DNA of 64,000 nucleotides from Baekduia alba (GTDB taxonomy: Bacteria > Actinomycetota > Thermoleophilia > Solirubrobacterales > Solirubrobacteraceae): assembly GCF_028416635.1 (NCBI RefSeq), contig NZ_CP114013.1:5518001-5582000 (forward strand), read 5' to 3'. Below, one piece after another: positions 1-64,000 of the stretch (the first letter of the stretch is position 1; each line of letters begins with the position of its first letter). Position numbers and translations under genes: made by a program. The notes under the pieces were generated by a model. That model was not told where the DNA came from. It made no database searches and saw nothing but the letters and a program-made list of their open reading frames with translations.

Positions 1-771
1 GACGACCTGTCCGCGATCCCAAAGCATAGTCCTACATACAAGAACGTCGGCGCGCTAAAGGGCCAGCGGCGCTTCGCAGACACTGTCCGTATGGCGCGGA
101 CAGCGGACGTGATGACCACGACCACCGACACGATCCGGGCGAAGTACGAGCGCAACGGCGTAACCAACATCGCGGTCATCGAGAACTGCCTCAATCGCCG
201 CAGCTGGCGCCGATCACAACGTCACTCGGGCATCGTCATCGGGTGGATCGCCGGCGTGGAGCACACCGAAGACCTGGTGCAGCTCAGATTGCGTGATGTG
301 TTGGCGAACGTCGTGTCCGCGCATCCGAATGTCCGCGTCGAGAGCGTCGGTGTGGATATTGGGCTCCCGGAGCGCTACACGCGCCAGCCGGTCGCGCACT
401 TCGACGATCTTCCGAAGCACATGGCCCGCTACGACATCGGGCTCGCCCCACTCTGCGACATCTTGTTCAACAACGCCCGATCGAACATCAAGCTCAAGGA
501 GTACGCAGCGTCTGGTGTCGCGTGGCTCGCTTCGCCCCGGAAGCCGTACCAAGGGTTCGGCGAGAAGCATGGGGGCTTACTCGTAGAAGATTGCGATTGG
601 GAGCAGGCAATCGAGCGACTTGTCCGCGATAAGAAGTTGCGCAAGAAGCTGGGGCGCAACGGCAAGGCCTGGGCGTTGTCGCAGACGATCGACGCGGCGG
701 CCGACCAGTGGGAACAGGTCTTTGAGACCGCTGTGAAGCGCGCGACCCTCGCGCGCTCCGCCGCCGTTTAG
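1..771 (+). CDS. glycosyltransferase (GT4-like), 3' part
   Basis: The reading frame is open from the first base of the window to the TAG at 771, so the start lies upstream and about 256 codons are visible. The visible part looks like the end of the N-terminal domain and the C-terminal Rossmann half of a GT-B (group 1) glycosyltransferase. It contains a GWIAG turn, an 'HFDDLPKHMARYDIGLAPL' segment typical of the nucleotide-sugar domain, and 'FNNARSNIKLKEYAASG', which resembles the E/KxxEY-A-G donor-site motif of GT4 enzymes. The likely role is transfer of a sugar from a nucleotide donor in surface polysaccharide or glycolipid synthesis. Donor and acceptor cannot be told. Composition is less GC-rich than in genes beyond 12 kb. 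An ATG at 91 is an internal methionine. Confidence 0.8.
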   Translation, partial: DDLSAIPKHSPTYKNVGALKGQRRFADTVRMARTADVMTTTTDTIRAKYERNGVTNIAVIENCLNRRSWRRSQRHSGIVIGWIAGVEHTEDLVQLRLRDVLANVVSAHPNVRVESVGVDIGLPERYTRQPVAHFDDLPKHMARYDIGLAPLCDILFNNARSNIKLKEYAASGVAWLASPRKPYQGFGEKHGGLLVEDCDWEQAIERLVRDKKLRKKLGRNGKAWALSQTIDAAADQWEQVFETAVKRATLARSAAV

Positions 772-944
772 ACGTACGTTCCAGTACGACGTGCTCCACG
801 GTCCGGGCCTCCGGGGCTCGTGGAGAAGGCGTCTCAGCACATCACGAGCGGACGTCTACGAGGTGATGACACGGGGACCTCGGAACGCCGCTGCTAAGCG
901 CGACGGCTTCGGGCGAGTCACGGCGGACGGCCTTCCGAGCAGCG

Positions 945-972
945 ACAGGGGCGCCCTTTCGGGCGCCCCTGT
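945..972. terminator. perfect 12-bp hairpin between convergent genes
   Basis: The left arm ACAGGGGCGCCC (945-956) and right arm GGGCGCCCCTGT (961-972) are perfect complements around a TTTC loop. The hairpin lies between the end of the glycosyltransferase (771) and the end of the convergent minus-strand gene (1037), so it can serve both. The following plus-strand bases are only mildly T-rich, as is common for terminators in GC-rich genomes. Confidence 0.75.
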
Positions 973-1036
973 TGTCCTGCGTTGATCGCCATTCGCTCGG
1001 ACCCTTAGGAGAGCCGGGCGGTGGTCGATCCGACTG

Positions 1037-1915
1037 CTAGTGGACGCTCGCCTGCGTGGCGGCGCGATCGCCCTGCTTGAACCCACCGGTCAGGGTGGCG
1101 CTGTTCCTACCAGCGGCGGAGGGCAGGCCCTCCTTGAGGTTCACGGCGGCGGTGATCAGGATCTTGTCCAGCGGCAGGTAGCCACAGTTGCTGGCTGCCG
1201 GCACGGAGAACGCGTTGTCGACCAACTTGACACCCGTGGCGGTCACGACGGTGCCATCGGGCGTGCTGCTCGTCAGCCCCGAGCTGCCCCTGATCGGCGT
1301 CGTGCCGGCCGGGGGAGTGGTGAGGCCAGTGGTCAGCTTGAACGTGACCGGGCTCGACGACGAGCCGATGTAGCAGCTCGGGCCCAGGAACGGGTTCTCG
1401 AGGTGGATCCGGACCGGCAGCTGAACGGTCGAGCCCTCCTCGATGAGGTAGTTGAAGTAGTCGAACTTGACTGGACCGACGAGCTCAGCCGTTGCGTACA
1501 CGTCGTTCGCCGCGGCGACCGCGTTGTTGAACGCGTCGATGAGGAAGCCGGACCAGCCCCCGGTGCTCACGAGGCCGAGAAGGCCACCCGGAACCTTGAG
1601 CGGGGTCTTGACCAGCGTGTCGGCGCCGACCGCGTTGAACCACGTCGTCGTCAAGTCATCGTTCAGCGAGAAGCCGCCCTGAAGCACGACGGGCGTGGAC
1701 GAGGTGACCGGCACGTTTGCGTTACCCAACTGGAACGCCCCACCCGTGGAGGTGGACACCAGGCACGACTGGACCGCGGTGTTCGTGTACGGGCAGTACT
1801 TGAACGGGGCGTACACGCCCGTCGGCGCGGCCGCCATTGCCGACGACGAAGCGGCGAGCACGCCAATGGCGACTGCTGCCGTCACGAGCGGCTTTACGGA
1901 CATCTTGATCCGCAT
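1037..1915 (-). CDS. exported protein of unknown function, 292 aa
   Basis: The N-terminus (MRIKMSVKPLVTAAVAIGVL, then AASSSAMAA-AP) is a Sec signal peptide with likely cleavage near residue 31. The mature part is rich in Thr, Ser, Gly and Val, has four scattered Cys, and looks like an all-beta extracellular protein. I recognise no named domain. The frame extends upstream to 2005, but the ATG at 1915 is chosen because an AGGAGG sits 5-11 nt before it (1920-1926) and a signal peptide follows directly. A strong promoter at 2056-2085 would give a leader of roughly 130 nt. The gene converges on the glycosyltransferase and is transcribed alone. Function is not inferred beyond secretion. Confidence 0.85.
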   Translation of the reverse strand: MRIKMSVKPLVTAAVAIGVLAASSSAMAAAPTGVYAPFKYCPYTNTAVQSCLVSTSTGGAFQLGNANVPVTSSTPVVLQGGFSLNDDLTTTWFNAVGADTLVKTPLKVPGGLLGLVSTGGWSGFLIDAFNNAVAAANDVYATAELVGPVKFDYFNYLIEEGSTVQLPVRIHLENPFLGPSCYIGSSSSPVTFKLTTGLTTPPAGTTPIRGSSGLTSSTPDGTVVTATGVKLVDNAFSVPAASNCGYLPLDKILITAAVNLKEGLPSAAGRNSATLTGGFKQGDRAATQASVH

Positions 1916-2055
1916 AGAACCCTCCTGTTGATTAGTGCAACCGAATCGCGGGCGCAGGAGACCGAGCGACCATTCAGGCCAGTCCGTCTCAAGTTCTCTC
2001 CCCACGGACCGGCGTGGTGCTCCGCGCGTGACCTTCGCGCTTACCGGTCCGTCAG

Positions 2056-2085
2056 ATCATACCTGCACTTGTTTCCCGTAGTCAA
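2056..2085 (-). promoter_or_regulatory. sigma-70 promoter of the 1037-1915 gene
   Basis: On the minus strand: -35 TTGACT (2085-2080), an 18-nt spacer, and -10 TATGAT (2061-2056). The spacer carries GGGAAACA three bases after the -35 box. The same -35, spacing and spacer octamer occur at 8805-8834, so this looks like a conserved promoter type of secreted-protein genes here. Confidence 0.7.
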
Positions 2086-2123
2086 TAGACACACTAGTGT
2101 TTTGGTGTGGTCGATAAACCACA

Positions 2124-2147
2124 AAGGGGCACCATGCGGTGCCCCTT
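2124..2147 (-). terminator. rho-independent terminator after the 2175-5195 gene
   Basis: AAGGGGCACC (2124-2133) pairs perfectly with GGTGCCCCTT (2138-2147) around ATGC. Read on the minus strand the hairpin lies 28 nt past the stop codon at 2175 and is followed by a short T-rich stretch (TTTGTGGTTTATC). It closes the two-gene unit 8738-2175. Confidence 0.75.
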
Positions 2148-2174
2148 CGGGTTTGAGCGATGCCGGGCCGGATG

Positions 2175-5100
2175 TCAGCGCCGGACGGTCACCAACTTCT
2201 TGACATTGACGACCTTGCCGCCGCGCGGACGATAGCCCACCGTCAGCGTCAATCGGATCGTGCCGTGACGCTTCAGCGTCGCTCGCGCCTTCGGCGTGAG
2301 TCTCGCGGAAATCGACGCTTCGTCGGCGGCCTTCAAGGTGCGCGAAGCCTTGCTGATCATCCCGGAGCCGCTCAGCGTGAGCTTTCCGGCGCCGAGGTTC
2401 GCGACGCGCAGCGTGACGGCGCTTGACGTGGCCTTCGTCTTCGTGACTGTGGGCTTGCAGCCATCGACCTTGACCTGCGTTGTCGAGACCTCGACCTGGC
2501 CGTTTTGCCCAGTGAAGCGGCTGTCGATCGTCTTGTCGCGATCGCATGTTCCCGGGCGGCCCGAAACCACGATGATTCCGTGCTTACCGCCGTTGATCTT
2601 GAGGCTGAACTGCGAGATCGGTGCGTCCGGGATGTCACGGAACGTGGTCACAAGGCGCTTGATCGCGTCGACGTTGGAATCCGCGTTGACGTCGATGGTC
2701 ACCCCATCGCCCGACAGTGGGATCCAAAGCTTCGGCAAGGTCGCGATGACGCGGCCTGACGGACTCTTCCGCGTACCCTCGACGAAATACACCGGCCCGC
2801 TGAGCGGGTGCGGCAGCACAGACACCGCCGTGGCGGTTCCGACGATCGAGGCCTTCGGGCACGCCAGGGCCGCCCGCTGCGCGGGCTTGCACAGCGCCTG
2901 TGCGTTGTCCGGGTCGAGCGCAACGGAGAGCGGGAGCTTCACCTCCGCCCTCGCGAGATTCGCGCCGCCCTGAACGTCTGTGAGCTTGGCCGTGATCCCC
3001 GGATGAGTGCCGTCGGTCGTGGAGCGCTTGCCGGTGAACTGAAGCGCGAGCTTCTGCCGCAGGTCGAGATCGCCGCAACCGCCGATCTTGAACAGCGCGA
3101 CCTGCTGGCTTGTGGCGCCTCCCAACGCCCCGAAGCTCCCGAACACACCCGAGGGCTTGCAGCTCGTCGGGTTGAACATGAACTTGGGTCGGTCGATCGA
3201 GAGGCTGACTTGCCGCAGCCGCAGCGGGATGCCTTGGATGATCGTCGGCAACGGATCCGACTTGACCGTCACGTGGGCATCGGTTCGGTCGACGTAGATG
3301 CCAGCCCGAACGACGACAACGCCGAGGTCGAACGGCCCTGCCTGACCGGCCGTTGGGACGGCGATCGAGAGGCCGAACGGCGCGTCCTTGTAGGGACCGG
3401 TCAAATACACGCGGCCCGTGAGCGCCAGCGGCTGAGCTCCAGGACCGGCCAGGGTCGATACGGTTCCGACGGCGCTGTTTGCCGGGCATGCACCGGTCAC
3501 AGCCGGGCCGGCGCCGCATTGCGTGACCGAGCCGATCCGAGCGAGCATGCCAGCTGGCAGCACAGCATCGATCGACGACAGGTAAGGCGTGCGATCAGCG
3601 CGGGTGAGCGTGAACACGAACGGCGAGTCCTGGCCGGCGAGCGGGTTCGTCATCCCCGCGGTGAAGGACGGGGCGAACGCCGGGCTGTCACAGCCCTGGT
3701 CGATCGCCATCGGCGTGTCGAGAGCGACCACGTTGTCCGACGCCCAAGAGGTAATCTCGGTACGCGTCGTGTAGTTACCGCAGCTCGGGGGTGTCGCCAG
3801 CGGCGCCTGCGAACCGCCTTGCAGGCTCACGCGCATGTGAGAGAACGGCAGCTGCGGCGTGTTGTCGAACGTCGCGGTCAGCTGACCGGTCACCTGGTCC
3901 AGATCGACGCGACCCGGCAGCTTCAGGTAGAAGCCGGGTCCCTTCGCGGCGATGTACATCGCGATCAGCGAGCGGAACGGGTTGTCGGTCTGCGTAGCGA
4001 GAATGATGTCGCCGTGCAATGGATCAGGCAACAGCGGCGTGTCGATGGTGACGCTGCCGATCTTGGCCGAGTCGGGACACGCAGGGGCATCGTTGGTTCC
4101 GAGGCCGATCTGCGTTGGCGTGCATGCGCCGAGTCCAGCGGCGGACGACGGGGAGACGGACATCCCCTTTGGGAATGCGATCGCCACCTTGCGCACATGG
4201 GCTGTAGCCAAGCCATCGGGGGCGGCGGCTTGCGGCACGTCGATGTCGACGTTGAGCCCAGTGGGTGCGTCAGCCGTGTGGGAGAGCGGCTGAACGTTGA
4301 CGGAAGGATCGAACCCGACACGCTCGCAACCGTCGATCATGAAGGGGGTCCCGTCGAGATCGGACGAGAGCACGCGGGTATCAAACGCGCCAGGGTGCTC
4401 CCAGCTGTCACCCCGCATCGTGAACGACATCGGGGTGCCTGGGCACGACGTCGGAAGGCTCAAGAACGGCAGCCGCGGCTGGCTCGTGGACACCGCTTGC
4501 TGACCGTCCACCTCAGGCGCGCCACGAGGCTGACGATCGAAGTCGTGCGCCGGATCGGCGGGCACGCCCCAGAGGTGCAGTGTCACCGCCTGGATCGCGA
4601 CCGCCTGGGAGATGCTGAAGCTCCCCGACGAGATGCCGTAGTCACCAGGGCGCACACGTGCATCGATGACGGCCACGGTGCCGAGGTAGAAGAACCCGAA
4701 CCGCGCCGGGACGTTCGGGCCGTGAGCGATGTTGTAGACGCCGACCCGCAGCGGCTGCGGTCCGCTGGGCCCGCCGATCTCGAGGTCAGCGACACCGATC
4801 TGCGCGTCTACTGGGCAATTGGGGAAGGCCTGCCCGGGGTTGGCGAGCTCCGTCGGTGAGCATGTCGGGAACGGTGTCGGATCGCCCACCAGTCCGAGAG
4901 GCAGATCGACGTCGACCGACCGCACGGCCTCCGGGGGCCCGGGGATCGCTTCGCCGTCGTGGACGGTCGTGGTGTCCAGCGGCAGAGAGAACTTGACCGC
5001 AAGGTCGGGGTGCGAACCCGCCTGACGGTCGAATGTCCCGTCGAGATTCGAGAGCGAAACGCCGGCTTGCTCGAACTGGAAGTTCGCTCGCGCCACGCTG

Positions 5101-5195
5101 GCTGCTGCCATCGAGAACAGCACGAGGGCCAGAAGAGCGGAGAGGAGGACGAACCGGCCGCGACGCACGGTGAACATCATGTTGGTCATGGTCAT
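2175..5195 (-). CDS. large exported protein with Cys-pair repeats, 1006 aa
   Basis: A signal peptide (basic MFTVRRGRF, then a Leu/Ala-rich core ending at ASVARA near residue 38) precedes about 960 extracellular residues. At least four modules recur, near residues 90-130, 355-400, 550-600 and 775-830. Each follows the pattern C(x)6-14-C-P-x3-x-IG, then a 'Pl.G.vY/I' strand; clear examples are ACPDSAKIGSVTIDTPLLPD and LACPKASIVGTATAVSVLPH. The paired cysteines probably form disulfides, suggesting an elongated surface or matrix protein. The last 120 residues are a basic beta-rich domain like the C-terminus of the upstream gene product. The start lies only 3 nt past the stop of that gene (5199-8738), so the two are co-transcribed. 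I do not recognise a named family; similar giants are my recollection of Thermoleophilia genomes, not a database result. Confidence 0.85.
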   Translation of the reverse strand: MTMTNMMFTVRRGRFVLLSALLALVLFSMAAASVARANFQFEQAGVSLSNLDGTFDRQAGSHPDLAVKFSLPLDTTTVHDGEAIPGPPEAVRSVDVDLPLGLVGDPTPFPTCSPTELANPGQAFPNCPVDAQIGVADLEIGGPSGPQPLRVGVYNIAHGPNVPARFGFFYLGTVAVIDARVRPGDYGISSGSFSISQAVAIQAVTLHLWGVPADPAHDFDRQPRGAPEVDGQQAVSTSQPRLPFLSLPTSCPGTPMSFTMRGDSWEHPGAFDTRVLSSDLDGTPFMIDGCERVGFDPSVNVQPLSHTADAPTGLNVDIDVPQAAAPDGLATAHVRKVAIAFPKGMSVSPSSAAGLGACTPTQIGLGTNDAPACPDSAKIGSVTIDTPLLPDPLHGDIILATQTDNPFRSLIAMYIAAKGPGFYLKLPGRVDLDQVTGQLTATFDNTPQLPFSHMRVSLQGGSQAPLATPPSCGNYTTRTEITSWASDNVVALDTPMAIDQGCDSPAFAPSFTAGMTNPLAGQDSPFVFTLTRADRTPYLSSIDAVLPAGMLARIGSVTQCGAGPAVTGACPANSAVGTVSTLAGPGAQPLALTGRVYLTGPYKDAPFGLSIAVPTAGQAGPFDLGVVVVRAGIYVDRTDAHVTVKSDPLPTIIQGIPLRLRQVSLSIDRPKFMFNPTSCKPSGVFGSFGALGGATSQQVALFKIGGCGDLDLRQKLALQFTGKRSTTDGTHPGITAKLTDVQGGANLARAEVKLPLSVALDPDNAQALCKPAQRAALACPKASIVGTATAVSVLPHPLSGPVYFVEGTRKSPSGRVIATLPKLWIPLSGDGVTIDVNADSNVDAIKRLVTTFRDIPDAPISQFSLKINGGKHGIIVVSGRPGTCDRDKTIDSRFTGQNGQVEVSTTQVKVDGCKPTVTKTKATSSAVTLRVANLGAGKLTLSGSGMISKASRTLKAADEASISARLTPKARATLKRHGTIRLTLTVGYRPRGGKVVNVKKLVTVRR

Positions 5196-5198
5196 CGC

Positions 5199-8100
5199 CT
5201 ACTTGCCGAGGGTCCGGGAGATCTTGGAGACCGAGGTGCCCCACCCGCCGGCGAGCGAGATGCGCGCAGACACCTTGAAGCTGCGATGCGCGCGCCGAAG
5301 GGAACGAGCCTTCTTGCTCAATGGCACGACCAGTCGGTAACTACCGGCTTTCGCCGCGTTCCGGACGGTGCTCGTCAGCCGTGAGCCACTCACGCGCACC
5401 CGCCCTCGCTGGGAGACCCGGACAGTGATGTGCATGGCCTTGGAAGTGAACGAGACCGTCGCGACCGAGACACGAGCCTTCGTCTGGTTGGTGCGGCTCT
5501 TGGTCGATGCCGCTGATTGCGCCGGCCCTGGTGCGGGGGCGCTGCTCACCGGCCCCGGGGTTGGCTCGACGCACTCGCTCTTCGCACACGCCGCACGCGG
5601 CGCGGGCGACTGCCCGGGGAACCCGCCGCCAAGACGTGCGTCATAGACATCGTCGGCTTGGTCCTGATCCTGGCCGACCAGCGATTCAGCCGTTGTGAAG
5701 AAGATGTCGTCGCCGCTCGTGGACGCGTCGGCGAACCGTGCGGCGAACTGACCGGTGCCGGGGGAGATCAGCGTCGTCTTCCCGTCGCGATATGCATAGA
5801 CGTCCCGCGCGCCGTTGTTATCTCTCGTAATGAGGGACGTCGGCGTGTCAAAGAACAGTTCCCCGTCGTCGGTCAACGGTTGGGGAATCCGGTTGCTGAC
5901 GTTGCGATCGACGATTGGCAGAGACGCGTCCACTCCGGACCCACCGCCCGGCGGGCACGACACGCAGGTGAGCAGGTCTGCGTCCGCGTCGTAAAGGTAG
6001 ACCTCAGACCCCGACCCGCCGTATGCCAGGTACCGTCCGCTCGGGCTGGCGAAGACACCGGGGCCCGGATGGGCGGACGAGACCGTCTGGAGGACGCCGC
6101 CGCGCCAGACGACCGTGTTGGTGCCATCGTCGAAGTACACCGTCTGACCATCGTCGCTGACAGCCATGACGTAGAACGGCTCCGGGTTCGCGGGAATCGT
6201 CCCAATGAACCGGAGCTCATTGGTGACCGCGTCGTACTGGTAGATGTTGCGGAGATCGGTGACCGTCGGCGCGTCAGATGTGAGGCGCCCGGAGGTGAAC
6301 ACCGCGTAGCGTCCGTCGCGACTTACGCCCGACAGGAGCGCTGCTTGCGGCGTCGCTGGCCCGCCGAGGATATGCGACACCGAGACGGCCGTCGTTCCGC
6401 TCGTCGTACGGACGTACACGCCACCATCAGCCCCATCGAGGGTGAAGTACATGCGCGACCCGTCGTCCGCGACCATCCGTTGAGCGCCAGACACCCCCTG
6501 GATGGCGATGCCGCTCGTGGGCACGGCCCCGCTGGGAAGCTTTGACTCGAGCTGCAGCCCGCGACCCGCGTCCCAGCGATACAGCGCCCGACTCGGGACG
6601 CCCGGAAGCAGCGGCACCTGCGACGCGAACACAAGCCAGCTGAAATCCGATGCTCCAGCAATGAACATGTTTGCTCGATTGATGCCGCTCATGACGTTGT
6701 ACGCCGAAGGCACGTTGCTCGAACCGACGAACGTGTAGGCGCGCGACTTCACGTCGACCGCGTAGAGGTTGCCCACCCCTTCGGTGCCGCCGTCGGCGAG
6801 CTTGCGGTTGCTGACCACCATCGTGTGCGTGAAGTCCTTGGACACCGCCAAGGTGACCGAGGACGCGGTCTCGCGACCGACGTTGAGTGGCGGGTCCAGC
6901 GCGACCCAGGGGTCCCAGTCGGCAGCGCCGCGCATGCTGAAGAAGCGGGTGAACTGTGCCGCGCTCGGAGCGTTCGAGGGCGCAGAGGCGGTCATGTACT
7001 CGATGGCGGTGCCGTCGGCCTTGGCCTGGAACCCGAACGTCGTGTTCAGTGAAGCGCCGAGCTTGTCGACCGGGGTGACCTGCTCGTAGCCGAGATGCGG
7101 GTTAGGGCTGTCCGCGGGGTCGGTCGTGAAGGTCGCGTCTGCACCAGCGGCCACGCCGGCTGAGTTCCGAGCGACTAGGCGGTAGTGGTACGTCGTCCCC
7201 GGGCGAAGGCCGCTGATGGGACGGCTGAACGTGCGCGGCGTCCGACCCTTGCCTGCGATCGCCTCTGCGCCTTGCGGAGCGCTGGTGCCGTACTCGGTCG
7301 TGGTGCCGTACTCGAAGTGATACGTCGTCTGGTCCCCGATCGTGTCAATAAGGCCGTAGAGCATGGCGCTGGCCTGTGTGATCTCCTTCGCGGCACCGGT
7401 CGTCACGGCCGGTGGCACGACCGCCGTGCTGAACGACGTGGTCGCGGACGTGTTGTTCGTCAAGGAGTTCTCGGCGTAGGACCGCACGAGGTAGGCCGCA
7501 TTCGGCTGGAGACCGGTGAAGTCGTCTTCGATGGCCTCCTCGCCGTTGCTGGTTAGCCCCGGGTGGTCGGGGCCGCGCTGCCAAGGGTTTGCCGGATCGT
7601 TCGGGTCAGACATCGGGAAGCTTGCGCAATCGGTGCTTGCCGGGCAGTACTCGAGACGAGCTGTGGTCGACTCTCCGCCGGGCGCAACGACCCCGCGGAC
7701 ATGGACGCTCGTCGTCTCGATGTTCGACACGACCGGTGCGTCGAGCCCCGCCTGCACACCCGTACGGAACATGAAGACCTGGCTCGTCGTGCCGTCGTCG
7801 GTCTGCAGGTAGATGCGTCCGGTGGCCGGATCGATCGCCAAGCCATGGTTCGCACCCGTAGCCGTCGCGGGGAGATGAACCGTGAATGTCGGGACGCCGG
7901 TCGACGTGAAGCCCTCGAGCTTGGCGTTGGCGGTCCCGATGTCCTCGACGACGACGACGGCACCTGTAGCAGGGTCCACCGCGACGCCCTGCGGCCCGCC
8001 GGTGATGGGAAGCGACCCCTGAGCGACGCCAGAAGAATCGAACAACTCGACGGTCGAGTCGAGCAGCGGCGTTCGGTCGTCGACGACGTACGTCGTACCC

Positions 8101-8738
8101 CCAGGACTCACCGCGATGTTGCGCGGGTGGCGAAAGGTCCCGTGATCGGAGTCGGAGCCGTTGAAGGACGAGAGCAGGGTCCCGCTCGCCGAGAAGCGGA
8201 AGACTCGACCGACCGACGGGTCGGAGATCAGCAGGTCGTGCGTGGTCCCGTCGACGGCCATGCCGCCCCCGGTCCACTCGCTGATCGCGGGATCCACCGC
8301 GAAGCTCGGGTCGCTCGTGTAGGTCGGCACCGGCGCGCCGTCGGAAGTGAACTTCGCCACGCCTCCGCCGAAGGCGTCGCTGACGTACACGGTCCCGTCT
8401 GTTGGGTCGACAGCCGCGTACATCGAGAGGCTGCCGCTGTTGAGCGTCGTCAGGAACGTGCCGCCCAAGGTGACGTCCGGCGCAAACACCTGCGCACGGA
8501 CCCCGTACTCATCGGCGACGATGAGGTTGCCCGTGCCGGGCTCGACGGCAATGCCCGTCGACACGGGTTGGCCGTTTGCCACGAGATCGGCGCTGCCGAA
8601 GCTCGCCTGGAAGCCGTATGACGTGCCGGGCGTCGCCGCGTCTGCGTACGTGGCGAGCACCAGCATCGCGCAGACCGTTGCCAGTCCCTGCAGCCAGACG
8701 CGAACCCACGGAGTTGCGAACCCGGTACAGCTAGACAT
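5199..8738 (-). CDS. exported NHL / Fn3 / TolB-like propeller protein, about 1179 aa
   Basis: Residues 1-35 are a signal peptide ending ATYADA-ATP. Residues 40-325 form an NHL-type propeller with repeats such as GIAVEPGTGNLIVADEYG and GVAVDPATGAVVVVED. Residues 335-437 and 443-540 are two Fn3-like domains; the second has the TTYHFEYGTTTEYG signature. Residues 550-1040 resemble a second, WD40/TolB-like propeller (DGRYAVFTSG, DDGQTVYFDD). A basic beta-rich tail (1085-1179) resembles the C-terminal domain of the next gene product. The ATG at 8738 is chosen because GAGGAGGAGTAGGAG precedes it and the promoter at 8805-8834 lies inside the longer open frame, excluding starts further upstream. It is probably a cell-surface or secreted binding protein; the ligand is unknown. 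Confidence 0.85.
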   Translation of the reverse strand: MSSCTGFATPWVRVWLQGLATVCAMLVLATYADAATPGTSYGFQASFGSADLVANGQPVSTGIAVEPGTGNLIVADEYGVRAQVFAPDVTLGGTFLTTLNSGSLSMYAAVDPTDGTVYVSDAFGGGVAKFTSDGAPVPTYTSDPSFAVDPAISEWTGGGMAVDGTTHDLLISDPSVGRVFRFSASGTLLSSFNGSDSDHGTFRHPRNIAVSPGGTTYVVDDRTPLLDSTVELFDSSGVAQGSLPITGGPQGVAVDPATGAVVVVEDIGTANAKLEGFTSTGVPTFTVHLPATATGANHGLAIDPATGRIYLQTDDGTTSQVFMFRTGVQAGLDAPVVSNIETTSVHVRGVVAPGGESTTARLEYCPASTDCASFPMSDPNDPANPWQRGPDHPGLTSNGEEAIEDDFTGLQPNAAYLVRSYAENSLTNNTSATTSFSTAVVPPAVTTGAAKEITQASAMLYGLIDTIGDQTTYHFEYGTTTEYGTSAPQGAEAIAGKGRTPRTFSRPISGLRPGTTYHYRLVARNSAGVAAGADATFTTDPADSPNPHLGYEQVTPVDKLGASLNTTFGFQAKADGTAIEYMTASAPSNAPSAAQFTRFFSMRGAADWDPWVALDPPLNVGRETASSVTLAVSKDFTHTMVVSNRKLADGGTEGVGNLYAVDVKSRAYTFVGSSNVPSAYNVMSGINRANMFIAGASDFSWLVFASQVPLLPGVPSRALYRWDAGRGLQLESKLPSGAVPTSGIAIQGVSGAQRMVADDGSRMYFTLDGADGGVYVRTTSGTTAVSVSHILGGPATPQAALLSGVSRDGRYAVFTSGRLTSDAPTVTDLRNIYQYDAVTNELRFIGTIPANPEPFYVMAVSDDGQTVYFDDGTNTVVWRGGVLQTVSSAHPGPGVFASPSGRYLAYGGSGSEVYLYDADADLLTCVSCPPGGGSGVDASLPIVDRNVSNRIPQPLTDDGELFFDTPTSLITRDNNGARDVYAYRDGKTTLISPGTGQFAARFADASTSGDDIFFTTAESLVGQDQDQADDVYDARLGGGFPGQSPAPRAACAKSECVEPTPGPVSSAPAPGPAQSAASTKSRTNQTKARVSVATVSFTSKAMHITVRVSQRGRVRVSGSRLTSTVRNAAKAGSYRLVVPLSKKARSLRRAHRSFKVSARISLAGGWGTSVSKISRTLGK

Positions 8739-8804
8739 ACGACTCCTACTCCTCCTCGACGACCCATGCTTCCGCCGGACATCGAGGGGCGGAGGCCGAT
8801 GGCG

Positions 8805-8834
8805 ACTATAGTCATACGTGTTTCCCAGAGTCAA
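8805..8834 (-). promoter_or_regulatory. sigma-70 promoter of the 8738-2175 operon
   Basis: On the minus strand: -35 TTGACT (8834-8829), 18-nt spacer, -10 TATAGT (8810-8805). The spacer has GGGAAACA, as in the promoter at 2056-2085. The predicted transcript starts about 60 nt before the ATG at 8738. Confidence 0.75.
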
Positions 8835-8895
8835 GGATGTTTTCCGAGGACCTTGACGCGGGCAGCAGTGCCCGAGCAGCGCCGCGCCGCAACGC

Positions 8896-8929
8896 GCGTG
8901 GCCCGCCTCCGATAGAAGACGGGCCACGC
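8896..8929 (-). terminator. 15-bp hairpin terminator after the 8980-9594 gene
   Basis: Read on the minus strand, GCGTGGCCCGTCTTC pairs with GGAGGCGGGCCACGC around a TATC loop, a 15-bp stem with two G-U pairs. It starts 50 nt past the stop codon at 8980 and lies upstream of the 8829 promoter, separating the two units. There is no clear T-tract. Confidence 0.65.
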
Positions 8930-8979
8930 TTCCAACATGTGCTGCTACGGAGCGTGGACGTCGCCCACGCAGCGAGCGG

Positions 8980-9594
8980 CTACGGCTGCCTGATGGACGG
9001 CGGGCTCGCGCTGGTGGTCGAGAACGAGAACGCGCTCAGCGTGGCCGTGCCCGTGCCCAACGCGGGCGGGCAGGTCCTGCCGGGGGCGTTGCCGACGGCC
9101 ATGCTCGCCGTGGCCCTCACCCCGAGGACGCCCTGCGTACCCGGGTTGGTGTACGTCGCACCGGGCCTACCGGTGATCGAGCAGACGTCCCCCGTGCCAT
9201 TCACAGCGCCCACTCCAGCGAGGCACGCCGTGTTCAGCGTGATGTCGCCGGTCGTCACGCCACCGGTGAAGCTCAGGGCGTTGAGGGAGTAGCTGCTGCA
9301 GTACGCGTGCCACGGCGTGCCGCCGATCCTGCAGCCCGTGAACGAGACGCCGCCGTTAGCAGCGCTGAGCCACGTCGGGCCGGCGTTGCTCAGGGCGGTG
9401 ACCGCGCCAGTGGCGTTGCCACCAGAGCAGGCCAGGGTGTTCGACCCGACGCTCAGGGTGCCGGACGTGCCCGTAGCGGTGAACGCTGCGGTGCTGCTCG
9501 CGCTCCAGGTCGACGCGCTCGCGACCCCGGACATCGCCGCGAACAGCGACATCAGGCCGACGACAAGCGTGACGATCCGTGTGATCTTGCTCAT
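8980..9594 (-). CDS. small exported protein, intact family member 1 (204 aa)
   Basis: The signal peptide runs from MSKITRIVTLVVGLMSLFAA to VASAS near residue 28. The mature part opens TWSASSTAAFTATGTSGTL-SVGSN, has six cysteines, and ends SIRQP. It aligns along its whole length with the product of 10692-11309 (shared TW.......FTAT...GTL.LG.NT, AGPTW.SA, G.PWH.YC, NGT.D.C.I.G...ATY.NP, CP..LG.GTATL, and terminal IRQP). An AGGAGAGAGAG sits just before the ATG. It is a secreted beta-rich protein of no family I can name. Two decayed relatives (9977-10495 and 11456-11695) show that this is a locally duplicated family. A hairpin terminator at 8896-8929 ends the transcript. Confidence 0.85.
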   Translation of the reverse strand: MSKITRIVTLVVGLMSLFAAMSGVASASTWSASSTAAFTATGTSGTLSVGSNTLACSGGNATGAVTALSNAGPTWLSAANGGVSFTGCRIGGTPWHAYCSSYSLNALSFTGGVTTGDITLNTACLAGVGAVNGTGDVCSITGRPGATYTNPGTQGVLGVRATASMAVGNAPGRTCPPALGTGTATLSAFSFSTTSASPPSIRQP

Positions 9595-9976
9595 CTCTCT
9601 CTCCTACTGTTTGTCCGAAGCGTTCAACGCCTCGAAACGTTGATACGACGCTTTCAAGCGCCGCACATCGACTCTTCCTCGTACACGCCCGAGAGGGCAT
9701 GCACGCACTTCGGGATCCCTCGGCCTCGAGCTATGTCTCGGCCTCCGCAAGGAGCGTGCGGCACGCCCCGGGCCGCCCCGACCAACCTCCTGCAGGGTGG
9801 TGCGGCTCCGTCAGGGAATCTCACACAGATGCCGCCGCACTCCCAGAGCCAGGCGGCAAGCATCTGCCAGCCGGCAGGGGTCGGCTCGGGAGCGCGCGTC
9901 CGTCACCGACGGCACGGCCGATCCGCCCGCGCTCGTGCGAGCGCGGCCCTCGACGGTCAGGCGGCGACGCGCGCCA
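9595..9976. other. non-coding stretch upstream of the 9594 gene
   Basis: About 380 bases with no credible gene. It should hold the promoter of the minus-strand gene that starts at 9594. A 6-bp inverted repeat, TCAACG (9624-9629) and CGTTGA (9638-9643), is visible, but I find no convincing -35/-10 pair. Confidence 0.5.
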
Positions 9977-10495
9977 TCACGGATCCGAGAGGGACGGGCC
10001 GGCACGCGACGTAGGGGCGATGCTGACGGCTGACAGCGAGCCCGTCCCCGCTGCCCAGAGCCGTGGGCGCGTGATGCCCGTCGCGTTTTGGGCGGACATG
10101 CCCGAGGTCTCCTGGGCGTGCCCGCGTTTACCGTGGGTATAAGTGGTGGCCAGAGTGCTAGCGACCCTGCACTGGTCGGCTGTGCGGTTCCATGTACCCG
10201 ATCCCGCCAGGCAACGCGGCCGCGGTTGAACGTCGTCACGTCCACCCGCGGGCGACGCACTCCTCAAGGAACGGCCGGGGCGCTGGGCGTGTTCCACGTT
10301 GAAGTCGCCGGTGATGACCCCCGACGCCGTGACGTCCGTCCTGTCCTGGCGTTGAGCCTACGGCGAGACGGGGTGCCGTGAACGCCGTGTCTCCGCTATT
10401 CCCACATTGTGACACCGCCGTTCAGCTGGCGGCGACGAACGACATGAGACCGACGGCGAGCACCACGAGACCTGGTGAGCTTCCTCCTACCTGCT
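9977..10495 (-). pseudogene. decayed member of the small exported protein family
   Basis: Pieces of the same protein family as 8980-9594 can be read in order on the minus strand but in different frames. Around 10480-10430 an AGGAGGAAG precedes a signal-peptide remnant LVVLAVGLMSFVAAS that runs into a stop (compare VTLVVGLMSLFAAMSG). Around 10390-10345 there is TAFTAPRLAVGST (compare TAAFTATGTSGTLSVGSN). Around 10325-10280 there is VTASGVITGDF (compare SFTGGVTTGDI). From about 10250 to 9990 there is NRTADQC...TTYTHG...MSAQNATG, then AAGTGSLSAVSIAPTS (compare NGTGDVC...ATYTNPG...MAVGNAPG, then GTGTATLSAFSFSTTS). The collinear order makes a frameshifted copy far more likely than chance. Confidence 0.75.
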
Positions 10496-10691
10496 TGAGG
10501 GGCGCGGCCGCGCCCGAACGGGCATGCCGCAGCTTGACCTGCGCACGGCGTGATCGAGCCCAGGGCCGCTGCCTTCGTCAGGCGCGCACCGCATTTGACT
10601 GGCCGGGCTGGTACCGAGGAGCTTCGGTGTGGCGCACGAAGGCGCGATGCCGGCGTGCAACGGCACGCCGACATCGCTCGATTTCAGCGGC

Positions 10692-11309
10692 TCATGGCTG
10701 CCTTATGATCGCCCCGGCCAGGAGGTTCCTCAGCATGGTCCTCGCCAGAGTGGCCGCCCCCAAGCCAAGTGACGCTGGACACGCTCCGGGTGGGTTGTTG
10801 GCCACTGTCACCCTCGAGTCCCTCGTCGCGAAGCTCCCAGGGTCGGTCATCGTCGGATTCACGTAGGTCGCGTCGAGCGTGCCGTCGATCCTGCAGAGAT
10901 CATTCGTGCCATTGGTGGCACCCGGCCCGGCGAAGCACCTGATCCGGATCTGGACGATGACCGAAATGGGCGGCACGCCCATCTGGACGCCGTCGACATC
11001 GACCGATGGACAATAGAAGTGCCACGGGACTCCGGCGATCCTCACGCCCGCACACCTGAGACTCCCGGTCATCGCGGAGACCCATGTAGGACCGGCGTCC
11101 GACAGCCCGGCCGTGAGGGGCATAGTGCACCCCGACCACGCCATGGTGTTGGCCCCTAGGGTCAATGTCCCGGGGCCACTCGTAGCGGTAAACGCCGTCG
11201 CGCCGGTGTTGTGCCAGGTCGACGCCGAGGCCGACACCGCAGTGACCGACAAGACCACCGCAAGCGCAGCGACCGCGATGACGGCCACGCGCGTCAGACT
11301 GCTGGGCAT
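10692..11309 (-). CDS. small exported protein, intact family member 2 (205 aa)
   Basis: A signal peptide (MPSSLTRVAVIAVAALAVVL, then SVTAVSASAS) is followed by a 175-residue mature domain homologous over its length to the 8980-9594 product. Shared features are TWHNTGATAFTATSGPGTLT at the start, GVPWHFYC in the middle, a Cys/Gly/Asn-rich NGTND-C-RIDG stretch, and the terminal IRQP. The start at 11309 is fixed by AGAAGGAGG 6-12 nt upstream and by the signal peptide; the frame stays open to 11816 but that extension is not protein-like. It is secreted, with unknown function. The two intact copies are already well diverged, so the duplication is not recent. Confidence 0.85.
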   Translation of the reverse strand: MPSSLTRVAVIAVAALAVVLSVTAVSASASTWHNTGATAFTATSGPGTLTLGANTMAWSGCTMPLTAGLSDAGPTWVSAMTGSLRCAGVRIAGVPWHFYCPSVDVDGVQMGVPPISVIVQIRIRCFAGPGATNGTNDLCRIDGTLDATYVNPTMTDPGSFATRDSRVTVANNPPGACPASLGLGAATLARTMLRNLLAGAIIRQP

Positions 11310-11455
11310 AGCGCCCTCCTTCTGTAAGAAGACAAACAAGGCCGGGCCCGGTGAGCAACTCTGATCTGTCTGCGTCGCACAGCGCAACAGCCAGGCGGCA
11401 TAGCTAGGCAGCACGCCGCCGTCCGGGGCTAATGGCTCGACACCCAACCGGGCGC

Positions 11456-11695
11456 TCACGGCGTGTCGATCCCTGGGCGGCGCACCCAGCCCGCGGGACG
11501 AGGGCGAACGCAGCAACGGATGATGGAGGCCACGCGCGTAAACGCTGCTGCTCGGCCGAACGGCATCCTGCCGGTCGTTCGGCAGCTCGCCGATGCCAAG
11601 TTGGAGCCAACCGTGAGCGTCCCTGATCCGCCGCTCCACGACGATCCATTGCTGCGCCAGATCGAGGCCGAAGCGGAAGCCGACGCGAACGACAT
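11456..11695 (-). pseudogene. 5' remnant of a fourth family member
   Basis: The open stretch begins MSFASASASASIWRSNGSSW and continues with a Gly/Ser segment reading SGGSGTLTVGSNLASASC. This matches the mature N-terminus of the neighbouring exported proteins (ASASTWSASSTAAFTATGTS, then GTLSVGSNTLACSG). The hydrophobic part of the signal peptide is missing upstream and the sequence after the Cys no longer resembles the family before a stop at 11456. It is read as a truncated, decaying copy on the same strand as the intact ones. Confidence 0.6.
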
Positions 11696-11826
11696 CCTTC
11701 GATGAGAAGAGACCGTGTTGCGCCCCGTGAGCGATGCCGCGCGCCTTTGTCGCGGTCGCTAGCGCCAGGCGGCAGGTCGGCCGCCCGTCAGATCCACAGG
11801 CCACCTGCACACCCACCTGCTAACCC

Positions 11827-13086
11827 ATAGGCATCACCCAGTCCCGCCCCCTCGCCAACCGCAACTACCGCCTCTACTTCAGCGGCCAGCTGATCTCCGT
11901 CCCCGGCACATGGCTGCAGACCGTCGCCCAGGCGTGGCTTGTCCTCCAGCTCACGCCGTCCGGCTCCGCCCTCGGAATCACCGTCGCCCTGCAGGCGCTC
12001 CCGGTCCTGATCCTCGGCCCCTGGGCCGGCGCGCTCGCCGACCGATCCGACAAGCGCAAGCTGCTGCTCGGGACGCAGGCCGCCCAAGGGGCGCTGGCCC
12101 TGACGCTCGGAGCGGCAACGCTCGCACACCAAGCCACGCTCCCCATGGTCTGGGTCCTCGCCCTCGGCCTCGGCCTCGCGCGCGCGATCGATGTCCCTAC
12201 GCGCCAGACGTTCGTCTCCGAGCTCGTCGACCGGGACGCCCTCCCGAGAGCGATCTCGATCAACTCCACCGTCGCCGCCGCCGCGCGCATGGTCGGGCCC
12301 GCCGGCGCTGGACTCCTCATCGCCGCGCTCGGCACCGGCGCGTGCTTCCTGATCAACGGCGCGTCGTTCCTCGCGCCGCTGGCCGGTCTCACCCTCATGG
12401 ACACGTCGAGGCTTCACCGGCCCACGACGCCGCCCCCGCGCACGCCGAAGGCGGTGCGCGCCGGGCTGACCTACGTCAACTCGCGCGCCGACCTCCTGAT
12501 CCCGCTGATCATGATGGCCTTGGTCGGGACGCTGGCCTACGAGTTCCAGGTCACGATCCCGCTCATCGCGCACGACACGTTCCACCTCGGCGCCACCGGC
12601 TTCGGCCTCCTGTACGCCGCGATGGGCGCCGGGTCGGTCGTGTCCGGCCTCACGATCGCGGGCCGGGTCGCCCCGAGGGTCAAGACGATCGCCCAGGCGG
12701 CGCTCGTCTTCGGCGCCGCGCTGGCCGCGGCCGCGCTCAGCCCGTCTCCGCTCACCGCCGCGCTCTGCCTCAGCGTCGCGGGCGCGGCCAGCGTCGTGTT
12801 CTCCTCCACCACGAACTCGACGCTGCAGCTGCGCGCCGAGCCCGCGATGCGGGGTCGCGTGGTGGCCCTCTACATCGTCGCCTTCATGGGATCGACCCCG
12901 ATCGGAGGGCCGCTGGTGGGAGCCATAGGCCAGCTGTCAGGGCCTCGTGCGGCCCTCGCGAGCGGCGCGGTCGGGTGCTTCGTGGCGGCCGCACTTGCCG
13001 CTGCTTACGGCGTTCGGTCGCATGGCACCTCGAAATTGCGTCCCGCCCGCCTGGCAGCGCCGGAGCCCACGCGAGCCACCCAGTAG
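11827..13086 (+). CDS. MFS efflux transporter (EntS/MFS_3-like) without a normal start codon
   Basis: The protein begins with LANRNYRLYFSGQLISVPGT, the standard first helix of MFS_3 exporters. It contains the loop 2-3 motif GALADRSDKRK and a second-half repeat, about 419 residues in all, the normal length. Its role would be drug or metabolite efflux by proton antiport at the inner membrane. The frame is bounded upstream by TAA at 11821-11823. Between this stop and the conserved N-terminus there is no ATG, GTG or TTG, only ATA (11827) and ATC (11833), and no Shine-Dalgarno. The ATG at 12145 would remove about four helices. Either a rare start is used or the 5' end was lost where the AT-richer island meets GC-rich DNA. 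The coordinates assume ATA. Confidence 0.7.
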   Translation: MGITQSRPLANRNYRLYFSGQLISVPGTWLQTVAQAWLVLQLTPSGSALGITVALQALPVLILGPWAGALADRSDKRKLLLGTQAAQGALALTLGAATLAHQATLPMVWVLALGLGLARAIDVPTRQTFVSELVDRDALPRAISINSTVAAAARMVGPAGAGLLIAALGTGACFLINGASFLAPLAGLTLMDTSRLHRPTTPPPRTPKAVRAGLTYVNSRADLLIPLIMMALVGTLAYEFQVTIPLIAHDTFHLGATGFGLLYAAMGAGSVVSGLTIAGRVAPRVKTIAQAALVFGAALAAAALSPSPLTAALCLSVAGAASVVFSSTTNSTLQLRAEPAMRGRVVALYIVAFMGSTPIGGPLVGAIGQLSGPRAALASGAVGCFVAAALAAAYGVRSHGTSKLRPARLAAPEPTRATQ

Positions 13087-13418
13087 GGCCAACCGCTCGA
13101 ATTGCCCTTTTCGCTGAGCATCTCCGTGCGTTAGCGTCGGCACCATGGGTGGAGACCACAACGAGGTCGCGCGGCGGCATGCCAGCCGGCAGGCGTCGCA
13201 TCGACCGACGCCGGGTACCGGAGTCTGTGCCACCGTCCGACGGCCGCGCGCGAGACACCTGAACCCTCGCTGTCACGGACGTCTCTGCACCGGGATCAAG
13301 TGCGCTGACGGGTTTGCACACGTTTTCGTGTCTCACCGCTCAAGATCAGGCAAACTAGTCCCCGACGATCGGACACACCCGTAAGTTCGGGGCCACGCGG
13401 AAGACAGGAGATTGCGTG
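13087..13418. other. intergenic region with small inverted repeat
   Basis: About 330 bases without a credible gene and less GC-rich than its flanks. An ACACG-TTTT-CGTGT inverted repeat lies at 13318-13331, about 90 nt before the XRE gene, and could be an operator for it. That is only a suggestion. Confidence 0.4.
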
Positions 13419-13658
13419 ATGGATGCAAAGATGCAGCTCGCCGCAAACCTTCGCCGGCTGCGCAAGGAGCGTTGCTGGTCACAGGAGATGCTGGCGCACT
13501 TCGCGGGTCTGCACCCGACCGAAGTGAGCCGCCTGGAGCGCGGCTTGCGCGAGCCTCGCCTGCGGACGGTCATGCAGGTCGCGGCTGCGCTGAGGGTGCC
13601 GGTTCAGGACTTGATCGCGCCGGCGGAGTCGGCGCCCGAGCCCGAGCCCGTCATCTAG
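13419..13658 (+). CDS. XRE-family transcriptional regulator, 79 aa
   Basis: A single Cro/CI-type helix-turn-helix fills residues 5-65: LAANLRRLRKERCWSQEMLA, then HFAGLHPTEVSRLERGLREP, then R-TVMQVAAALRVPVQDL. The Q-x3-A and EVSRLERG segments are the diagnostic turn and recognition helix. There is no further domain, only a short acidic/proline tail. AGGAG at 13406-13410 gives ideal spacing to the ATG at 13419; a GTG at 13416 is also possible. No partner gene is adjacent. It might control itself or the upstream MFS pump, but the sequence does not prove this. Confidence 0.85.
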   Translation: MDAKMQLAANLRRLRKERCWSQEMLAHFAGLHPTEVSRLERGLREPRLRTVMQVAAALRVPVQDLIAPAESAPEPEPVI

Positions 13659-13959
13659 AGGGTCCCGTAGGTCCTCGCCGGCAGGTGGTCACGCCGGCAC
13701 CGTAGCTCTCGTCCCCAGCCCTGCACATGTTCGTCGGCGCACGGAAGCCTGCACAGCCCGTGCAGCTTCCTCGATCCCGGAAGCGGAGCGTCGATGTACC
13801 GGGAGGACATGCCGCAGGGCAGGGGGTCGAGCGCGCCGTTCGGGGCACGGCGCCGGCAGGGCAACCAGGCCGGACAGATCAAGAGCCGCGGCCTCGTCGT
13901 CGATCTCGGCCCTCAGCAGCTCGCGCGCCGGGCCGCCCGCGCCGCCGAGAGCTCTCCCC

Positions 13960-14923
13960 CGCTCGGTCGTGGAGGGCCTCGACGACGGCCTCATCGCCCC
14001 CTTCCGCCACGACCTCGAGTCCGTCGACGAGCGCGACGGCCGCACGCTCACCGCCGAAGAGTCGCTCACCGGTATGGCGCAGCGCGACGGTGAGCCCGTT
14101 CGCGGATGGCCGTCAGGACCGACGCCGAGGGCCCCGATCAGTGGATCTGGATCCACTGATCGCCCGCTCGCGCCGACGCCCAACGCGGGCTCCGGCGTGG
14201 TCGTCTCACCGGCACGATCGACACGCAGCGCACGTTGCGCGAGGAGCGCGACCGCGCACAGCGTACCTCGAGGTCGCGTCGACGCTCGTCGTCGTCCTCG
14301 AGCCCCGCGGGCGCGTCGAGCTCATCAACCGCCAGGGCTGCGCTGCTGGGTTTCGCCGAGGACGCGCGGCGCGGCCGCGACTGGTTCAACGCGGTCGTCC
14401 CGGCCACCGACCGCCTCGACGCCCGGCGCGCGGAGGCCCAGGTCGCCGACCACGACGCGCTCACCGGCCTGCCCAACCGGCCCCAGCTCGGTGCCTCGAT
14501 CGGGGTCGCGCTGTTCCCCGAGCACGCGACCGACGCCGAGTCGCTGCTGAAGCGCTCCGACTCCGCGATGTCCCAGGCCAAGCGCACCGGCTCGGGCAGC
14601 GTCGCGCTCTACGAGCAGCAGGAGGGCGACGCCCGCGCGCGGCTCTCGCTGACGACGCGCCTGCGCCGCGCGATCGGCGAGGTGCGCCTGCACTGCCAGC
14701 CGATCGTGTCGCCGACCGACGGCCTCATGATCGGCGTCGAGGCGCTCGTGCGCTGGGAGGACCCGACGCACGGCCTCGTCCCGCCCGCCGACGTCATCCC
14801 GATCGCCGAGGAGACCGGCCTCATCGACCCGATCGGCGACTGCTCGTCGAGGAGCTCTGTGAGCAGGCGACGCGCTGGGCCGCGCGCACGCCTCCGCCGC
14901 AGCTGGCGCGGCGACAAGGTTGA
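13960..14923 (+). pseudogene. broken PAS-GGDEF-EAL (cyclic-di-GMP) protein
   Basis: Recognisable parts occur in the right order in shifting frames. A PAC-like end and coiled linker (TGTIDTQRTLREERDRAQR) are followed by a PAS core (YLEVASTLVVVLEPRGRVEL, INRQGC) that continues in another frame as LLGFAEDARRGRDWFNAVVP. The GGDEF domain is reduced to its first strand (DHDALTGLPNR) joined directly to its last part (SIGVALFPEHATDAESLLKR). The stretch with the active-site GGDEF loop is deleted. The EAL start (LHCQPIVSPTDGLMIGVEAL, VRWEDP) is intact until about 14845, where a frameshift leads to LVEELCEQATRW and then unrelated sequence. It cannot make or degrade c-di-GMP. The segment 13659-13959 just upstream shows no clear gene. 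Confidence 0.75.
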
Positions 14924-14965
14924 AGGACAGGCGCGGGCGGTGCCGCTTGGCGCCCCGAGCTCGCG

Positions 14966-15478
14966 CTAAAGCCGGCGCGCGGCCTTGGCGCCCAGCCCGC
15001 TGAGCACGCCCTGCGTCACGGCGCTGAACTTCGCCAGGCCGTCGGCGTACTGCAGGTGGAAGATGTAGCGGCCCTTGAGCACGAGGATGCCGTCGTGGCC
15101 CAGCCAGTACGCGTCGTCCCACGGGCCCGACAGCTTGCGGGTCTTGAGGCCCGGCTGGCGCTGCTCGCGGTGGACCTGCGCGCTGAACTCCTTGCGCGCG
15201 GCGCCCGCTGAGGGGAGCGTCGCGACGCTGGACGACGCGACGGTGCCGGTGCTCGGATAGCGGAAGTCGCAGAGGACCAGCCGCCCCTTGACCCCGGTCA
15301 GCGACGGGTTCGACGTGGTCACGCCGCGCAGGGAGAGGTGCTTCATGCCGACCGGCCTGCCGACGTCGGCGGGCGAGAGCAGCTTGCACTGCTTGGAGAC
15401 GCCGGCGCTGGCGGTCGTGGTGGTCAGCGCGAGCGCGCCGAGCAGCGCGCAGAGGAGCACCATCGCGAGTCTGGACAC
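14966..15478 (-). CDS. exported protein of unknown function, 170 aa
   Basis: The N-terminus, GTG-started MSRLAMVLLCALLGALALT then TTTASAG, is a signal peptide. An in-frame ATG five codons on is an alternative start. The mature part opens with SKQCKLLSPADVGRPVG, the look of DUF3558-like or lipoprotein-type domains with one disulfide (Cys near 31 and near 70). It ends with a basic AARRL. A TACTCG hexamer 6 nt before the GTG fits a leaderless start. The gene stands alone downstream of the SDR/MDR operon. No function can be assigned. Confidence 0.75.
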   Translation of the reverse strand: MSRLAMVLLCALLGALALTTTTASAGVSKQCKLLSPADVGRPVGMKHLSLRGVTTSNPSLTGVKGRLVLCDFRYPSTGTVASSSVATLPSAGAARKEFSAQVHREQRQPGLKTRKLSGPWDDAYWLGHDGILVLKGRYIFHLQYADGLAKFSAVTQGVLSGLGAKAARRL

Positions 15479-15511
15479 AGCCGCGAGTATGTCATCAGAC
15501 CTTCAGGAATG

Positions 15512-16279
15512 CTAAATCGCTTCGGGCCGCGCGGCGTTCCCCTTGCCCGGGCCCGGGACGTTGCGGAACATGAACGGCGCCGGCTCGCGCGCGGGCTGGA
15601 CGAACCAGGCCTCGCCGGTCGCGCCGCCGGTGATGATCCGCAGGACGGTGGCCGCCACGGTCTCGGCTGGGATCAGCTCGACGCCCTGGGCGGCGAGGAC
15701 CTCGCGGATCGGCTCGACGATCTTGGACTCGGCGAACGCCGGGCAGATCGCGTTGTAGGTGACGTTGTCGACGGCCAGCGCCGGGCCGAGCGAGCGCGCG
15801 AGCCCGACGACGGCCGCCTTGCTCGCGGCGTAGATCGGGTCGAACGGGACCGCGGTCAGCCCCGCCAGCGACGCGGTCACGACGATCGCGCCGCCGCCAC
15901 GCGCCTTCAGCGCAGGTAGGACCGCGTGAGTCCCGTAGATCACGCCGTCCAAGTTGATCCCCATGACCTTCTTGTAGCGCTCGACGTCGAACTCCGGGCC
16001 GATGCCGAAGCCCGTCACCACGCCGGCGTTCAGGTAGGCGATGTCGATCCCGCCCGTGAGGTCGACGGCCGCGCCGACCAGCGCGACGTTCGCCGCGAAC
16101 GACGACACGTCACACGCCACGAAGTGGCCGCCGACCTGCTCGGCGACGGCACGGCCGCCCGCCTCGTCGACGTCGGCGACGACCACCTCGACGCCCTCGG
16201 CCGCGAGCGCCAGCGCGGTGGCGCGGCCCAGCCCGCTGGAGCCGCCGGTGATCAGCGCCACCTTGTCGCGCAGCTCCAT
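15512..16279 (-). CDS. short-chain dehydrogenase/reductase, 255 aa
   Basis: A classical SDR with the full motif set: the nucleotide loop TGGSSGLG near residue 11, the DVSS segment after strand 4, NAG near 90, and the catalytic Ser then YAASK (Y-x3-K) near 155. The acidic residue after strand 2 (VVVADVDEAG) favours NAD(H) over NADP(H). The length is standard. Its start overlaps the stop of the upstream zinc-independent MDR gene by ATGA, so both are translated from one mRNA. The pair lies under the TetR palindrome at 17287-17310. The substrate, an alcohol/ketone, is not identifiable. Confidence 0.9.
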   Translation of the reverse strand: MELRDKVALITGGSSGLGRATALALAAEGVEVVVADVDEAGGRAVAEQVGGHFVACDVSSFAANVALVGAAVDLTGGIDIAYLNAGVVTGFGIGPEFDVERYKKVMGINLDGVIYGTHAVLPALKARGGGAIVVTASLAGLTAVPFDPIYAASKAAVVGLARSLGPALAVDNVTYNAICPAFAESKIVEPIREVLAAQGVELIPAETVAATVLRIITGGATGEAWFVQPAREPAPFMFRNVPGPGKGNAARPEAI

Positions 16280-17289
16280 CAGGCGACCTGGAGCACGAGC
16301 TTGCCGACGTTCTCGCCGCGGAAGAGCATGCTCAACGTCTCGGGGAAGTCGTCGATCGCGCCCTGCACGACGTGCTCCTTGGTGACGATCCTGCCCTCGC
16401 CGATCCAGCCCGCGATCGCGGCCGCCGCCTCCGGGAACTGCCGGGCGTAGTCGAAGACGACGAAGCCCTCCATGCGCGCGCGGGAGACCAGCAGCGACAG
16501 GTAGTTCGCCGGACCCTGCACGGTCGTCTCGTTGTTGTACTGGCTGATCGCGCCGCAGATGGCGATGCGGGCCTTCAGGTTCAGGCGCGTGAGCGCGAGG
16601 TCCAGGATGTCCCCGCCAACGTTGTCGAAGTACACGTCGACGCGGTCCGGCGTCGCGGCGCGCAGCGCGCCGCGGACGTCGTCGCCGCGGTAGTCCACGG
16701 CGGCGTCGAAGCCGAGCTCCCCGACCAACATGGCGCACTTCTCCGGGCCGCCGGCGATGCCCACCACGCGCGCGCCCTTGACCTTGGCGATCTGGCCGAC
16801 CATGGTGCCGACGGCACCCGCCGCGCCGGAGACCAGGACCGTCTCGCCCTCGCCCTTCAGCGCGCCGACGTCCAGCAGCCCGAAGTACGCGGTCATGCCC
16901 GGCATGCCCAGCGCGCCGAGGTAGGTCGGCAGCGGCGCCGCCGACGGGTCGACCCGCAGCGCGCCGCGCCCGTCGCTGACGACGTGCGACTGGACGCCGA
17001 ACGTCCCGACGACGTGGTCGCCGACCGCGAACTTGGGGTGGTTGGACGCCGTCACCTCCACGATCGAGCCGGCGCGCATCACCTCGCCGATGCCGACCGG
17101 CGGGATGTAGGAGCGGACGTCGTTGAGCCACCCGCGCATCGCGGGGTCGAGCGAGATCAGCTTGGTGACCCCGGCGAACTCCCCCTCCCCGGGCGCACGC
17201 GTCTCGGCGTCGACGTGCTCCCAGTCGGTCGGCTTGCACTCGCCCTGCGGCCGTGCCGCGAGGCGGATCTGACGGTTGCTCTGGGACAT
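16279..17289 (-). CDS. MDR-family NADP-dependent oxidoreductase (leukotriene B4 12-HD/curcumin reductase type), 336 aa
   Basis: A zinc-free medium-chain reductase with the family marker LGMPGMTAYFGLLDVG near residue 127. It also has the nucleotide loop SGAAGAVGTMVGQIAK, and the FDNVGGDILD and ISQYNN segments seen in prostaglandin/curcumin reductases. It would reduce an alpha,beta-unsaturated ketone or aldehyde with NADPH in the cytoplasm. The ATG at 17289 lies inside a perfect 24-bp palindrome and 9 nt after a TACTGT hexamer (17304-17299), with no Shine-Dalgarno, so the mRNA is probably leaderless and blocked directly by the divergent TetR repressor. It overlaps the SDR gene by ATGA. The unit is likely an inducible detoxification or catabolic pair. 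Confidence 0.9.
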   Translation of the reverse strand: MSQSNRQIRLAARPQGECKPTDWEHVDAETRAPGEGEFAGVTKLISLDPAMRGWLNDVRSYIPPVGIGEVMRAGSIVEVTASNHPKFAVGDHVVGTFGVQSHVVSDGRGALRVDPSAAPLPTYLGALGMPGMTAYFGLLDVGALKGEGETVLVSGAAGAVGTMVGQIAKVKGARVVGIAGGPEKCAMLVGELGFDAAVDYRGDDVRGALRAATPDRVDVYFDNVGGDILDLALTRLNLKARIAICGAISQYNNETTVQGPANYLSLLVSRARMEGFVVFDYARQFPEAAAAIAGWIGEGRIVTKEHVVQGAIDDFPETLSMLFRGENVGKLVLQVA

Positions 17290-17310
17290 TGGTACCGGAC
17301 AGTACCAATG
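17287..17310. promoter_or_regulatory. TetR-type operator palindrome
   Basis: CATTGGTAC (17287-17295), six bases, then GTACCAATG (17302-17310) is a perfect inverted repeat with 9-bp arms. It covers the start codon and probable -10 element of the MDR gene and lies about 35 nt before the divergent tetR start. Binding here would block both transcripts. Confidence 0.75.
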
Positions 17311-17344
17311 GACCGCCGGCGCTGCTAGCGTCGGCCGCCCGCGC

Positions 17345-17932
17345 ATGCCCCCCGCCGTCCCCGCCACCGAGATCCGCGCCCGCATCCTCGGCGCGATGGC
17401 GCGCCTGGCCGCCGACAAGGGCTACGCGGCGGTCACGATCGACGACCTCGCCCGCGCGGCGCGCATCTCCAAGCGCACGTTCTACGCCCACTTCGCCGAC
17501 AAGGAGCGCTGCCTGCTGGCGGCCTACGAGGCGGCGGCGTCCTCGGTCTACGACGCCGCCGAGCGCGCGGCCGCGCAGGACGGCGGCAACTGGCGCCGCC
17601 AGGTCGACACGGTCATCGCCACCTACCTGATGGCGCTGGCCGCCCAGCCGGAGATGACGCGCCTCTTCCTGATCGAGATCCAGGCGGCGGGCGCGGCGGC
17701 GCTGGAGCTCCACCTCGCCGTCGACCTCCGCTACGCCGCGCTGCTGCGCCGGATCGTCAGGCGCGGCGGCCGGCGAACGCTGCCCCAACCCATGGCCATT
17801 GCCCTGCTCGGGGCCGTCAACGAGCTCGTCCTGCACGAGGTCGCCAACGACCGCACGACCCGCCTGCCGCGCCTCCTGGGCACCGTCCGCCCCCTCTTCG
17901 ACGCTGCCCTCGGACGAAATCTGGGTATGTGA
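17345..17932 (+). CDS. TetR-family regulator, 195 aa
   Basis: The N-terminal TetR helix-turn-helix is clear: RARILGAMARLAADKGYAAV, then TIDDLARAARISKRTFYAHF, then ADKERCLLAAYE. The rest is an all-helical ligand-binding domain of normal length. The ATG at 17345 is preferred because the DNA-binding domain begins right after it. The frame is open to 17276, but that would place the operator inside the gene. The divergent MDR/SDR operon and the palindrome between them make it the local repressor, relieved by an unknown hydrophobic ligand. TAGCGT at 17326-17331 is a candidate -10 box. Confidence 0.88.
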   Translation: MPPAVPATEIRARILGAMARLAADKGYAAVTIDDLARAARISKRTFYAHFADKERCLLAAYEAAASSVYDAAERAAAQDGGNWRRQVDTVIATYLMALAAQPEMTRLFLIEIQAAGAAALELHLAVDLRYAALLRRIVRRGGRRTLPQPMAIALLGAVNELVLHEVANDRTTRLPRLLGTVRPLFDAALGRNLGM

Positions 17933-18010
17933 CCGCGACACGCGTCCGTTGGGCGTGTTCTGTGCCAACGAAGCAACGACGAGACCTAAGATCCCATCGG
18001 GAGGGACTTG

Positions 18011-18979
18011 ATGCACCGTAGAACCTTGGGCTGGGCGTTCCGCGCCGGCGCACTCGCGCTGACGCTCGCCGCCCTGCCCACCGCCGCCGCCATGGCGGCG
18101 ACCGCGCCGGTCGTCACGACGGGCGGCACCTCGAACCTCGCGCAGCAGACCGTCACGCTCGCGGGCACCGTCGACCCCAACGGGGCCGACACGAAGGTGC
18201 TGTTCCAGTACGGCACGACCAACCGCTACGGGTCGGGGACGGCCGAGCAGACGGTCTCCGGCGACGGCCGGCGCTCGATCACGGTCGACGTGTCGGGCCT
18301 CGCGCCCGCGACGACCTACCACTACCGCTTCATCGCGACCAACGCCAAGGGCTTGGACAACGGCGCCGACCGGACGTTCAAGACCAAGGCCCAGCCGCTC
18401 GGCGTGACGCTCAACGCCACGCCCAACCCATTGGCGCCGGGCGCGACGACGACGCTCGCGGGCCAGCTCACCGGCACGGGCAACGGCGGTCGCCAGATCG
18501 TCCTGCAGACCAACCCGTTCCCCTACACCCAGGGCTTCAAGCCCTACGGGAACAAGCTGATCACCGACGCAGCCGGCAACTTCACGTTCCCGGGCGTCCC
18601 GATCGCGGTCAACACGCAGGTGCGCGTCGCGCTGCCCGACAAGCCGTCGGTCGTCAGCCCGATCGTCGTCGTCAGCGTCGCGGTCCGGATCTCGACCCAT
18701 CTCGGGGCCCACACGGTCACGCGCGGGCACCAGCTCACGTTCTCCGGGACCGTCAAGCCCGCGGTCGACGGCACGCCGATCGCGATCCAGAAGCTGAACT
18801 CCAAGAAGCACTGGGTCACGATCGCCGGGACCGCCGCGCGCCACAGCAGCAGCGGCCAGTCGACGTACAGCAAGCACGTGAAGATCAGCCGCGGCGGCAA
18901 GTACCGCGTCTACGCGGGCGTCGCCAACGGCATGTACGTCCCCTCGACGGGGTCGACGGTCACCATCCACACCAAGTAG
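18011..18979 (+). CDS. exported Fn3-like domain protein, 322 aa
   Basis: The signal peptide ends around ALPTAAAMAA (residue 31). Residues 35-128 are one Fn3-like domain with the signature VLFQYGTTNRYG and GLAPATTYHYRFIATNAKG, the same type as in the 5199-8738 protein. After a linker come two more beta domains resembling bacterial Ig/transthyretin-like repeats (LTFSGTVKP and similar). GGGAGGG at about 17998-18004 precedes the ATG; a TTG at 18008 is adjacent. It stands alone and is followed by a strong hairpin terminator at 18990-19029. It is probably a surface adhesion or matrix protein. Confidence 0.85.
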   Translation: MHRRTLGWAFRAGALALTLAALPTAAAMAATAPVVTTGGTSNLAQQTVTLAGTVDPNGADTKVLFQYGTTNRYGSGTAEQTVSGDGRRSITVDVSGLAPATTYHYRFIATNAKGLDNGADRTFKTKAQPLGVTLNATPNPLAPGATTTLAGQLTGTGNGGRQIVLQTNPFPYTQGFKPYGNKLITDAAGNFTFPGVPIAVNTQVRVALPDKPSVVSPIVVVSVAVRISTHLGAHTVTRGHQLTFSGTVKPAVDGTPIAIQKLNSKKHWVTIAGTAARHSSSGQSTYSKHVKISRGGKYRVYAGVANGMYVPSTGSTVTIHTK

Positions 18980-18989
18980 GGCGATGGTC

Positions 18990-19029
18990 GGACCCGAGGC
19001 GGGCCGGGGACCCCGGCCCGCCTCGGTCC
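18990..19029 (+). terminator. 19-bp GC hairpin terminator
   Basis: GGACC(C)GAGGCGGGCCGGGG (18990-19009) pairs with CCCCGGCCCGCCTCGGTCC (19011-19029) with one bulged C and a minimal loop. It lies 11 nt after the stop of the Fn3 gene. There is no T-tract, only TGAAACC. It may also serve as an insulator before narK. Confidence 0.7.
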
Positions 19030-19072
19030 TGAAACCTGACCGCAACATCCAGGCCAAAGTCCGGACACGGGC

Positions 19073-19092
19073 GGCCGGCAGGATCGCCGGCC
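19073..19092 (+). promoter_or_regulatory. hairpin with the narK ribosome-binding site in its loop
   Basis: GGCCGGC (19073-19079) and GCCGGCC (19086-19092) are perfect 7-bp complements. The 6-nt loop AGGATC contains the only Shine-Dalgarno-like AGGA, and the right arm abuts the ATG at 19093. As RNA this could restrict translation initiation of the nitrate transporter. The structure is seen; the regulation is inferred. Confidence 0.5.
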
Positions 19093-20610
19093 ATGAGCAC
19101 GACGATCGACGTGTCCGGGACGCCTGCCGCCGCAGCCGCGTCCGCCAGCGCAGCGGCCCGCGGTCGTCGAGGCCGCTGGATCGACCAGTGGGAGCCGGAG
19201 GACGAGCGCTTCTGGGCGGCCACGGGCCAGCGCATCGCACGCAAGAACCTGCTCTGGTCGGTCTTCGCCGAGCACCTCGGCTTCTGCATCTGGTCGATCT
19301 GGGCGATCGTCGTCATCAACCTGGTCAACGTCGGGATCGCGCTCTCGGTGCCCGAGCAGTTCTGGCTGACGGCGACGCCGAACTTGATCGGCTCGGCCCT
19401 TCGCATCCCCTACACCTTCGCGCTGCCGCGCTTCGGCGGCCGCCTGTGGACGCTCGTCAGCGCGCTGCTGCTGCTGATCCCGACGGCGCTGCTGGCGTTC
19501 CTGGTGCCCAGCGGTTGGCTGGCCGATCAGCCGCACTCCACGCAGATGGCGGTCCTGCTCGGGTGCGCGGCCACGGCCGGCGTCGGCGGCGGCAACTTCT
19601 CGTCGTCGATGGCCAACATCTCGTTCTTCTACCCGGACGGCAAGAAGGGCTTCGCGCTGGGTCTGAACGCCGCGGGCGGAAACCTCGGCGTGGCGCTCAC
19701 CCAGCTCGTCGTCCCGCTGGTCATCATCGTCGGCGTCTCGGGCGCGGTCGTCAAGCTGCCGGTCCACCCGGTGCACCTGGGCTACGCGGGCCTGCTGTTC
19801 ATGCCGTTCATCGCGCTGGCCGCGGTCGGCGCCTGGCGGTACATGGACAGCCTGACGCAGGCGCGGACCGACACCACCGCCTACCGGCAGGCGATCCGCC
19901 AGCCGCAGACGTGGGTCATGTCGATGCTCTACATCGGGACGTTCGGCTCGTTCATCGGGTACTCGTTCGCCTTGCCGTTGGTCATCAAGAACACGTTCCC
20001 GGAGTTCCTGGCCGGGCATCCGTTCATCGCGACCTACCTCGCGGGCCTCGGCTTCGCCGGCGCGCTGGTCGGCTCGCTGGCCCGTCCGCTGGGCGGCCTG
20101 CTCTCGGACCGCATCGGCGGTGCGCGCGTGACGCTGACGGCGTTCCTCGGGATGGGCGCGTGCACGCTGGTGGCGATCGCGGGGGTCAACGCCCACTCGT
20201 TCGCGACGTTCTTCGGCGCCTACATGATCATCTTCCTGCTGGCCGGCGTCGGCAACGGCTCGACGTACCGGATGATCCCCGCGATCTTCGCCGCGCTCGG
20301 CCGGCGCGCGGGCGACGGCAAGGACACCATGTTGTCGTTCAAGCGCCAGACCGCGGCGGTGATCGGCATCGCGGGAGCGGTCGGCGCGTTCGGCGGCTTC
20401 CTGATCCAGGTCGCCTTCCGCCAGGCCAGCCTCGACGTGTCGGCCCTCATGAAGGCGGCGAAGGACCCGGCCGAGAAGGCGTCGATCGCCGCGGCGCACC
20501 AGGACTGGTCGGTCTCGGCGCTGTGGGTGTTCGTCGGCGCCTACGCCGTGTTCGCGGTCATGACGTACGTCGTCTACGTGCGCCGCGCCAGCCCGCTGAC
20601 CGGCGTCTAG
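19093..20610 (+). CDS. narK: nitrate/nitrite MFS transporter (NarK/NasA family)
   Basis: This 505-residue MFS carrier has both nitrate-porter signatures: TAGVGGGNFSSSMANISFFY near residue 160 and LLAGVGNGSTYRMIP near 385. The basic residues R (in LRIPYT) and R (in YRMIP) match the substrate arginines of NarK. An Ala/Ser-rich cytoplasmic tail of about 45 residues precedes helix 1. It brings nitrate in (or exchanges nitrate/nitrite) for the reductases encoded at 23804-30137. The start follows a hairpin whose loop holds the Shine-Dalgarno. Its TAG stop shares CTAG with the stop of the convergent TrpD-like gene. Upstream, GAAAC-N6-GCAAC at 19031-19046 is a possible half GlnR box. Confidence 0.93.
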   Translation: MSTTIDVSGTPAAAAASASAAARGRRGRWIDQWEPEDERFWAATGQRIARKNLLWSVFAEHLGFCIWSIWAIVVINLVNVGIALSVPEQFWLTATPNLIGSALRIPYTFALPRFGGRLWTLVSALLLLIPTALLAFLVPSGWLADQPHSTQMAVLLGCAATAGVGGGNFSSSMANISFFYPDGKKGFALGLNAAGGNLGVALTQLVVPLVIIVGVSGAVVKLPVHPVHLGYAGLLFMPFIALAAVGAWRYMDSLTQARTDTTAYRQAIRQPQTWVMSMLYIGTFGSFIGYSFALPLVIKNTFPEFLAGHPFIATYLAGLGFAGALVGSLARPLGGLLSDRIGGARVTLTAFLGMGACTLVAIAGVNAHSFATFFGAYMIIFLLAGVGNGSTYRMIPAIFAALGRRAGDGKDTMLSFKRQTAAVIGIAGAVGAFGGFLIQVAFRQASLDVSALMKAAKDPAEKASIAAAHQDWSVSALWVFVGAYAVFAVMTYVVYVRRASPLTGV

Positions 20611-21659
20611 CCGAGCAACGCGTCGAGCGTCGCCGCGGCCCGGCCGTCGTCCAGCACCGCCTCGCAGCGGCGCAGGGCGTCGGCCGGGTCGTTCGTCGTC
20701 CCCGCGGCGATCAGGCGGACCGCTCCGCTGAGCGCCACGGCCTGGCGCGCCGGACCGGCGTCCTCGCCACGCAGCACGGCACGCGTGAGGTCGGCCGCGA
20801 CCTCGGGGTCGGCGTCGCCGCGCAGGACGAGGCCGAGGCGCTCGGGCAGGTCGACGGCGCCACCCGCATGCGACAGCACCGCGACCGGCCGGCCGGGGCG
20901 CAGCACGTCGGAGCCCTCGACGCCGCGGATGGCGATCGCGCGGTCTGCACCCAGCCGCTCCAGCGCGCCGAGCAGCCGGCCCGCGTAGCTGCCGTGGGTG
21001 TGGCCGACGACGAAGCGCCGGGCGCCGAACCAGTCCACGAGCTTCTCGGCGCTGTGGATCGGGCCCCGCAGGCCGATCTCGTCGCGGGTCTTGGCCAGCG
21101 CCTCCCAGCCGGGCAGGGCCGCGCCGGCGTGCACCACCGAGACCCCCGCGCGCGCGAGCATCGCCTCGGACTCCGTGGGCGTCGGCCGCGCCGGACCGCC
21201 GAGCGCGCCGAGCACCTCGGCCACCGTGATGCCGTGCTTGGGACCGAGCCGGCCGCCGCAGCTCGTGACGACGGCCGCCCCGGCCGCGGCGGCGCACACC
21301 GCCGCCGCGAGCGAGAGCGGCGGCGCGTCGGCGACGCCGTCGAAGGCGCCGGCGCTCGCCACCAGCGGACGGTTGCCGGCCACCCCTTCGACGTGCAGCG
21401 GGGCCGCGCGGTCGCGCAGCGCCGCGGTGACCCCCGCCAGCTCCTCGGCGCCTTCGCCCTTGACGCGCAGTCCGATCAGGAACGCGCCCACCTGCGCCGG
21501 CGACACCTCGCCGGCGAGCAGCGCGGCCGTCGCCTCGCGCGCCTCGTCGAACGTCAGGTCGCGCGACCCGCGCGGGCCGGTCGCGACCGCCTTGATCATC
21601 GCGCGGAAGCCGGCGTAGCCTGCCCGCCCGCGCAGCGGCTGCGTGGCGCTCTCGGTCAT
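20607..21659 (-). CDS. TrpD-like (anthranilate phosphoribosyltransferase family) protein, 350 aa
   Basis: The fold is that of the nucleoside phosphorylase/TrpD class: a helical N-domain with LLAGEVSPAQVGAFLIGLRV, then a Rossmann-like domain with SCGGRLGPKHGITVAEVLGA and AIRGVEGSDVLRPG. The catalytic PRPP loop of true TrpD (GTGGD, followed by NIST) is replaced by VASAGAFDG and PPLSLAA, so anthranilate transfer is unlikely. It resembles the TrpD2/YbiB side branch in that respect. It is the last gene of the glnA, glnR-like, trpD-like set, with an ATGA overlap with the regulator. There are no other trp genes here. A role tied to nitrogen control is suggested by position only. Confidence 0.75.
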   Translation of the reverse strand: MTESATQPLRGRAGYAGFRAMIKAVATGPRGSRDLTFDEAREATAALLAGEVSPAQVGAFLIGLRVKGEGAEELAGVTAALRDRAAPLHVEGVAGNRPLVASAGAFDGVADAPPLSLAAAVCAAAAGAAVVTSCGGRLGPKHGITVAEVLGALGGPARPTPTESEAMLARAGVSVVHAGAALPGWEALAKTRDEIGLRGPIHSAEKLVDWFGARRFVVGHTHGSYAGRLLGALERLGADRAIAIRGVEGSDVLRPGRPVAVLSHAGGAVDLPERLGLVLRGDADPEVAADLTRAVLRGEDAGPARQAVALSGAVRLIAAGTTNDPADALRRCEAVLDDGRAAATLDALLG

Positions 21660-22336
21660 CGTCCCTCTCCTTCGAAGCGGTAGCCGACGCTGCGCACGGT
21701 CTTGATCCGGCCGGCGTGCTCGGCCCCGAGCTTGGCGCGCACGCGGCGCACGTGGACGTCCACCGTGCGCGCGCCCCCGTAGTAGTCGAAGCCCCAGACG
21801 CGGCTCAGCAGCGCCTCGCGACCGAAGACGCGACCCGGATGGGTCACCAGGAACTTCAACAACTCGTACTCCATGTAGGTGAAGTCGATCGGCCGCGCGT
21901 CGATGGCGACCTGGTAGGTCGCGAGGTTGACCGCCAGCGACCCGACCCGCACGACGTTGTCGTCCGGGACGCCGTTGACGCGGCGGCGCGCGCGGGCGAT
22001 CCGGGCGCGCAGCTCGGCGGCGCGCAGCGGCAGGACGATCAGCTCGTGGCCCTCGTGGACTGCACCGCCGTGGTCGAGCTCGGCGCCGTCGATCGCGACG
22101 ACGACCGGCACGTCGCCGAGGTCCTCGTCGCCCTCGAGGCGCGCGCACAGCCCCGGGTCGCTCAGCACGAGCGCGAGGTCGGGCGGCCGCGGCGGCGCGC
22201 CGCCGTCGCCCTCGGGCCGCAGCGAGCCGTTGGCCGACACCTTGCGTGGCGCGAAGCCCAGCTCGGCGAGCAGCCGCGCGACGTCGGAGGCCACGTCGTC
22301 GACCGACTCGTCGGTGTAGATCCACGCCTCCGGCAT
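21656..22336 (-). CDS. glnR: GlnR-like OmpR-family nitrogen regulator, 226 aa
   Basis: Residues 130-225 are an OmpR/PhoB winged helix almost diagnostic for actinobacterial GlnR: FTYMEYELLKFLVTHPGRVF, then GREALLSRVWGFDYYGGART, then VDVHVRRVRAKLG and TVRSVGYRF. The N-terminal 120 residues form a divergent receiver with a few acidic residues but no normal D-D-T/K set, as in GlnR, which works without phosphorylation. It lies 12 nt after glnA and overlaps the TrpD-like gene. A four-half-site GlnR box is present between glnA and the nitrate reductase gene. The likely role is activation of nitrate, nitrite and ammonium assimilation under nitrogen limitation. Confidence 0.85.
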   Translation of the reverse strand: MPEAWIYTDESVDDVASDVARLLAELGFAPRKVSANGSLRPEGDGGAPPRPPDLALVLSDPGLCARLEGDEDLGDVPVVVAIDGAELDHGGAVHEGHELIVLPLRAAELRARIARARRRVNGVPDDNVVRVGSLAVNLATYQVAIDARPIDFTYMEYELLKFLVTHPGRVFGREALLSRVWGFDYYGGARTVDVHVRRVRAKLGAEHAGRIKTVRSVGYRFEGEGR

Positions 22337-22348
22337 GTCGAGGCCTAC

Positions 22349-23656
22349 CTACAACAACCGTAGGAAGCGTTCCAGCTCCCAGGTCGAGACTGTGGCCTGG
22401 TAGGCGTCCCACTCCGCGCGCTTGTTGGCGACGACCAGGTCGACGACGCGGTCGCCGAGGGTCTCGCGCGCGAGGTCGGAGGACTCGAAGCGGTCGGTGG
22501 CCTCGCGCAGGTCGGCGGGGAGCTTTGGCGCGTCGACCGACGCGGCGTCGTCGCCGTTGGCCTCCGGGCCCAGCTGGTAGCCGCGCTCGATGCCGCGCAG
22601 GCCGGCGGCGAGCACGAGCGCCAGCGACAGGTACGGGTTGGCGCCGGGGTCCGGCGAGCGCAGCTCGATCCGCGTCGCCGTCTCCCGCGTCGGCCGCGAC
22701 GCGGGGACACGCACGAGACCCGCGCCACCGGTCCGCGTCCACTGCACGTGCCGCGGCGCCTCGAAGCCGTTCGCGAGCCGCTTGTAGGAGTTGACCCACT
22801 GGTTGGTCAGCAGCGTCAGCTCGCCGGCGTGGGCGAGGATCCCGGCCAGGAAGCGCCGGCCCTGCGGCGACAGCGGTGTGCTCGGGTCCGGGTCGTGGAA
22901 GACGTTGCGGTCGCCGTCGAAGAGGCTCAGGTGCAGGTGCATCCCGCTGCCCGCGTGCTCCTGCAGCGGCTTGGGCATGAAGGTGGCGAAGAGGCCCAGC
23001 TCCGACGCGACCTCCTTGACCGTGAGGCGGAACGTCGTGATCGCGTCGGCCATCGAGAGCGCGTCGGTGTGGGCGAGCTGGATCTCGTGCTGGCTGGGCG
23101 CCACCTCGTGGTGGCTGGCCTTGACCGGGATGCCGAGGTGCTCGAGGTGGTCGATCGTCCGGCGGCGGAAGTCCGAGCCCTCGTCGAGCGGCGTCAGGTC
23201 GAAGTAGGCGCCGTCGTCCAGCGGGCGCGGCACCGGGCTGTCGTCCTCGCCCGCGAAGAGGAAGAACTCGATCTCGGCGCCGACCTGGACGGTCCAGCCG
23301 AGGTCGGCGACCTGGGCCAGGACGCGCTGCAGCGCGTCGCGCGAGTCGGCCGGGAAGGCGCCTCCGTCGGGCTCGCGCACGGTGCAGAACATGCGGCCGA
23401 CCACCCCGTCGCGCCAGGGGAGCAGCGCGAACGTGGACGGGTCGGGGTAGGCGATGACGTCGCGCTCGCGGCGCCGGGCGGCGCCTTCGAGGCTCGAGCC
23501 GTCCAGGCCGACGCCGTCCTCGAGCACCTGCTCGAGCTCGGAGGCGGGGACGGCGAGCGATTTGAGGATGCCGAGGACGTCGACGAACCAGAGGCGGACG
23601 AAGCGGACGCCGCGCTCCTCGGCCGTGCGCAGCACGTATGTATCCCGTGGACCCAT
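22349..23656 (-). CDS. glnA: glutamine synthetase type I, 435 aa
   Basis: It carries the GSI signatures in order: VGLDGSSLEG near residue 50, GAEIEFFLF near 125 (metal-binding Glu), SHHEVAPSQHEIQLAHTDAL near 180, GSGMHLHLSLF near 235 (metal His), LTNQWVNSYKRLANGFEAP near 280, and RIELRSPDPGANPYLSLA near 345. The length fits the short GSI-alpha form, and the NLYDLPPEE-type adenylylation loop is not seen, so covalent control is unlikely. The enzyme makes glutamine from glutamate, ammonia and ATP, trapping the product of NirBD. It is the first gene of a minus-strand set with the GlnR-like regulator and faces the nitrate reductase gene divergently. Confidence 0.93.
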   Translation of the reverse strand: MGPRDTYVLRTAEERGVRFVRLWFVDVLGILKSLAVPASELEQVLEDGVGLDGSSLEGAARRRERDVIAYPDPSTFALLPWRDGVVGRMFCTVREPDGGAFPADSRDALQRVLAQVADLGWTVQVGAEIEFFLFAGEDDSPVPRPLDDGAYFDLTPLDEGSDFRRRTIDHLEHLGIPVKASHHEVAPSQHEIQLAHTDALSMADAITTFRLTVKEVASELGLFATFMPKPLQEHAGSGMHLHLSLFDGDRNVFHDPDPSTPLSPQGRRFLAGILAHAGELTLLTNQWVNSYKRLANGFEAPRHVQWTRTGGAGLVRVPASRPTRETATRIELRSPDPGANPYLSLALVLAAGLRGIERGYQLGPEANGDDAASVDAPKLPADLREATDRFESSDLARETLGDRVVDLVVANKRAEWDAYQATVSTWELERFLRLL

Positions 23657-23740
23657 GCGGTGTCAGAGACGGTGGCAGCGATGTGGCGCGTGCACATCCT
23701 CCGCGAGGTCGGAACTCGTTCGCCGACCGGTCGAGCGGAC

Positions 23741-23778
23741 GACACCAAGCCGAAACAAAGCCGTCGCGGAAGGGAAAC
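23741..23778. promoter_or_regulatory. candidate GlnR box
   Basis: Four pentamers lie at exact 11-bp steps: GACAC (23741), GAAAC (23752), GTCGC (23763) and GAAAC (23774), each followed by six bases. The known actinobacterial GlnR box is gTnAC-N6-GaAAC repeated twice; both b-sites are exact and each a-site has one mismatch. It lies between glnA (start 23656) and the nitrate reductase (start about 23804), next to a GlnR-like gene, so one box could serve both directions. Confidence 0.7.
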
Positions 23779-23803
23779 GGTCGGGCCGCACCATCCCTGC
23801 CGC

Positions 23804-26800
23804 GTGCCCGGCCCGACATCCACGTCCACCCTGTGCCCGTATTGCGGGACCGGCTGCGGCCTCTCGGTCGACGTCGAGGGCGGGCGGGTGCGGGGCGTCG
23901 CGGGCGACGCGCGCCATCCGGTCAACCGTGGGCGGACGTGCCGCAAGCCGCTGGAGCTGGGATCTGCGGTTCACGCCGCCGACCGGCCGACGACGCCGCT
24001 GGTCCGGGCGTCCCGCGACCTGCCGTTCGCCTCGACGTCCTGGGACGACGCCATCGACGGGGTCGCGGCGCGGCTGCGCGCGATCGTGGACGAGTCGGGG
24101 CCGGACGCGATCGCGTTCTACGTCTCGGGCCAGCTGCTGACCGAGGACTACTACGCGGTCAACAAGCTGGCCAAGGGCTTCCTGGGCACCAACAACGTCG
24201 ACTCCAACTCGCGGCTGTGCATGTCCAGCGCGGTGGCGGGCTACACGGGCGCGTTCGGGGCCGACGGGCCGCCGCCCGCCTATGCGGACCTCGCGGCGGC
24301 CGACTGCCTGCTGCTGCTGGGGTCCAACACGGCGGCGTGCCACCCGATCGTGTGGTCGCGGATCCGGGACCGGCAGGCCGAGGGCGCGCGCGTGATCGTC
24401 GTCGACCCGCGCGCGACGCCGACGGCGATCGCCGCCGACCTGCACCTCGCGGTGCGGCCCGGGACCGACCTGCCGTTGTTGAACGCCATGCTCTGCGTGC
24501 TGGAGCGCGACGGGCTGCTGGACCGCGACTTCATCGCGCGGCACACCAGCGGCTTCGACGCGACGATGGCGGTGGCGCGCGCGTGGCCGGTGGAGCGCGC
24601 CGCGCAGGCGTGCGGCGTCGCGGCGGCCGACATCGAGCGCGCCGCGGAGTGGTTCGGCGCGGCGGGTGCGGCGATGACCCTGTGGTCGATGGGCGCCAAC
24701 CAGTCGGCCGTCGGGACGCTGAAGAACCGCGCGCTGATCAACCTCTGCCTGGCCACCGGGAACCTGGGACGGCCGGGCTGCGGGCCGCTCTCACTGACCG
24801 GGCAGCCCAACGCGATGGGCGGCCGGGAAGTTGGTGGGCTCGCCCACCTGCTGCCGGGCTACCGACGCGTCGACGACGGCGTCGACCGCGCGGCGATGGA
24901 GGCGCACTGGGGGCTGGAGGCGGGCGCGCTCTCGGCGGTCCCGGGCCTGACGGCGACCGAGGTCGTCGACGCGCTGCTGGACGGACGCGTCCGCGCGGTG
25001 CTGGTGGCGGCGACCAACCCGGTGGTGTCGCTCCCCGACGGCGCACGGGTGCGCGAGGCCTTCGAGCGCTGCGAGCTGCTGGTCGTCCAGGACTGCCACC
25101 ACCCGACGGAGACCAGCGCGCTGGCGCACGTCGTCCTGCCGGCCGCGGCATGGCCCGAGAAGGAAGGCTCGATGACGTCGTCGGAGCGGCGCGTCGGGCT
25201 CGTGCGCAAGCTGCTCGACGCACCCGGCGAGGCGCGCCCGGACTGGCAGATCTACGCGGGGCTGGCCCGAGCCCTCGGGTTCGGCGACGCGTTCGCATGG
25301 CCCGACGCGGCCGCGGTCTACGACGAGTTCGCAGCGACCACGGCGGGGCGGCCCTGTGACGTCAGCGGCGTCTCGCACGCGCGGCTGCGACGCGAGGGCT
25401 CGGTGCAGTGGCCGGCCCCGGCGGCGCTCGTCGCGGGCGCGACCGCGGACGGCACCGTGCGGCTGTACGAGGATCGGCGGCCGCCGACGCCGGACCGGCG
25501 CGCACGGTTCGGGCCCGCGCCGCACAGCGCGCCGGCCGACGCGCCGGACCCCGAGTTCCCCATGACCTTGACCACCGGGCGCGTCGCCGACCAGTGGCAC
25601 ACCATGAGCCGCACGGGCAAGTCCTCCGCCTTGCGCGCGGCCGCCGGCGTCCCGACCCTGAGCGTCCACCCCGAGGACGGCAAGGCCTATGGGTTGGTCG
25701 ACGGCGACGACGTCCGGGTGCGCTCGCGCCGCCGCGGCGAGGTCGTCCTGCGCGCGGCGTTCGACGCCACGCTGCCGCGCGGCGTCGCCTTCGCGCCGTT
25801 CCACTGGGGCGCGGCACACGCACCAGCGGGTGCCGGCGCGGTGAACGCGGTCAGCCACGCCACGGTCGACCCGACGTCGAAGCAGCCGGAGCTGAAGGCC
25901 ATGGCGGTCGCGCTGGAGCCGGCGCGTGGGCGGGCGGCGCGGCGGGGCGCGGATGGACCACGGCGCCGGCTCGTCGTCGTCGGCACCGGCATGGCGGCGC
26001 TCGCCACCGTCGAGGAGGTCCTGCGGCGCGATCCGGACGGCTGGCGGATCACCATGCTCGGCGAGGAGCCTGGGCCCGTATACAACCGCATCATGTTGTC
26101 CAAGCTGCTCGCGGGCGAGTGCGGGCCCGGCGACCTGGAGGTCAAGCCGCTGGCCTGGTACGCGCAGCGCGGGATCGACCTGCGCGGCGACTGCCCGGCG
26201 GTCGCGATCGACACCACCAACAAGGTGGTGCGCGACCTCGCGGGAGGCGCGCATCGTTACGACACGCTGGTGGTCGCGACGGGCTCGCGCGCGTTCGTCC
26301 CGCCGCTGGCCGGCGCCGACCTCCCGCACGTCGGCGTCTTCCGGACCTGGGCGGACGTCGCCGCGCTGTCGGGGACGCCGGTGGCGGGCCGGCGCGCGGT
26401 CGTCCTCGGCGGCGGCCTGCTGGGCCTGGAGGCGGCCGCCGGCCTGCACGCGCGCGGCGCCCGCGTCACGGTGGTCGAGCCCGCGCCGCGGCTGATGGGG
26501 CGCCAGCTCGACGACGCCTCGGCGTCGATGCTCGGCGCCGCCCTGCGCGCCCGCGGAATCGCGCTGCGCGTGGGCGTCCTGCCGGAGCGGATCACGCCGG
26601 ACGCGGTGGTCCTCGACGGCGGCGACGCCACGCCGCTGCCCGCCGACCTCGTCGTCGTCGCCGCCGGCGTGCGCCCGGAGACGACGCTCGCCCGTGAGGC
26701 CGGGCTGCCCGTCGCGCGCGGCATCGTCGTCGACGACGCGCTGCGCGCCGGCGCGCCTGGGGTCTTCGCCGTCGGCGAGTGCGCCGAGCACCAAGGCATG

Positions 26801-27397
26801 GTGTACGGGTTGTGGGCGCCGCTGGCCGAGCAGGCGCGCGTGGCGGGCGCGACGATCGCCGGCGACCCCGCCGCGTTCCACCCGCAGACGACCGCGACGG
26901 TCCTGAAGGTCGCGGGGGTCGACGTCTACGCCGGCGGCGTCGCGCAGCCCGAGGACCACCATGACGAGGTCACGCTGCGCGACACCCGCAGCGGCCGCTA
27001 CCGCAAGCTCGTCCTGGACGGCGACCGGCTCGTCGGCGCGATCCTCGTCGGCGACGTCGCCGACGCCCGCCGGTGCAGCGCGGCGTTGCGCTCGCACGAC
27101 CCGACCGACGCGGCGCTGATCGACGCCGGCTTCGGCGCCGTCGGGGCCGAGGCCCCGCCGCCCGCACCGGACGCCACGATCTGCTCCTGCAACGCGGTCA
27201 CCGCCGGCGCGATCGACCGGGCGATCGCCGCGCGCGGGCTGACGACCGTGGCCGGCGTGGCGAAGGCCACGCGCGCCTCGACCGGCTGCGGCGGGTGTGC
27301 CGGCGAGGTCCGGGCGATCCTCGAGCGGCACCGTTCATCGGCCCGAAACACGAGCGACTCGGAGCGGCAACCGCCATCGCCGACCATCGCGGCATGA
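23804..27397 (+). CDS. nasA: fused assimilatory nitrate reductase with FAD/NADH reductase and BFD domain, about 1197 aa
   Basis: Residues 8-45 hold a [4Fe-4S] site (CPYCGTGC, then C 27 residues on). Residues 50-705 are a Mo-bisPGD oxidoreductase of the assimilatory nitrate reductase type, with Cys about 139 (SNSRLCMSSA) as Mo ligand and the C-terminal molybdopterin-binding domain (VADQWHTMSRTGKSS). Residues 720-1090 are an FAD/NAD(P)H disulfide-reductase module like the front of NirB (VVVGTGMAALATVEEVL; VVLGGGLLGLEAAAGL). Residues 1125-1175 are a BFD [2Fe-2S] domain (CSCNAV...CGGC). One chain could take electrons from NAD(P)H to nitrate. The frame is open far upstream. GTG 23804 is chosen because it lies just past the GlnR box and before the Fe-S motif; ATG 23681 is the alternative. 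It overlaps nirB by ATGA. Confidence 0.9.
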   Translation: MPGPTSTSTLCPYCGTGCGLSVDVEGGRVRGVAGDARHPVNRGRTCRKPLELGSAVHAADRPTTPLVRASRDLPFASTSWDDAIDGVAARLRAIVDESGPDAIAFYVSGQLLTEDYYAVNKLAKGFLGTNNVDSNSRLCMSSAVAGYTGAFGADGPPPAYADLAAADCLLLLGSNTAACHPIVWSRIRDRQAEGARVIVVDPRATPTAIAADLHLAVRPGTDLPLLNAMLCVLERDGLLDRDFIARHTSGFDATMAVARAWPVERAAQACGVAAADIERAAEWFGAAGAAMTLWSMGANQSAVGTLKNRALINLCLATGNLGRPGCGPLSLTGQPNAMGGREVGGLAHLLPGYRRVDDGVDRAAMEAHWGLEAGALSAVPGLTATEVVDALLDGRVRAVLVAATNPVVSLPDGARVREAFERCELLVVQDCHHPTETSALAHVVLPAAAWPEKEGSMTSSERRVGLVRKLLDAPGEARPDWQIYAGLARALGFGDAFAWPDAAAVYDEFAATTAGRPCDVSGVSHARLRREGSVQWPAPAALVAGATADGTVRLYEDRRPPTPDRRARFGPAPHSAPADAPDPEFPMTLTTGRVADQWHTMSRTGKSSALRAAAGVPTLSVHPEDGKAYGLVDGDDVRVRSRRRGEVVLRAAFDATLPRGVAFAPFHWGAAHAPAGAGAVNAVSHATVDPTSKQPELKAMAVALEPARGRAARRGADGPRRRLVVVGTGMAALATVEEVLRRDPDGWRITMLGEEPGPVYNRIMLSKLLAGECGPGDLEVKPLAWYAQRGIDLRGDCPAVAIDTTNKVVRDLAGGAHRYDTLVVATGSRAFVPPLAGADLPHVGVFRTWADVAALSGTPVAGRRAVVLGGGLLGLEAAAGLHARGARVTVVEPAPRLMGRQLDDASASMLGAALRARGIALRVGVLPERITPDAVVLDGGDATPLPADLVVVAAGVRPETTLAREAGLPVARGIVVDDALRAGAPGVFAVGECAEHQGMVYGLWAPLAEQARVAGATIAGDPAAFHPQTTATVLKVAGVDVYAGGVAQPEDHHDEVTLRDTRSGRYRKLVLDGDRLVGAILVGDVADARRCSAALRSHDPTDAALIDAGFGAVGAEAPPPAPDATICSCNAVTAGAIDRAIAARGLTTVAGVAKATRASTGCGGCAGEVRAILERHRSSARNTSDSERQPPSPTIAA

Positions 27398-29808
27398 GCC
27401 TGAACCCCTCCGACGCGGGCGTCGTCGTGATCGGCGGCGGCATCGCGGGCCTGGCGGTCTGCGAGGCGGTCCGCGAGCGCGACGCGCTCGTCCCGGTGAC
27501 GCTGATCTGCGCCGAGCCGCGCCTTCCGTACGACCGCGTCCGCCTGTCCGAGATCCTCGTCTCGGGCGCGTCGGCCGAGACGCTCCAGCTGCGGCCCGCG
27601 GAGTGGTTCGAGGACCAGCACGTCACGGTCGTCACCGACGCCTGGGTCGCGCAGGTGGACGCCCGCGCCCGCACGATCGCGCTGGCCGACGGCGGTCCGA
27701 CCATCACCTACACCTCGCTCGTCCTCGCCACCGGCTCCAACGCGCTGCTGCCCCCGATCCCGGGGATCGACCAACCCCATGTCCATGCCTTCCGTGGACC
27801 CGAGGACTGCGACCGCATCCGCGAGGCCGCGGTCTCCGCGCGCCGCGCCGCGGTGATCGGCGGCGGCCTGCTCGGGCTGGAGGCCGCGCGCGGGATCGCG
27901 TCCCAGGGCTGCGCCGTCACGGTCGTCCACCTCATGGACCGCCTGATGGAGCGCCAGCTCGACGCCGGCTCGGCCGGCCTGCTCCAGGACACGCTCGCGA
28001 TGGACGTCGAGCTCAACCGCCAGACGGCGGAGATCGCGCCCGACCACCTGCGCTTCGCCGACGGCGACGAGCTGGAGGCCGATCTGGTCGTCGTCTCGAT
28101 CGGCATCGCGCCCGAGACGACGCTGGCCCGTGCGGCCGGCGCGACCGTCAACCGCGGAGTCGTCGTCGACGACGCGCTGCGGACCTCGCTCCCCGACGTC
28201 TACGCCGTCGGCGAGTGCGCCGAGCACCGCGGTCGCGTCCACGGGCTCGTCGCGCCCATCCTCGAGCAGGCACGCGTCGCCGCCGCGGCCCTGACCGGCG
28301 ACGGCGCCGCCGCCTACGCCGGCACGATCCCGAGCACCAAGCTGAAGGTCGCCGGCGTCGACCTCTTCACCGTCGGGGATGCCGAGGGCGACGGCCAGGC
28401 GGTCGCGATGGACGCCGCCGACGGCGTCTACCGCAAGCTCGCGACGCGCGACGGCGCCGCCTGTGGCGCGATCCTGCTCGGCGACCTGCGCGGCGCCGAG
28501 GCGCTGTCGACGCTCGTGCGCCGCGGCGAGCGCGTCGCGGACGCGCTGGCCGCGCTTGCCGCGTCGCTCGAGGCCGGCCCGGCCGAGATGGCCGACGAGG
28601 TCCAGGTCTGCAACTGCAACGGCGTCTGCAAGGGCGACATCATGGCCGCGGTGACCGAGCGCGGCGCGACGACGCCCCGCGAGGTGATGGCCATGACGCG
28701 CGCCGGCACCGGCTGCGGCTCGTGCAAGGCGCTGGTGGTCGACATCGTGGCGCTGGCGGCCGGCGGCGAGGTCGCCGACGAGCCGCATTACCTCTGCCCG
28801 TGCAAGCAGCAGACGCGCGAGGACCTGGCGGCGCTGATCCGCGCGGACGGGCTGGAGTCCGTCAGCGACGTCTCGCGCGCGTGCGGCACCGGCCGCGAGT
28901 GCGGCGCGTGCAAGCCGGCCCTCGCCTACCTGGTCAGCGAGATCAACGCCAACCGCCACCGCGAGGAGCGCGACGCGCGGTTCATCAACGACCGCGTCCA
29001 CGGCAACATCCAGAAGGACGGCACGTTCTCGGTCGTGCCGCGGATGCACGGCGGCGTCACGACGCCCGCCGAGCTGCGCCGGATCGCCGACGTCGCCGAG
29101 AAGTACGACATCCCGCTGGTGAAGGTCACCGGCGGCCAGCGCCTCGACCTGCTCGGCGTGCGCAAGCAGGACCTGCCGAAGGTCTGGGAGGAGCTCGGGA
29201 TGCCGTCCGGGCACGCGTACGCGAAGGCGGTCCGCACGGTCAAGACCTGCGTGGGGTCGGACTTCTGCCGCTTCGGGCTGGCCGACTCGATGGGGCTCGG
29301 CGTCGAGATCGAGCGCGAGTGGGAAGGGCTGCACACGCCGGCGAAGGTGAAGTCCGGCGTCTCGGGCTGCGCGCGCAACTGCGCCGAGGCGACGATCAAG
29401 GACATCGGGTTGGTCGCCGTCGGCGACGACCAGTGGCAGGTCCGGGTCGGCGGCGCCGCCGGGGGCAGCGTCCGCGAGGCCGACGTGCTGTGCACGGTCG
29501 ACTCCCGCGCCGAGGCGCTGCGCGTCTCCACCACGTTCCTCCAGTACTACCGCGAGAACGCGGACTTCAAGGAGCGCACCTATGACTTCGTCCCGCGCGT
29601 CGGCCTCGACGCGATCCGCGCGGCGGTGACCGATCCGGCGACCGGCGCGGCGCTGCGCGAGCGCTTCCGCCTGGCGAAGGCCGCCGCGACCGACCCATGG
29701 CTCGAGCGCCGGGAGCCCTACCACCCGCACCAGTTCACCAATCCCGACGACGAGGACGGCGCGGCGCGGCCCGCGCTCGTCGGCCCGCCCACCGGAGGAG
29801 CCCGATGA
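27394..29808 (+). CDS. nirB: assimilatory nitrite reductase [NAD(P)H], large subunit
   Basis: 804 residues. Residues 5-390 are the FAD/NAD(P)H module (GVVVIGGGIAGLAVCEAV; AAVIGGGLLGLEAARGIA; VYAVGECAEHRG). Two BFD-like [2Fe-2S] segments follow, near 405-455 (CNCNGVCKGD...CGSC) and 468-525 (CPCKQQ...CGAC). The sulfite/nitrite-reductase ferredoxin-like and siroheme domains come next, with the siroheme-[4Fe-4S] ligands TCVGSDFC and SGCARNC near 618 and 660. It reduces nitrite to ammonium using NAD(P)H. The start overlaps the stop of the nitrate reductase (ATGA) and its stop overlaps nirD (ATGA), so the three genes form one operon. The first 400 residues are clearly homologous to residues 720-1100 of the preceding protein. 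Confidence 0.95.
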   Translation: MSLNPSDAGVVVIGGGIAGLAVCEAVRERDALVPVTLICAEPRLPYDRVRLSEILVSGASAETLQLRPAEWFEDQHVTVVTDAWVAQVDARARTIALADGGPTITYTSLVLATGSNALLPPIPGIDQPHVHAFRGPEDCDRIREAAVSARRAAVIGGGLLGLEAARGIASQGCAVTVVHLMDRLMERQLDAGSAGLLQDTLAMDVELNRQTAEIAPDHLRFADGDELEADLVVVSIGIAPETTLARAAGATVNRGVVVDDALRTSLPDVYAVGECAEHRGRVHGLVAPILEQARVAAAALTGDGAAAYAGTIPSTKLKVAGVDLFTVGDAEGDGQAVAMDAADGVYRKLATRDGAACGAILLGDLRGAEALSTLVRRGERVADALAALAASLEAGPAEMADEVQVCNCNGVCKGDIMAAVTERGATTPREVMAMTRAGTGCGSCKALVVDIVALAAGGEVADEPHYLCPCKQQTREDLAALIRADGLESVSDVSRACGTGRECGACKPALAYLVSEINANRHREERDARFINDRVHGNIQKDGTFSVVPRMHGGVTTPAELRRIADVAEKYDIPLVKVTGGQRLDLLGVRKQDLPKVWEELGMPSGHAYAKAVRTVKTCVGSDFCRFGLADSMGLGVEIEREWEGLHTPAKVKSGVSGCARNCAEATIKDIGLVAVGDDQWQVRVGGAAGGSVREADVLCTVDSRAEALRVSTTFLQYYRENADFKERTYDFVPRVGLDAIRAAVTDPATGAALRERFRLAKAAATDPWLERREPYHPHQFTNPDDEDGAARPALVGPPTGGAR

Positions 29809-30137
29809 CCTACGCCTGCCCCGTCGACGCCATCCCGACCGGCGAGGGCCGGACCGTCACGGTCGACGGCCACCGCGTCGCGCTGTTCCGCACCGCCGCA
29901 GGCTGGTACGCGATCGACCGCGCCTGCCCGCACGCGGGCGGTCCGCTCGCCGACGGCATCGCCGCCGACTGCTCCGTCATCTGCCCGCTCCACGAGCGCC
30001 GCTTCGCGCTCGACACCGGCGCCCCGATCGGCCACGACGGCCCGGGCGTGCGCGCCCACCACGTCGAGGTCCGCGACGGCCGCGTCTACGTGGCGATCGG
30101 GGTCCCGGCGACCGAGGGAGTCCCGGCCGCCGCGTAG
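29805..30137 (+). CDS. nirD: nitrite reductase small subunit (Rieske-like)
   Basis: A 110-residue single-domain Rieske-type protein with both metal-binding pairs, CPHAGG (C-x-H) and CPLHERRF (C-x2-H). True Rieske [2Fe-2S] proteins have this pattern; many NirD proteins have lost it, so a cluster may be bound here. GGAGGAG at 29794-29800 precedes the ATG, which overlaps the nirB stop. It completes the NirBD enzyme. The TAG stop at 30135-30137 is also the first half of a TAGAGT hexamer that may be the -10 box of the next gene. Confidence 0.93.
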   Translation: MTYACPVDAIPTGEGRTVTVDGHRVALFRTAAGWYAIDRACPHAGGPLADGIAADCSVICPLHERRFALDTGAPIGHDGPGVRAHHVEVRDGRVYVAIGVPATEGVPAAA

Positions 30138-30140
30138 AGT
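30135..30140 (+). promoter_or_regulatory. candidate -10 element overlapping the nirD stop
   Basis: TAGAGT, 7 nt before the GTG start of the arylamine N-acetyltransferase gene and including the nirD stop codon. The spacing fits a leaderless transcript. Confidence 0.5.
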
Positions 30141-30147
30141 CGGGGCG

Positions 30148-31020
30148 GTGATCGACGAGCTCCTGAAGCACATCGGCCTCGACCACCGTCCCGGCAGCGA
30201 CGCGCCAGGACTGCGAGAGGTCCATCGCGCGTTCGTGTCCCGGCTCGCCTACGACGGGATCACCGCGCAGCTCGGTGAGCACGCCGAGCTGGACCCGGAC
30301 CGACTGATCCTGCGTACGCTCACCACCGGGCGTGGCGGCTACTGCTTCGAGATCAACACCATCCTGCTCACGCTGCTGCGCGCGCTGTGCTTCGGGGTCG
30401 AGCGGCGCGAGGCGCTCGTCGACGAGCGGGAGGCGCACGCCGGCGGGGCGCCGATCAACCACCTGGCGTTGGTCGCCACCACCGCCGACGGCGAGCGCTT
30501 CCTGTGCGACGCGGGCTGGGGAGAAGGGCCGTTGGAGCCCGTCCCGCTGCGCGCGGGCGCGCACGTGCGAGGTCCGTTCTCATGGGTGTTGGAGCGCGAG
30601 CCGCAGGACGACGGCTGGTGGATCACGCAGCACCGGTGGGGCAGCACCCCCGGCTTCCGCTTCGGCGACGACGCCGTGCCGCTGGCGACCTACGCGCCGC
30701 ACCACCTCCGGCTCGCCACGAGCGCGGACTCGAGCTTCGTCAAGACCCTCGTCGTCCAGCAGCCTCACGACGACGAGGTCGTCACGCTCCGCGGCCGGAC
30801 CCTCTCACGCAAGGGTCCGCGCCGCGACGAGCGCGCGGTGCTCGACGACGAGGACGCGCTGGCCGCCACGCTGCGCGACGTCTTCGGCATCGACCCCGCG
30901 GCGCTGGGCACAGAGCGCGTCGCCCGGCTCTGGGCCAATGCGTGCGCCCAGCACGAGGCGTTCGTCAGGACGGCGTGTTCGCCGGCGTCGGCTCCGCCGG
31001 AACCGCCGCGACCTGCGTGA
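30148..31020 (+). CDS. nat: arylamine N-acetyltransferase, 290 aa
   Basis: It contains the full catalytic triad of the NAT family: Cys in RGGYCFEIN near residue 69, His in INHLAL near 107, and Asp in CDAGWGEGPLEP near 122. The length is normal. It acetylates arylamines or hydrazines with acetyl-CoA, usually in detoxification or aromatic metabolism, in the cytoplasm. The GTG at 30148 follows nirD by 10 nt, but a TAGAGT hexamer and the lack of a Shine-Dalgarno suggest its own leaderless promoter, so it need not be part of nitrogen assimilation. Its last 56 bp overlap the end of the convergent VOC gene. Confidence 0.92.
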   Translation: MIDELLKHIGLDHRPGSDAPGLREVHRAFVSRLAYDGITAQLGEHAELDPDRLILRTLTTGRGGYCFEINTILLTLLRALCFGVERREALVDEREAHAGGAPINHLALVATTADGERFLCDAGWGEGPLEPVPLRAGAHVRGPFSWVLEREPQDDGWWITQHRWGSTPGFRFGDDAVPLATYAPHHLRLATSADSSFVKTLVVQQPHDDEVVTLRGRTLSRKGPRRDERAVLDDEDALAATLRDVFGIDPAALGTERVARLWANACAQHEAFVRTACSPASAPPEPPRPA

Positions 31021-31405
31021 GGCGGAACGCGTTGCCGAACGGGTCGCGGAACCCGCAGTCGATCCCGTAGAAGAACTCCTCGGGCTCGCTGGTGAACTCC
31101 ACGCCGCGGGCGCTCAGCTCCTCGTAGGCCGCGCGGGCGTCGTCGGTCTGGATGATCACGCCGTTGAGCCCGCCGCGCGCCATCAGCGAGCGGACGTCGG
31201 CCTCGACGTCGGGGCGGACCGACGGGTCGATCAGGGAGATCGTGAACTCGTCCGCTTGGCCCGGCGCCGCGACGGTGATCCACCGCCAGCCGCCGGCGTC
31301 CATGTCGACCACCTTCTCGAAGCCGAGCTTCTCGGTGTACCAGGCGAGCGCCTCGTCCTGGTCGCCGACCATCGCGCAAAGGATCGCTGCTCTGTAATTG
31401 GGCAT
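30965..31405 (-). CDS. VOC (glyoxalase/bleomycin-resistance) family protein, 146 aa
   Basis: One paired beta-alpha-beta3 unit: AILCAMVGDQDEALAWYTEK, LGFEKV; then TDDARAAYEELSARGVEF and CGFRDPFGNAFRLTQ. The final D-P-x-GN-x-F/W strand is typical of the family. The metal/ligand set is not clear enough to name a substrate. It lies 9 nt downstream of the AraC-type regulator on the same strand, and a TAGCTT hexamer 6 nt before its ATG, overlapping the regulator's stop, may give a second leaderless transcript. The 3' end overlaps the nat gene by 56 bp in convergent orientation. Confidence 0.88.
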   Translation of the reverse strand: MPNYRAAILCAMVGDQDEALAWYTEKLGFEKVVDMDAGGWRWITVAAPGQADEFTISLIDPSVRPDVEADVRSLMARGGLNGVIIQTDDARAAYEELSARGVEFTSEPEEFFYGIDCGFRDPFGNAFRLTQVAAVPAEPTPANTPS

Positions 31406-31414
31406 GGGCCGAAG

Positions 31415-31873
31415 CTAACCCACCTCCGGTCCGTCCGCTTCTCGAATCCTGCTGTCCGGCACCGCGCGCGGCCGCTGCCACTCGCGCCGGAAGCAGGACG
31501 GGATCCGGGCCCGCAGCGCGTACGCGCGCTCCTGCTCGCGCCAGACCGACGGCGCCACCCCGACCGTGCGCTTGAACGTCGCGCTGAACGACCCCAGCGA
31601 CGTGTAGCCCACGGCCAGGCAGATCTCCGACACCGTGAGCTCGGTGAGGCGCAGCAGCTCCTGCGCGCGCTCGATGCGCCGCGTCTGCAGGTACTGGTGC
31701 GGCGTCTCGCCGAACGTCTCCTTGAACGTGCGGCTGAAGTGCGCGACCGACGCGTGCGCGCGCCGCGCCAGCGTCGCGACGTCCAGCGACGGATCCGCGT
31801 ACTCGGCGTCGGCCGCGTCGCGCGCGCGGAGGAGGTGCCGGGCGAGCGGCGCCGGCGTCGTCGTGGCCGCCAT
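31415..31873 (-). CDS. AraC-family regulator (two-HTH domain only), 152 aa
   Basis: It consists almost entirely of the AraC DNA-binding domain: VATLARRAHASVAHFSRTFK, ETFGETPHQYLQTRRIERAQ, ELLRLTELTVSEICLAVGYT, then SLGSFSATFKRTVGVAPSVW. There is no sensory domain; about 40 basic residues follow. The ATG at 31873 is chosen because the longer frame adds only low-complexity residues. It is followed within 9 nt by the VOC gene, a common AraC-glyoxalase pairing, so it probably regulates that gene. Confidence 0.88.
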   Translation of the reverse strand: MAATTTPAPLARHLLRARDAADAEYADPSLDVATLARRAHASVAHFSRTFKETFGETPHQYLQTRRIERAQELLRLTELTVSEICLAVGYTSLGSFSATFKRTVGVAPSVWREQERAYALRARIPSCFRREWQRPRAVPDSRIREADGPEVG

Positions 31874-31933
31874 CACGCATATGGAACAACGGCGAGGGGC
31901 GCCGCGCAAGTCGTGGGCGGGCCCGCGTCGGAT

Positions 31934-33643
31934 TCAGGACGGGCGGTGCAGGCGCGCGAGCTTGAGCGCGAGCTCGAGCGACAGCAGGTCCTCGTCGGCG
32001 AGGTCGAGGCCGGTGAGGGTCTCGATGCGTTCGAGGCGCTGGCGCAGCGTGTTGGTGTGGATGTACAGCGCGCGGGCGGTCGCGGCCAGCGCGCCGCGGT
32101 CGCCGAGGTGGCGCTCCAGCGTCCCCAGCAGCTCGGTCCGACGCTTGGCGTCGTAGGCGGCGAGCGTCGCGATCGCGGCCGCGTGACGCTCGTCGGGCGC
32201 GTGCCCGGACGGAAGCGGCGCGAGGTAGCGGTAGACGCCGAGGTCGCCGTAGCCGCGTGCGCCGCCGGCCGGCGCCGTCGCCCTCGCGACCTGCGCCGCG
32301 CACGTCGCCTCGGCCAATCCGCGCTCGTCGCCGCTCAGCCCACGGCGCGGCTCGCTGCGCCCACCGGCCAGGCGCTCCTCGGCCGTGAGCCGTTCGAGCT
32401 CCGCGTCCAGCCGCGCCAGCTCCTGCTGCGCGTCGGCCGCCGAGCCGCCGAGCGGCAGCAGCGCCCGCAGGCGATCCTCGCCCGGATCGCAGAGCGCGCC
32501 GGGCACCGCCCGCCGCAGGCGGGCCTCCGTGCGGGCCGCGACCTCGTGCCAGGCCGCGTCGGGTTCCCCGGCGAGCGGCTCCAGCACGGCAACCACATGC
32601 GGTCGGTCCAGGTCGTGGCCCGCGGCGCGCGCCCGCGACTCCGCCGCCTGCGGTCGGCCCTCGGCCAGCGCGTCGAACAGGTCGCGGACGAGGTGCTCCT
32701 CGGTCAGGCGCTCGATGAGGTCGGCTTTCTGCAGCGCCGAGGCGAGGTGCTGGCCCACGGCGTCGAGCAGCCGCTGGTCCTCGGCGCCGAACGGGCGCTC
32801 GCGCTCGGCGACGAGCATCCCGACGTCGGCGTCGGCGGCGGCGAGCGCGGCCACGAGGACGCGCTCGCCCGGGCCCGCGCGCAGCGCGTCGGCGCTGCGC
32901 GGCGGCCGGACGCCGCCCAGCGGGTCGCGCGGGCTGGCGTAGGCCGGCTCCAGGCGGCCGCCGCCGGCGTCGACGAGGTGCAGCCGGCAGCCGTCGGCGC
33001 CGAGCAGGCGGCGCACGCCCGCGCACGCGACGCGGTAGAGGTCCTCGCGCCGGGTGGCCGTCGCGATCTCCTGGCTGAGGTCCGACAGCGCCGACAGCGC
33101 GGCGACCTGGCGCCGCGTCTCCTCGAAGCGCCGCGCGGTGTCGATCGCCCCCGCGACGAGCGCGGCGACACGGACGACGAGGTCCAGGACGTCCGGGTCG
33201 AGCTCGCGCGGCGCCTCGGTGCGCACGGCGACGACGCCGGTCGCCTCGCGGCCGTCGCAGTCCAGGAGCGGGACCGCGGCCACCGACTGGACGCGCTCCT
33301 CGTCGAGCAGCGCCACGCGCTTCATGCGCGGGTCGTCGAGCGCGCCCTCGCGCAGGAACGCCGGCGTGCGGTGCCGCGCGACCCAGCCGCACAGGCCCTC
33401 GTCCATGCCGATCTCGACCTGGCCGACCGCGTGCGCGTGGCCCTGCGAGGCGGCGCGCATCCGCAGCACGTCGCCGTCGCGGAGGTAGACGAAGCACGCA
33501 TCGCACGCGGTCGCCTCGACCAGCAGCTCGACGATCGCGGGCAGGATGCGCTCGGGGTCCGGGCCCCGCGCGACCACCCCGATCACCTGATGGAGGGTGT
33601 CCCGCTCGAGGGCGACGTCGGTCCGGTCTTCTGTGACGAGCAT
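31934..33643 (-). CDS. GAF-GAF-PucR/CdaR-type regulator, 569 aa
   Basis: Residues 15-165 and 185-315 look like two GAF domains (ACFVYLRDGDVLRMRAASQG; GADGCRLHLVDAGGG). The middle is a degenerate nucleotidyl-cyclase-like CdaR segment. The C-terminus is the PucR helix-turn-helix: LLGTLERHLGDRGALAATAR, ALYIHTNTLRQRLERIETLT, GLDL. Such proteins activate purine, amino-acid or polyol catabolism genes; the ligand is unknown here. There is no adjacent same-strand target, and the divergent neighbour at 33757 is a candidate. TAGGGT lies 10 nt before the ATG at 33643 without a Shine-Dalgarno, fitting a leaderless mRNA. Confidence 0.88.
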   Translation of the reverse strand: MLVTEDRTDVALERDTLHQVIGVVARGPDPERILPAIVELLVEATACDACFVYLRDGDVLRMRAASQGHAHAVGQVEIGMDEGLCGWVARHRTPAFLREGALDDPRMKRVALLDEERVQSVAAVPLLDCDGREATGVVAVRTEAPRELDPDVLDLVVRVAALVAGAIDTARRFEETRRQVAALSALSDLSQEIATATRREDLYRVACAGVRRLLGADGCRLHLVDAGGGRLEPAYASPRDPLGGVRPPRSADALRAGPGERVLVAALAAADADVGMLVAERERPFGAEDQRLLDAVGQHLASALQKADLIERLTEEHLVRDLFDALAEGRPQAAESRARAAGHDLDRPHVVAVLEPLAGEPDAAWHEVAARTEARLRRAVPGALCDPGEDRLRALLPLGGSAADAQQELARLDAELERLTAEERLAGGRSEPRRGLSGDERGLAEATCAAQVARATAPAGGARGYGDLGVYRYLAPLPSGHAPDERHAAAIATLAAYDAKRRTELLGTLERHLGDRGALAATARALYIHTNTLRQRLERIETLTGLDLADEDLLSLELALKLARLHRPS

Positions 33644-33756
33644 GCGTCGCCGAACCCTAGGTCGGCATGGACCGTTCGCACATGGCCCGGCGGTCGAGAT
33701 CGCCCGAGTCGGTCATCGCCCTGTGGTGGAGCCACAGCTGGGCTACCTTCAACCCC

Positions 33757-34410
33757 ATGGACATCGTCATCGCCGGAGGCCATGGTCAGATCGCGTTGCT
33801 GCTGGAGGGGCTGCTCGCCGACGAGGGGCACGCGGTCCGAGGGCTGATCCGCAACCCCGACCACGCGGCCGACCTGGAGGCCCAAGGCGCGACGCCGGTC
33901 GTCGCCGATCTCGAGGAGGCCGACGTCGACGCGCTGGCCGCGAAGGTCGGCAGCGCCGACGCGATCGTCTTCGCCGCCGGCGCCGGCCCGGGCTCCGGGC
34001 CGCAGCGCAAGTGGACGCTGGACTACGCGGGCGCCGTCAAGCTCATGGAGGTCGCCCGCCGCAACGGGATCGGCCGCTACGTGATCGTGTCCTCGACCGA
34101 CGCCGACCCCGAGGCCGAGGACGACGGCGGGTTCGGGACCTACCTGCGCGCCAAGGGCCAGGCGGACCAGAAGCTCGCCGAGTCCGGGTTGGCCTACACC
34201 ATCGTCCGGCCTGGCCACCTCACCGACGCGCCCGGCACCGGCGCGGTCGCCGTCGCCGTCGGCTCCAGCTCCGGCGACATCCCGCGGGCCGACGTCGCGG
34301 CCGTGCTGGCCGAGGTGCTCGACACGCCGGGCACGGCGGGCGCCACGTTCGTCGTCGTCGGCGGCGACACCGCGATCGCGGAGGCCGTCGCGGCGCTCGC
34401 CGAGGGCTGA
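33757..34410 (+). CDS. NAD(P)H-binding atypical SDR (YwnB-like), 217 aa
   Basis: The Rossmann start MDIVIAGGHGQIALLLEGLL carries G-x-x-G-x-I. VIVSSTDAD and a YLRAKGQADQKLAESG segment follow, in the place of the YxxxK helix but without the Tyr-Lys pair, as in atypical SDRs of the NmrA/YwnB type. It may be a redox sensor or epimerase/reductase; the substrate is unknown. The frame is open from 33667, but TACCTT at 33744-33749 is 7 nt before the ATG at 33757 and no Shine-Dalgarno is present. The 3' end runs into the MarR/MFS scar. Confidence 0.85.
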   Translation: MDIVIAGGHGQIALLLEGLLADEGHAVRGLIRNPDHAADLEAQGATPVVADLEEADVDALAAKVGSADAIVFAAGAGPGSGPQRKWTLDYAGAVKLMEVARRNGIGRYVIVSSTDADPEAEDDGGFGTYLRAKGQADQKLAESGLAYTIVRPGHLTDAPGTGAVAVAVGSSSGDIPRADVAAVLAEVLDTPGTAGATFVVVGGDTAIAEAVAALAEG

Positions 34411-34982
34411 CCGTCGCCGTCCAGCGCCTCGAGGCGCGCGGCCTCGTCACGCGCGTGCGCGCGACCGACGACCGCCGCGCGACAACGTCGCCAGCTCGTC
34501 GGCTTCCGCGGCGGTTGGGGCCTGGGCAACTCGCTGTTCGCCGCGACCGCCGTGAGCGCGATCGTGGGCGCCGCGTCCGGCGGCGTCGCGTCGGCGATCA
34601 TCGTCTACGAGGCCGCGCTCGGCCTCGGCCTCGCCTCCGGGCCGCTGCTCGGCGGCGAGCTCGGCGCGCTGTCCTGGCGCGCGCCGTTCTTCGGGACCGC
34701 CGCGCTGATGGCCGTCGGCGTCATCGCGATCTTCGTGTTGTTGAAGGACTCGCCCAACCCGGCGCGCAAGACCTCGCTCGCCGAGCCGTCAAGGCGCTCG
34801 CCCACGGCGGGCTGCGCACCGTGGCCTCCACCGCGCTGTTCTACAACTTCGGGTTCTTCACGGTGCTGGCCTTCGAGCCGTTCCCGCTGCAGCTCGGCGT
34901 CCACGAGGGAGAGGGCGGCGCGGGTCTCCGCGCTGGGACGGAGGCGGCGGCCTGGGAGGCCGCCGCTTCGCGCGTGCCGTAG
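34403..34982 (+). pseudogene. MarR and MFS gene fragments
   Basis: Directly after the preceding stop, a frame reads LTVAVQRLEARGLVTRVRAT, DDRRA, the recognition helix and wing of a MarR regulator whose front part is gone. It merges into GFRGGWGLGNSLFAATAVSA, then ASAIIVYEAALGLGLASGPL, LGGELG, SWRAPFFGTAALMA, the middle of an MFS drug exporter. At about 34790 the frame shifts and continues as HGGLRTVASTALFYNFGFFT, VLAFEPFPLQLG up to 34920. Both proteins are truncated, so this is a deletion scar of a former marR-MFS pair. Confidence 0.75.
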
Positions 34983-34994
34983 GGTCCGCGGCCG

Positions 34995-36167
34995 ATGGCC
35001 GCCCCCGAGAAGCCCGCCCTGCCGCCCGCGCTGCGCTCGCTGCTCGAAGCGGGCGGCGCGCTGGTTCGGCGCTCGTCGTCGGGCCGCGTCGGGATGGGCC
35101 GCGCCGCCGCGCTGGTCTCCGAGGACGCTGTGCCGCGCGCGCTGCGCAAGCTGCCGGCGACGCTGGAGGCCGCGCGCGCCGAAGCCGCCCGGCCGCTGGC
35201 GTTCAAGGACGTCGAGAAGCTCCTCAAGAGCGCGTGGGGCCGGCCGCCGGGCAAGGTCCTCGACGCCCTGGAGCCCGAGCCGCTGGCGGTGACGCCGAGC
35301 GCCCAGGTCCACCGCGGCGAGCGCGACGGGGACGCCGTCGCGGTCAAGGTGCTGCGCCCCGGGCTGACGGCCGCCGTTCGCAATGACCTTGCCTTGCTCG
35401 ACGTCCTCGCCCCGCCGCTGCGCCAGGTCTTCGGCGCCATGGACGCCGGGGCGATCCTGCGCGAGGTGCGCGAGACCGCGCTGGACGAGCTGGACCTGGA
35501 GCACGAGGCCTCGACGCAGCGCCAGGTGCGGCGGCTCCTGCGCGGCGTCGAGGGCCTGACCGTGCCGGCGCCCGACCTGGAGCTGAGCGGCGAGACCGTC
35601 CTGGTCAGCGAGCTGCTCCCCGGCCAGCCGCTCGCCGACATCAAGAAGCCGAAGGATCCCGGCGCCGTGGCCCGGACGCTCGTCGCCGCCCACGTCACCG
35701 CGGCTCGCGCCGGGCTCGTCCTCACCGACCCGCGGCCGGGCCACGTCATCATCATGAGCGGCGGCGTCGGCCTGCTCGGCACCGGTCGCGCGCGGCCCGT
35801 CGACCGCGACCGCGTCACCGCCGGGCTGGCGACGCTCGTCGCCTGGCGCGCCGGCGACCAGGACGGCTTCGCCGCCGCGGTCAGCGACGGCCTCGGCCTG
35901 CTGCCGGCCAGGGACGGACTCAAGGCCTATACCTTGGTCGCCGTCGTGCTGGGCGAGGTGCTCAAGGAGGAGACGCGCCTCGACGGCCCCGCGCTCGCGG
36001 CCATCGGCGACCGCGCGCTCGCGCACCTGCCGGCCGCCCTCACCATCGTCGACACGCTCACGCCCCATCCGCACGACCTCGCGGTCGCCCGCAGCGTCGG
36101 CCAGCTCTCCGCCGTCCTCGCACACCTCGGCGCGAGCGAGGACTGGGGCGCGCTGACGCTCGCTTAG
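34995..36167 (+). CDS. UbiB/ABC1-like protein with degenerate kinase motifs, 390 aa
   Basis: It follows the ABC1/UbiB outline: the atypical N-terminal helices, AVTPSAQVHRGERDG in the nucleotide-loop region, AVKVLRPGL with the catalytic Lys, and DELDLEHEASTQRQVRRLLR, the family E-x3-N/R helix. The second half has lost its active site. The usual HADPHPGN loop reads TDPRPGHVI, and the LLDFG magnesium motif reads LLGTGRARPVD. It may bind nucleotide but is unlikely to transfer phosphate. TAGGGT lies 9 nt before the ATG. The stop is followed directly by a 16-bp sequence repeated at 36606. Confidence 0.8.
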   Translation: MAAPEKPALPPALRSLLEAGGALVRRSSSGRVGMGRAAALVSEDAVPRALRKLPATLEAARAEAARPLAFKDVEKLLKSAWGRPPGKVLDALEPEPLAVTPSAQVHRGERDGDAVAVKVLRPGLTAAVRNDLALLDVLAPPLRQVFGAMDAGAILREVRETALDELDLEHEASTQRQVRRLLRGVEGLTVPAPDLELSGETVLVSELLPGQPLADIKKPKDPGAVARTLVAAHVTAARAGLVLTDPRPGHVIIMSGGVGLLGTGRARPVDRDRVTAGLATLVAWRAGDQDGFAAAVSDGLGLLPARDGLKAYTLVAVVLGEVLKEETRLDGPALAAIGDRALAHLPAALTIVDTLTPHPHDLAVARSVGQLSAVLAHLGASEDWGALTLA

Positions 36168-36181
36168 CCGACGGCGACCGG
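36166..36181. repeat. 16-bp direct repeat, left copy
   Basis: AGCCGACGGCGACCGG, identical to 36606-36621. The two copies flank a 424-bp segment that holds the gene at 36193-36579 and is less GC-rich than its surroundings. This copy overlaps the TAG stop of the UbiB-like gene. Confidence 0.7.
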
Positions 36182-36192
36182 AGCTCCGCGGT

Positions 36193-36579
36193 TCAGCCGG
36201 ACGCGTCTTCGATCATCGGATGGCGATCGGCGTACGCGGCGTCGATCGCCGACACGGCGGTCGGCGTGGCCCGCCAGGTCGACACGGCTGGGTCAGATGC
36301 GCTGGTCTCGACCAGCTGCCGGTCTGCGAGCCCCTTCAGCAGCTCCCGGGTCTCGGCTTCCGACAAGCCCCGCCATGCGACCGCCTCAGCGTGGATCTCA
36401 CTCAGCGCACGGAAGGCACCCTGCTCATCTCGCGCGTTCGACTGGCGCATCCGCACCAGGTGCAGCAGCGCGGCATGTCGTGCACCATCGACTCCGAGCC
36501 CAGGTCGCATCCAGTCCTCGACGGCCTCGGCCTCCGGAGATCCCGCGAACGCCCAGCCTCGGTCAGATCGTGACGCCAT
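36193..36579 (-). CDS. hypothetical protein, 128 aa
   Basis: It is probably soluble and helical: an acidic/amphipathic first half (SPEAEAVEDWMRPG) and a segment LSEAETRELLKGLADRQLVE that could be a winged-helix strand-helix. I recognise no family. Its codons use more A and T in third positions than neighbouring genes, and it lies exactly between two 16-bp direct repeats, so it looks like recently acquired DNA. No Shine-Dalgarno is obvious. The coding status is likely but not certain. Confidence 0.6.
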   Translation of the reverse strand: MASRSDRGWAFAGSPEAEAVEDWMRPGLGVDGARHAALLHLVRMRQSNARDEQGAFRALSEIHAEAVAWRGLSEAETRELLKGLADRQLVETSASDPAVSTWRATPTAVSAIDAAYADRHPMIEDASG

Positions 36580-36603
36580 GCTCGGCAGACCAGCCTGGAT
36601 GCT

Positions 36604-36999
36604 TCAGCCGACGGCGACCGGTGCGACGGGCGCGGCGTCGGCCGTGTCGAACGCGTCCTGCGCGTCGCGGACCGCGGCGATGTTCGCCTCGGCCCAGGTG
36701 CGCACGGCGGCGAGGGGCTCGTCGAGGGAGCGGCCCAGCGGCGTCAACGCGTACTCGACGCGCGGCGGGATCGTCGGGTAGACCGTCCGCGTCGCAAGGC
36801 CGTCGCGCTCCAGCGAGCGCAGCGTCTGCGTGAGCATCTTCTGCGAGATGCCGGGGATGCCGCGGCGCAGCTCCGAGAAGCGCTTCGTGTTGTCGCCCAG
36901 GCACCCGACCACCAGGAGCGTCCACTTGTCGGCGATCCGCGCCAGCGTCTCGCGCGTCGGGCAGCTCGGGTCGTAGACGCAGCCGTGGACGGTTTCCAT
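36604..36999 (-). CDS. HxlR-family regulator, 131 aa
   Basis: A winged helix of the HxlR type: CPTRETLARIADKWTLLVVG, CLGDNTKRFSELRRGIPGIS, QKMLTQTLRSLERDGLATRT. The N-terminal CVYDPSCP carries two Cys that in redox-sensing HxlR proteins react with quinones or electrophiles. Divergent to an NmrA-like reductase gene (37066), with repeated GGTGAC motifs in the gap, it is probably a redox-responsive repressor of that gene and itself. Its 3' end contains the right copy of the 16-bp repeat, so the C-terminal APVAVG may have been rebuilt by that event. Confidence 0.9.
   Translation of the reverse strand: METVHGCVYDPSCPTRETLARIADKWTLLVVGCLGDNTKRFSELRRGIPGISQKMLTQTLRSLERDGLATRTVYPTIPPRVEYALTPLGRSLDEPLAAVRTWAEANIAAVRDAQDAFDTADAAPVAPVAVG
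36606..36621. repeat. 16-bp direct repeat, right copy
   Basis: AGCCGACGGCGACCGG, identical to 36166-36181. It lies inside the last codons of the HxlR gene. Confidence 0.7.
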
Positions 37000-37000
37000 G

Positions 37001-37062
37001 AGGTGACCGTAGCACTTCTGGGTGCCGTCTTCCCGACGGTGACTGGGTCACTTAAGGTGACC
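37001..37062. promoter_or_regulatory. HxlR operator region with repeated GGTGAC
   Basis: The divergent gap has AGGTGACC at 37001-37008 and again at 37055-37062, plus CGGTGACT near 37037. GGTCAC-TTAAG-GTGACC (37046-37062) is a perfect 6-bp inverted repeat. The array spans both start regions, as expected for the operators of the adjacent HxlR regulator. Confidence 0.65.
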
Positions 37063-37065
37063 GCG

Positions 37066-37944
37066 ATGACCCCTTCCTCGACCCATCCCATCCTCCTCGT
37101 CGGCGCGACCGGGACCGTCGGCGGCAAGGTCGCCGCCGCCTTGGCCGACCGCCCGGGAGTCCGCGCGCTGGCGCGCAGCGACCAGGCCGCAGCGCAGCTG
37201 CGCGCAGTTGGGATCGCCGACATCGTCCGCGGCGACGTCGGCGACCGCGCCGCGCTCGACGCGCTCATGGCCGGCGGCGGCCGCCTGCTGCTGATCACGC
37301 CCTACAGCGAGGGCCAGGACGTCCTCGAGCTCGGCGCGCTCGAGGCCGCCGTCGCCGCCGGCGTCGAGCACGTGGTCAAGTTGTCCGTGTCGAAGATCCC
37401 GGCCGACGTGCCGATCTTCGCGCGCCACGCGCGCGTCGAGGAGGCGCTCGCCGCCGCCCCGCTGACGGCCACGGTCCTCCAGCCCGAGCACTTCATGGAC
37501 AACCTGCTCTTCCAGCTCGACGCCCTGGCGGACGGGACCGTGGTCCAGACCGCGCCGCCGGAGGCGCCGCTCGCGCACGTCGACGCGCGCGACATCGCCG
37601 ATGTGGCGACGCACGCGCTCACCGCGCCCGAGGCGCCGGCGGGCGCCTTCCACCTCACGGGTCGTGAGCGCCTGACCGCCGCGCAGCTGGCGGCCGAGCT
37701 TGGCGCCGCGCTGGGCCGGGACGTGACCGCCGTCACCCCCGACAAGGACGCCTGGGCAGCCGGCGCCCGCGCAGCCGGGACGCCCGAGTGGATGATCGTC
37801 GACGCGCTCGGCGCCTGGGACCTCGTCGTCACCGTCCCGCGCGAGGTCAGCGACGCGGTCCCGACCCTGCTCGGGCGCCCGGCCCGGCCGGTCTCGGCGT
37901 TCGCGCGCGAGGTCCTCGCGCCCGCGCTCAGCGTCACCGCCTGA
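37066..37944 (+). CDS. NmrA-family NAD(P)-binding protein / quinone-reductase-like, 292 aa
   Basis: The Rossmann loop VGATGTVGGKV and the segments LLLITPYSEGQDVLELGALE, VKLSVSK and LQPEHFMDNLLFQ are those of NmrA-like proteins such as the quinone reductase YtfG/QorB. No catalytic YxxxK is present. The ATG at 37066 follows AAGGTG, which is both a weak Shine-Dalgarno and part of the operator. Divergent from the HxlR regulator, it is probably induced by quinones or other electrophiles. Confidence 0.88.
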   Translation: MTPSSTHPILLVGATGTVGGKVAAALADRPGVRALARSDQAAAQLRAVGIADIVRGDVGDRAALDALMAGGGRLLLITPYSEGQDVLELGALEAAVAAGVEHVVKLSVSKIPADVPIFARHARVEEALAAAPLTATVLQPEHFMDNLLFQLDALADGTVVQTAPPEAPLAHVDARDIADVATHALTAPEAPAGAFHLTGRERLTAAQLAAELGAALGRDVTAVTPDKDAWAAGARAAGTPEWMIVDALGAWDLVVTVPREVSDAVPTLLGRPARPVSAFAREVLAPALSVTA

Positions 37945-37950
37945 TCGCAG

Positions 37951-38814
37951 CTAGCCGCGCGTGGCCGAGTCGAGTTCCAGCTCCGGCTCGGCCTCGGGCC
38001 GCCAGCCCGGACCGTGGAGCGCCAGCCCGGCCCGCGTCCGCCACGACGTGGCCCGGCGGACGTCGTGCCACAGGTCGATGTACTCGTGGAACGCGACGCG
38101 GACCGGGTTGTGCGTGTCGATGTCGGTGGTCAGCCCATACTTCACGCGCTCGCGCTCCGGCGCGAAGGTCCCGAACAGGCGGTCCCAGATGACGAGGATG
38201 CCGCCGTAGTTCTTGTCCAGGTACTGCTCGTTGGAGCCGTGGTGGACGCGGTGGTGCGACGGCGTGTTGAGCACCGCCTCGATCGGCCGGCCCAGCCGGC
38301 CGACGCGCTCGGTGTGGATGCCGAACTGGTAGATCAGCGACCAGGCCTGCGCGAGCAGCACCATCCACGGCGCGAAGCCGACCAAGGGCATCCACAACCA
38401 GAACGGCGCGTAGGTCATCGGCACCCACGTCTGCCGCAGCGCGGTGCTCAGGTTGTAGTGCTGGCTGGAGTGGTGGACGACGTGGCTGGCCCAGAACACG
38501 CGCGACTCGTGCGACACGCGGTGGAACCAGTAGTAGGAGAAGTCGTCGGCGAAGAACAGCGCGACCCACACCCACCACGCGTCCGTCGGCAGGTGCCACG
38601 GCGCGAGCTCGTAGAGCACGGCGTACGCGGCGAGGACCGCGAACTTCCACCCGACGTTGATGATGACGTTGCCGATCCCCATCGTGATCGACGTCCGCGA
38701 GTCCTGCGCGTCGTAGCCGATCATCCCGTCGGACTCGAGGTGCCGGAAGGACGCGAACTCGACGACGAGCAGCAGGATGAAGTAGGGGAACGCGTAGTAC
38801 AGGATCTCGGCCAC
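37951..38814 (-). CDS. sterol desaturase / fatty acid hydroxylase family protein, 287 aa
   Basis: An integral membrane di-iron enzyme with the three histidine clusters: HRVSHES near residue 98, HVVHHSSQHYN near 110, and SHHRVHHGSN near 187. At least four hydrophobic segments are present (YYAFPYFILLLVVEFASF; APFWLWMPLVGFAPWMVLLA). Families of this type hydroxylate or desaturate sterols, fatty acids or carotenoids with O2. The gene follows the FadR-like GntR regulator by 6 nt on the same strand, suggesting a lipid-linked role under that regulator. The substrate is not known. Confidence 0.9.
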   Translation of the reverse strand: MAEILYYAFPYFILLLVVEFASFRHLESDGMIGYDAQDSRTSITMGIGNVIINVGWKFAVLAAYAVLYELAPWHLPTDAWWVWVALFFADDFSYYWFHRVSHESRVFWASHVVHHSSQHYNLSTALRQTWVPMTYAPFWLWMPLVGFAPWMVLLAQAWSLIYQFGIHTERVGRLGRPIEAVLNTPSHHRVHHGSNEQYLDKNYGGILVIWDRLFGTFAPERERVKYGLTTDIDTHNPVRVAFHEYIDLWHDVRRATSWRTRAGLALHGPGWRPEAEPELELDSATRG

Positions 38815-38820
38815 GATGTC

Positions 38821-39519
38821 CTAGGCCTTGGTGTCGGGGATCGAGCGGACCAGGAGCGCGCGGGCGGCAGCGAACGCCGCGTCCTCGTCGGCGCGCGCGA
38901 TGGCGCCGGCGAGCGCGGCCACCGCGGGCGCGTCGCCGACCTCGGGGCCGACGACCGACGCGTCGAACGACAGCACGCGCTGGCCGGCGACGAGCGTGTT
39001 GAGCGCCAGCCGGTAGGCGAGGTTGCCGGACGCGTCGATGATCGCGTCCCACAGGACGTCGTAGATCGCGGTGCGGGCGACGAGGTCGTCGGTCGCGGCG
39101 AGCGCGGCGGCGCGCGCCTGGAGCTCGGCACGGACCGCCGGGCCCGCGCGCCGGGCGGCCAGGCGCGCGGCGTCGGCGCCGACCGAGGCGCGCATCTCGA
39201 ACATCGCGCCGACCAGCCCGAGCTCCTCGGGCGGCAGCTCAGCCTCGGTGCCGAGCGCGAGCAGGAGGTCGAGGCCGCCGTGGCGGCGCCAGTCGCGCAC
39301 GCGCGTCGCGCCGCCCTGCGAGATCGAGATCAGGCCGGCCTGCTGCAGGCGCTTGAGCGCCTCGCGCACGGCGTGCCGGCTGGCGCCGAGATCGTCCGAG
39401 AGCTGACGCTCCGACGGCAGCGCGGCGTCAGGCGCGTAGGTGCCGTCGAGGATCGCGCGCCGCAGCGCGGCGTGGATCTCGCCCGACCGCGTCGTCCCAA
39501 CTGGTCCAACCAGTGCCAT
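38821..39519 (-). CDS. GntR-family regulator, FadR/FCD type, 232 aa
   Basis: The N-terminal GntR winged helix is complete: GEIHAALRRAILDGTYAPDA, ALPSERQLSDDLGASRHAVR, EALKRLQQAGLISISQGGAT. The remaining 150 residues are helical and fit an FCD-type effector domain, though without obvious metal-binding His. The ATG at 39519 is used because the domain starts right after it and two palindromes overlap this start. The palindromes (AACTGGTCCAACCAGT and AACTGGTTGTACCAGA) closely resemble E. coli FadR sites, pointing to autoregulation and perhaps an acyl-type effector. It forms an operon with the desaturase-family gene. Confidence 0.9.
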   Translation of the reverse strand: MALVGPVGTTRSGEIHAALRRAILDGTYAPDAALPSERQLSDDLGASRHAVREALKRLQQAGLISISQGGATRVRDWRRHGGLDLLLALGTEAELPPEELGLVGAMFEMRASVGADAARLAARRAGPAVRAELQARAAALAATDDLVARTAIYDVLWDAIIDASGNLAYRLALNTLVAGQRVLSFDASVVGPEVGDAPAVAALAGAIARADEDAAFAAARALLVRSIPDTKA

Positions 39520-39536
39520 GAACTGGTTGTACCAGA
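39500..39536. promoter_or_regulatory. double FadR-like operator
   Basis: ACTGGT-CCA-ACCAGT (39500-39514) is a perfect palindrome. ACTGGT-TGT-ACCAGA (39522-39536) is the same with one mismatch. Their centres are 22 bp apart, two helical turns. They flank and overlap the gntR start codon. E. coli FadR recognises AACTGGTCnGACCnGTT. Confidence 0.75.
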
Positions 39537-39592
39537 TGCGAGGCCGGACGCGCAACCGGTCACACGATCGGCAGGATGCGCCAACAAGGTTC

Positions 39593-40159
39593 ATGGACTC
39601 CCGATCCGACACCGAGCTGCTCGCGGCCGCCCTGGCCGGCGAGGGTGAGGCGTTCGGCGGCTTCTACCGGAGGCACGTCCGGCGGGTCGCCGCGTTCCAC
39701 CTCGCGCGCACGCACGAGGCCCAGGACGCCGCCGACCTGACCGCCGAGACGTTCGCCACCGCGCTGGAGGCGCTCGACCGCTTCGACCCGACCCGGGGCG
39801 AGCCGATCGCCTGGCTGTTCGGCATCGCCCGCCATCGCGTCAGCAACGCGCGCCGCCGCGGCGCCGTCGAGGACCGCGCCCGCCGCCGGCTCGGGATCGA
39901 GCGTGTGCAGCTCGACGACGCCGGCCTGGAGCAGGTCGAGTCCGCGGCGTCCGCCGAGCTCGTGCGCGTCGAGCTGAGGGAGGGCTTCAACGCGCTCCCG
40001 ACCGACCAGCGCGACGCGATCGCGCTGCGCGTCCTGCTCGACCACGACTACGCCGAGATGGCCGACGCCGGCGGGATCTCGGAGGCCGTCGTGCGCAAAC
40101 GCGTCTCGCGCGGCCTCTCCGCGCTCCGTGCCCGCCTCGCCGGAAGGACCTCGTCATGA
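39593..40159 (+). CDS. ECF-type RNA polymerase sigma factor, 188 aa
   Basis: Region 2 is EAFGGFYRRHVRRVAAFHLA, RTHEAQDAADLTAETFATAL; region 4 is LPTDQRDAIALRVLLDHDYA, EMADAGGISEAVVRKRVSRG. It has only sigma2 and sigma4 domains, as in group IV factors. The start at 39593 places MDSRSDTELL directly before region 2. The next gene overlaps by ATGA and encodes a membrane protein with a cytoplasmic N-terminus, a candidate anti-sigma factor. The signal and targets are unknown. Confidence 0.9.
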   Translation: MDSRSDTELLAAALAGEGEAFGGFYRRHVRRVAAFHLARTHEAQDAADLTAETFATALEALDRFDPTRGEPIAWLFGIARHRVSNARRRGAVEDRARRRLGIERVQLDDAGLEQVESAASAELVRVELREGFNALPTDQRDAIALRVLLDHDYAEMADAGGISEAVVRKRVSRGLSALRARLAGRTSS

Positions 40160-40758
40160 CCGACCGCAACGACTTCTTCGCCGACCTCGAGCGCCAGCTC
40201 GTCACCGCCACCACCGAACGCCGGCCCCGCCTGCGCCGCGCCCGCGCCAGGCGCGCGGCGCTGTTGTCCACCATCCTGGTCGCCGTGCTCGCCGCCGGCG
40301 GCGGCCTGGCGGCGGCGGTCACGTCGACCAACGGCGCCGACAGCGACGGCGGCGGCCCGGCCGGGGCGACGACGCGCACCGAGCAGACCCAGGAGCAGAC
40401 CGTCGCGATCGATCCGGCGACCGGCCGCACGACGCCCGAGCCCGGCACCTACACGGTGGCGATCCTCAACGGCACGACCGTCCCCGGCCTGGCTCGCGGC
40501 GTCGCCAACCGCCTGACCAACGCCAAGCACAAGATCGGCAACGTGACCAACGCCGCGACCCAGGACCGCTCCGCGACCCTCGTCGAGTTCGCACCGGGCC
40601 ACCGCGCCGAGGCCAACGCCGTCGCCGAGGTCATCGACGTGGCACCGTCGGCGGTCGAGCCCGAGAGCGCCGGCTCCAAGGCGATCGCCGGCGCCGCGGC
40701 GGCCGTCGTGGTGACGGTCGGCGCCGACCAGAACACGTCGCCTCAGCACTCGGGCTGA
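40156..40758 (+). CDS. membrane-anchored LytR_C-domain protein, candidate anti-sigma, 200 aa
   Basis: Residues 1-33 are basic and cytoplasmic. Residues 34-56 are one membrane helix (ALLSTILVAVLAAGGGLAAA). Residues 95-185 resemble the extracytoplasmic LytR C-terminal domain (TYTVAILNGTTVPGLARGVA, NRL). No zinc HxxxCxxC anti-sigma motif is visible. The ATGA overlap with the ECF sigma gene suggests it senses an envelope signal for that sigma factor, but this is inferred from position. A tandem 13-bp repeat follows the stop. Confidence 0.75.
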   Translation: MTDRNDFFADLERQLVTATTERRPRLRRARARRAALLSTILVAVLAAGGGLAAAVTSTNGADSDGGGPAGATTRTEQTQEQTVAIDPATGRTTPEPGTYTVAILNGTTVPGLARGVANRLTNAKHKIGNVTNAATQDRSATLVEFAPGHRAEANAVAEVIDVAPSAVEPESAGSKAIAGAAAAVVVTVGADQNTSPQHSG

Positions 40759-40790
40759 GGCGGGGCGCTGAGGCGGGGCGCTGAGGCGGC
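40754..40790 (+). repeat. short tandem repeat, 13-bp unit
   Basis: GCTGAGGCGGGGC occurs twice in a row (40754-40766, 40767-40779) and a third, partial copy follows to 40790. It begins at the stop codon of the preceding gene, so the repeat count could alter the end of that protein. Confidence 0.7.
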
Positions 40791-40941
40791 CGATTGCGGC
40801 CAACCGCGGTGGTGCCGCCAGCGGCGAGCGGGGCGCGGCAACCGAGGGGCGGCGCGGCGGCGGCGAGCATGCCGCGGAGGACGTCGCCCGCGGGGCGCGG
40901 CAACCGGAGGGCCGAGACGGCAACCGAGATAGGTTGCCCAG

Positions 40942-41880
40942 GTGGCCCAGGTCTCCACGGCCACCGCGCCGCCCACGCGGCTCCAGCAGCTCGTCGCGCG
41001 GCCGCGTGCGATGGCGGTCCTCGGCGCCTTGACGATCGCGTTCAGCTCGATCCTCGTCCGCCTCGCCGGCGTCTCGCCCTCGACCGCCGCCGTGTTCCGG
41101 TGCGCCTACGCGGTCCCGGTCCTGTTCCTGCTCGCCCGCCACGAGGATCGCCGGCTCGGACCGAGACCGGCGCGGGATCGCCGGCTCGCGGCCATCGCGG
41201 GGATCTTCTTCGCCATCGACCTCGTCTGCTGGCACCACGCGATCGACGACGTCGGCGCGGGCCTGGCCACGGTGCTCGGCAACCTCCAGGTCGCGTTCGT
41301 GCCGCTGATCGCCTGGGCCGTCCTCGAGGAGCGTCCCGGCGCGCGCGTGCTGGCGACGCTGCCGCTGATGCTGAGCGGCATCGTCCTGATCTCCGGCGCG
41401 CTGGAGTCCGGCGCCTACGGCGACAGCCCCGCCCAGGGCGTCGTCTTCGGCGTCGCGACCGGGCTCAGCTACGCGGGCTTCATCCTCGTCCTGCGCGCCG
41501 GCGGCCAGGACCTGCGCCGCCCCGCCGGCCCGCTGTTCGACGCGACGTTCGTCGCCGCCCTCGGCGCGCTGGCGATCGGCGCGGTCGTCGGCGACCTCGA
41601 CCTCGTCCCGTCGTGGCCCGCTCACGGCTGGCTCTTCACGCTGGCGATCACCTCGCAGGTGCTCGGCTGGCTGCTGATCAGCGCGTCGCTGCCGCGCCTG
41701 CCCGCCGCGCTGACGTCGGTCCTGCTCACGATCCAGCCGATCGGCTCGGTGATCCTGGGCGCGCTGATCTTCGCCGAGAGCCCGAGCGCGCTGCAGCTGC
41801 TCGGCGTCGCGGCGATCCTCACCGGACTGGTGCTGACCGCCCGACGGCCGAAGGCAACTACGCTGGTGGGAGAGACCTGA
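40942..41880 (+). CDS. EamA/DMT-family transporter, 312 aa
   Basis: Ten hydrophobic segments in two EamA halves: AVLGALTIAFSSILVRLAGV near residue 20, GLATVLGNLQVAFVPLIAWA near 105, and ALTSVLLTIQPIGSVILGAL, IFAE near 260. These have the conserved P-x-x-E ends of each repeat. It would export or import small metabolites at the inner membrane; the substrate is unknown. The GTG at 40942 has TAGGTT 6 nt upstream and no Shine-Dalgarno, fitting a leaderless start. The next gene begins within its stop codon (TGATG). Confidence 0.88.
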   Translation: MAQVSTATAPPTRLQQLVARPRAMAVLGALTIAFSSILVRLAGVSPSTAAVFRCAYAVPVLFLLARHEDRRLGPRPARDRRLAAIAGIFFAIDLVCWHHAIDDVGAGLATVLGNLQVAFVPLIAWAVLEERPGARVLATLPLMLSGIVLISGALESGAYGDSPAQGVVFGVATGLSYAGFILVLRAGGQDLRRPAGPLFDATFVAALGALAIGAVVGDLDLVPSWPAHGWLFTLAITSQVLGWLLISASLPRLPAALTSVLLTIQPIGSVILGALIFAESPSALQLLGVAAILTGLVLTARRPKATTLVGET

Positions 41881-42143
41881 TGATGAGCATCGTCCGCATC
41901 TGGATCCCCGTCGCGATCCTCCTCGCCGGCGTCGTGCTGATCATCGTGCGCGGCGGCGACGAGACCTCGATCGAAGGGGCCGCCGCCCTCTGGGGCGCCG
42001 GTCTCAGCGTGGCGCTGCTCAACTGGCTGCACCGGATGGGCGTCAGCGGTGACAGCGCCCGCGTCGAGGAGGACGAGGCGCGCGCCTACTTCGCCCGCCA
42101 CGGGCACTGGCCCGACGATGTGCCGCCGCGGCAGGGATCCTGA
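41880..42143 (+). CDS. small two-helix membrane protein, 87 aa
   Basis: Residues 5-25 (IVRIWIPVAILLAGVVLIIV) and 35-50 (AAALWGAGLSVALLNWLHRM) are hydrophobic. The tail is charged and ends with DDVPPRQGS. GGGAG lies 8-12 nt before the ATG, which shares its A with the stop of the EamA gene, so the two are coupled. No family is recognised. It may be an accessory to the transporter. Confidence 0.75.
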   Translation: MMSIVRIWIPVAILLAGVVLIIVRGGDETSIEGAAALWGAGLSVALLNWLHRMGVSGDSARVEEDEARAYFARHGHWPDDVPPRQGS

Positions 42144-42207
42144 CGCGCAGGCGGCTGACCGAACCGCTCTACTTCCGGGAACGACGTGTCGTTAACACGG
42201 AGTGGGC

Positions 42208-43202
42208 ATGCTGAGCGACGTCTTCCGTACCGCCAACCACGCGCTGGAGCTCCTGCTCCACCGTGCGGCGAGCGTGAACCCATGGCTCTGCGTCGTCGGG
42301 ATCGTGCTGTACATCTTGGCCCAGGCCGTGCGGCCGCGGGGCTGGCACACGATCATCAAGGCCGCCTATCCGGACGCGGGCCTCAAGGCGCGCCACACGA
42401 CTGCGGCCTACCTGGCGGGCGCGGGCCTGAACGGCGTCATCCCGGCGCGCGGCGGCGACATCGTCAAGTTGTGGCTGGTGCACCGGCGGATCCCCGACGC
42501 CCGCTACCCGACGCTCGCGGCGACGTTCATCCCGGAGACGCTGTTCGAGACGCTCTTCGGGATCGGCCTCGTGATCTGGGCGCTGACCCGCGGCTTCCTG
42601 CCGGTCCCCACCTCGTCGGGCGAGCTGCCGCACCTCGACGTCACGTTCATCATCGAGCACCCGTTCTTCTCGACCGGCGGCGTGGTGGTCCTCGGCGTGG
42701 CGGGCTACGGCCTGTGGCGCCTGCTGCGCAAGCGGGTCACCGACCTGACCGCGCGCCTGCGCCAGGGCGTGCGGATCCTCCACGAGCCGCGCCGCTTCGT
42801 CTTCGGCGTCGCGTCGTGGCAGGCGCTCGGGCGCCTCATCCGCCTCGGCTCGCTCGCCGCGTTCATGGAGGCCTTCCACCTGCCGGTAACGCTCTCGACC
42901 GTCACGCTCGTGATGGCCGCCCAGGGCGGCGGCCGGATCATCCCGCTCGCGCCCGCGAGCGCCGGGCTGCGCCTCGCGATGCTGAGCTACGGCTTCGTCG
43001 AGACGACCGGCCACGCCGTCGACATCGCCGCGATCACGACGTTCACCTTCGGCGTCGGCGCGCTGCTGATGGTCGTCGGCCTGGTCGTCGGGCTGATCGC
43101 GCTCGGCTACGAGCTGGGCACGTGGTCGCCGCGCGCGGCGATCCGGGCCGCGCGCGAAGCCGTCCACCGCCACCGCGCCGCGGCGGCGGAGCCGAGCAAG
43201 GC

Positions 43203-43206
<4 letters not shown>
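42208..43206 (+). CDS. lysylphosphatidylglycerol synthase-like transmembrane (flippase-domain) protein, 332 aa
   Basis: About seven hydrophobic segments with the signature GAGLNGVIPARGGDIVKLWL near residue 75 and AAQGGGRIIPLAPASAGLRL near 235, typical of the membrane domain of LPG synthases and related UPF0104 proteins. The catalytic aminoacyl-transfer domain is absent, so this is the stand-alone membrane half, possibly a lipid or polyprenyl-lipid transporter. GGAG 8 nt before the ATG at 42208 decides the start; a GTG at 42202 is also open. Its stop shares CTAG with the convergent HisD-like gene. Confidence 0.85.
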
Positions 43207-44495
<1,289 letters not shown>

Positions 44496-44552
44496 CGGCT
44501 GAGAGTAGGCTTCCCGCGAGCCACAATCCAGACTTGGACTTCCTTCACCTCT

Positions 44553-44569
44553 TCAAGGCCCCGCTTTGA
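44553..44569. promoter_or_regulatory. LysR-type box at the lysR start
   Basis: TCAAGGC-CCC-GCTTTGA, an interrupted palindrome with one mismatch per arm. It overlaps the TTG start codon of the LysR gene. A copy differing only in the centre occurs at 47817-47833. Confidence 0.65.
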
Positions 44570-45492
44570 CCCTCCAGCGGCTCCTCTACTTCCGGACCGC
44601 GGCCTCGCTGGGCTCGTTCAACGCCGCCGCCCGCGCGCTGCGCTGCACCCAGCCCGCCGTCTCCGAGCAAGTGCGACAACTCGAACGGGAGCTCGGCGTC
44701 GCGCTCTTCGCGCGCGGCGGCCGCGGGCTGACGCTGACCAGCGCGGGCCGGGCGTTCCAGGGCCACGCCGAGCGCGTGGCGGAGGCTGCCGACGACGCGC
44801 TGGCCTCGGTCGGCCGGCGCGGCGCCGTCCGGCGCGACCGCGTTGTCACGATGGGCGTCTTCCGCAACGCGCCGTACTACGACGTCGCCGGCCTGGCCGC
44901 GCGCTTCTGCGCCGTCGACCCGGACGCGCACCTGCGGCTGCCGGGCCAGAACTCGTCCGACGTCGCCGCCGCGGTGCGCGCCGGCGAGCTGGAGGCCGGC
45001 CTCGTCGTCCTGCCGGTCGACGACCGCCAGCTCGACGTGCGCCCGCTGTTCCGCGACGAGGTGCTCGTGCTCAGCGCCGACCCGGCGCGGACGCGCCGCC
45101 GGCTGTCGATCGCCAAGCTCGCCGCGGCGCCGCTGATCCTCTACGACGCCACGCACGGCTTCGACGACCCGACGCGCCGGCAGTTCGCGGCCGCCGCGCA
45201 GGAGGCCGGCGTCGCGCTCACGCCCCGGGTGGAGGTCGAGCACATCGAGACCGCGCTGCAGCTCGTCAGCCTCGGCCTGGGCGACACGATCGCCGCGCGC
45301 GCGGTCATCCGCACCGCGCCGATCCCCGACAACGTCAGCGCCGTCGGCCTGACCGAGCCGATCCACGACTCGTTCGCGCTGATCACGCGCCGCGGCGTCG
45401 CGCTGTCGCCCGGGACGCTGGCGCTCGTCAACCTCGTCGACGACTGGGCGGCGACGGTGGCGGCGCGGCTGAAGGCGAAGCTCGCGGGCTAG
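44566..45492 (+). CDS. LysR-family regulator, 308 aa
   Basis: The N-terminal HTH is clear: LQRLLYFRTAASLGSFNAAA, RALRCTQPAVSEQVRQLERE, LGVALFARGGRGLTLTSAG. A periplasmic-binding-like effector domain (residues 95-300) follows. TTG at 44566 is the only start that gives the full HTH, and it lies in the LysR box. The divergent HisD-family gene and the second box at the permease-nitrilase promoter suggest it controls all of them together. Its TAG stop shares CTAG with the nitrilase stop. Confidence 0.92.
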   Translation: MTLQRLLYFRTAASLGSFNAAARALRCTQPAVSEQVRQLERELGVALFARGGRGLTLTSAGRAFQGHAERVAEAADDALASVGRRGAVRRDRVVTMGVFRNAPYYDVAGLAARFCAVDPDAHLRLPGQNSSDVAAAVRAGELEAGLVVLPVDDRQLDVRPLFRDEVLVLSADPARTRRRLSIAKLAAAPLILYDATHGFDDPTRRQFAAAAQEAGVALTPRVEVEHIETALQLVSLGLGDTIAARAVIRTAPIPDNVSAVGLTEPIHDSFALITRRGVALSPGTLALVNLVDDWAATVAARLKAKLAG

Positions 45493-46307
45493 CCCGCGAC
45501 CGACTTGTACATCTCGGGACGGCGGTCGCCGAACGCGTGCGCCAGCTCGGTGAGCTGCTTGTCGCGCGCCGCCGCGAGGTCGACGTCGGCGACGACCATC
45601 CCGACCGCGTGCGTCTCGGCGACGACCCAGCCGTCGACGCCGACGATCGACGAGCCGCCCGTCCACTCCAGGCCGCGCTCGGTCCCGAGCCGGTCCGCGC
45701 ACGCGACCGCCATGCGGTTGACGCGAGCGGTGCCCATGGCCACGACGGCCTCCGGCGGGCGCTCGCCGTCGGGGCGCGGCACGAGCGGCCAGTTGGTCGG
45801 GACGGCGAGCAGGTCCGCGCCGGCCAGCGCGACGGCGCGCGTCAGCTCCGGGAACTCGAGGTCGTAGCAGATGACCACGCCCACCCGCCCGGCCCGCGTC
45901 TCGACGACCGGCGGCGCGCCGGCGCCCGGAGCGAACAGGCGCTTCTCGCCGTCCCACAGGTGCAGCTTGCGGTAGACGGCCCGCAGCTCGCCGGCCTGGT
46001 CGATCACCGCGGCGCTGTTGTAGGTCTTGCCGTCCGGACCCGCCTCGCAGAAGCCGCCCACCACGACGAGGCCGCCGCGCGCCGCCTCCGCCGCCCACGC
46101 CCGCAGGATGTCGTGGTCGGGCGCGATCGCCGCCGCCGCGCACTCCTGGGCGTCCGCGAACAGGTACCCGGACGTCAGCAGCTCGGGCAGGACGACGACC
46201 TCGGCGCCCGCCTCCGCCGCCTCGCGGATCGCCCCGACCGCGAGCCCCGCGTTGGCGTCGAGGTCGCCGATGGTCGGCGCAAGCTGCTGAACGGCGATGC
46301 GCGTCAT
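45489..46307 (-). CDS. nitrilase-superfamily carbon-nitrogen hydrolase, 272 aa
   Basis: The Glu-Lys-Cys triad is present: VVVLPELLTSGY near residue 42, YRKLHLWDGEK near 113, and VVICYDLEFPE near 147. The type resembles omega-amidases and N-carbamoyl/aliphatic amidases rather than true nitrilases. It would release ammonia from an amide. It overlaps the APC permease gene by ATGA, so uptake and hydrolysis are coupled. The regulator is probably the convergent LysR. Confidence 0.9.
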   Translation of the reverse strand: MTRIAVQQLAPTIGDLDANAGLAVGAIREAAEAGAEVVVLPELLTSGYLFADAQECAAAAIAPDHDILRAWAAEAARGGLVVVGGFCEAGPDGKTYNSAAVIDQAGELRAVYRKLHLWDGEKRLFAPGAGAPPVVETRAGRVGVVICYDLEFPELTRAVALAGADLLAVPTNWPLVPRPDGERPPEAVVAMGTARVNRMAVACADRLGTERGLEWTGGSSIVGVDGWVVAETHAVGMVVADVDLAAARDKQLTELAHAFGDRRPEMYKSVAG

Positions 46308-47758
46308 GCCGACGATGTTGCCAGCCCGCGCCGGACCCGGCCGGCGAGCCCGGGCGCCAGCACGACGATCGCGCCGCCGATCACGAGCCAGATCAGCACG
46401 AGCCAGCCGAAGTGCCGGTAGGCGCCCTCGACGTTGAACACGTTCTTGTAGATGGTGTAGATCACGAACGCGCCGCCGAGCGTCGGCACCGCGACCTGCC
46501 ACATCGGCGCGCGCGCCTCGCCACTGAAGAACAGGAACTTGACCGCACCCGCGGTCGCCAGGACGTAGGCCACCAACAACGAGATGGTGCCGAGCGTCAG
46601 CGCGTAGAACGTGGCGTCGAGCACCGTCGAGCCCGCGATCCGCTGGCCGACGACGCCCAGGCCGATGACCACGAGCACGACCGCCAGCGCCCGCGCCGGC
46701 TGCCCGTGGCGCGAGAGCTTGACCAGCCCGCCGTGCGCGCCGGTCGCGTCGCGGGTCAAGGCGTACAGGATGCGCGCCGCGCCGCTGGCCGTGCCGAGCG
46801 AGATCGCCAGCAGCGAGATCGTCGCCATGCCGACCAGGACGTCGGCGTACACCTTGCCGATGTAGCCCTGGCCGAGGTCGTTGAACGGCGAGCCGTCGAC
46901 GAAGGCCGTGACGCCGTGCGCGTCGGTCCCGTAGCCGAGCGACTGCGACGCGGCGGTCAGCAGGTAGAACGCGCCGACGACCACGACCGCGACCTTGATC
47001 GCGCGCGGGATCTCGGTCTTCGGGCTCGCCGTCTCCTCGCCCAGCGCCGCCGCGCCCTCGAAGCCCGCGAAGGCCAGGAAGCCGTAGACCGCCGCGCTGG
47101 CGATCGTGCCGATGTCCGCACCGGTCGGCAGCTGCAGGAAGTGCATGTTGAACGTCTGGCCCTGCGGGCCGTGGGAGAAGATCAGCTTGGCGAAGATGAC
47201 GACGCTGAGGATCGTCACGAGGATCGCGCCGAGCACCTCGGAGGCCAGCAGCGAGCGCGTGATGAGCCGGATCTCGTTGAAGGCCAGGGCGCAGACGCCG
47301 GCCAGCCCGGCCAGCGCGATCCACACCCACTCGGTCGTGTGCAGGATGCCGACGTCGTCGAGGAACTGGCCGCCGAAGTAGCCGATCTCGATCGTCGAGC
47401 CGCAGCCGATCGCGACGTAGGCGCCGAGCAGCGCCCACCCGGCGAGGAAGCCGGCCCGCGGGCCGAGCGTCACGCCGACGAGGGCGTAGACCGAGCCCGT
47501 GTGCGCGATGTGCTGGGCGAGCTTGACGAACGCGTAGGCCACGAGCGCGACGCCGATCACCGCGAAGATGAACGCCAGCGTGACGCCGCGGCCGATGATG
47601 CCGGCCGCGCCCGTCCCGAGCAGCGCGATCGCGCCGACCGGGCCGATCAGGCCGACCGAGAACGCGGCGGCGTCGACGAGCTTGAGCTCGGTGTGCATGC
47701 CCTGGCCGCCGGACGAGGGCTCTGGCGCGGGCGCGGCGACGGGTGTCGTCTGAGACAT
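46304..47758 (-). CDS. APC-family amino acid/amine permease, 484 aa
   Basis: Twelve hydrophobic segments. The APC core motif lies in FSVGLIGPVGAIALLGTGAA near residue 35, and helix 6 in VYGFLAFAGFEGAAALGEET near 220. It takes up an amino acid or amine across the membrane. It is the first gene of a two-gene operon with the nitrilase-type hydrolase. TAGCGT is 7 nt before the ATG with no Shine-Dalgarno. Farther upstream are CCTTGAT-N12-ATCAAGG and the LysR-type box at 47817-47833. Confidence 0.9.
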   Translation of the reverse strand: MSQTTPVAAPAPEPSSGGQGMHTELKLVDAAAFSVGLIGPVGAIALLGTGAAGIIGRGVTLAFIFAVIGVALVAYAFVKLAQHIAHTGSVYALVGVTLGPRAGFLAGWALLGAYVAIGCGSTIEIGYFGGQFLDDVGILHTTEWVWIALAGLAGVCALAFNEIRLITRSLLASEVLGAILVTILSVVIFAKLIFSHGPQGQTFNMHFLQLPTGADIGTIASAAVYGFLAFAGFEGAAALGEETASPKTEIPRAIKVAVVVVGAFYLLTAASQSLGYGTDAHGVTAFVDGSPFNDLGQGYIGKVYADVLVGMATISLLAISLGTASGAARILYALTRDATGAHGGLVKLSRHGQPARALAVVLVVIGLGVVGQRIAGSTVLDATFYALTLGTISLLVAYVLATAGAVKFLFFSGEARAPMWQVAVPTLGGAFVIYTIYKNVFNVEGAYRHFGWLVLIWLVIGGAIVVLAPGLAGRVRRGLATSSA

Positions 47759-47796
47759 GCCGGCGACGCTAGCCGTGGCGGCGGGAGGTCGCCAGG

Positions 47797-47833
47797 CCTT
47801 GATCTCCTATCGGACATCAAGGCGCAGCTTTGA
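47797..47833. promoter_or_regulatory. LysR-type operator of the permease-nitrilase operon
   Basis: CCTTGAT (47797-47803) and ATCAAGG (47816-47822) form a perfect 7-bp inverted repeat. TCAAGGC-GCA-GCTTTGA (47817-47833) overlaps it and matches the box at 44553-44569 in 15 of 17 positions. Confidence 0.7.
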
Positions 47834-47847
47834 CCTCGCCTCGACCG

Positions 47848-48849
47848 CTACTTGATGAGCACGGGCGCCCCGACCGGGACGCGCGGGTACAGGTCCTTGA
47901 CGTCGGCGACGTGCATGCGGATGCAGCCGTGCGACGCGGCGGAGCCGATCGAGTAGTCCTCGCCGGTGCCGTGGATGCCGACGCCGTTGATGATGCCCAT
48001 CCAGCGGGCCTTCAGCGGGTTGGCCGCGGAGCCGCCGTCGACCGTCGTGCCCTGCAGCTCGCCGGCCCACGGCGAGTTCGGCACCGACCACACCGGGTCG
48101 ACCTGCTTGTCGGCGATGTGGAACAGGCCGGACGGCGTCGGGTAGGCCGGCTGGCCGACGGCGACGCCGTAGGCCTTCTTGAACTTCAGGCCCTTGAACA
48201 GGCGCAGCTTGAAGTGCGCCTTGTCCACCGTGACGACCGTCCCGTACACCTTGGCCAGGTCGTTGATGTTGACCTTCGGCGAGGTCTTCAGCAGCTTGCT
48301 GTGCAGCGTGCGCGGCGCGGTGACGCCGTCGTCCAGCGCGGCGTCGATCTGGCCGGCGACGGCCTTCTGATCCAGGGCCCGGCCGTGCGCGGCGCGCTTG
48401 CGGTAGATGTGGGTCAGCGTGATCTTGACGGTCGCGTTGCGCGGCGCCTTGGCGACCTTCGCGGCGACCCCGGCGACCCACGCGCGCACCGACAGCTTGG
48501 AGTGCGAGAGCTTGAGCCCGACGTCGCCCGGCGCCTTGGCGCGGATCGCGCGCTTGGCGGTCGTCAGCGCGTCGAAGGTCAGCTTGGCGTCGGTCGCGGG
48601 CTTCAGGGTCCACGGCTTGCCGGCGGCGCCGAGGATCAGGTCCGCGTTGACCTTCGGGCCGATCGCGCCCTCCAGCCGCGCCTGCGCGTCGACGAGCGTC
48701 AGGCCCGAGAGGTCGACGCCTCCGGCGGTGACGCCGGCGGGGACGTTGGTCGGGTCCTTCTGCTGCTTCTTGGCGGCGGAGGCGACGGTGGGAACGGCGG
48801 CCGCCAGCAGGGCGACGAGCAGGAAGAAGAGGACACGAGCGCGCGACAT
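47848..48849 (-). CDS. L,D-transpeptidase (YkuD) with peptidoglycan-binding domain, 333 aa
   Basis: A signal peptide (VLFFLLVALLAAAVPTVASA) is followed by a PG_binding_4-like region (residues 40-190). The YkuD catalytic domain (205-333) has the active-site stretch GIHGTGEDYSIGSAASHGCI, RM, holding the His and the S-x-G-C-I/R Cys. It makes 3-3 crosslinks in the wall peptide or anchors proteins. The ATG at 48849 puts the signal peptide at the N-terminus; TACCCT lies 10 nt upstream. It is monocistronic. Confidence 0.92.
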   Translation of the reverse strand: MSRARVLFFLLVALLAAAVPTVASAAKKQQKDPTNVPAGVTAGGVDLSGLTLVDAQARLEGAIGPKVNADLILGAAGKPWTLKPATDAKLTFDALTTAKRAIRAKAPGDVGLKLSHSKLSVRAWVAGVAAKVAKAPRNATVKITLTHIYRKRAAHGRALDQKAVAGQIDAALDDGVTAPRTLHSKLLKTSPKVNINDLAKVYGTVVTVDKAHFKLRLFKGLKFKKAYGVAVGQPAYPTPSGLFHIADKQVDPVWSVPNSPWAGELQGTTVDGGSAANPLKARWMGIINGVGIHGTGEDYSIGSAASHGCIRMHVADVKDLYPRVPVGAPVLIK

Positions 48850-48936
48850 GAGGCCGCGCAGGGTAGCGGGGCCAACCGCCACCCAGGGGGCGCCGGTTCG
48901 CCCTGCAAGAACTCGCCCAGAGGCTCGTTCTCGCGC

Positions 48937-50049
48937 CTACGCGGCCGCGCGGCGCCTGCGGCGGCGCGGGCTGGCCGGCTCCGCCGCACCTTCGTTGCGC
49001 GCGAAGAACTCGTCGATCCAGCGCCACGTCGTCGCCTGCGCGCGGCGGCCGGTGAGCACGCCGAGGTGCCCGCCCGAGCCGGTCTTGCACTGGACCTCGG
49101 GCGCGCCGGTGAGCAGCTGGGCGACGTGATGGACCGCCGCGGGCGGCGCCAGCGTGTCGGCCTTGCCGGCGATCGTGAGGACCGGCACGCGCACGTCGGC
49201 GAGGTCGATGTCGTGGTCGCCGAGCGCCAGCCGCCCGTCGGCCAGGTCGTTGACCCGGAAGAACTGGTGGTAGAGCTGGCCCATGGTCCGCCCGGGGTAG
49301 GCGTGCATGTTGTCGATGAAGTGGTCGACGGCCTCGATCTGGGCCAGGAAGTCGCGGTCGTGCAGGTTGGTGGCGATCGCGACCGGCTTGGTGAGGTACT
49401 TGTCGAGCGTCGAGAGCTGGAACGCGCGCTTGACGATCGGCGCCGGAGCGCCGCCGAGTGCGCGGTAGACCGCGGTGGCGAAGATGCCGTTGGTGATGTT
49501 CGCCACGCCGCGGATCGGCGCGAACAGCCGCAGCTGCGCGAAGTCGAACGGGCTCGCGACGGCGGCGATCGAGTTGACCGGCAGGTCCGGCCGCGCGGCG
49601 AGCGCGAGCAGCGACATGATCCCGCCCAGGCACCAGCCGACGACCTGCACGGGCTGGCCGCCGGCGTCGGCGCTGACCTGCGCAATCGCGCGCGGCAAGA
49701 CGTCCTGGACCCAGTGCTCCAGGCCGAGGTCGCGGTCGGAGAAGGCGATGCTGCCGTAGTCCACCAGGTAGGTCGGGTGACCAAGGCCTAGGAGATGCTC
49801 GGCCATCGAGCAGCCGCGGCGCAGGTCGAAGCAGATCGTCGGCGCGGCGAGCGGCGGGACGAGCAGGACCGGCAGGTGGCGCGTGCGCTCCTCGCCGCTC
49901 AAGTAGCGGTAGACGGTCCCCTGCGGCGCCTCGTCGATGACCGTCGCCGGCGTGCGGCGCAGGTCGGCGACGCCGCCCCGCACGAACAGGTCGAAGGCGT
50001 TGGCGGCCGCGTGGGCGACCTGGTCGGGCGTGGGGATCGGCGCGATCAC
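48937..50049 (-). CDS. PhaC-like poly(hydroxyalkanoate) synthase family protein, 370 aa
   Basis: An alpha/beta hydrolase of the PhaC class. The lipase-like box has Cys in the nucleophile position (VVGWCLGGIMSLLAL near residue 145), the Asp lies in IAGKADTLAPP near 275, and the His in GSGGHLGVLTG near 325. The size fits class III PhaC. A phasin or PhaE partner is not seen. The start is GTG 50049, overlapping the stop of the upstream hydrolase by GTGA. The tail is very basic (SPRRRRRRAAA), which may bind nucleic acid or granules. Whether it makes PHA or acts as an acyltransferase is open. Confidence 0.85.
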   Translation of the reverse strand: MIAPIPTPDQVAHAAANAFDLFVRGGVADLRRTPATVIDEAPQGTVYRYLSGEERTRHLPVLLVPPLAAPTICFDLRRGCSMAEHLLGLGHPTYLVDYGSIAFSDRDLGLEHWVQDVLPRAIAQVSADAGGQPVQVVGWCLGGIMSLLALAARPDLPVNSIAAVASPFDFAQLRLFAPIRGVANITNGIFATAVYRALGGAPAPIVKRAFQLSTLDKYLTKPVAIATNLHDRDFLAQIEAVDHFIDNMHAYPGRTMGQLYHQFFRVNDLADGRLALGDHDIDLADVRVPVLTIAGKADTLAPPAAVHHVAQLLTGAPEVQCKTGSGGHLGVLTGRRAQATTWRWIDEFFARNEGAAEPASPRRRRRRAAA

Positions 50050-50924
50050 GTCGACGAGGGAGTGTGGCGCATCGTGAAGTCTTCGAGCGCTGCGACGAAC
50101 CGCTCGGGCGCCTCGACCTGCGGGCAGTGCCCGACGCCGTCGAGCAGCACGTAGGTCGTGTCGGGCAGCGCGTCGATGACGTGGCGCGCGCCGCTGTGGG
50201 CGACCATGCGGTCGCGATCGCCCCAGATCAGCAGGACGGGGACCGTGACGTCGGCGAGGCGGAAGCTCTCCAGCGTGAGCTCGGGCAGGAGGCGGCGCCC
50301 GTTGGCGAGGATCTGCGCGACGGCCGCGCGGGAGCGGTGGTGCTCGGTGAAGGCGGCGACCACCTCGGCCGCCGCGGCGCGGGGCTTGGCGAAGGCGAGC
50401 GTGCGGTAGGCCTGCCCGACGACGGTCCGGACCAGCGGCGCCGGCAGCGGCACGGGCGCGGCGAGCAGGCCGCGGACGAACGGGTCGCGCTCGATCAGGG
50501 CGAACCAGCGCGGCATGTCGAGCCCCGCGGGCGCGACGGGGACGATCCCGGCCAGCGGCAGGTCGTCGTCCTCGGCGACGCGCAGCGCGACGGCGCCGCC
50601 GAGCGAGTTGCCGGCGAGGACGACGTCGGCGCCGGCGGCGCTCTGCTCGCTGGCGTAGACGACCGCAGCGCGGGCGAACGCGCGGTACTGGTCCAACACG
50701 GAGCCGTCGACCTCCAGCGGGTCGGCCCGGCCGTAGCCCGGGAGGTCGACCGCGAGCGCGCGGCGGCCGCGCCGGGCCAGGAGGTCCAGCGCGCGGCGCC
50801 ACGTGTCCGCGCTGTCGGCGAAGCCGTGCAGCAGGACCAGCGGCGGGCCGTCGCCTTCCAGCTCCAGCGCGCGGGTCCGGACACCCCCGAGCGTGAGGTC
50901 GTGCTCGACGAGCGGCTCGCGCAT
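50046..50924 (-). CDS. alpha/beta hydrolase, 292 aa
   Basis: A standard alpha/beta hydrolase: oxyanion loop LVLLHGFADSADTW, nucleophile VVLAGNSLGGAVAL near residue 115, Asp in LLIWGDRDRM near 230, and His in LDGVGHCPQVEAP near 260. The start abuts the stop of the MFS gene with no gap, and the end overlaps the PhaC-like gene. It may be an esterase or thioesterase supplying or recycling acyl units for the PhaC-like protein, an inference from operon order. Confidence 0.88.
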   Translation of the reverse strand: MREPLVEHDLTLGGVRTRALELEGDGPPLVLLHGFADSADTWRRALDLLARRGRRALAVDLPGYGRADPLEVDGSVLDQYRAFARAAVVYASEQSAAGADVVLAGNSLGGAVALRVAEDDDLPLAGIVPVAPAGLDMPRWFALIERDPFVRGLLAAPVPLPAPLVRTVVGQAYRTLAFAKPRAAAAEVVAAFTEHHRSRAAVAQILANGRRLLPELTLESFRLADVTVPVLLIWGDRDRMVAHSGARHVIDALPDTTYVLLDGVGHCPQVEAPERFVAALEDFTMRHTPSST

Positions 50925-52481
50925 CTAGCGGGCGGCGGGCTCCGGCTGCGGGGTCGCGGGCGCGGGCGCGCCGTGCGCGACGAAGTCCTGGCTGCGCACG
51001 AGGATCAGCGCGAGGACGGCACCGACCAGCGCGACGACGCCGGCGATGACGAGGATCTCGTTCAGCGCCGAGGTCCAGCCCGTGACGAACTGGTCGTGCA
51101 GCGGGCCGAGCACGCGCGGGTCGCCCTGGGCCAGCGCCTCGGACGGCGGGAGCTTGGCGCCGGGCGGGCGCTGCGCGCCGCTGTCGCGCATGGCGTCGAG
51201 GATCTTGCTGCTGACCGTCGACTGGAAGATCGCGCCGAGGCCCGCGATCCCGGTGGCGATCCCCACCTGGCGGAACGTGGAGTTCACGCCGCTGGCCATG
51301 CCGGCGCGGCGCGGGTCGACGACGCCGACCGCGGTCGAGGCGATGGCCGGGTTGGTGAGGCCGACGCCGGCGCCGGCGAGCAGGAAGCCGGGCAGCAGCG
51401 CGGTCCACTCGGAGTCGGCGTCCAGCCCGGACATCAGCAGCAACCCGATGCCGATCAGGCCCAGGCCGGCGCCCAGCAGCAGGCGGACGGGCACGCGCTC
51501 GGTGAGGTTGCCCGACAGCGCGGCGCAGAAGAACGACACGACGGTGATCGGCAGGAACCGCAGGCCGGCCTCCAGCGGGCTGTAGCCGAGGATGTTCTGC
51601 ATGAACAACGTCAAGTACAGGAACATCGCGAAGATCGAGGCCGACAGGGCGAAGGCGACGATCGAGACGCCGACGAAGGTGGGCTTGCGGAAGAGGCTCA
51701 GGTCCAGCATCGGGCGTCGCCGGCGCGACTCGATCACCACGAACGCGATCAGCAGGACGGCGGCCGCGACCAGCAGCCCGACGATCTGACCGCTGCTCCA
51801 GCCCTCGCTGTTGCCGCGCACGAGCGCGAAGACGAGCGCGAACAGGCCGGTGGAGAACGTCACCAGGCCGGCCCAGTCGATCGGGTCGGGGTCCGGCGAC
51901 CGGGACTCGGTGACCAGCCGCAGCGTCACGGCGATCGCGGCGAGGCCGATCGGGAGGTTGACGAAGAAGATCGACTGCCAGCTGACGTGCTCGGTCAGCA
52001 CGCCGCCGACGAGCGGGCCCACGGCGACCGAGGCGCCGGTCGTCGCGCCCCAGATGCCCAGCGCGGTGCCGCGCTCGCGGCCGGTGAAGGCGGAGGCCAG
52101 GAGCGCGAGCGAGGTGGCGAACATCGCGGCGCCGCCGACGCCCTGCAGCGCGCGCGCCAGGTTCAGCGTGGTGGGGCTCTTGCTCAGCCCGCAGAGCAGC
52201 GAGGCGATCGTGAAGAGCACGAGGCCGGCGACGAAGACGCGCTTGCGCCCGACGCGGTCGGCGAGCGAGCCGGCCGTCAGCAGGAACGCGGCGAGCGTCA
52301 AGGCGTACGCGTCGACGACCCACTGGAGGTCCTGGAAGGACGAGTCGAGGTCGCGCTGGATGTCGGGCAGCGCGACGTTGACGATCGTCACGTCCAGCAA
52401 CAACATGAACGTGGCGACGCAGACGGCGCCGAGCGTCCACCAGCGATGCGGGTCGGGCGGGGAGTCGGGCTGCACGCTCAT
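50925..52481 (-). CDS. MFS drug:H+ antiporter, DHA2 (14-helix) type, 518 aa
   Basis: About 14 hydrophobic segments. Motif C-like and DHA2 signatures are present: LLLDVTIVNVALPDIQRDLD at helix 1, GSLADRVGRKRVFVAG at loop 2-3, and TLALGIWGATTGASVAVGPL, VGG at helix 5. It is an exporter of hydrophobic drugs or metabolites. It starts the three-gene operon with the hydrolase and PhaC-like genes. An 8-bp inverted repeat just upstream (52485-52505) is a candidate operator for an unlinked repressor. Confidence 0.9.
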   Translation of the reverse strand: MSVQPDSPPDPHRWWTLGAVCVATFMLLLDVTIVNVALPDIQRDLDSSFQDLQWVVDAYALTLAAFLLTAGSLADRVGRKRVFVAGLVLFTIASLLCGLSKSPTTLNLARALQGVGGAAMFATSLALLASAFTGRERGTALGIWGATTGASVAVGPLVGGVLTEHVSWQSIFFVNLPIGLAAIAVTLRLVTESRSPDPDPIDWAGLVTFSTGLFALVFALVRGNSEGWSSGQIVGLLVAAAVLLIAFVVIESRRRRPMLDLSLFRKPTFVGVSIVAFALSASIFAMFLYLTLFMQNILGYSPLEAGLRFLPITVVSFFCAALSGNLTERVPVRLLLGAGLGLIGIGLLLMSGLDADSEWTALLPGFLLAGAGVGLTNPAIASTAVGVVDPRRAGMASGVNSTFRQVGIATGIAGLGAIFQSTVSSKILDAMRDSGAQRPPGAKLPPSEALAQGDPRVLGPLHDQFVTGWTSALNEILVIAGVVALVGAVLALILVRSQDFVAHGAPAPATPQPEPAAR

Positions 52482-52484
52482 GAT

Positions 52485-52505
52485 GTCCGAGTCAACTACC
52501 CGGAC
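52485..52505. promoter_or_regulatory. candidate operator before the MFS-hydrolase-phaC operon
   Basis: GTCCGAGT-CAACT-ACCCGGAC, an inverted repeat matching at 7 of 8 arm positions, 3 nt upstream of the ATG at 52481. The size and place suit a TetR- or MarR-type operator; no such regulator gene is adjacent. Confidence 0.45.
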
Positions 52506-52521
52506 GTTCGCACCGCAACCA

Positions 52522-53154
52522 CTACTGGGCGTGGCGGAGCACGCCGTCGACCAGGGCGCCGGCCGAGCCGCGCAGGTGCCGGCGCAGGACGTCCGGGCCG
52601 TGGCGCTCCAGGTCGGCGAGCAGCTCCAGGTGCTCCTCGGCGAGCCGGGCGAAGGTGTAGTGCGGGCGGACGAGCAGGAGGAACAGGCGCGTCTGGGCGG
52701 TGAGCTGGTCGTGCACGGCCTCGATGCGGGGCGAGCGCGCGCCGCGGACGATCGCGGTGTGGAGGTCGGCGTGGGCGCGGGAGACGGTAGGCCAGGAGGG
52801 ACGGGCCCTCCGGCACGCGCGGGCGAGGACCTCGGCCGCCTCGTGGACGGAGGGCGGGAGGCGGTCGCCGTTCTTGGCGAGCGCGAGGTGGGCGGCCTCG
52901 ACCTCGAGCGCGGCTCTGAGCTCGTAGAGCGCCACGATCGCGTCGGCGTCCAGGCCGGCGACGCGCGCGCCGCGGTTGGGGACGATCTCGACCAGGCCCT
53001 CGGTCTGCAGCGCCTTGAGCGCGGCCCGGACGGTGTGGCGGGCGGCGTGGCAGGTCTCGGAGAGGTCGCCTTCGACGAGGCGCTGGCCGGCCGGGAGCTG
53101 GCCGTCGAGGATGCGCTCGCGGATCTGGGCGGCGACCCGGTCGCCGGCGGTCAT
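52522..53154 (-). CDS. GntR-family regulator, FCD type, 210 aa
   Basis: The GntR winged helix is RVAAQIRERILDGQLPAGQR, LVEGDLSETCHAARHTVRAA, LKALQTEGLVEIVPNRGARV. An FCD helical domain (residues 75-205) with ELRAALEVEAAHLA and the metal-site-like His of RAHADLHTAIV follows. It overlaps the end of the EamA transporter gene by ATGA, so regulator and transporter form one mRNA. The perfect palindrome at 54121-54137 before the transporter is its probable site. Confidence 0.9.
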   Translation of the reverse strand: MTAGDRVAAQIRERILDGQLPAGQRLVEGDLSETCHAARHTVRAALKALQTEGLVEIVPNRGARVAGLDADAIVALYELRAALEVEAAHLALAKNGDRLPPSVHEAAEVLARACRRARPSWPTVSRAHADLHTAIVRGARSPRIEAVHDQLTAQTRLFLLLVRPHYTFARLAEEHLELLADLERHGPDVLRRHLRGSAGALVDGVLRHAQ

Positions 53155-54116
53155 GCGGGGATCTCCAGGGGTGCGGTGGCTTGGGGGTGAGCTGGGCGCC
53201 TGCGTCGCGGCGCCGCGAGGACCGCGAGGCCGGCCAGGATGATGACGATGCCGGCGACGGCGGCGGGTCCGGGGCGCTCGCCGAGGACGATCGCGCCGAG
53301 CAGCGCGGCGGTGACCGGCTCGGCGAGCGTGAGCGTCGCGACCTCGTTGGCGGGGAGGTGGCGCAGGCCGGAGGCGAACAGGATGTAGGCCAACGCGGTG
53401 GGGACGGCGCCGAGCCAGAGGGCCAGCGTGGCGCCGCTGGTGGTGGTGACCCAGCTCGTGTCGCCGAGCACGAGCACGGGTGCGAGGAGGAGCGCGCCGA
53501 AGCCGAAGAGGCGGGCCATGACGGGTTCGACATGGTGGCCTTGGTCGAGGAGGCGCTTGGAGGCGAGGGTGAAGATCGCGTAGGAGGCGCCGGCGCCGAC
53601 CGCGAGGGCGACGCCGGGGGCGCTGACGTCGCCGCCGCTGCCGCCGCTGAGGGCGAGGAGCGCGACGCCGGCGCAGGCCAGCGCCGTCGCCATGGCCCAA
53701 GCGGGTTGCGGTCGGTGCTGGTCGACGAGGTACCCGCCGAGGCCAGCCAGCGCGGGGGCGGAGCCGAGGGCGACGACCGTCCCGACGGCGACGCCGGTGT
53801 CCTTGACGGCGGCGAAGAAGCAGAGCTGGTAGCCGGCGACGCCGAGCGCGCCGAGGATCACGGGCCCGCGGGGCCACGCCCCTCCGCTCGTCGCCGCACC
53901 ACCCCGGCGCGCGCGTCCCCCGGCCCTCGCCACACCCCGACGGCGCGACGCCGCACGGCGCCCGGCCAGCCACTGCACGGCGAGCAGCAGCGCGGCGCCG
54001 ACCGCGATCCGGGCGGCGCCGACCGTCACCGGCGAGGTGCCGTCCGGCCCGAGTGCTTGCGCGGTGCCGGTGGTCCCGAAGCAGAGCGCGGCCAGGAGGA
54101 CTTGCAGGCGGGACAT
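53151..54116 (-). CDS. EamA/DMT-family transporter, 321 aa
   Basis: Ten hydrophobic segments in two EamA repeats (QVLLAALCFGTTGTAQALGP; VPTALAYILFASGLRHLPAN, EVATLTLAEPVTAALLGAIV). An Arg/Gly-rich insert (RAASRRRGVARAGGRARRGG) widens the loop after helix 2. It is a metabolite exporter of unknown substrate. The ATG at 54116 is selected since the frame upstream runs through the GntR palindrome. It is the first gene of the eamA-gntR operon. Confidence 0.88.
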   Translation of the reverse strand: MSRLQVLLAALCFGTTGTAQALGPDGTSPVTVGAARIAVGAALLLAVQWLAGRRAASRRRGVARAGGRARRGGAATSGGAWPRGPVILGALGVAGYQLCFFAAVKDTGVAVGTVVALGSAPALAGLGGYLVDQHRPQPAWAMATALACAGVALLALSGGSGGDVSAPGVALAVGAGASYAIFTLASKRLLDQGHHVEPVMARLFGFGALLLAPVLVLGDTSWVTTTSGATLALWLGAVPTALAYILFASGLRHLPANEVATLTLAEPVTAALLGAIVLGERPGPAAVAGIVIILAGLAVLAAPRRRRPAHPQATAPLEIPA

Positions 54117-54120
54117 CCGT

Positions 54121-54137
54121 CGATTGTTCCACAATCG
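54121..54137. promoter_or_regulatory. GntR operator palindrome
   Basis: CGATTGT-TCC-ACAATCG is a perfect 7-bp inverted repeat, 5 nt before the eamA start. The inner TTGT-N3-ACAA fits sites of FCD-type GntR regulators such as the one encoded at the end of this operon. Confidence 0.75.
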
Positions 54138-54202
54138 CCGCCGACTTTGCAACAACTCTGCGGCGTGCGCGGGTGTCCGTCCGCTGCCCGTGTCACCTTG
54201 CC

Positions 54203-55201
54203 GCCGTGCTCGTTCGTGACCTCCAGCACGGCTCCGACCTCGACCAGGTGCTGCTGGTCCGCGAGGCCGCTCGGCGGCCGCGTCACGACGGCAGCGAGTA
54301 CCTCAAGTTGGTTCTCGGCGACCGCACGGGCGGCGTCCCGGCCATCGTCTGGGAGGAGCTCCCGCATGCCCTGGAGCTGTGCCGCGCGGGCTCGCCGGTG
54401 CACGTCGTCGGCCGCTACGAGGTCGACCAGCGCTGGGGCGCGCAGATCGCGATCCTGGCGCTGAAGCCCGCCGTCGACGGCACGTTCGACCCGTCGATCC
54501 TCCAGGACGGGCCGCCGCAGGACATCGACGCGATGGAGACGCAGTTCCGCGAGCTGCTCGCCACCGTGCAGGACCCGCACTTGCGTCGGTTGTTGGATGC
54601 CTTCTTCGGCGAAGGCTCCGAGACCTGGGCGATGTACCGCATCGCGCCCGCCGCGAAGAAGTACCACCAGGCCTACCTGCACGGGTTGCTGGAGCATTGC
54701 CTCACGGTCGCCCAGGCCGTCCACGGCGCCTCCCAGGTCTTCCCGGGCATCGACCACGACGTCGCCGTCACCGGCGCGTTGTTGCACGACATCGGCAAGT
54801 TGGAGGCCTACACCGTCGACGCGCCGATCGACATGACCGACGACGGCCGCCTCCAGGGCGAGATCCCGCTCGGCTACTACCGGGTGCGACGGTTGATCGA
54901 GGACCTCCCCGGCTTCCCGACCGACCTCGCCCAGTCGGTCCTGCACATCATCCTGAGCCACCACGGCTCCCTCGAGCACGGCTCCCCCGTCGTCCCCTGC
55001 ACCCGCGAGGCGACGCTGGTCCACATGATCGACAACCTCGGCGGCCGCCTCGGCTCCTTCGACCGCCTCGAGAAGTCCCTTCCACCCGGCTCCGCCTGGT
55101 CCACCTTCGACCGCGCCATCGGCGCCGGCGCCTACTTCGGGTCCGCCGGCACGTCCGCGACACCGATCACCGCCGAAGACCGCCGGTCGCAGGCGGCGTA
55201 G
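54203..55201 (+). CDS. OB-fold plus HD-domain protein (YhaM-like 3'-5' exoribonuclease), 332 aa
   Basis: Residues 5-100 look like an OB nucleic-acid fold (DGSEYLKLVLGDRTGGVPAI). Residues 150-310 are an HD phosphohydrolase: HGLLEHCLTVAQ near 162, the HD pair in GALLHDIGKLEAY near 192, and ILSHHGSLEHGSP near 252. This domain order is that of YhaM-type 3'-5' exoribonucleases, which degrade RNA or ssDNA. The GTG at 54203 is chosen because the OB strand begins at once; CACCTT is 6 nt before it and there is no Shine-Dalgarno. The frame remains open upstream to 54053. Confidence 0.85.
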   Translation, partial: AVLVRDLQHGSDLDQVLLVREAARRPRHDGSEYLKLVLGDRTGGVPAIVWEELPHALELCRAGSPVHVVGRYEVDQRWGAQIAILALKPAVDGTFDPSILQDGPPQDIDAMETQFRELLATVQDPHLRRLLDAFFGEGSETWAMYRIAPAAKKYHQAYLHGLLEHCLTVAQAVHGASQVFPGIDHDVAVTGALLHDIGKLEAYTVDAPIDMTDDGRLQGEIPLGYYRVRRLIEDLPGFPTDLAQSVLHIILSHHGSLEHGSPVVPCTREATLVHMIDNLGGRLGSFDRLEKSLPPGSAWSTFDRAIGAGAYFGSAGTSATPITAEDRRSQAA

Positions 55202-55290
55202 CCGCCGCGCACGCGGAAGGACCGGCGCCGGCGGGGTCGCCGACGGCACCTCACGACCGGTGCGAGGCGGGTGGCGGCGCCGGCCCGCCG

Positions 55291-55539
55291 TCAGAGCTCG
55301 GACGACAAGCGGTCTTCCCGCTCCTCGTCCAGGATCTCCTTCATCTCCCGTCCGGCGGCCGCGATGCGGCCGAGGTACTCCGAGCGGCGCTCGTCGTCGA
55401 GGGAGGTCACGCCGCGGTCCAGCAGCTCGGCGAAGCCCTGCACGATCGTCAACGGCGTGCGGAGGTCGTGGACGAGCCTCGCCAGGCGCTCGTGAGGATC
55501 GGATGGCCAGGGCTGGCCCGCCGGTGGCGGCGGCGTCAT
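55291..55539 (-). CDS. HisKA-domain-only mini histidine kinase, 82 aa
   Basis: Nearly the whole protein is a histidine-kinase dimerization domain: ERLARLVHDLRTPLTIVQGF, AELLDRG, with the phospho-accepting His in the H-D-L-R-T-P box near residue 24. It then ends after a second helix (RIAAAGREMKEILDEEREDR). No ATP-binding domain follows in any frame; the next 90 bp reach the convergent gene end. It overlaps the response regulator stop by ATGA. It could be a phosphotransfer partner or a remnant of a full kinase. Confidence 0.75.
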   Translation of the reverse strand: MTPPPPAGQPWPSDPHERLARLVHDLRTPLTIVQGFAELLDRGVTSLDDERRSEYLGRIAAAGREMKEILDEEREDRLSSEL

Positions 55540-56177
55540 CGCTCGTCGCGCGTGGAGTCGAGGGCGATCTCGCCCCGCTCCAGCGCGATCGCGATCGCGT
55601 GGACGCGGTTGCGCGCCTGGAGCTTGCGGATCACGTTGCGCACGTGGGTGCGCACGGTCTCGACCGACACGCTGATCTTGTCGCCGATCGCCTCGGCGGT
55701 CATGCCCTCGGCCATCAGGTGCATGATCTCGCGCTCGCGCGGCGACAGCTGCGGGACGTGCGCGGTCGCCCGCGGCGACAGCAGGATCCGGTCCAGGCGA
55801 GGGTCCACGTAGGACCCGCCGTTCGCGACGCGCTCGATCGCGGCCATCAGCTCGTCCATCGAGCCGGCCTTCAGCGCGTAGCCGCGGGCGCCGGAGTCGA
55901 GCCCGTCGTACAGCAGCTCGGCGTCGGAGTCCCCCGTGTAGAGGATCACCCCCAGGTCCGGCCGGCGCGCCAGGAGCTCCCGGGTCAGGTCGATGCCCGA
56001 GCCGTCCGGCAGCTGGATGTCGACGATGGCGACGTCGGGCTCCGCGTGGTCTACGAGGTCGACGCCGGCGGCGACGTTGCCCGCCGCGCCCACGACTTCC
56101 AGGCCGCCGTGCTGAAGCAGGGCCACCAGTCCCTCGCGCAGCGCCTCGTGGTCGTCGACGATGACGAGCTTGGTCAT
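55536..56177 (-). CDS. NarL/FixJ-family response regulator, 213 aa
   Basis: A complete receiver (acidic VDDHEALREG, phospho-Asp in VAIVDIQLPDGSG near residue 54, Thr in ILYTGDSD, Lys in GYALKAGS) and a LuxR HTH (LSPREREIMHLMAEGMTAEA, IGDKISVSVETVRTHVRNVI). It is followed by the mini-kinase gene with an ATGA overlap, but no full kinase is adjacent, so the partner must be elsewhere. The ATG at 56177 starts directly at MTKLVIVDDHE. Confidence 0.93.
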   Translation of the reverse strand: MTKLVIVDDHEALREGLVALLQHGGLEVVGAAGNVAAGVDLVDHAEPDVAIVDIQLPDGSGIDLTRELLARRPDLGVILYTGDSDAELLYDGLDSGARGYALKAGSMDELMAAIERVANGGSYVDPRLDRILLSPRATAHVPQLSPREREIMHLMAEGMTAEAIGDKISVSVETVRTHVRNVIRKLQARNRVHAIAIALERGEIALDSTRDER

Positions 56178-56321
56178 GAAGGCCGAACCGTACACGGCAT
56201 TTCCGCGGTATGGCACCTCTGACGCCACTCTTCGTCCTCGCACCGAATCTGCGGAAAGAGCGCGGCGAGTTCTGCAACGAACGGCCCGCGACGCGCTCAG
56301 GGGCCGTATCGTCGTCGGTAT

Positions 56322-58391
56322 ATGGCGAAGGACACCGAGAAGCTCATCCGTCAGCTCTCGCTCATCTCGTATCTCATGGCGGAGCGTCGCCCGGTCACCG
56401 CGCTGGAGATCCGGCGTGACGTCGAGGGCTACAGCGGCATGAACGAGGACGCCTTCGCCCGCCGGTTCTACGCCGATCGCGCCGAGCTGGAGTCCCTGGG
56501 CATCCAGCTCACGGTCGAGAAGCCCGCCGACGGCGTGGCCGAGCAGGAGAACTACTCGCTGCGGCCGGAGAACTTCCACCTCCCCGCGATCGCGTTCACC
56601 GACGAGGAGCTGGCCTCCCTCCAGTTCGCGCTCACGCTCCTGGACGGCGAGTTCGCCTACGCCGAGCCGCTGCGCCTGGCGCTGCAGCAGATCTCCTGGG
56701 GGCGGCCCAGCCCGCTCAACTCGCCCGATCAGGGGTCGATCGCGCTCGGCGTCACCGCCAGCGCCGGCGGCCACGACCTCTCGCAGCGCCTCGCCAAGAT
56801 CGAGACCGCGATCTTCCGCAACAAGACGATCACGTTCGACTACTACACCATGGAGCGCGACACGGTCGGCGCCCGCAAGGTCGACCCGTACCACCTGCTG
56901 TTCCAGGGCGGCCAGTTCTACCTCCTCGGCCGCTCGCACGAGCGCGACGCGATCCGCGTCTTCCGCCTGAGCCGCATCCGCGGCAAGGTCGCCTACGCGA
57001 CCAAGGCCGAGCACGACTTCAAGCGCCCCACCGACTTCGACCCGCGCGCCTACGCCGGCCGCGCCGACTGGCAGTTCGGGGAGCCGCTCGGCCAGGCCGA
57101 CGTCTGGATCTCCGAGCGGATCGCCTGGCAGGTCGAGCGCCACTTCGGCCGCTACGGCGACGTCCGACCGGCCGAGAGCGGCCCCGGCGAGGGCGACATC
57201 GTCTTCTCGACCTACTACGCGTCGGTCCGCCAGCTCGCCGCCTGGGCGCTGCGCCTCGGCGAGCACGCCCGGATCCAGGGCCCCGACGATCTGGTCGCCG
57301 AGGTCGCCGAGCGCGTCGAGCGCCTGCACGACCTCCACGCCGGCGACACGCTCGAGCTGCCCGCCGCGACGCCCGCCGCGCCCGCCGAGGAGGCCGTGCC
57401 GGAGCCGACCGCCGCCTCCCGGCGCGAGACCGCGATCCGCCCGGAGCGCTTCGCGCGCCTCGTGACGCTCGCGTCGATCCTCATCCAGGCCGGCCGCGCC
57501 AGCGAGCTGTTGCGCATCGGCGACGTGACCGACGCGCTCCAGGTGTCCGAGGCCGAGCTGCGCGAGGACGTCGCCGTCCTCAACGTCGTGAACTTCGGCG
57601 GCGGCTCCTACGTCCTGTACGCGGAGATCCGCGACGACGGGACGATCGAGGTCGACCCCGAGCCCTACAGCGACAACTTCGCCCGCCCCGCGCGCCTGCT
57701 GCCCGTCGAGGCCAAGGCCCTGATCGCCGCGATCGACCTGATCGGCGACCACCTGCCGGAGGGCGCGCTGACCTCCGCCCGCACCAAGATCGTCAAGGCG
57801 CTCGGCGCCGACCCGATGGAGCAGGGCCTCCAGGTCGCCTCCGGCACGGGCGACGACTCCGGGATCGCCCGCGTCGTCTCCAACGCGATCGTCGCGTCCA
57901 AGCTCCTGCGCCTGGAGTACTACAAGGCCAACGAGGACCAGTTCACCGAGCGCGTGATCGAGCCCTACGCGCTGATCAACGGCCGCGAGGGTTGGTACGT
58001 CGCGTCGTTCGACCCCCAGCGCGAGGCCGTCCGCCACTTCCGCCTGGACCGCGTCAAGAACGCCGCGGTGCTCGACGAGACGTTCACGCCGCGCCCCGAG
58101 GTCGACCCGGCGGCCGACGTCGACGGCTGGCCGCGCACCGGCGAGGTCGAGGCCAGCCGCGTCGCCCGCGTCTGGATCTCCCCCGACCGCGCCCGCTGGT
58201 CGCGCGAGCAGCGCCGCGTCGCGCAGGAGCTGACCGACGGCTCGGTCGTCGTCGAGCTGCCCTACAAGGGCACCGACTGGCTCGTGCGCGAGGTCCTGGC
58301 CGAGGCCGGCGACGCCGCCGTCGTCTCCCCGCCGGAGGCGCGCGAGGCCGTGCGCGCCGCGGTCGACCGCGTGCGGCTCGCGGTTCGCTAG
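56322..58391 (+). CDS. pafBC: PafB-PafC fusion, WYL-domain DNA-damage regulator, 689 aa
   Basis: Two tandem copies of the HTH-WYL-WCX layout. Copy one (1-335) has LIRQLSLISYLMAERRPVTA and a WYL core near 170-230 (ITFDYYTMERDTVGARKVDP, YHLLFQGGQFYLLGRSHER). Copy two (350-689) has ARLVTLASILIQAGRASELL and YYKANEDQFTERVIEPYALI, NGREGWYVASFD. In actinobacteria PafB and PafC are usually separate genes that together activate LexA-independent DNA repair; single-chain forms are known. TATCGT lies 9 nt before the ATG and no Shine-Dalgarno is seen, fitting a leaderless mRNA. No proteasome genes are in the window. Confidence 0.9.
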   Translation: MAKDTEKLIRQLSLISYLMAERRPVTALEIRRDVEGYSGMNEDAFARRFYADRAELESLGIQLTVEKPADGVAEQENYSLRPENFHLPAIAFTDEELASLQFALTLLDGEFAYAEPLRLALQQISWGRPSPLNSPDQGSIALGVTASAGGHDLSQRLAKIETAIFRNKTITFDYYTMERDTVGARKVDPYHLLFQGGQFYLLGRSHERDAIRVFRLSRIRGKVAYATKAEHDFKRPTDFDPRAYAGRADWQFGEPLGQADVWISERIAWQVERHFGRYGDVRPAESGPGEGDIVFSTYYASVRQLAAWALRLGEHARIQGPDDLVAEVAERVERLHDLHAGDTLELPAATPAAPAEEAVPEPTAASRRETAIRPERFARLVTLASILIQAGRASELLRIGDVTDALQVSEAELREDVAVLNVVNFGGGSYVLYAEIRDDGTIEVDPEPYSDNFARPARLLPVEAKALIAAIDLIGDHLPEGALTSARTKIVKALGADPMEQGLQVASGTGDDSGIARVVSNAIVASKLLRLEYYKANEDQFTERVIEPYALINGREGWYVASFDPQREAVRHFRLDRVKNAAVLDETFTPRPEVDPAADVDGWPRTGEVEASRVARVWISPDRARWSREQRRVAQELTDGSVVVELPYKGTDWLVREVLAEAGDAAVVSPPEAREAVRAAVDRVRLAVR

Positions 58392-58477
58392 CCGTCCGCT
58401 CAGTGCTGGCCGCATTGGCAAGGGTCTGGCCGACCGGGCAGGCCAAGCGCGCGCTGGCTCGTTAGCCTCCTCCGCCG

Positions 58478-58951
58478 GTGAGCCGACGCAGCCAGATCAC
58501 GATGGACGAGGCCGAGGTCCTCGCGTTCCTCGACGCGGAGCGCGTGATGACGTGCGCCACGTTGGGCCCGAGCGGGTGGCCGCACCTCATGCCGCTCTGG
58601 TACGTGGTGCGCGACGGCCGCCTGTGGGCCTGGACCTTCGCCAAGGCGCAGAAGACGCGCAACCTGGAGCGCGACGCGCGCGCGACCCTCCAGGTCGAGG
58701 CCGGCCAGGACCAGTACCACCTGCTGCGCGGCGTGATGCTCGAGACCGAGGTCACGATCCACCGCGACACCGACTTCGTCACCGACCTCGGGCTCGAGAT
58801 CTTCGCGCGCTACGGCGGCAACGCCGACGGCGAGGTCGCGCCCGAGGTCCGGGACATGGTCAAGGCCCAGGCCGCCAAGCGCGTCGGCCTGGAGTTCGTC
58901 GAGCGCAAGCGCGCGACCTGGGACCACCGCAAGCTGGGGAACGTCTACTGA
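58478..58951 (+). CDS. pyridoxamine 5'-phosphate oxidase-like flavin/F420-binding protein, 157 aa
   Basis: A split-barrel flavoprotein: VMTCATLGPSGWPHLMPLWY, LWAWTFAKAQKTRNLERDAR, ATLQVEAG. The pattern, especially KAQKTRNL, is that of PPOX/F420-dependent reductases rather than true PdxH. GTG at 58478 has TAGCCT 9 nt upstream. The stop overlaps the start of rmlA by one base (TGATG), so it heads the rml operon although no functional link is obvious. Confidence 0.85.
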   Translation: MSRRSQITMDEAEVLAFLDAERVMTCATLGPSGWPHLMPLWYVVRDGRLWAWTFAKAQKTRNLERDARATLQVEAGQDQYHLLRGVMLETEVTIHRDTDFVTDLGLEIFARYGGNADGEVAPEVRDMVKAQAAKRVGLEFVERKRATWDHRKLGNVY

Positions 58952-60024
58952 TGAAGCCGCTCAAGGGCCTGATCCTGTCCGGGGGCAAGGGCACGCGCCT
59001 GCGTCCCATCACCCACACCTCCGCCAAGCAGCTCGTGCCGGTGGCCAACCGGCCGGTGCTGTTCTACGGCATCGACGCGATGGCCAAGGCCGGGATCGAG
59101 GAGATCGGGATCATCATCGCGCCGGAGACGGGCGAGGAGATCAAGGAGGTCGCCGGCGACGGGTCGCAGTTCGGCGTCAAGATCACCTACATCCTGCAGG
59201 ACGAGCCTGCGGGCCTGGCCCACGCGGTCCTGACCGCCGAGCCGTTCCTGGGCGACTCGCCGTTCGTCATGTACCTGGGCGACAACCTGCTGCAGGGCGG
59301 GATCGACGACCTCGTCGACAAGTTCAGGTCGGGCGAGCCCGACGCGCTGATCCTCCTGACGCCGGTCCCGGACCCCGAGCACTACGGCGTCGCCGAGCTC
59401 GACGGCGAGCGCGTCGTCGCGCTGGCCGAGAAGCCGCCGGAGCCGAAGACGAACCTCGCGCTCGTCGGCGTCTACATGTTCAAGCCCTTGATCCACGACG
59501 CGGCGCGCGCGATCGAGCCCAGCCCGCGCGGCGAGCTGGAGATCACCGACGCGATCCAGCACCTGGTCGACAGCGGCCGGCGCGTCGAGCCGCACATCGT
59601 GCAGGGCTGGTGGAAGGACACCGGCCGGCTGGACGACATGTTGGAGGCCAACCGGCTGATCCTCGATCGCATGGAGCACCGCATCGACGGCGAGCTGATC
59701 GACTCCAACGTGGAGGGCCGCGTGGTCGTCGAGGCCGGCGCGAAGCTCACCCGCGCGACCGTCCGCGGGCCCGCGATCATCGGCGCCGGCACGACGCTGA
59801 CCGACTGCTACATCGGGCCCTACACCGCGATCGGCGACGGCTGCGCGGTCGAGGGCGCCGAGGTCGAGCACTCGATCCTGCTGGCGGGCTCGTCGGTCAG
59901 GGGCCTGAACGGCCGCATGGAGGCCTCGCTGCTGGGGCGCAACGTGCACATCGCGCGCAGCGAGGGCCAGCCCAAGGCGTACAAGTTCATGGTGGGCGAC
60001 AACAGCGACATCGGGATCCTGTAG
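58951..60024 (+). CDS. rmlA: glucose-1-phosphate thymidylyltransferase, long form
   Basis: The nucleotidyltransferase signature is LKGLILSGGKGTRLRPITHT near residue 5. The active-site Asp (VMYLGDNLL) and EKPPEPKTN follow. The C-terminal 110 residues form a left-handed beta-helix (GRVVVEAGAKLTRATVRGPA, IIGAGTTLTDCYIGPYTAIG). This 357-aa form is the StrD-like RmlA found in glycan and antibiotic sugar clusters. It makes dTDP-glucose from glucose-1-phosphate and dTTP. It is followed within 3 nt by rmlD. Confidence 0.93.
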   Translation: MKPLKGLILSGGKGTRLRPITHTSAKQLVPVANRPVLFYGIDAMAKAGIEEIGIIIAPETGEEIKEVAGDGSQFGVKITYILQDEPAGLAHAVLTAEPFLGDSPFVMYLGDNLLQGGIDDLVDKFRSGEPDALILLTPVPDPEHYGVAELDGERVVALAEKPPEPKTNLALVGVYMFKPLIHDAARAIEPSPRGELEITDAIQHLVDSGRRVEPHIVQGWWKDTGRLDDMLEANRLILDRMEHRIDGELIDSNVEGRVVVEAGAKLTRATVRGPAIIGAGTTLTDCYIGPYTAIGDGCAVEGAEVEHSILLAGSSVRGLNGRMEASLLGRNVHIARSEGQPKAYKFMVGDNSDIGIL

Positions 60025-60027
60025 GTC

Positions 60028-60873
60028 TTGCGGCTGCTCGTCACAGGCGCGGCCGGCATGCTCGGCCATCGAGTTGTCGAAGATGCTCGCGCGCGGGGCT
60101 GGGACGTCGTCGGCATCGACCTGCCCGACGGCGACCTCACCGACGCCGCCGTCGCGCAGGACCTCGTCGAGCAGGCCGGCCCGGACGCGGTGGTCCACTG
60201 CGCCGCGTTCGTCGACGTCGACGGCGCCGAGGCCAACGAGGCCGCGGCGCTGGCCGTCAACGCCGACGCGTCGGCCAACGTGGCGGCCGCCGCCGCGATG
60301 CTCGGCGCGCGCATCGTCGCGGTCTCCACCGACTACGTCTTCGACGGCACGCTCACCGGCCGCCCGTACGTCGAGTCCGACCCGACGTCGCCGCTCGGCG
60401 CCTACGGCCGCACGAAGCTCGCCGGCGAGCAGGCCGTCATCGGCCACAACGACGACTACGCCATCGCGCGCACCGCGTGGCTGTTCGGCGTCGGCGGCAA
60501 GAACTTCCTGAACACCATGTTGGACGCGGCGCGGACGCGCGACGAGGTCAGCGTCGTCACCGACCAGATCGGCTCGCCGACGTTCGCGGGCCACCTGTCA
60601 CCGGCGCTGCTCGACCTCGCGGCGAGCGACGCGACCGGCGTCTTCCACACCGCGGGCGGCGGCCAGTGCTCCTGGCACGCGCTGACGGTGGAGCTGTACC
60701 GCGCCGCGGGCGTGACCGCGCGCGTGAACGAGACCACGGCCGCGCAGTTCCAACGCCCCGCGCCGCGGCCGGCGTGGAGCGTGCTGGCCAGCGAGCGCGA
60801 CGAGACCCCGCGGCTGCCGCCGTGGCAGGACGGCGTCGCGCAGTACCTGAACGAGAGGGAGAAGGCATCGTGA
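60028..60873 (+). CDS. rmlD: dTDP-4-dehydrorhamnose reductase
   Basis: An extended SDR: VTGAAGMLGHRVVEDARARG at the N-terminus, STDYVFDG with the catalytic Thr near 110, and YGRTKLAGEQ (Y-x3-K) near 132. The conserved WLFGVGGKNFLNTML segment comes later. It reduces dTDP-4-dehydro-L-rhamnose with NADPH. TTG at 60028 lies 3 nt after the rmlA stop. It overlaps rmlB by GTGA. Confidence 0.93.
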   Translation: MRLLVTGAAGMLGHRVVEDARARGWDVVGIDLPDGDLTDAAVAQDLVEQAGPDAVVHCAAFVDVDGAEANEAAALAVNADASANVAAAAAMLGARIVAVSTDYVFDGTLTGRPYVESDPTSPLGAYGRTKLAGEQAVIGHNDDYAIARTAWLFGVGGKNFLNTMLDAARTRDEVSVVTDQIGSPTFAGHLSPALLDLAASDATGVFHTAGGGQCSWHALTVELYRAAGVTARVNETTAAQFQRPAPRPAWSVLASERDETPRLPPWQDGVAQYLNEREKAS

Positions 60874-61868
60874 AGCTGCTCGTCTGTGGCGGGGCCGGGT
60901 TCATCGGCTCGAACTTCGTGCGCCAGCGCGTGCAGGACGAGGGCGACCAGGTCGTCGTCCTCGACGCGCTGACCTACGCCGGCCGGCCCGAGAGCCTCCA
61001 GGACCTCGGCGACGCGGTGACGCTCGTGCACGGGGAGATCCAGAACCCCGAGAAGGTCGCCGAGGCGCTGGGCGACGGCGTCGACGCGATCGTCAACTTC
61101 GCGGCCGAGACGCACGTCGACCGCTCGATCAGCGGCCCGGACGCGTTCGTCGACACGAACGTCCGCGGCTCGCTGGTCCTGCTGGAGGCCGCGCGCGAGC
61201 GCGAGGTCAAGCGCTACGTGCAGATCTCGACCGACGAGGTGTACGGGTCGATCGAGGAGGGCTCGTTCACGGAGGAGTCGCCGATCGTCCCGTCGTCGCC
61301 CTACAGCGCGTCGAAGGCCGGCGGCGACCTGCTCGTCCAGTCCTACTTCCACACCTACGGGCTGGAGACCGTGATCGCCCGCGGCTCCAACAACTACGGG
61401 CCCTACCAGTACCCCGAGAAGCTGATCCCGTTGATGGTGCTCAACGCGCTGCACGACGACAAGCTCCCGGTCTACGGCGACGGGCTGAACGTCCGCAACT
61501 GGCTCTACGTCGAGGACTTCGGCCGCGGGATCTCTCACATCCTGGCCCACGGCAACCCCGGCGAGGTCTACAACGTCGGCGGCCCGGACGAGTCCACCAA
61601 CATCGAGGTCGTCAAGGGCATCCTGAAGCACACGGGCAAGGACGAGTCCTTGATCGAGTACGTCACGGACCGCCCCGGCCACGACCGCCGTTACTCGCTC
61701 GGCTCCGAGAAGTCCCGCGCCCTCGGCTGGTCGGCCCAGGTCCGCTTCGAGGACGGCCTCGAGAAGACCGTCGCCTGGTACCGCGACAACGCCTGGTGGT
61801 GGGAGCCGATCCGCTCCGGCGAGTTCCGCGAGTACTACGAGCGCCACTACGGGCGGTCGCTGGGCTAG
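60870..61868 (+). CDS. rmlB: dTDP-glucose 4,6-dehydratase
   Basis: The NAD-binding start is LLVCGGAGFIGSNFVRQRV. Catalytic DEV in STDEVYGSIEEGSF near 123, YSASKAG (Y-x3-K) near 148, and RGSNNYGPYQYPEKLIPLM near 172 are the family hallmarks. It converts dTDP-glucose to dTDP-4-keto-6-deoxyglucose. GTG at 60870 follows GAGAGGGAGAAGG and overlaps the rmlD stop. It is the last gene of the operon; no rmlC (3,5-epimerase) is nearby. Confidence 0.95.
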   Translation: MKLLVCGGAGFIGSNFVRQRVQDEGDQVVVLDALTYAGRPESLQDLGDAVTLVHGEIQNPEKVAEALGDGVDAIVNFAAETHVDRSISGPDAFVDTNVRGSLVLLEAAREREVKRYVQISTDEVYGSIEEGSFTEESPIVPSSPYSASKAGGDLLVQSYFHTYGLETVIARGSNNYGPYQYPEKLIPLMVLNALHDDKLPVYGDGLNVRNWLYVEDFGRGISHILAHGNPGEVYNVGGPDESTNIEVVKGILKHTGKDESLIEYVTDRPGHDRRYSLGSEKSRALGWSAQVRFEDGLEKTVAWYRDNAWWWEPIRSGEFREYYERHYGRSLG

Positions 61869-61879
61869 CGGCCTTCAGC

Positions 61880-61912
61880 CGGCGGCGCGAGCGTCTTTGG
61901 CGGGCGCCGCCG
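61880..61912. terminator. 9-bp hairpin between rmlB and the lipoprotein gene
   Basis: CGGCGGCGC (61880-61888) pairs with GCGCCGCCG (61904-61912) across a 15-nt loop. It lies between two convergent stops, 12 nt after rmlB and 7 nt after the lipoprotein gene on the other strand. There is no T-tract. Confidence 0.4.
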
Positions 61913-61918
61913 CCGGGG

Positions 61919-62350
61919 CTAGGAAGCCGCCGAGCCCAGCTCGGAGATCTTCCAGGTGTTGTCGACCTTGACGAGGGTCAAGGTGTCGGTGCGGTTGTCC
62001 TTGCCGGTGTCGGACTGGACGGTCGCGGTCGCGGAGGTGCCGTCGATCGCGACCTTCTTGACGTCGAGCTCCCATGAGTCGACGTCGCGCAGCGCGTCCT
62101 TGAGGACCTTCTCGCAGGTGCCCTTGGAGGCGGTCTTGATCTTGGTCACCAGCGCGGGGGCCAGGAGGTCCGCGCAGATCTTGGTCTCGTCGCGCTTCTT
62201 GCTGGCCTTCTGGAGGTCTTCGACGGTCTGCGCGACCGCCTTCTGGTCGCCTTTGAAGTCCGATGACGAGTCGTCGTCGGTCTGCCCGCAGGCGGTCAGG
62301 GTAAGCGCGCTGAGGCAGAGCAACGCGGCGAGGCGGGTGGTGGCGGCCAT
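61919..62350 (-). CDS. lipoprotein, 143 aa
   Basis: A lipobox LTAC-G at residues 18-21 follows a typical signal (MAATTRLAALLCLSALTLTA). The mature part has a Ser/Asp linker, two further Cys, and a beta-rich domain (SATATVQSDTGKDNRTDTLT, LVKVDNTWKISELG) resembling NTF2-like or DUF4878 lipoproteins. It is anchored outside the membrane; the role is unknown. It is divergent from the TetR gene at 62398 with a short gap, convergent with rmlB. Confidence 0.85.
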   Translation of the reverse strand: MAATTRLAALLCLSALTLTACGQTDDDSSSDFKGDQKAVAQTVEDLQKASKKRDETKICADLLAPALVTKIKTASKGTCEKVLKDALRDVDSWELDVKKVAIDGTSATATVQSDTGKDNRTDTLTLVKVDNTWKISELGSAAS

Positions 62351-62397
62351 CGTGCTGGAGCGTACCTCCTGCCCTGCCGCCTAGGATTCAGCGACGC

Positions 62398-63057
62398 ATG
62401 GCCGACTCCGACGCATCCCGCACCACCGTTCCCACCGTCGTTCCGCGAGGTCGTCACGCGCCGCCGCTGGAGGTCCGGCTGACGGTGCAGCGCCGCCGGC
62501 TGTTCGAGGCGGCGGCCACGGTCTTCGCCAAGCGCGGCTTCGCCGACGCCACCGCGGAGGCGATCAGCCGCGAGGCCGGGATGTCGAAGGCGACGTTCTA
62601 CGAGCACTTCGCCAACAAGGAGGAGGCGATCCTCGCGCTGTTCGACGAGGCCGCCACCGAGTGCATGCGCCAGATGGCGCTCGCCGCCGACGAGCAGACC
62701 GAGGACTACCCGACGCACCTCGCCAACGGCACGCGCGCGTTCCTGCGCACGCTCGCCGACTGGCCCGACGCGGCGCAGACGCTCCTGGTCGAGATCATCG
62801 GCGCCGGCCCGCGCGCGACCGAGCGCCGCGACGCGATCCTCGACGCGTTCGCCGACGCCATCTACCGCGACAACGAGCGCACGGCGCCGAAGTACGGCGC
62901 GCCGCGCTTCGCCTCGCGCGACGACGCGTTCGCGTGCGTCGGCGCGATCGTCGAGCTCGCCTCGCGCCAGCTGCGCACCGGCAACCCCGGCGACATCCGC
63001 GAGCTCGAGCCCGTGATCGACCGCCTCATGCTCGGAATCCTCGAGCAGAGCCGCTGA
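62398..63057 (+). CDS. TetR-family regulator, 219 aa
   Basis: [57 protein letters not shown]. The first 28 residues are a basic, disordered extension. The C-terminal domain is all-helical. TAGGAT is 10 nt before the ATG. It may control the divergent lipoprotein gene or the downstream DNA glycosylase; no clear palindrome is seen in the 47-bp gap. Confidence 0.9.
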
Positions 63058-63109
63058 TGGTCGCCGACACGCTCAGCGAGAGGCTTCCCAGGATCCTGCA
63101 GCAGGCGGG

Positions 63110-63826
63110 ATGAGCCGCCGCCACGCGGACCCCGGCCTCGCCGCCCTGGAGGCGGAGGTCACGCGGTGCCGGCGCTGTCCGCGCCTGGTCGACTGGCGCG
63201 AGCAGGTCGCGCGCGAGAAGCGCGCCTCGTTCAAGGACGACACCTACTGGGGCCGCCCGATCCCGGGCTTCGGCGACCCGCGCGCCCGCGTCCTGATCCT
63301 CGGGCTCGCGCCCGCCGCCCACGGCGCCAACCGCACCGGGCGCGTCTTCACCGGCGACCGCAGCGGCGACTTCCTCTTCGCCTCGTTGCACCGCACCGGC
63401 TTCGCCAACAAGCCGACGAGCGTCGCGCGCGACGACGGCCTCCAGCTCACGGACGCCTGGATCACCGCCGCCGTGCGCTGCGCGCCGCCGGCCAACAAGC
63501 CGACGCCCGACGAGCGCGACGCGTGCCTGCCGTGGACGGTCGCCGAGCTGGAGCACGTGAGCGACGTGCGCGTCGTCGTCTGCCTCGGCGCGTTCGCCTG
63601 GGACGCCGCGCTGCGGCTGCGCGCCGCGCTCGGCCATGCGCCGCCGCGGCCCAAGCCGAAGTTCGGCCACGGCGCGCTCTGGTACGACGACGACCGGGAG
63701 GACGGTGGCTGGGCGCTTCTGGGCACCTACCACCCGTCCCAGCAGAACACCTTCACCGGCGTTCTGACCGAGGCGATGATGGACGACGTGTTCACCACCG
63801 CGCGCGACGTGGCGGGCCTGGCGTGA
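63110..63826 (+). CDS. uracil-DNA glycosylase, family 5 (UdgB-like), 238 aa
   Basis: The motif [20 protein letters not shown] near residue 65 and the terminal [15 protein letters not shown] near 210 are those of the family 5 (UDGb) enzymes. Cys pairs CRRCP near 20 and later [16 protein letters not shown] could hold the [4Fe-4S] cluster. It removes uracil and other deaminated bases from DNA. Its lack of the catalytic Asp of family 1 agrees with this class. The GTGA overlap with the next gene shows co-translation. Confidence 0.9.
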
Positions 63827-64000
63827 TCGTCCCGCAGGCCGAGGTCGCCGGCGTCCACCTGCTGATGAGCGAGACGGGCGTCCGCCACGTCCTCGGCCGG
63901 CCCAAGTCCATGCGGTCGGTCAAGGACGGACTCGGACCCACCCGCCCGATCCGCGTCATGGACTACGGCAAGACCAAGGTCTACCTCTCGGCCACCGCCG
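63823..64000 (+). CDS. 5' part of an unidentified gene
   Basis: From GTG 63823 (overlapping the preceding stop) the frame stays open to the window end, 59 codons: [20 protein letters not shown], then [17 protein letters not shown], then [16 protein letters not shown]. There is no recognised motif in this short part. The coupling to the glycosylase gene supports that it is real. Confidence 0.65.

What the first reader, a model, noticed from the sequence alone, without database searches (positions are those of the whole stretch)
20607..21659. TrpD-like protein without the PRPP loop in a glnA-glnR operon
The gene is translationally coupled to the GlnR-like regulator. The GTGGD and NIST segments needed for anthranilate phosphoribosyl transfer are missing while the rest of the fold is retained. 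A link between a TrpD2-like protein and nitrogen control would be a new function.
Basis: partly seen in the sequence, partly recalled or inferred. Interest (0 to 1): 0.7.

Follow-up and report, generated by a model that had tools for sequence, protein, structure and literature searches.

The report
TrpD-like partner of nitrate assimilation genes
A protein built like the tryptophan-pathway enzyme TrpD, but with a rebuilt active site, is tied in many unrelated bacteria to the genes that turn nitrate into ammonium, so it most likely helps to control or run nitrate use rather than to make tryptophan.

Summary
Window 20607-21659(-) encodes a 350-aa protein with the TrpD fold (AF2 pLDDT 83; VIA Z 37 to TrpD 1v8g) that starts inside the stop codon of a GlnR-type regulator (ATGA overlap) behind a second glnA. 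GTGGD/NIST are gone, but not simply lost: they are replaced by a conserved set (AGxYDG, PKxG, EKL/V, EGSD/E) shared with relatives in a second actinobacterial family and in Paenibacillales.

The operon belongs to nitrate assimilation. It is divergent from nasA-nirB and convergent with narK. All 17 loci found in its order keep the regulator next to the TrpD-like gene. All 10 genomes that carry it have NasA (p 2e-7). A four-half-site GlnR-box-like element lies upstream of nasA in 15/15 loci whose nasA abuts glnA-regulator, and in 0/11 others. TrpD-like genes also sit beside nasA/nirB or siroheme genes in Paenibacillales, a second actinobacterial family, Campylobacterota and some Proteobacteria. 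The genome has its own trpD in a trpG-trpD-trpC cluster.

Best reading: an accessory, probably regulatory, protein of nitrate assimilation, functionally like cyanobacterial CnaT. The link is therefore not wholly new. The nitrate-linked motif set and the GlnR-type coupling appear undescribed. Molecular activity is unproven.

The parts
20607..21659 (-). TrpD-like protein, 350 aa: N-terminal IKAVATGPRGSRDL motif, AGAFDG in place of GTGGD, LGPKHG in place of the S-S phosphate loop, AEKLVD in place of GPLTNP, EGSDV in place of DGLDE
21656..22336 (-). GlnR-type OmpR-family regulator; conserved DNA-binding domain, receiver domain without a conserved acidic phosphorylation pocket; stop overlaps the start of the TrpD-like gene (ATGA)
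22349..23656 (-). second glutamine synthetase (GlnA-like, 435 aa), first gene of the operon
23741..23778 (+). predicted operator of four 11-bp-phased half-sites (GACAC-n6-GAAAC-n6-GTCGC-n6-GAAAC), GlnR-box-like, between divergent glnA and nasA
23804..27397 (+). nasA: assimilatory nitrate reductase fused to an NAD(P)H/FAD reductase with a C-terminal BFD [2Fe-2S] domain
27394..29808 (+). nirB: nitrite reductase large subunit, start overlaps nasA stop
19093..20610 (+). narK-type nitrate/nitrite transporter, convergent with the TrpD-like gene (last bases overlap)

Best explanation
The protein is an accessory factor of nitrate assimilation that keeps the TrpD fold but has a rebuilt ligand pocket. 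Inferred working: the GlnR-type regulator upstream binds the four-half-site operator between glnA and nasA and drives both directions (glnA-regulator-TrpD-like, and nasA-nirB). The regulator's receiver domain has no conserved phosphorylation pocket. The TrpD-like protein, translationally coupled to it by the ATGA overlap, is proposed to bind a small anionic signal of nitrate/nitrogen status in its pocket and set the regulator's activity. Shown: the fold, the replaced and conserved pocket motifs, the gene overlap, the co-occurrence with NasA, the operator-like element and its restriction to loci with the regulator. Inferred: that the protein is a signal-binding regulator, that it acts on this regulator, and the nature of the ligand.
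For: Regulator directly upstream in 17/17 loci of the order, and TrpD-like never found there without it. All 10 genomes with the gene have NasA, p = 2.4e-7. Operator-like element upstream of nasA in 15/15 loci with adjacent glnA-regulator and 0/11 without, and a single strict match in the whole genome. Regulator closest in the PDB to GlnR: DNA-binding domain 52% identical to 8hig/8hml, above other OmpR regulators. TrpD-like genes beside nasA/nirB in 13/20 Paenibacillales loci, 4/7 loci of a second actinobacterial family, Catenovulum and roseobacters. In Alphaproteobacteria the TrpD2 domain is fused to a LysR-type HTH, a direct precedent for a regulatory role of the fold. Cyanobacterial cnaT is reported as a positive element for nirA-operon expression (PMC9430850). 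Among 21 Paenibacillales copies all 14 next to nas genes keep the AGPYDG and PPKxG motifs, while the three that lost the Asp are not next to nas genes (p 0.026).
Against: No ligand, binding or expression data. In three NasA+ genomes glnA-regulator stands without the TrpD-like gene, so the regulator does not need it everywhere. In Campylobacterota and roseobacters the neighbours are siroheme genes as well, which fits a role in making or serving nitrite reductase equally well. That CnaT is a TrpD-like protein is my recollection; its sequence could not be fetched. The LysR fusions belong to another TrpD2 branch and sit next to siderophore transporters.
Confidence: 0.5

Rival explanations
1. A pathway enzyme or maturation factor for the nitrate/nitrite reductases: a TrpD-fold enzyme with a new pocket that makes or handles something for the molybdenum cofactor, for siroheme, or for the reductases themselves.
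For: Gene order nirB-nirD-nasA-TrpD2-cysG in Sulfitobacter and Ponticoccus; cobA or cysG within about 4 kb of the TrpD2 gene in 11 of 18 Campylobacterota loci plus the first one; strictly conserved replacement motifs look like an active site; a fold that normally does chemistry.
Against: 20 of about 30 NasA+ genomes of the order work without it. In the window's order it stays with the regulator and glnA even where nasA is elsewhere (Patulibacter). No siroheme gene was identified in the stretch read here (not searched through the whole window).
Confidence: 0.3
2. A nucleic-acid-binding TrpD2 protein working like E. coli YbiB.
For: Same fold and lack of the PRPP loop; YbiB is among the PDB sequence matches; TrpD2 proteins lack the PRPP motif and bind DNA (PMC9835598).
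Against: The two YbiB arginines that bind DNA and ObgE (R92, R123) align to non-basic or variable positions in the window group. Score of the YbiB model is 111 bits against a cut-off of 185. Tree groups the window clade with TrpD and the other actinobacterial group rather than with YbiB, though YbiB's long branch makes its place unsure. Net charge is about -2, but YbiB itself is at -5, so net charge decides nothing.
Confidence: 0.12
3. An unusual but working anthranilate phosphoribosyltransferase or a phosphoribosyltransferase for another substrate.
For: Best structural matches are TrpD enzymes; several TrpD positions (R192/R198, D251) are kept.
Against: GTGGD, NIST, the phosphate-binding serines and the Mg-binding Glu are absent. 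A complete TrpD is present in a trp gene cluster. TrpD model score 101 bits against a cut-off of 199.
Confidence: 0.05

Closest known systems
CnaT of cyanobacteria (Anabaena all0601) and the cyanobacterial family PRK07394 (NCBIfam NF005635)
   Same: Best NCBIfam match of the window protein (144 bits); linked to nitrate assimilation; cnaT reported as a positive element of nirA-operon expression (PMC9430850).
   Different: Window protein is far below the PRK07394 cut-off (144 against 287 bits). Cyanobacteria use NtcA/NtcB, not a GlnR-type regulator. That CnaT belongs to PRK07394 is inferred, not tested.
TrpD2 / YbiB (E. coli)
   Same: TrpD fold without the PRPP-binding motif.
   Different: YbiB arginines not conserved; different replacement motifs; YbiB is encoded with dinG in a LexA-controlled operon and binds DNA and ObgE.
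PRK09071 'glycosyl transferase family protein' (Proteobacteria)
   Same: TrpD2 fold, directly behind nasA in Catenovulum, Sulfitobacter and Ponticoccus.
   Different: Lacks the AGxYDG / PKxG / EK motifs; separate, well supported clade that also holds the LysR-HTH fusions.
Anthranilate phosphoribosyltransferase TrpD
   Same: Whole fold, Z 37 over 319 residues to 1v8g.
   Different: PRPP loops and trp gene context absent.
GlnR of actinobacteria (for the upstream regulator)
   Same: DNA-binding domain 52% identical; 11-bp-phased operator-like element of the GlnR-box type next to nasA and glnA.
   Different: No conserved acidic pocket in the receiver domain, and it is encoded in the cluster it is predicted to control.

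Membership tests
TrpD (anthranilate phosphoribosyltransferase) | TrpD fold (helical N-terminal and a/b domain) | tested here: met
   Pfam PF02885 and PF00591 above cut-off; Z 37.0, rmsd 2.2 over 319 residues to 1v8g
TrpD (anthranilate phosphoribosyltransferase) | GTGGD loop, N-I/V-S-T, phosphate-binding serines, DE pair for Mg | tested here: not met
   AGAFDG, PPLSL, LGPKHG, GSDV at those places; functions of the motifs from PMC9835598
TrpD (anthranilate phosphoribosyltransferase) | trp gene context | tested here: not met
   the genome's own trpD is in trpG-trpD-trpC
TrpD2 / YbiB | TrpD fold lacking the PRPP motif | tested here: met
TrpD2 / YbiB | score above the YbiB model cut-off (NF006005, 185 bits) | tested here: not met
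   111.3 bits
TrpD2 / YbiB | conserved Arg92 and Arg123 of the nucleic-acid groove | tested here: not met
   positions identified by counting on the alignment; non-basic or variable residues in the window group
TrpD2 / YbiB | nucleic-acid binding | not testable with these tools
   needs purified protein
CnaT / PRK07394 | score above the PRK07394 cut-off (287 bits) | tested here: not met
   144.3 bits, though it is the best of all NCBIfam models
CnaT / PRK07394 | linkage to nitrate-assimilation genes | tested here: met
   cyanobacterial linkage from PMC9430850 and PMC10161378
CnaT / PRK07394 | sequence match to Anabaena All0601 | not tested
   no cyanobacterial sequence could be fetched; one control genome passes the PRK07394 cut-off, by inference Synechococcus elongatus
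PRK09071 glycosyl transferase family protein | score above its cut-off (257 bits) and clade membership | tested here: not met
   110 bits; separate clade in the tree
GlnR (upstream regulator) | GlnR-type OmpR DNA-binding domain | tested here: met
   top three PDB sequence matches are GlnR; 52% identity over 98 residues
GlnR (upstream regulator) | GlnR-box-like site near nas/glnA | tested here: met
   16 of 18 defined bases in the window, 15/15 against 0/11 loci; consensus itself from memory

The most novel reading that the evidence does not exclude
A cross-phylum family of TrpD-fold proteins with its own pocket (GTGxRGSR, AGxYDG, PKxG, EKL/V, EGSD/E) serves nitrate assimilation in Actinomycetota, Bacillota, Campylobacterota and cyanobacteria, by sensing or making a still unknown phosphorylated or anionic signal. 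In Solirubrobacterales it is the missing signal input of a GlnR-type regulator that has lost phosphorylation.
Probability: 0.35. Interest if true: 0.8.

Novelty: new variant of a known kind. Interest (0 to 1): 0.56.

Why it matters
Proteins annotated as TrpD or 'glycosyl transferase' turn out to travel with nitrate-reduction genes across phyla, so many database names are misleading and a common factor of nitrate assimilation may have been overlooked outside cyanobacteria. How GlnR-type regulators, which lack ordinary phosphorylation control, receive their signal is an open question, and this operon offers a physically coupled candidate. The conserved replacement motifs give direct targets for mutation and ligand screens.

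Tried and rejected
Plain TrpD moonlighting: rejected on the missing PRPP motifs and the separate trpD. Pseudogene or decaying paralogue: rejected, since motifs and operon are conserved over 54-75% identity. YbiB-type DNA binder as default: not favoured, see the arginines. YbiB was not among the 50 structure matches shown, which says nothing about the fold. A single nitrate-TrpD2 clade including Proteobacteria: not supported by the tree, which puts PRK09071 and LysR fusions apart and the window clade nearer to TrpD (deep branches weak). Sigma-70 promoters and intrinsic terminators in 20500-24000: none found, uninformative at this G+C. CnaT and cyanobacterial nirB papers (PMC180997, PMC2876489) and the YbiB paper (PMC4528117) are not held. 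Attempts to reach a cyanobacterial homologue through plasmid records failed. A strict GlnR-box search of the genome found only this site, so no wider regulon can be claimed.

Full report
WHAT IS THERE. The window lies at 5518001-5582000 of a 5.86-Mb single-contig genome; its orthologues come from Solirubrobacteraceae and kin such as Conexibacter, Patulibacter and Svornostia. On the minus strand, 23656 to 20607, are a 435-aa glutamine synthetase, a 226-aa OmpR-family regulator and a 350-aa TrpD-like protein. Regulator and TrpD-like gene overlap by ATGA. On the plus strand, narK (19093-20610) converges on the TrpD-like gene, and nasA (23804-27397) diverges from glnA, followed by nirB (27394-29808), again with an overlapping start. 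The finding therefore sits in the middle of a nitrate-assimilation cluster.

THE PROTEIN. Both TrpD-fold Pfam domains pass their cut-offs. NCBIfam ranks the cyanobacterial PRK07394 first (144 bits), then YbiB (111), PRK09071 (110) and, lower, TrpD (101), all below their own cut-offs. The AF2 model from 16 sequences has mean pLDDT 83 and pTM 0.87 and matches TrpD structures over nearly the whole chain (1v8g: Z 37.0, 2.2 A, 319 residues). The genome's own trpD is elsewhere, between trpG and trpC, with TrpD motifs (AGTGGGRHTFNVST, GPLTNP, DGLDEMS).

REPLACED, NOT LOST. At the PRPP loop the window protein has AGAFDG; at the phosphate-binding serine loop LGPKHG; at GPLTNP AEKLVD; at DGLDE EGSDV (roles of the TrpD motifs from PMC9835598). 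The same replacements (AG-x-[FY]-DG or GGFDG, PK-x-G, EK-[LV], EGS-[DE]) occur in the TrpD-like proteins of a second actinobacterial family (f20) and of Paenibacillales. With Paenibacillaceae and Sulfurimonas aligned, D107, G108, K141, G143, E205, K206, H222, E248 and, near the N-terminus, I22, K23, T27, G28, R30, G31 and R33 are invariant. YbiB and the PRK09071 branch do not share this set. Among 21 Paenibacillales copies, all 14 next to nas genes keep D and K. The three that lost the Asp (L096, L097, L100) are not next to nas genes (Fisher p 0.026, a small sample).

CONTEXT IN ITS OWN ORDER. Among 121 genomes of the order, 10 hold an orthologue, the window's own included. About 30 hold NasA at 58% identity or more, clearly apart from other molybdopterin enzymes at 41% or less. 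All 10 are NasA-positive (hypergeometric p 2.4e-7). Over 17 distinct loci the regulator is always directly upstream, glnA precedes it wherever the contig reaches, and nasA is adjacent in 13 of 15 with enough sequence. In Patulibacter the trio stays together although nasA is about 16 kb away. Three NasA+ genomes have glnA-regulator without the TrpD-like gene, and at least eight others have nirB-nasA, mostly with narK, and no trio in the stretch fetched. The TrpD-like gene is thus optional for nitrate use but was never seen there without the regulator.

THE REGULATOR AND ITS SITE. Its best PDB sequence matches are GlnR of Saccharopolyspora and Mycobacterium (8hig, 8hml, 8hih; 52% identity in the DNA-binding domain). 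The receiver half has no conserved acidic pocket, so phosphorylation is unlikely to be its input (inference). Between glnA and nasA lies GACACcaagccGAAACaaagccGTCGCggaaggGAAAC (23741-23778), four half-sites at 11-bp phase matching 16 of 18 defined bases of a double GlnR box, beyond all 100 shuffles (consensus from memory). The equivalent element (often GTTCAC-n5-GTTCAT-n5-cGACGc-n6-GGAAAC) is upstream of nasA in all 15 loci whose nasA abuts glnA-regulator and in none of 11 others (Fisher p 1.3e-7). The sites were first lined up by eye, so the leave-one-out scores are a check and not a blind discovery, and the 15 loci are related. A strict form occurs once in the whole genome.

OTHER LINEAGES. 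Paenibacillales: 13 of 20 sampled TrpD-like loci lie next to nasA and/or nirBD, in addition to the first one, where the TrpD-like gene precedes nasA. An earlier count said 14 of 20; the correct count is 13 of 20, or 14 of 21 with the first locus. Family f20: nasA with or without nirB next to the TrpD-like gene in 4 of 7 loci, some of the rest cut by contig ends. Roseobacters: nirB-nirD-nasA-TrpD2-cysG. Catenovulum: nasA-TrpD2 with cobA, nirB, nirD and narK nearby. Campylobacterota: siroheme genes cobA or cysG within about 4 kb in 11 of 18 loci and in the Sulfurimonas locus. Not all TrpD2 proteins are so placed: Acinetobacter's is not, and an alphaproteobacterial branch is fused to a LysR-type HTH, mostly next to siderophore transporters. 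The tree gives the window clade 100/100 and places it with f20 and TrpD (95/87), apart from PRK09071 plus fusions (100/100) and from YbiB. Deep branches are long, so whether nitrate association arose once or several times is open.

HOW IT PROBABLY WORKS. Two readings fit: a regulatory partner of the GlnR-type regulator (favoured, 0.5), or an enzyme/maturation factor for the reductases (0.3). For regulation speak the unbroken coupling to the regulator, the retention of the trio away from nasA, the HTH-TrpD2 fusions, and cyanobacterial cnaT, described as a positive regulatory element of nirA-operon expression (PMC9430850). For the enzyme reading speak the siroheme neighbours and the strict conservation of a pocket. 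That CnaT resembles anthranilate phosphoribosyltransferase is from memory; the held papers support it only indirectly (a gene annotated so flanks nrtABCD in freshwater Synechococcus, PMC10161378).

NOVELTY. The kind is known: TrpD-fold proteins without PRPP motif, and a cyanobacterial nitrate-assimilation factor. New here, as far as the held literature shows, are the shared replacement motifs across phyla, their association with nas genes, and the translational coupling to a GlnR-type regulator with its own operator-like element.

Noticed in passing
L096 and L100 (also L087-L089, L091, L092, L094, L095, L070): In Paenibacillaceae the TrpD-like gene or its nas cluster sits beside the GTPase gene obg; in L096 and L100 it directly follows obg without nas genes and has lost part of the pocket motifs. 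E. coli YbiB binds ObgE (PMC10123104), so this adjacency may mean something.
   Followed up: partly
L074, L078, L079, L082 (and likely L076, L077, L081): LysR-type HTH fused to a TrpD2 domain (about 480 aa), mostly encoded next to or divergently from siderophore ABC transporters in Rhizobiales, Azospirillum and Sulfitobacter, and near a TonB receptor in Cereibacter; most are annotated merely as glycosyl transferase.
   Followed up: partly
window 23804-27397: Nitrate reductase fused to a NirB-like NAD(P)H/FAD reductase with a C-terminal BFD [2Fe-2S] domain, a one-chain arrangement conserved in relatives.
   Followed up: partly
L071 9278-11397 and L132-L148: Campylobacterota carry a TrpD2 gene near cobA and the siroheme synthase N-domain gene; in several loci it lies between them.
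   Followed up: partly
L064 3932-4768: A ModA-like molybdate-binding protein gene (judged by eye) lies about 3 kb upstream of the glnA-regulator-TrpD-like trio in Patulibacter minatonensis.
   Followed up: no
L058 (CAMCUD010000011.1): A contig titled Bifidobacterium breve MAG carries the Solirubrobacterales cluster at 60-73% identity; the organism name looks wrong.
   Followed up: no
L001 1441-2478: The genome's own TrpD and its closest relatives have GTGGG instead of GTGGD in the PRPP loop.
   Followed up: no
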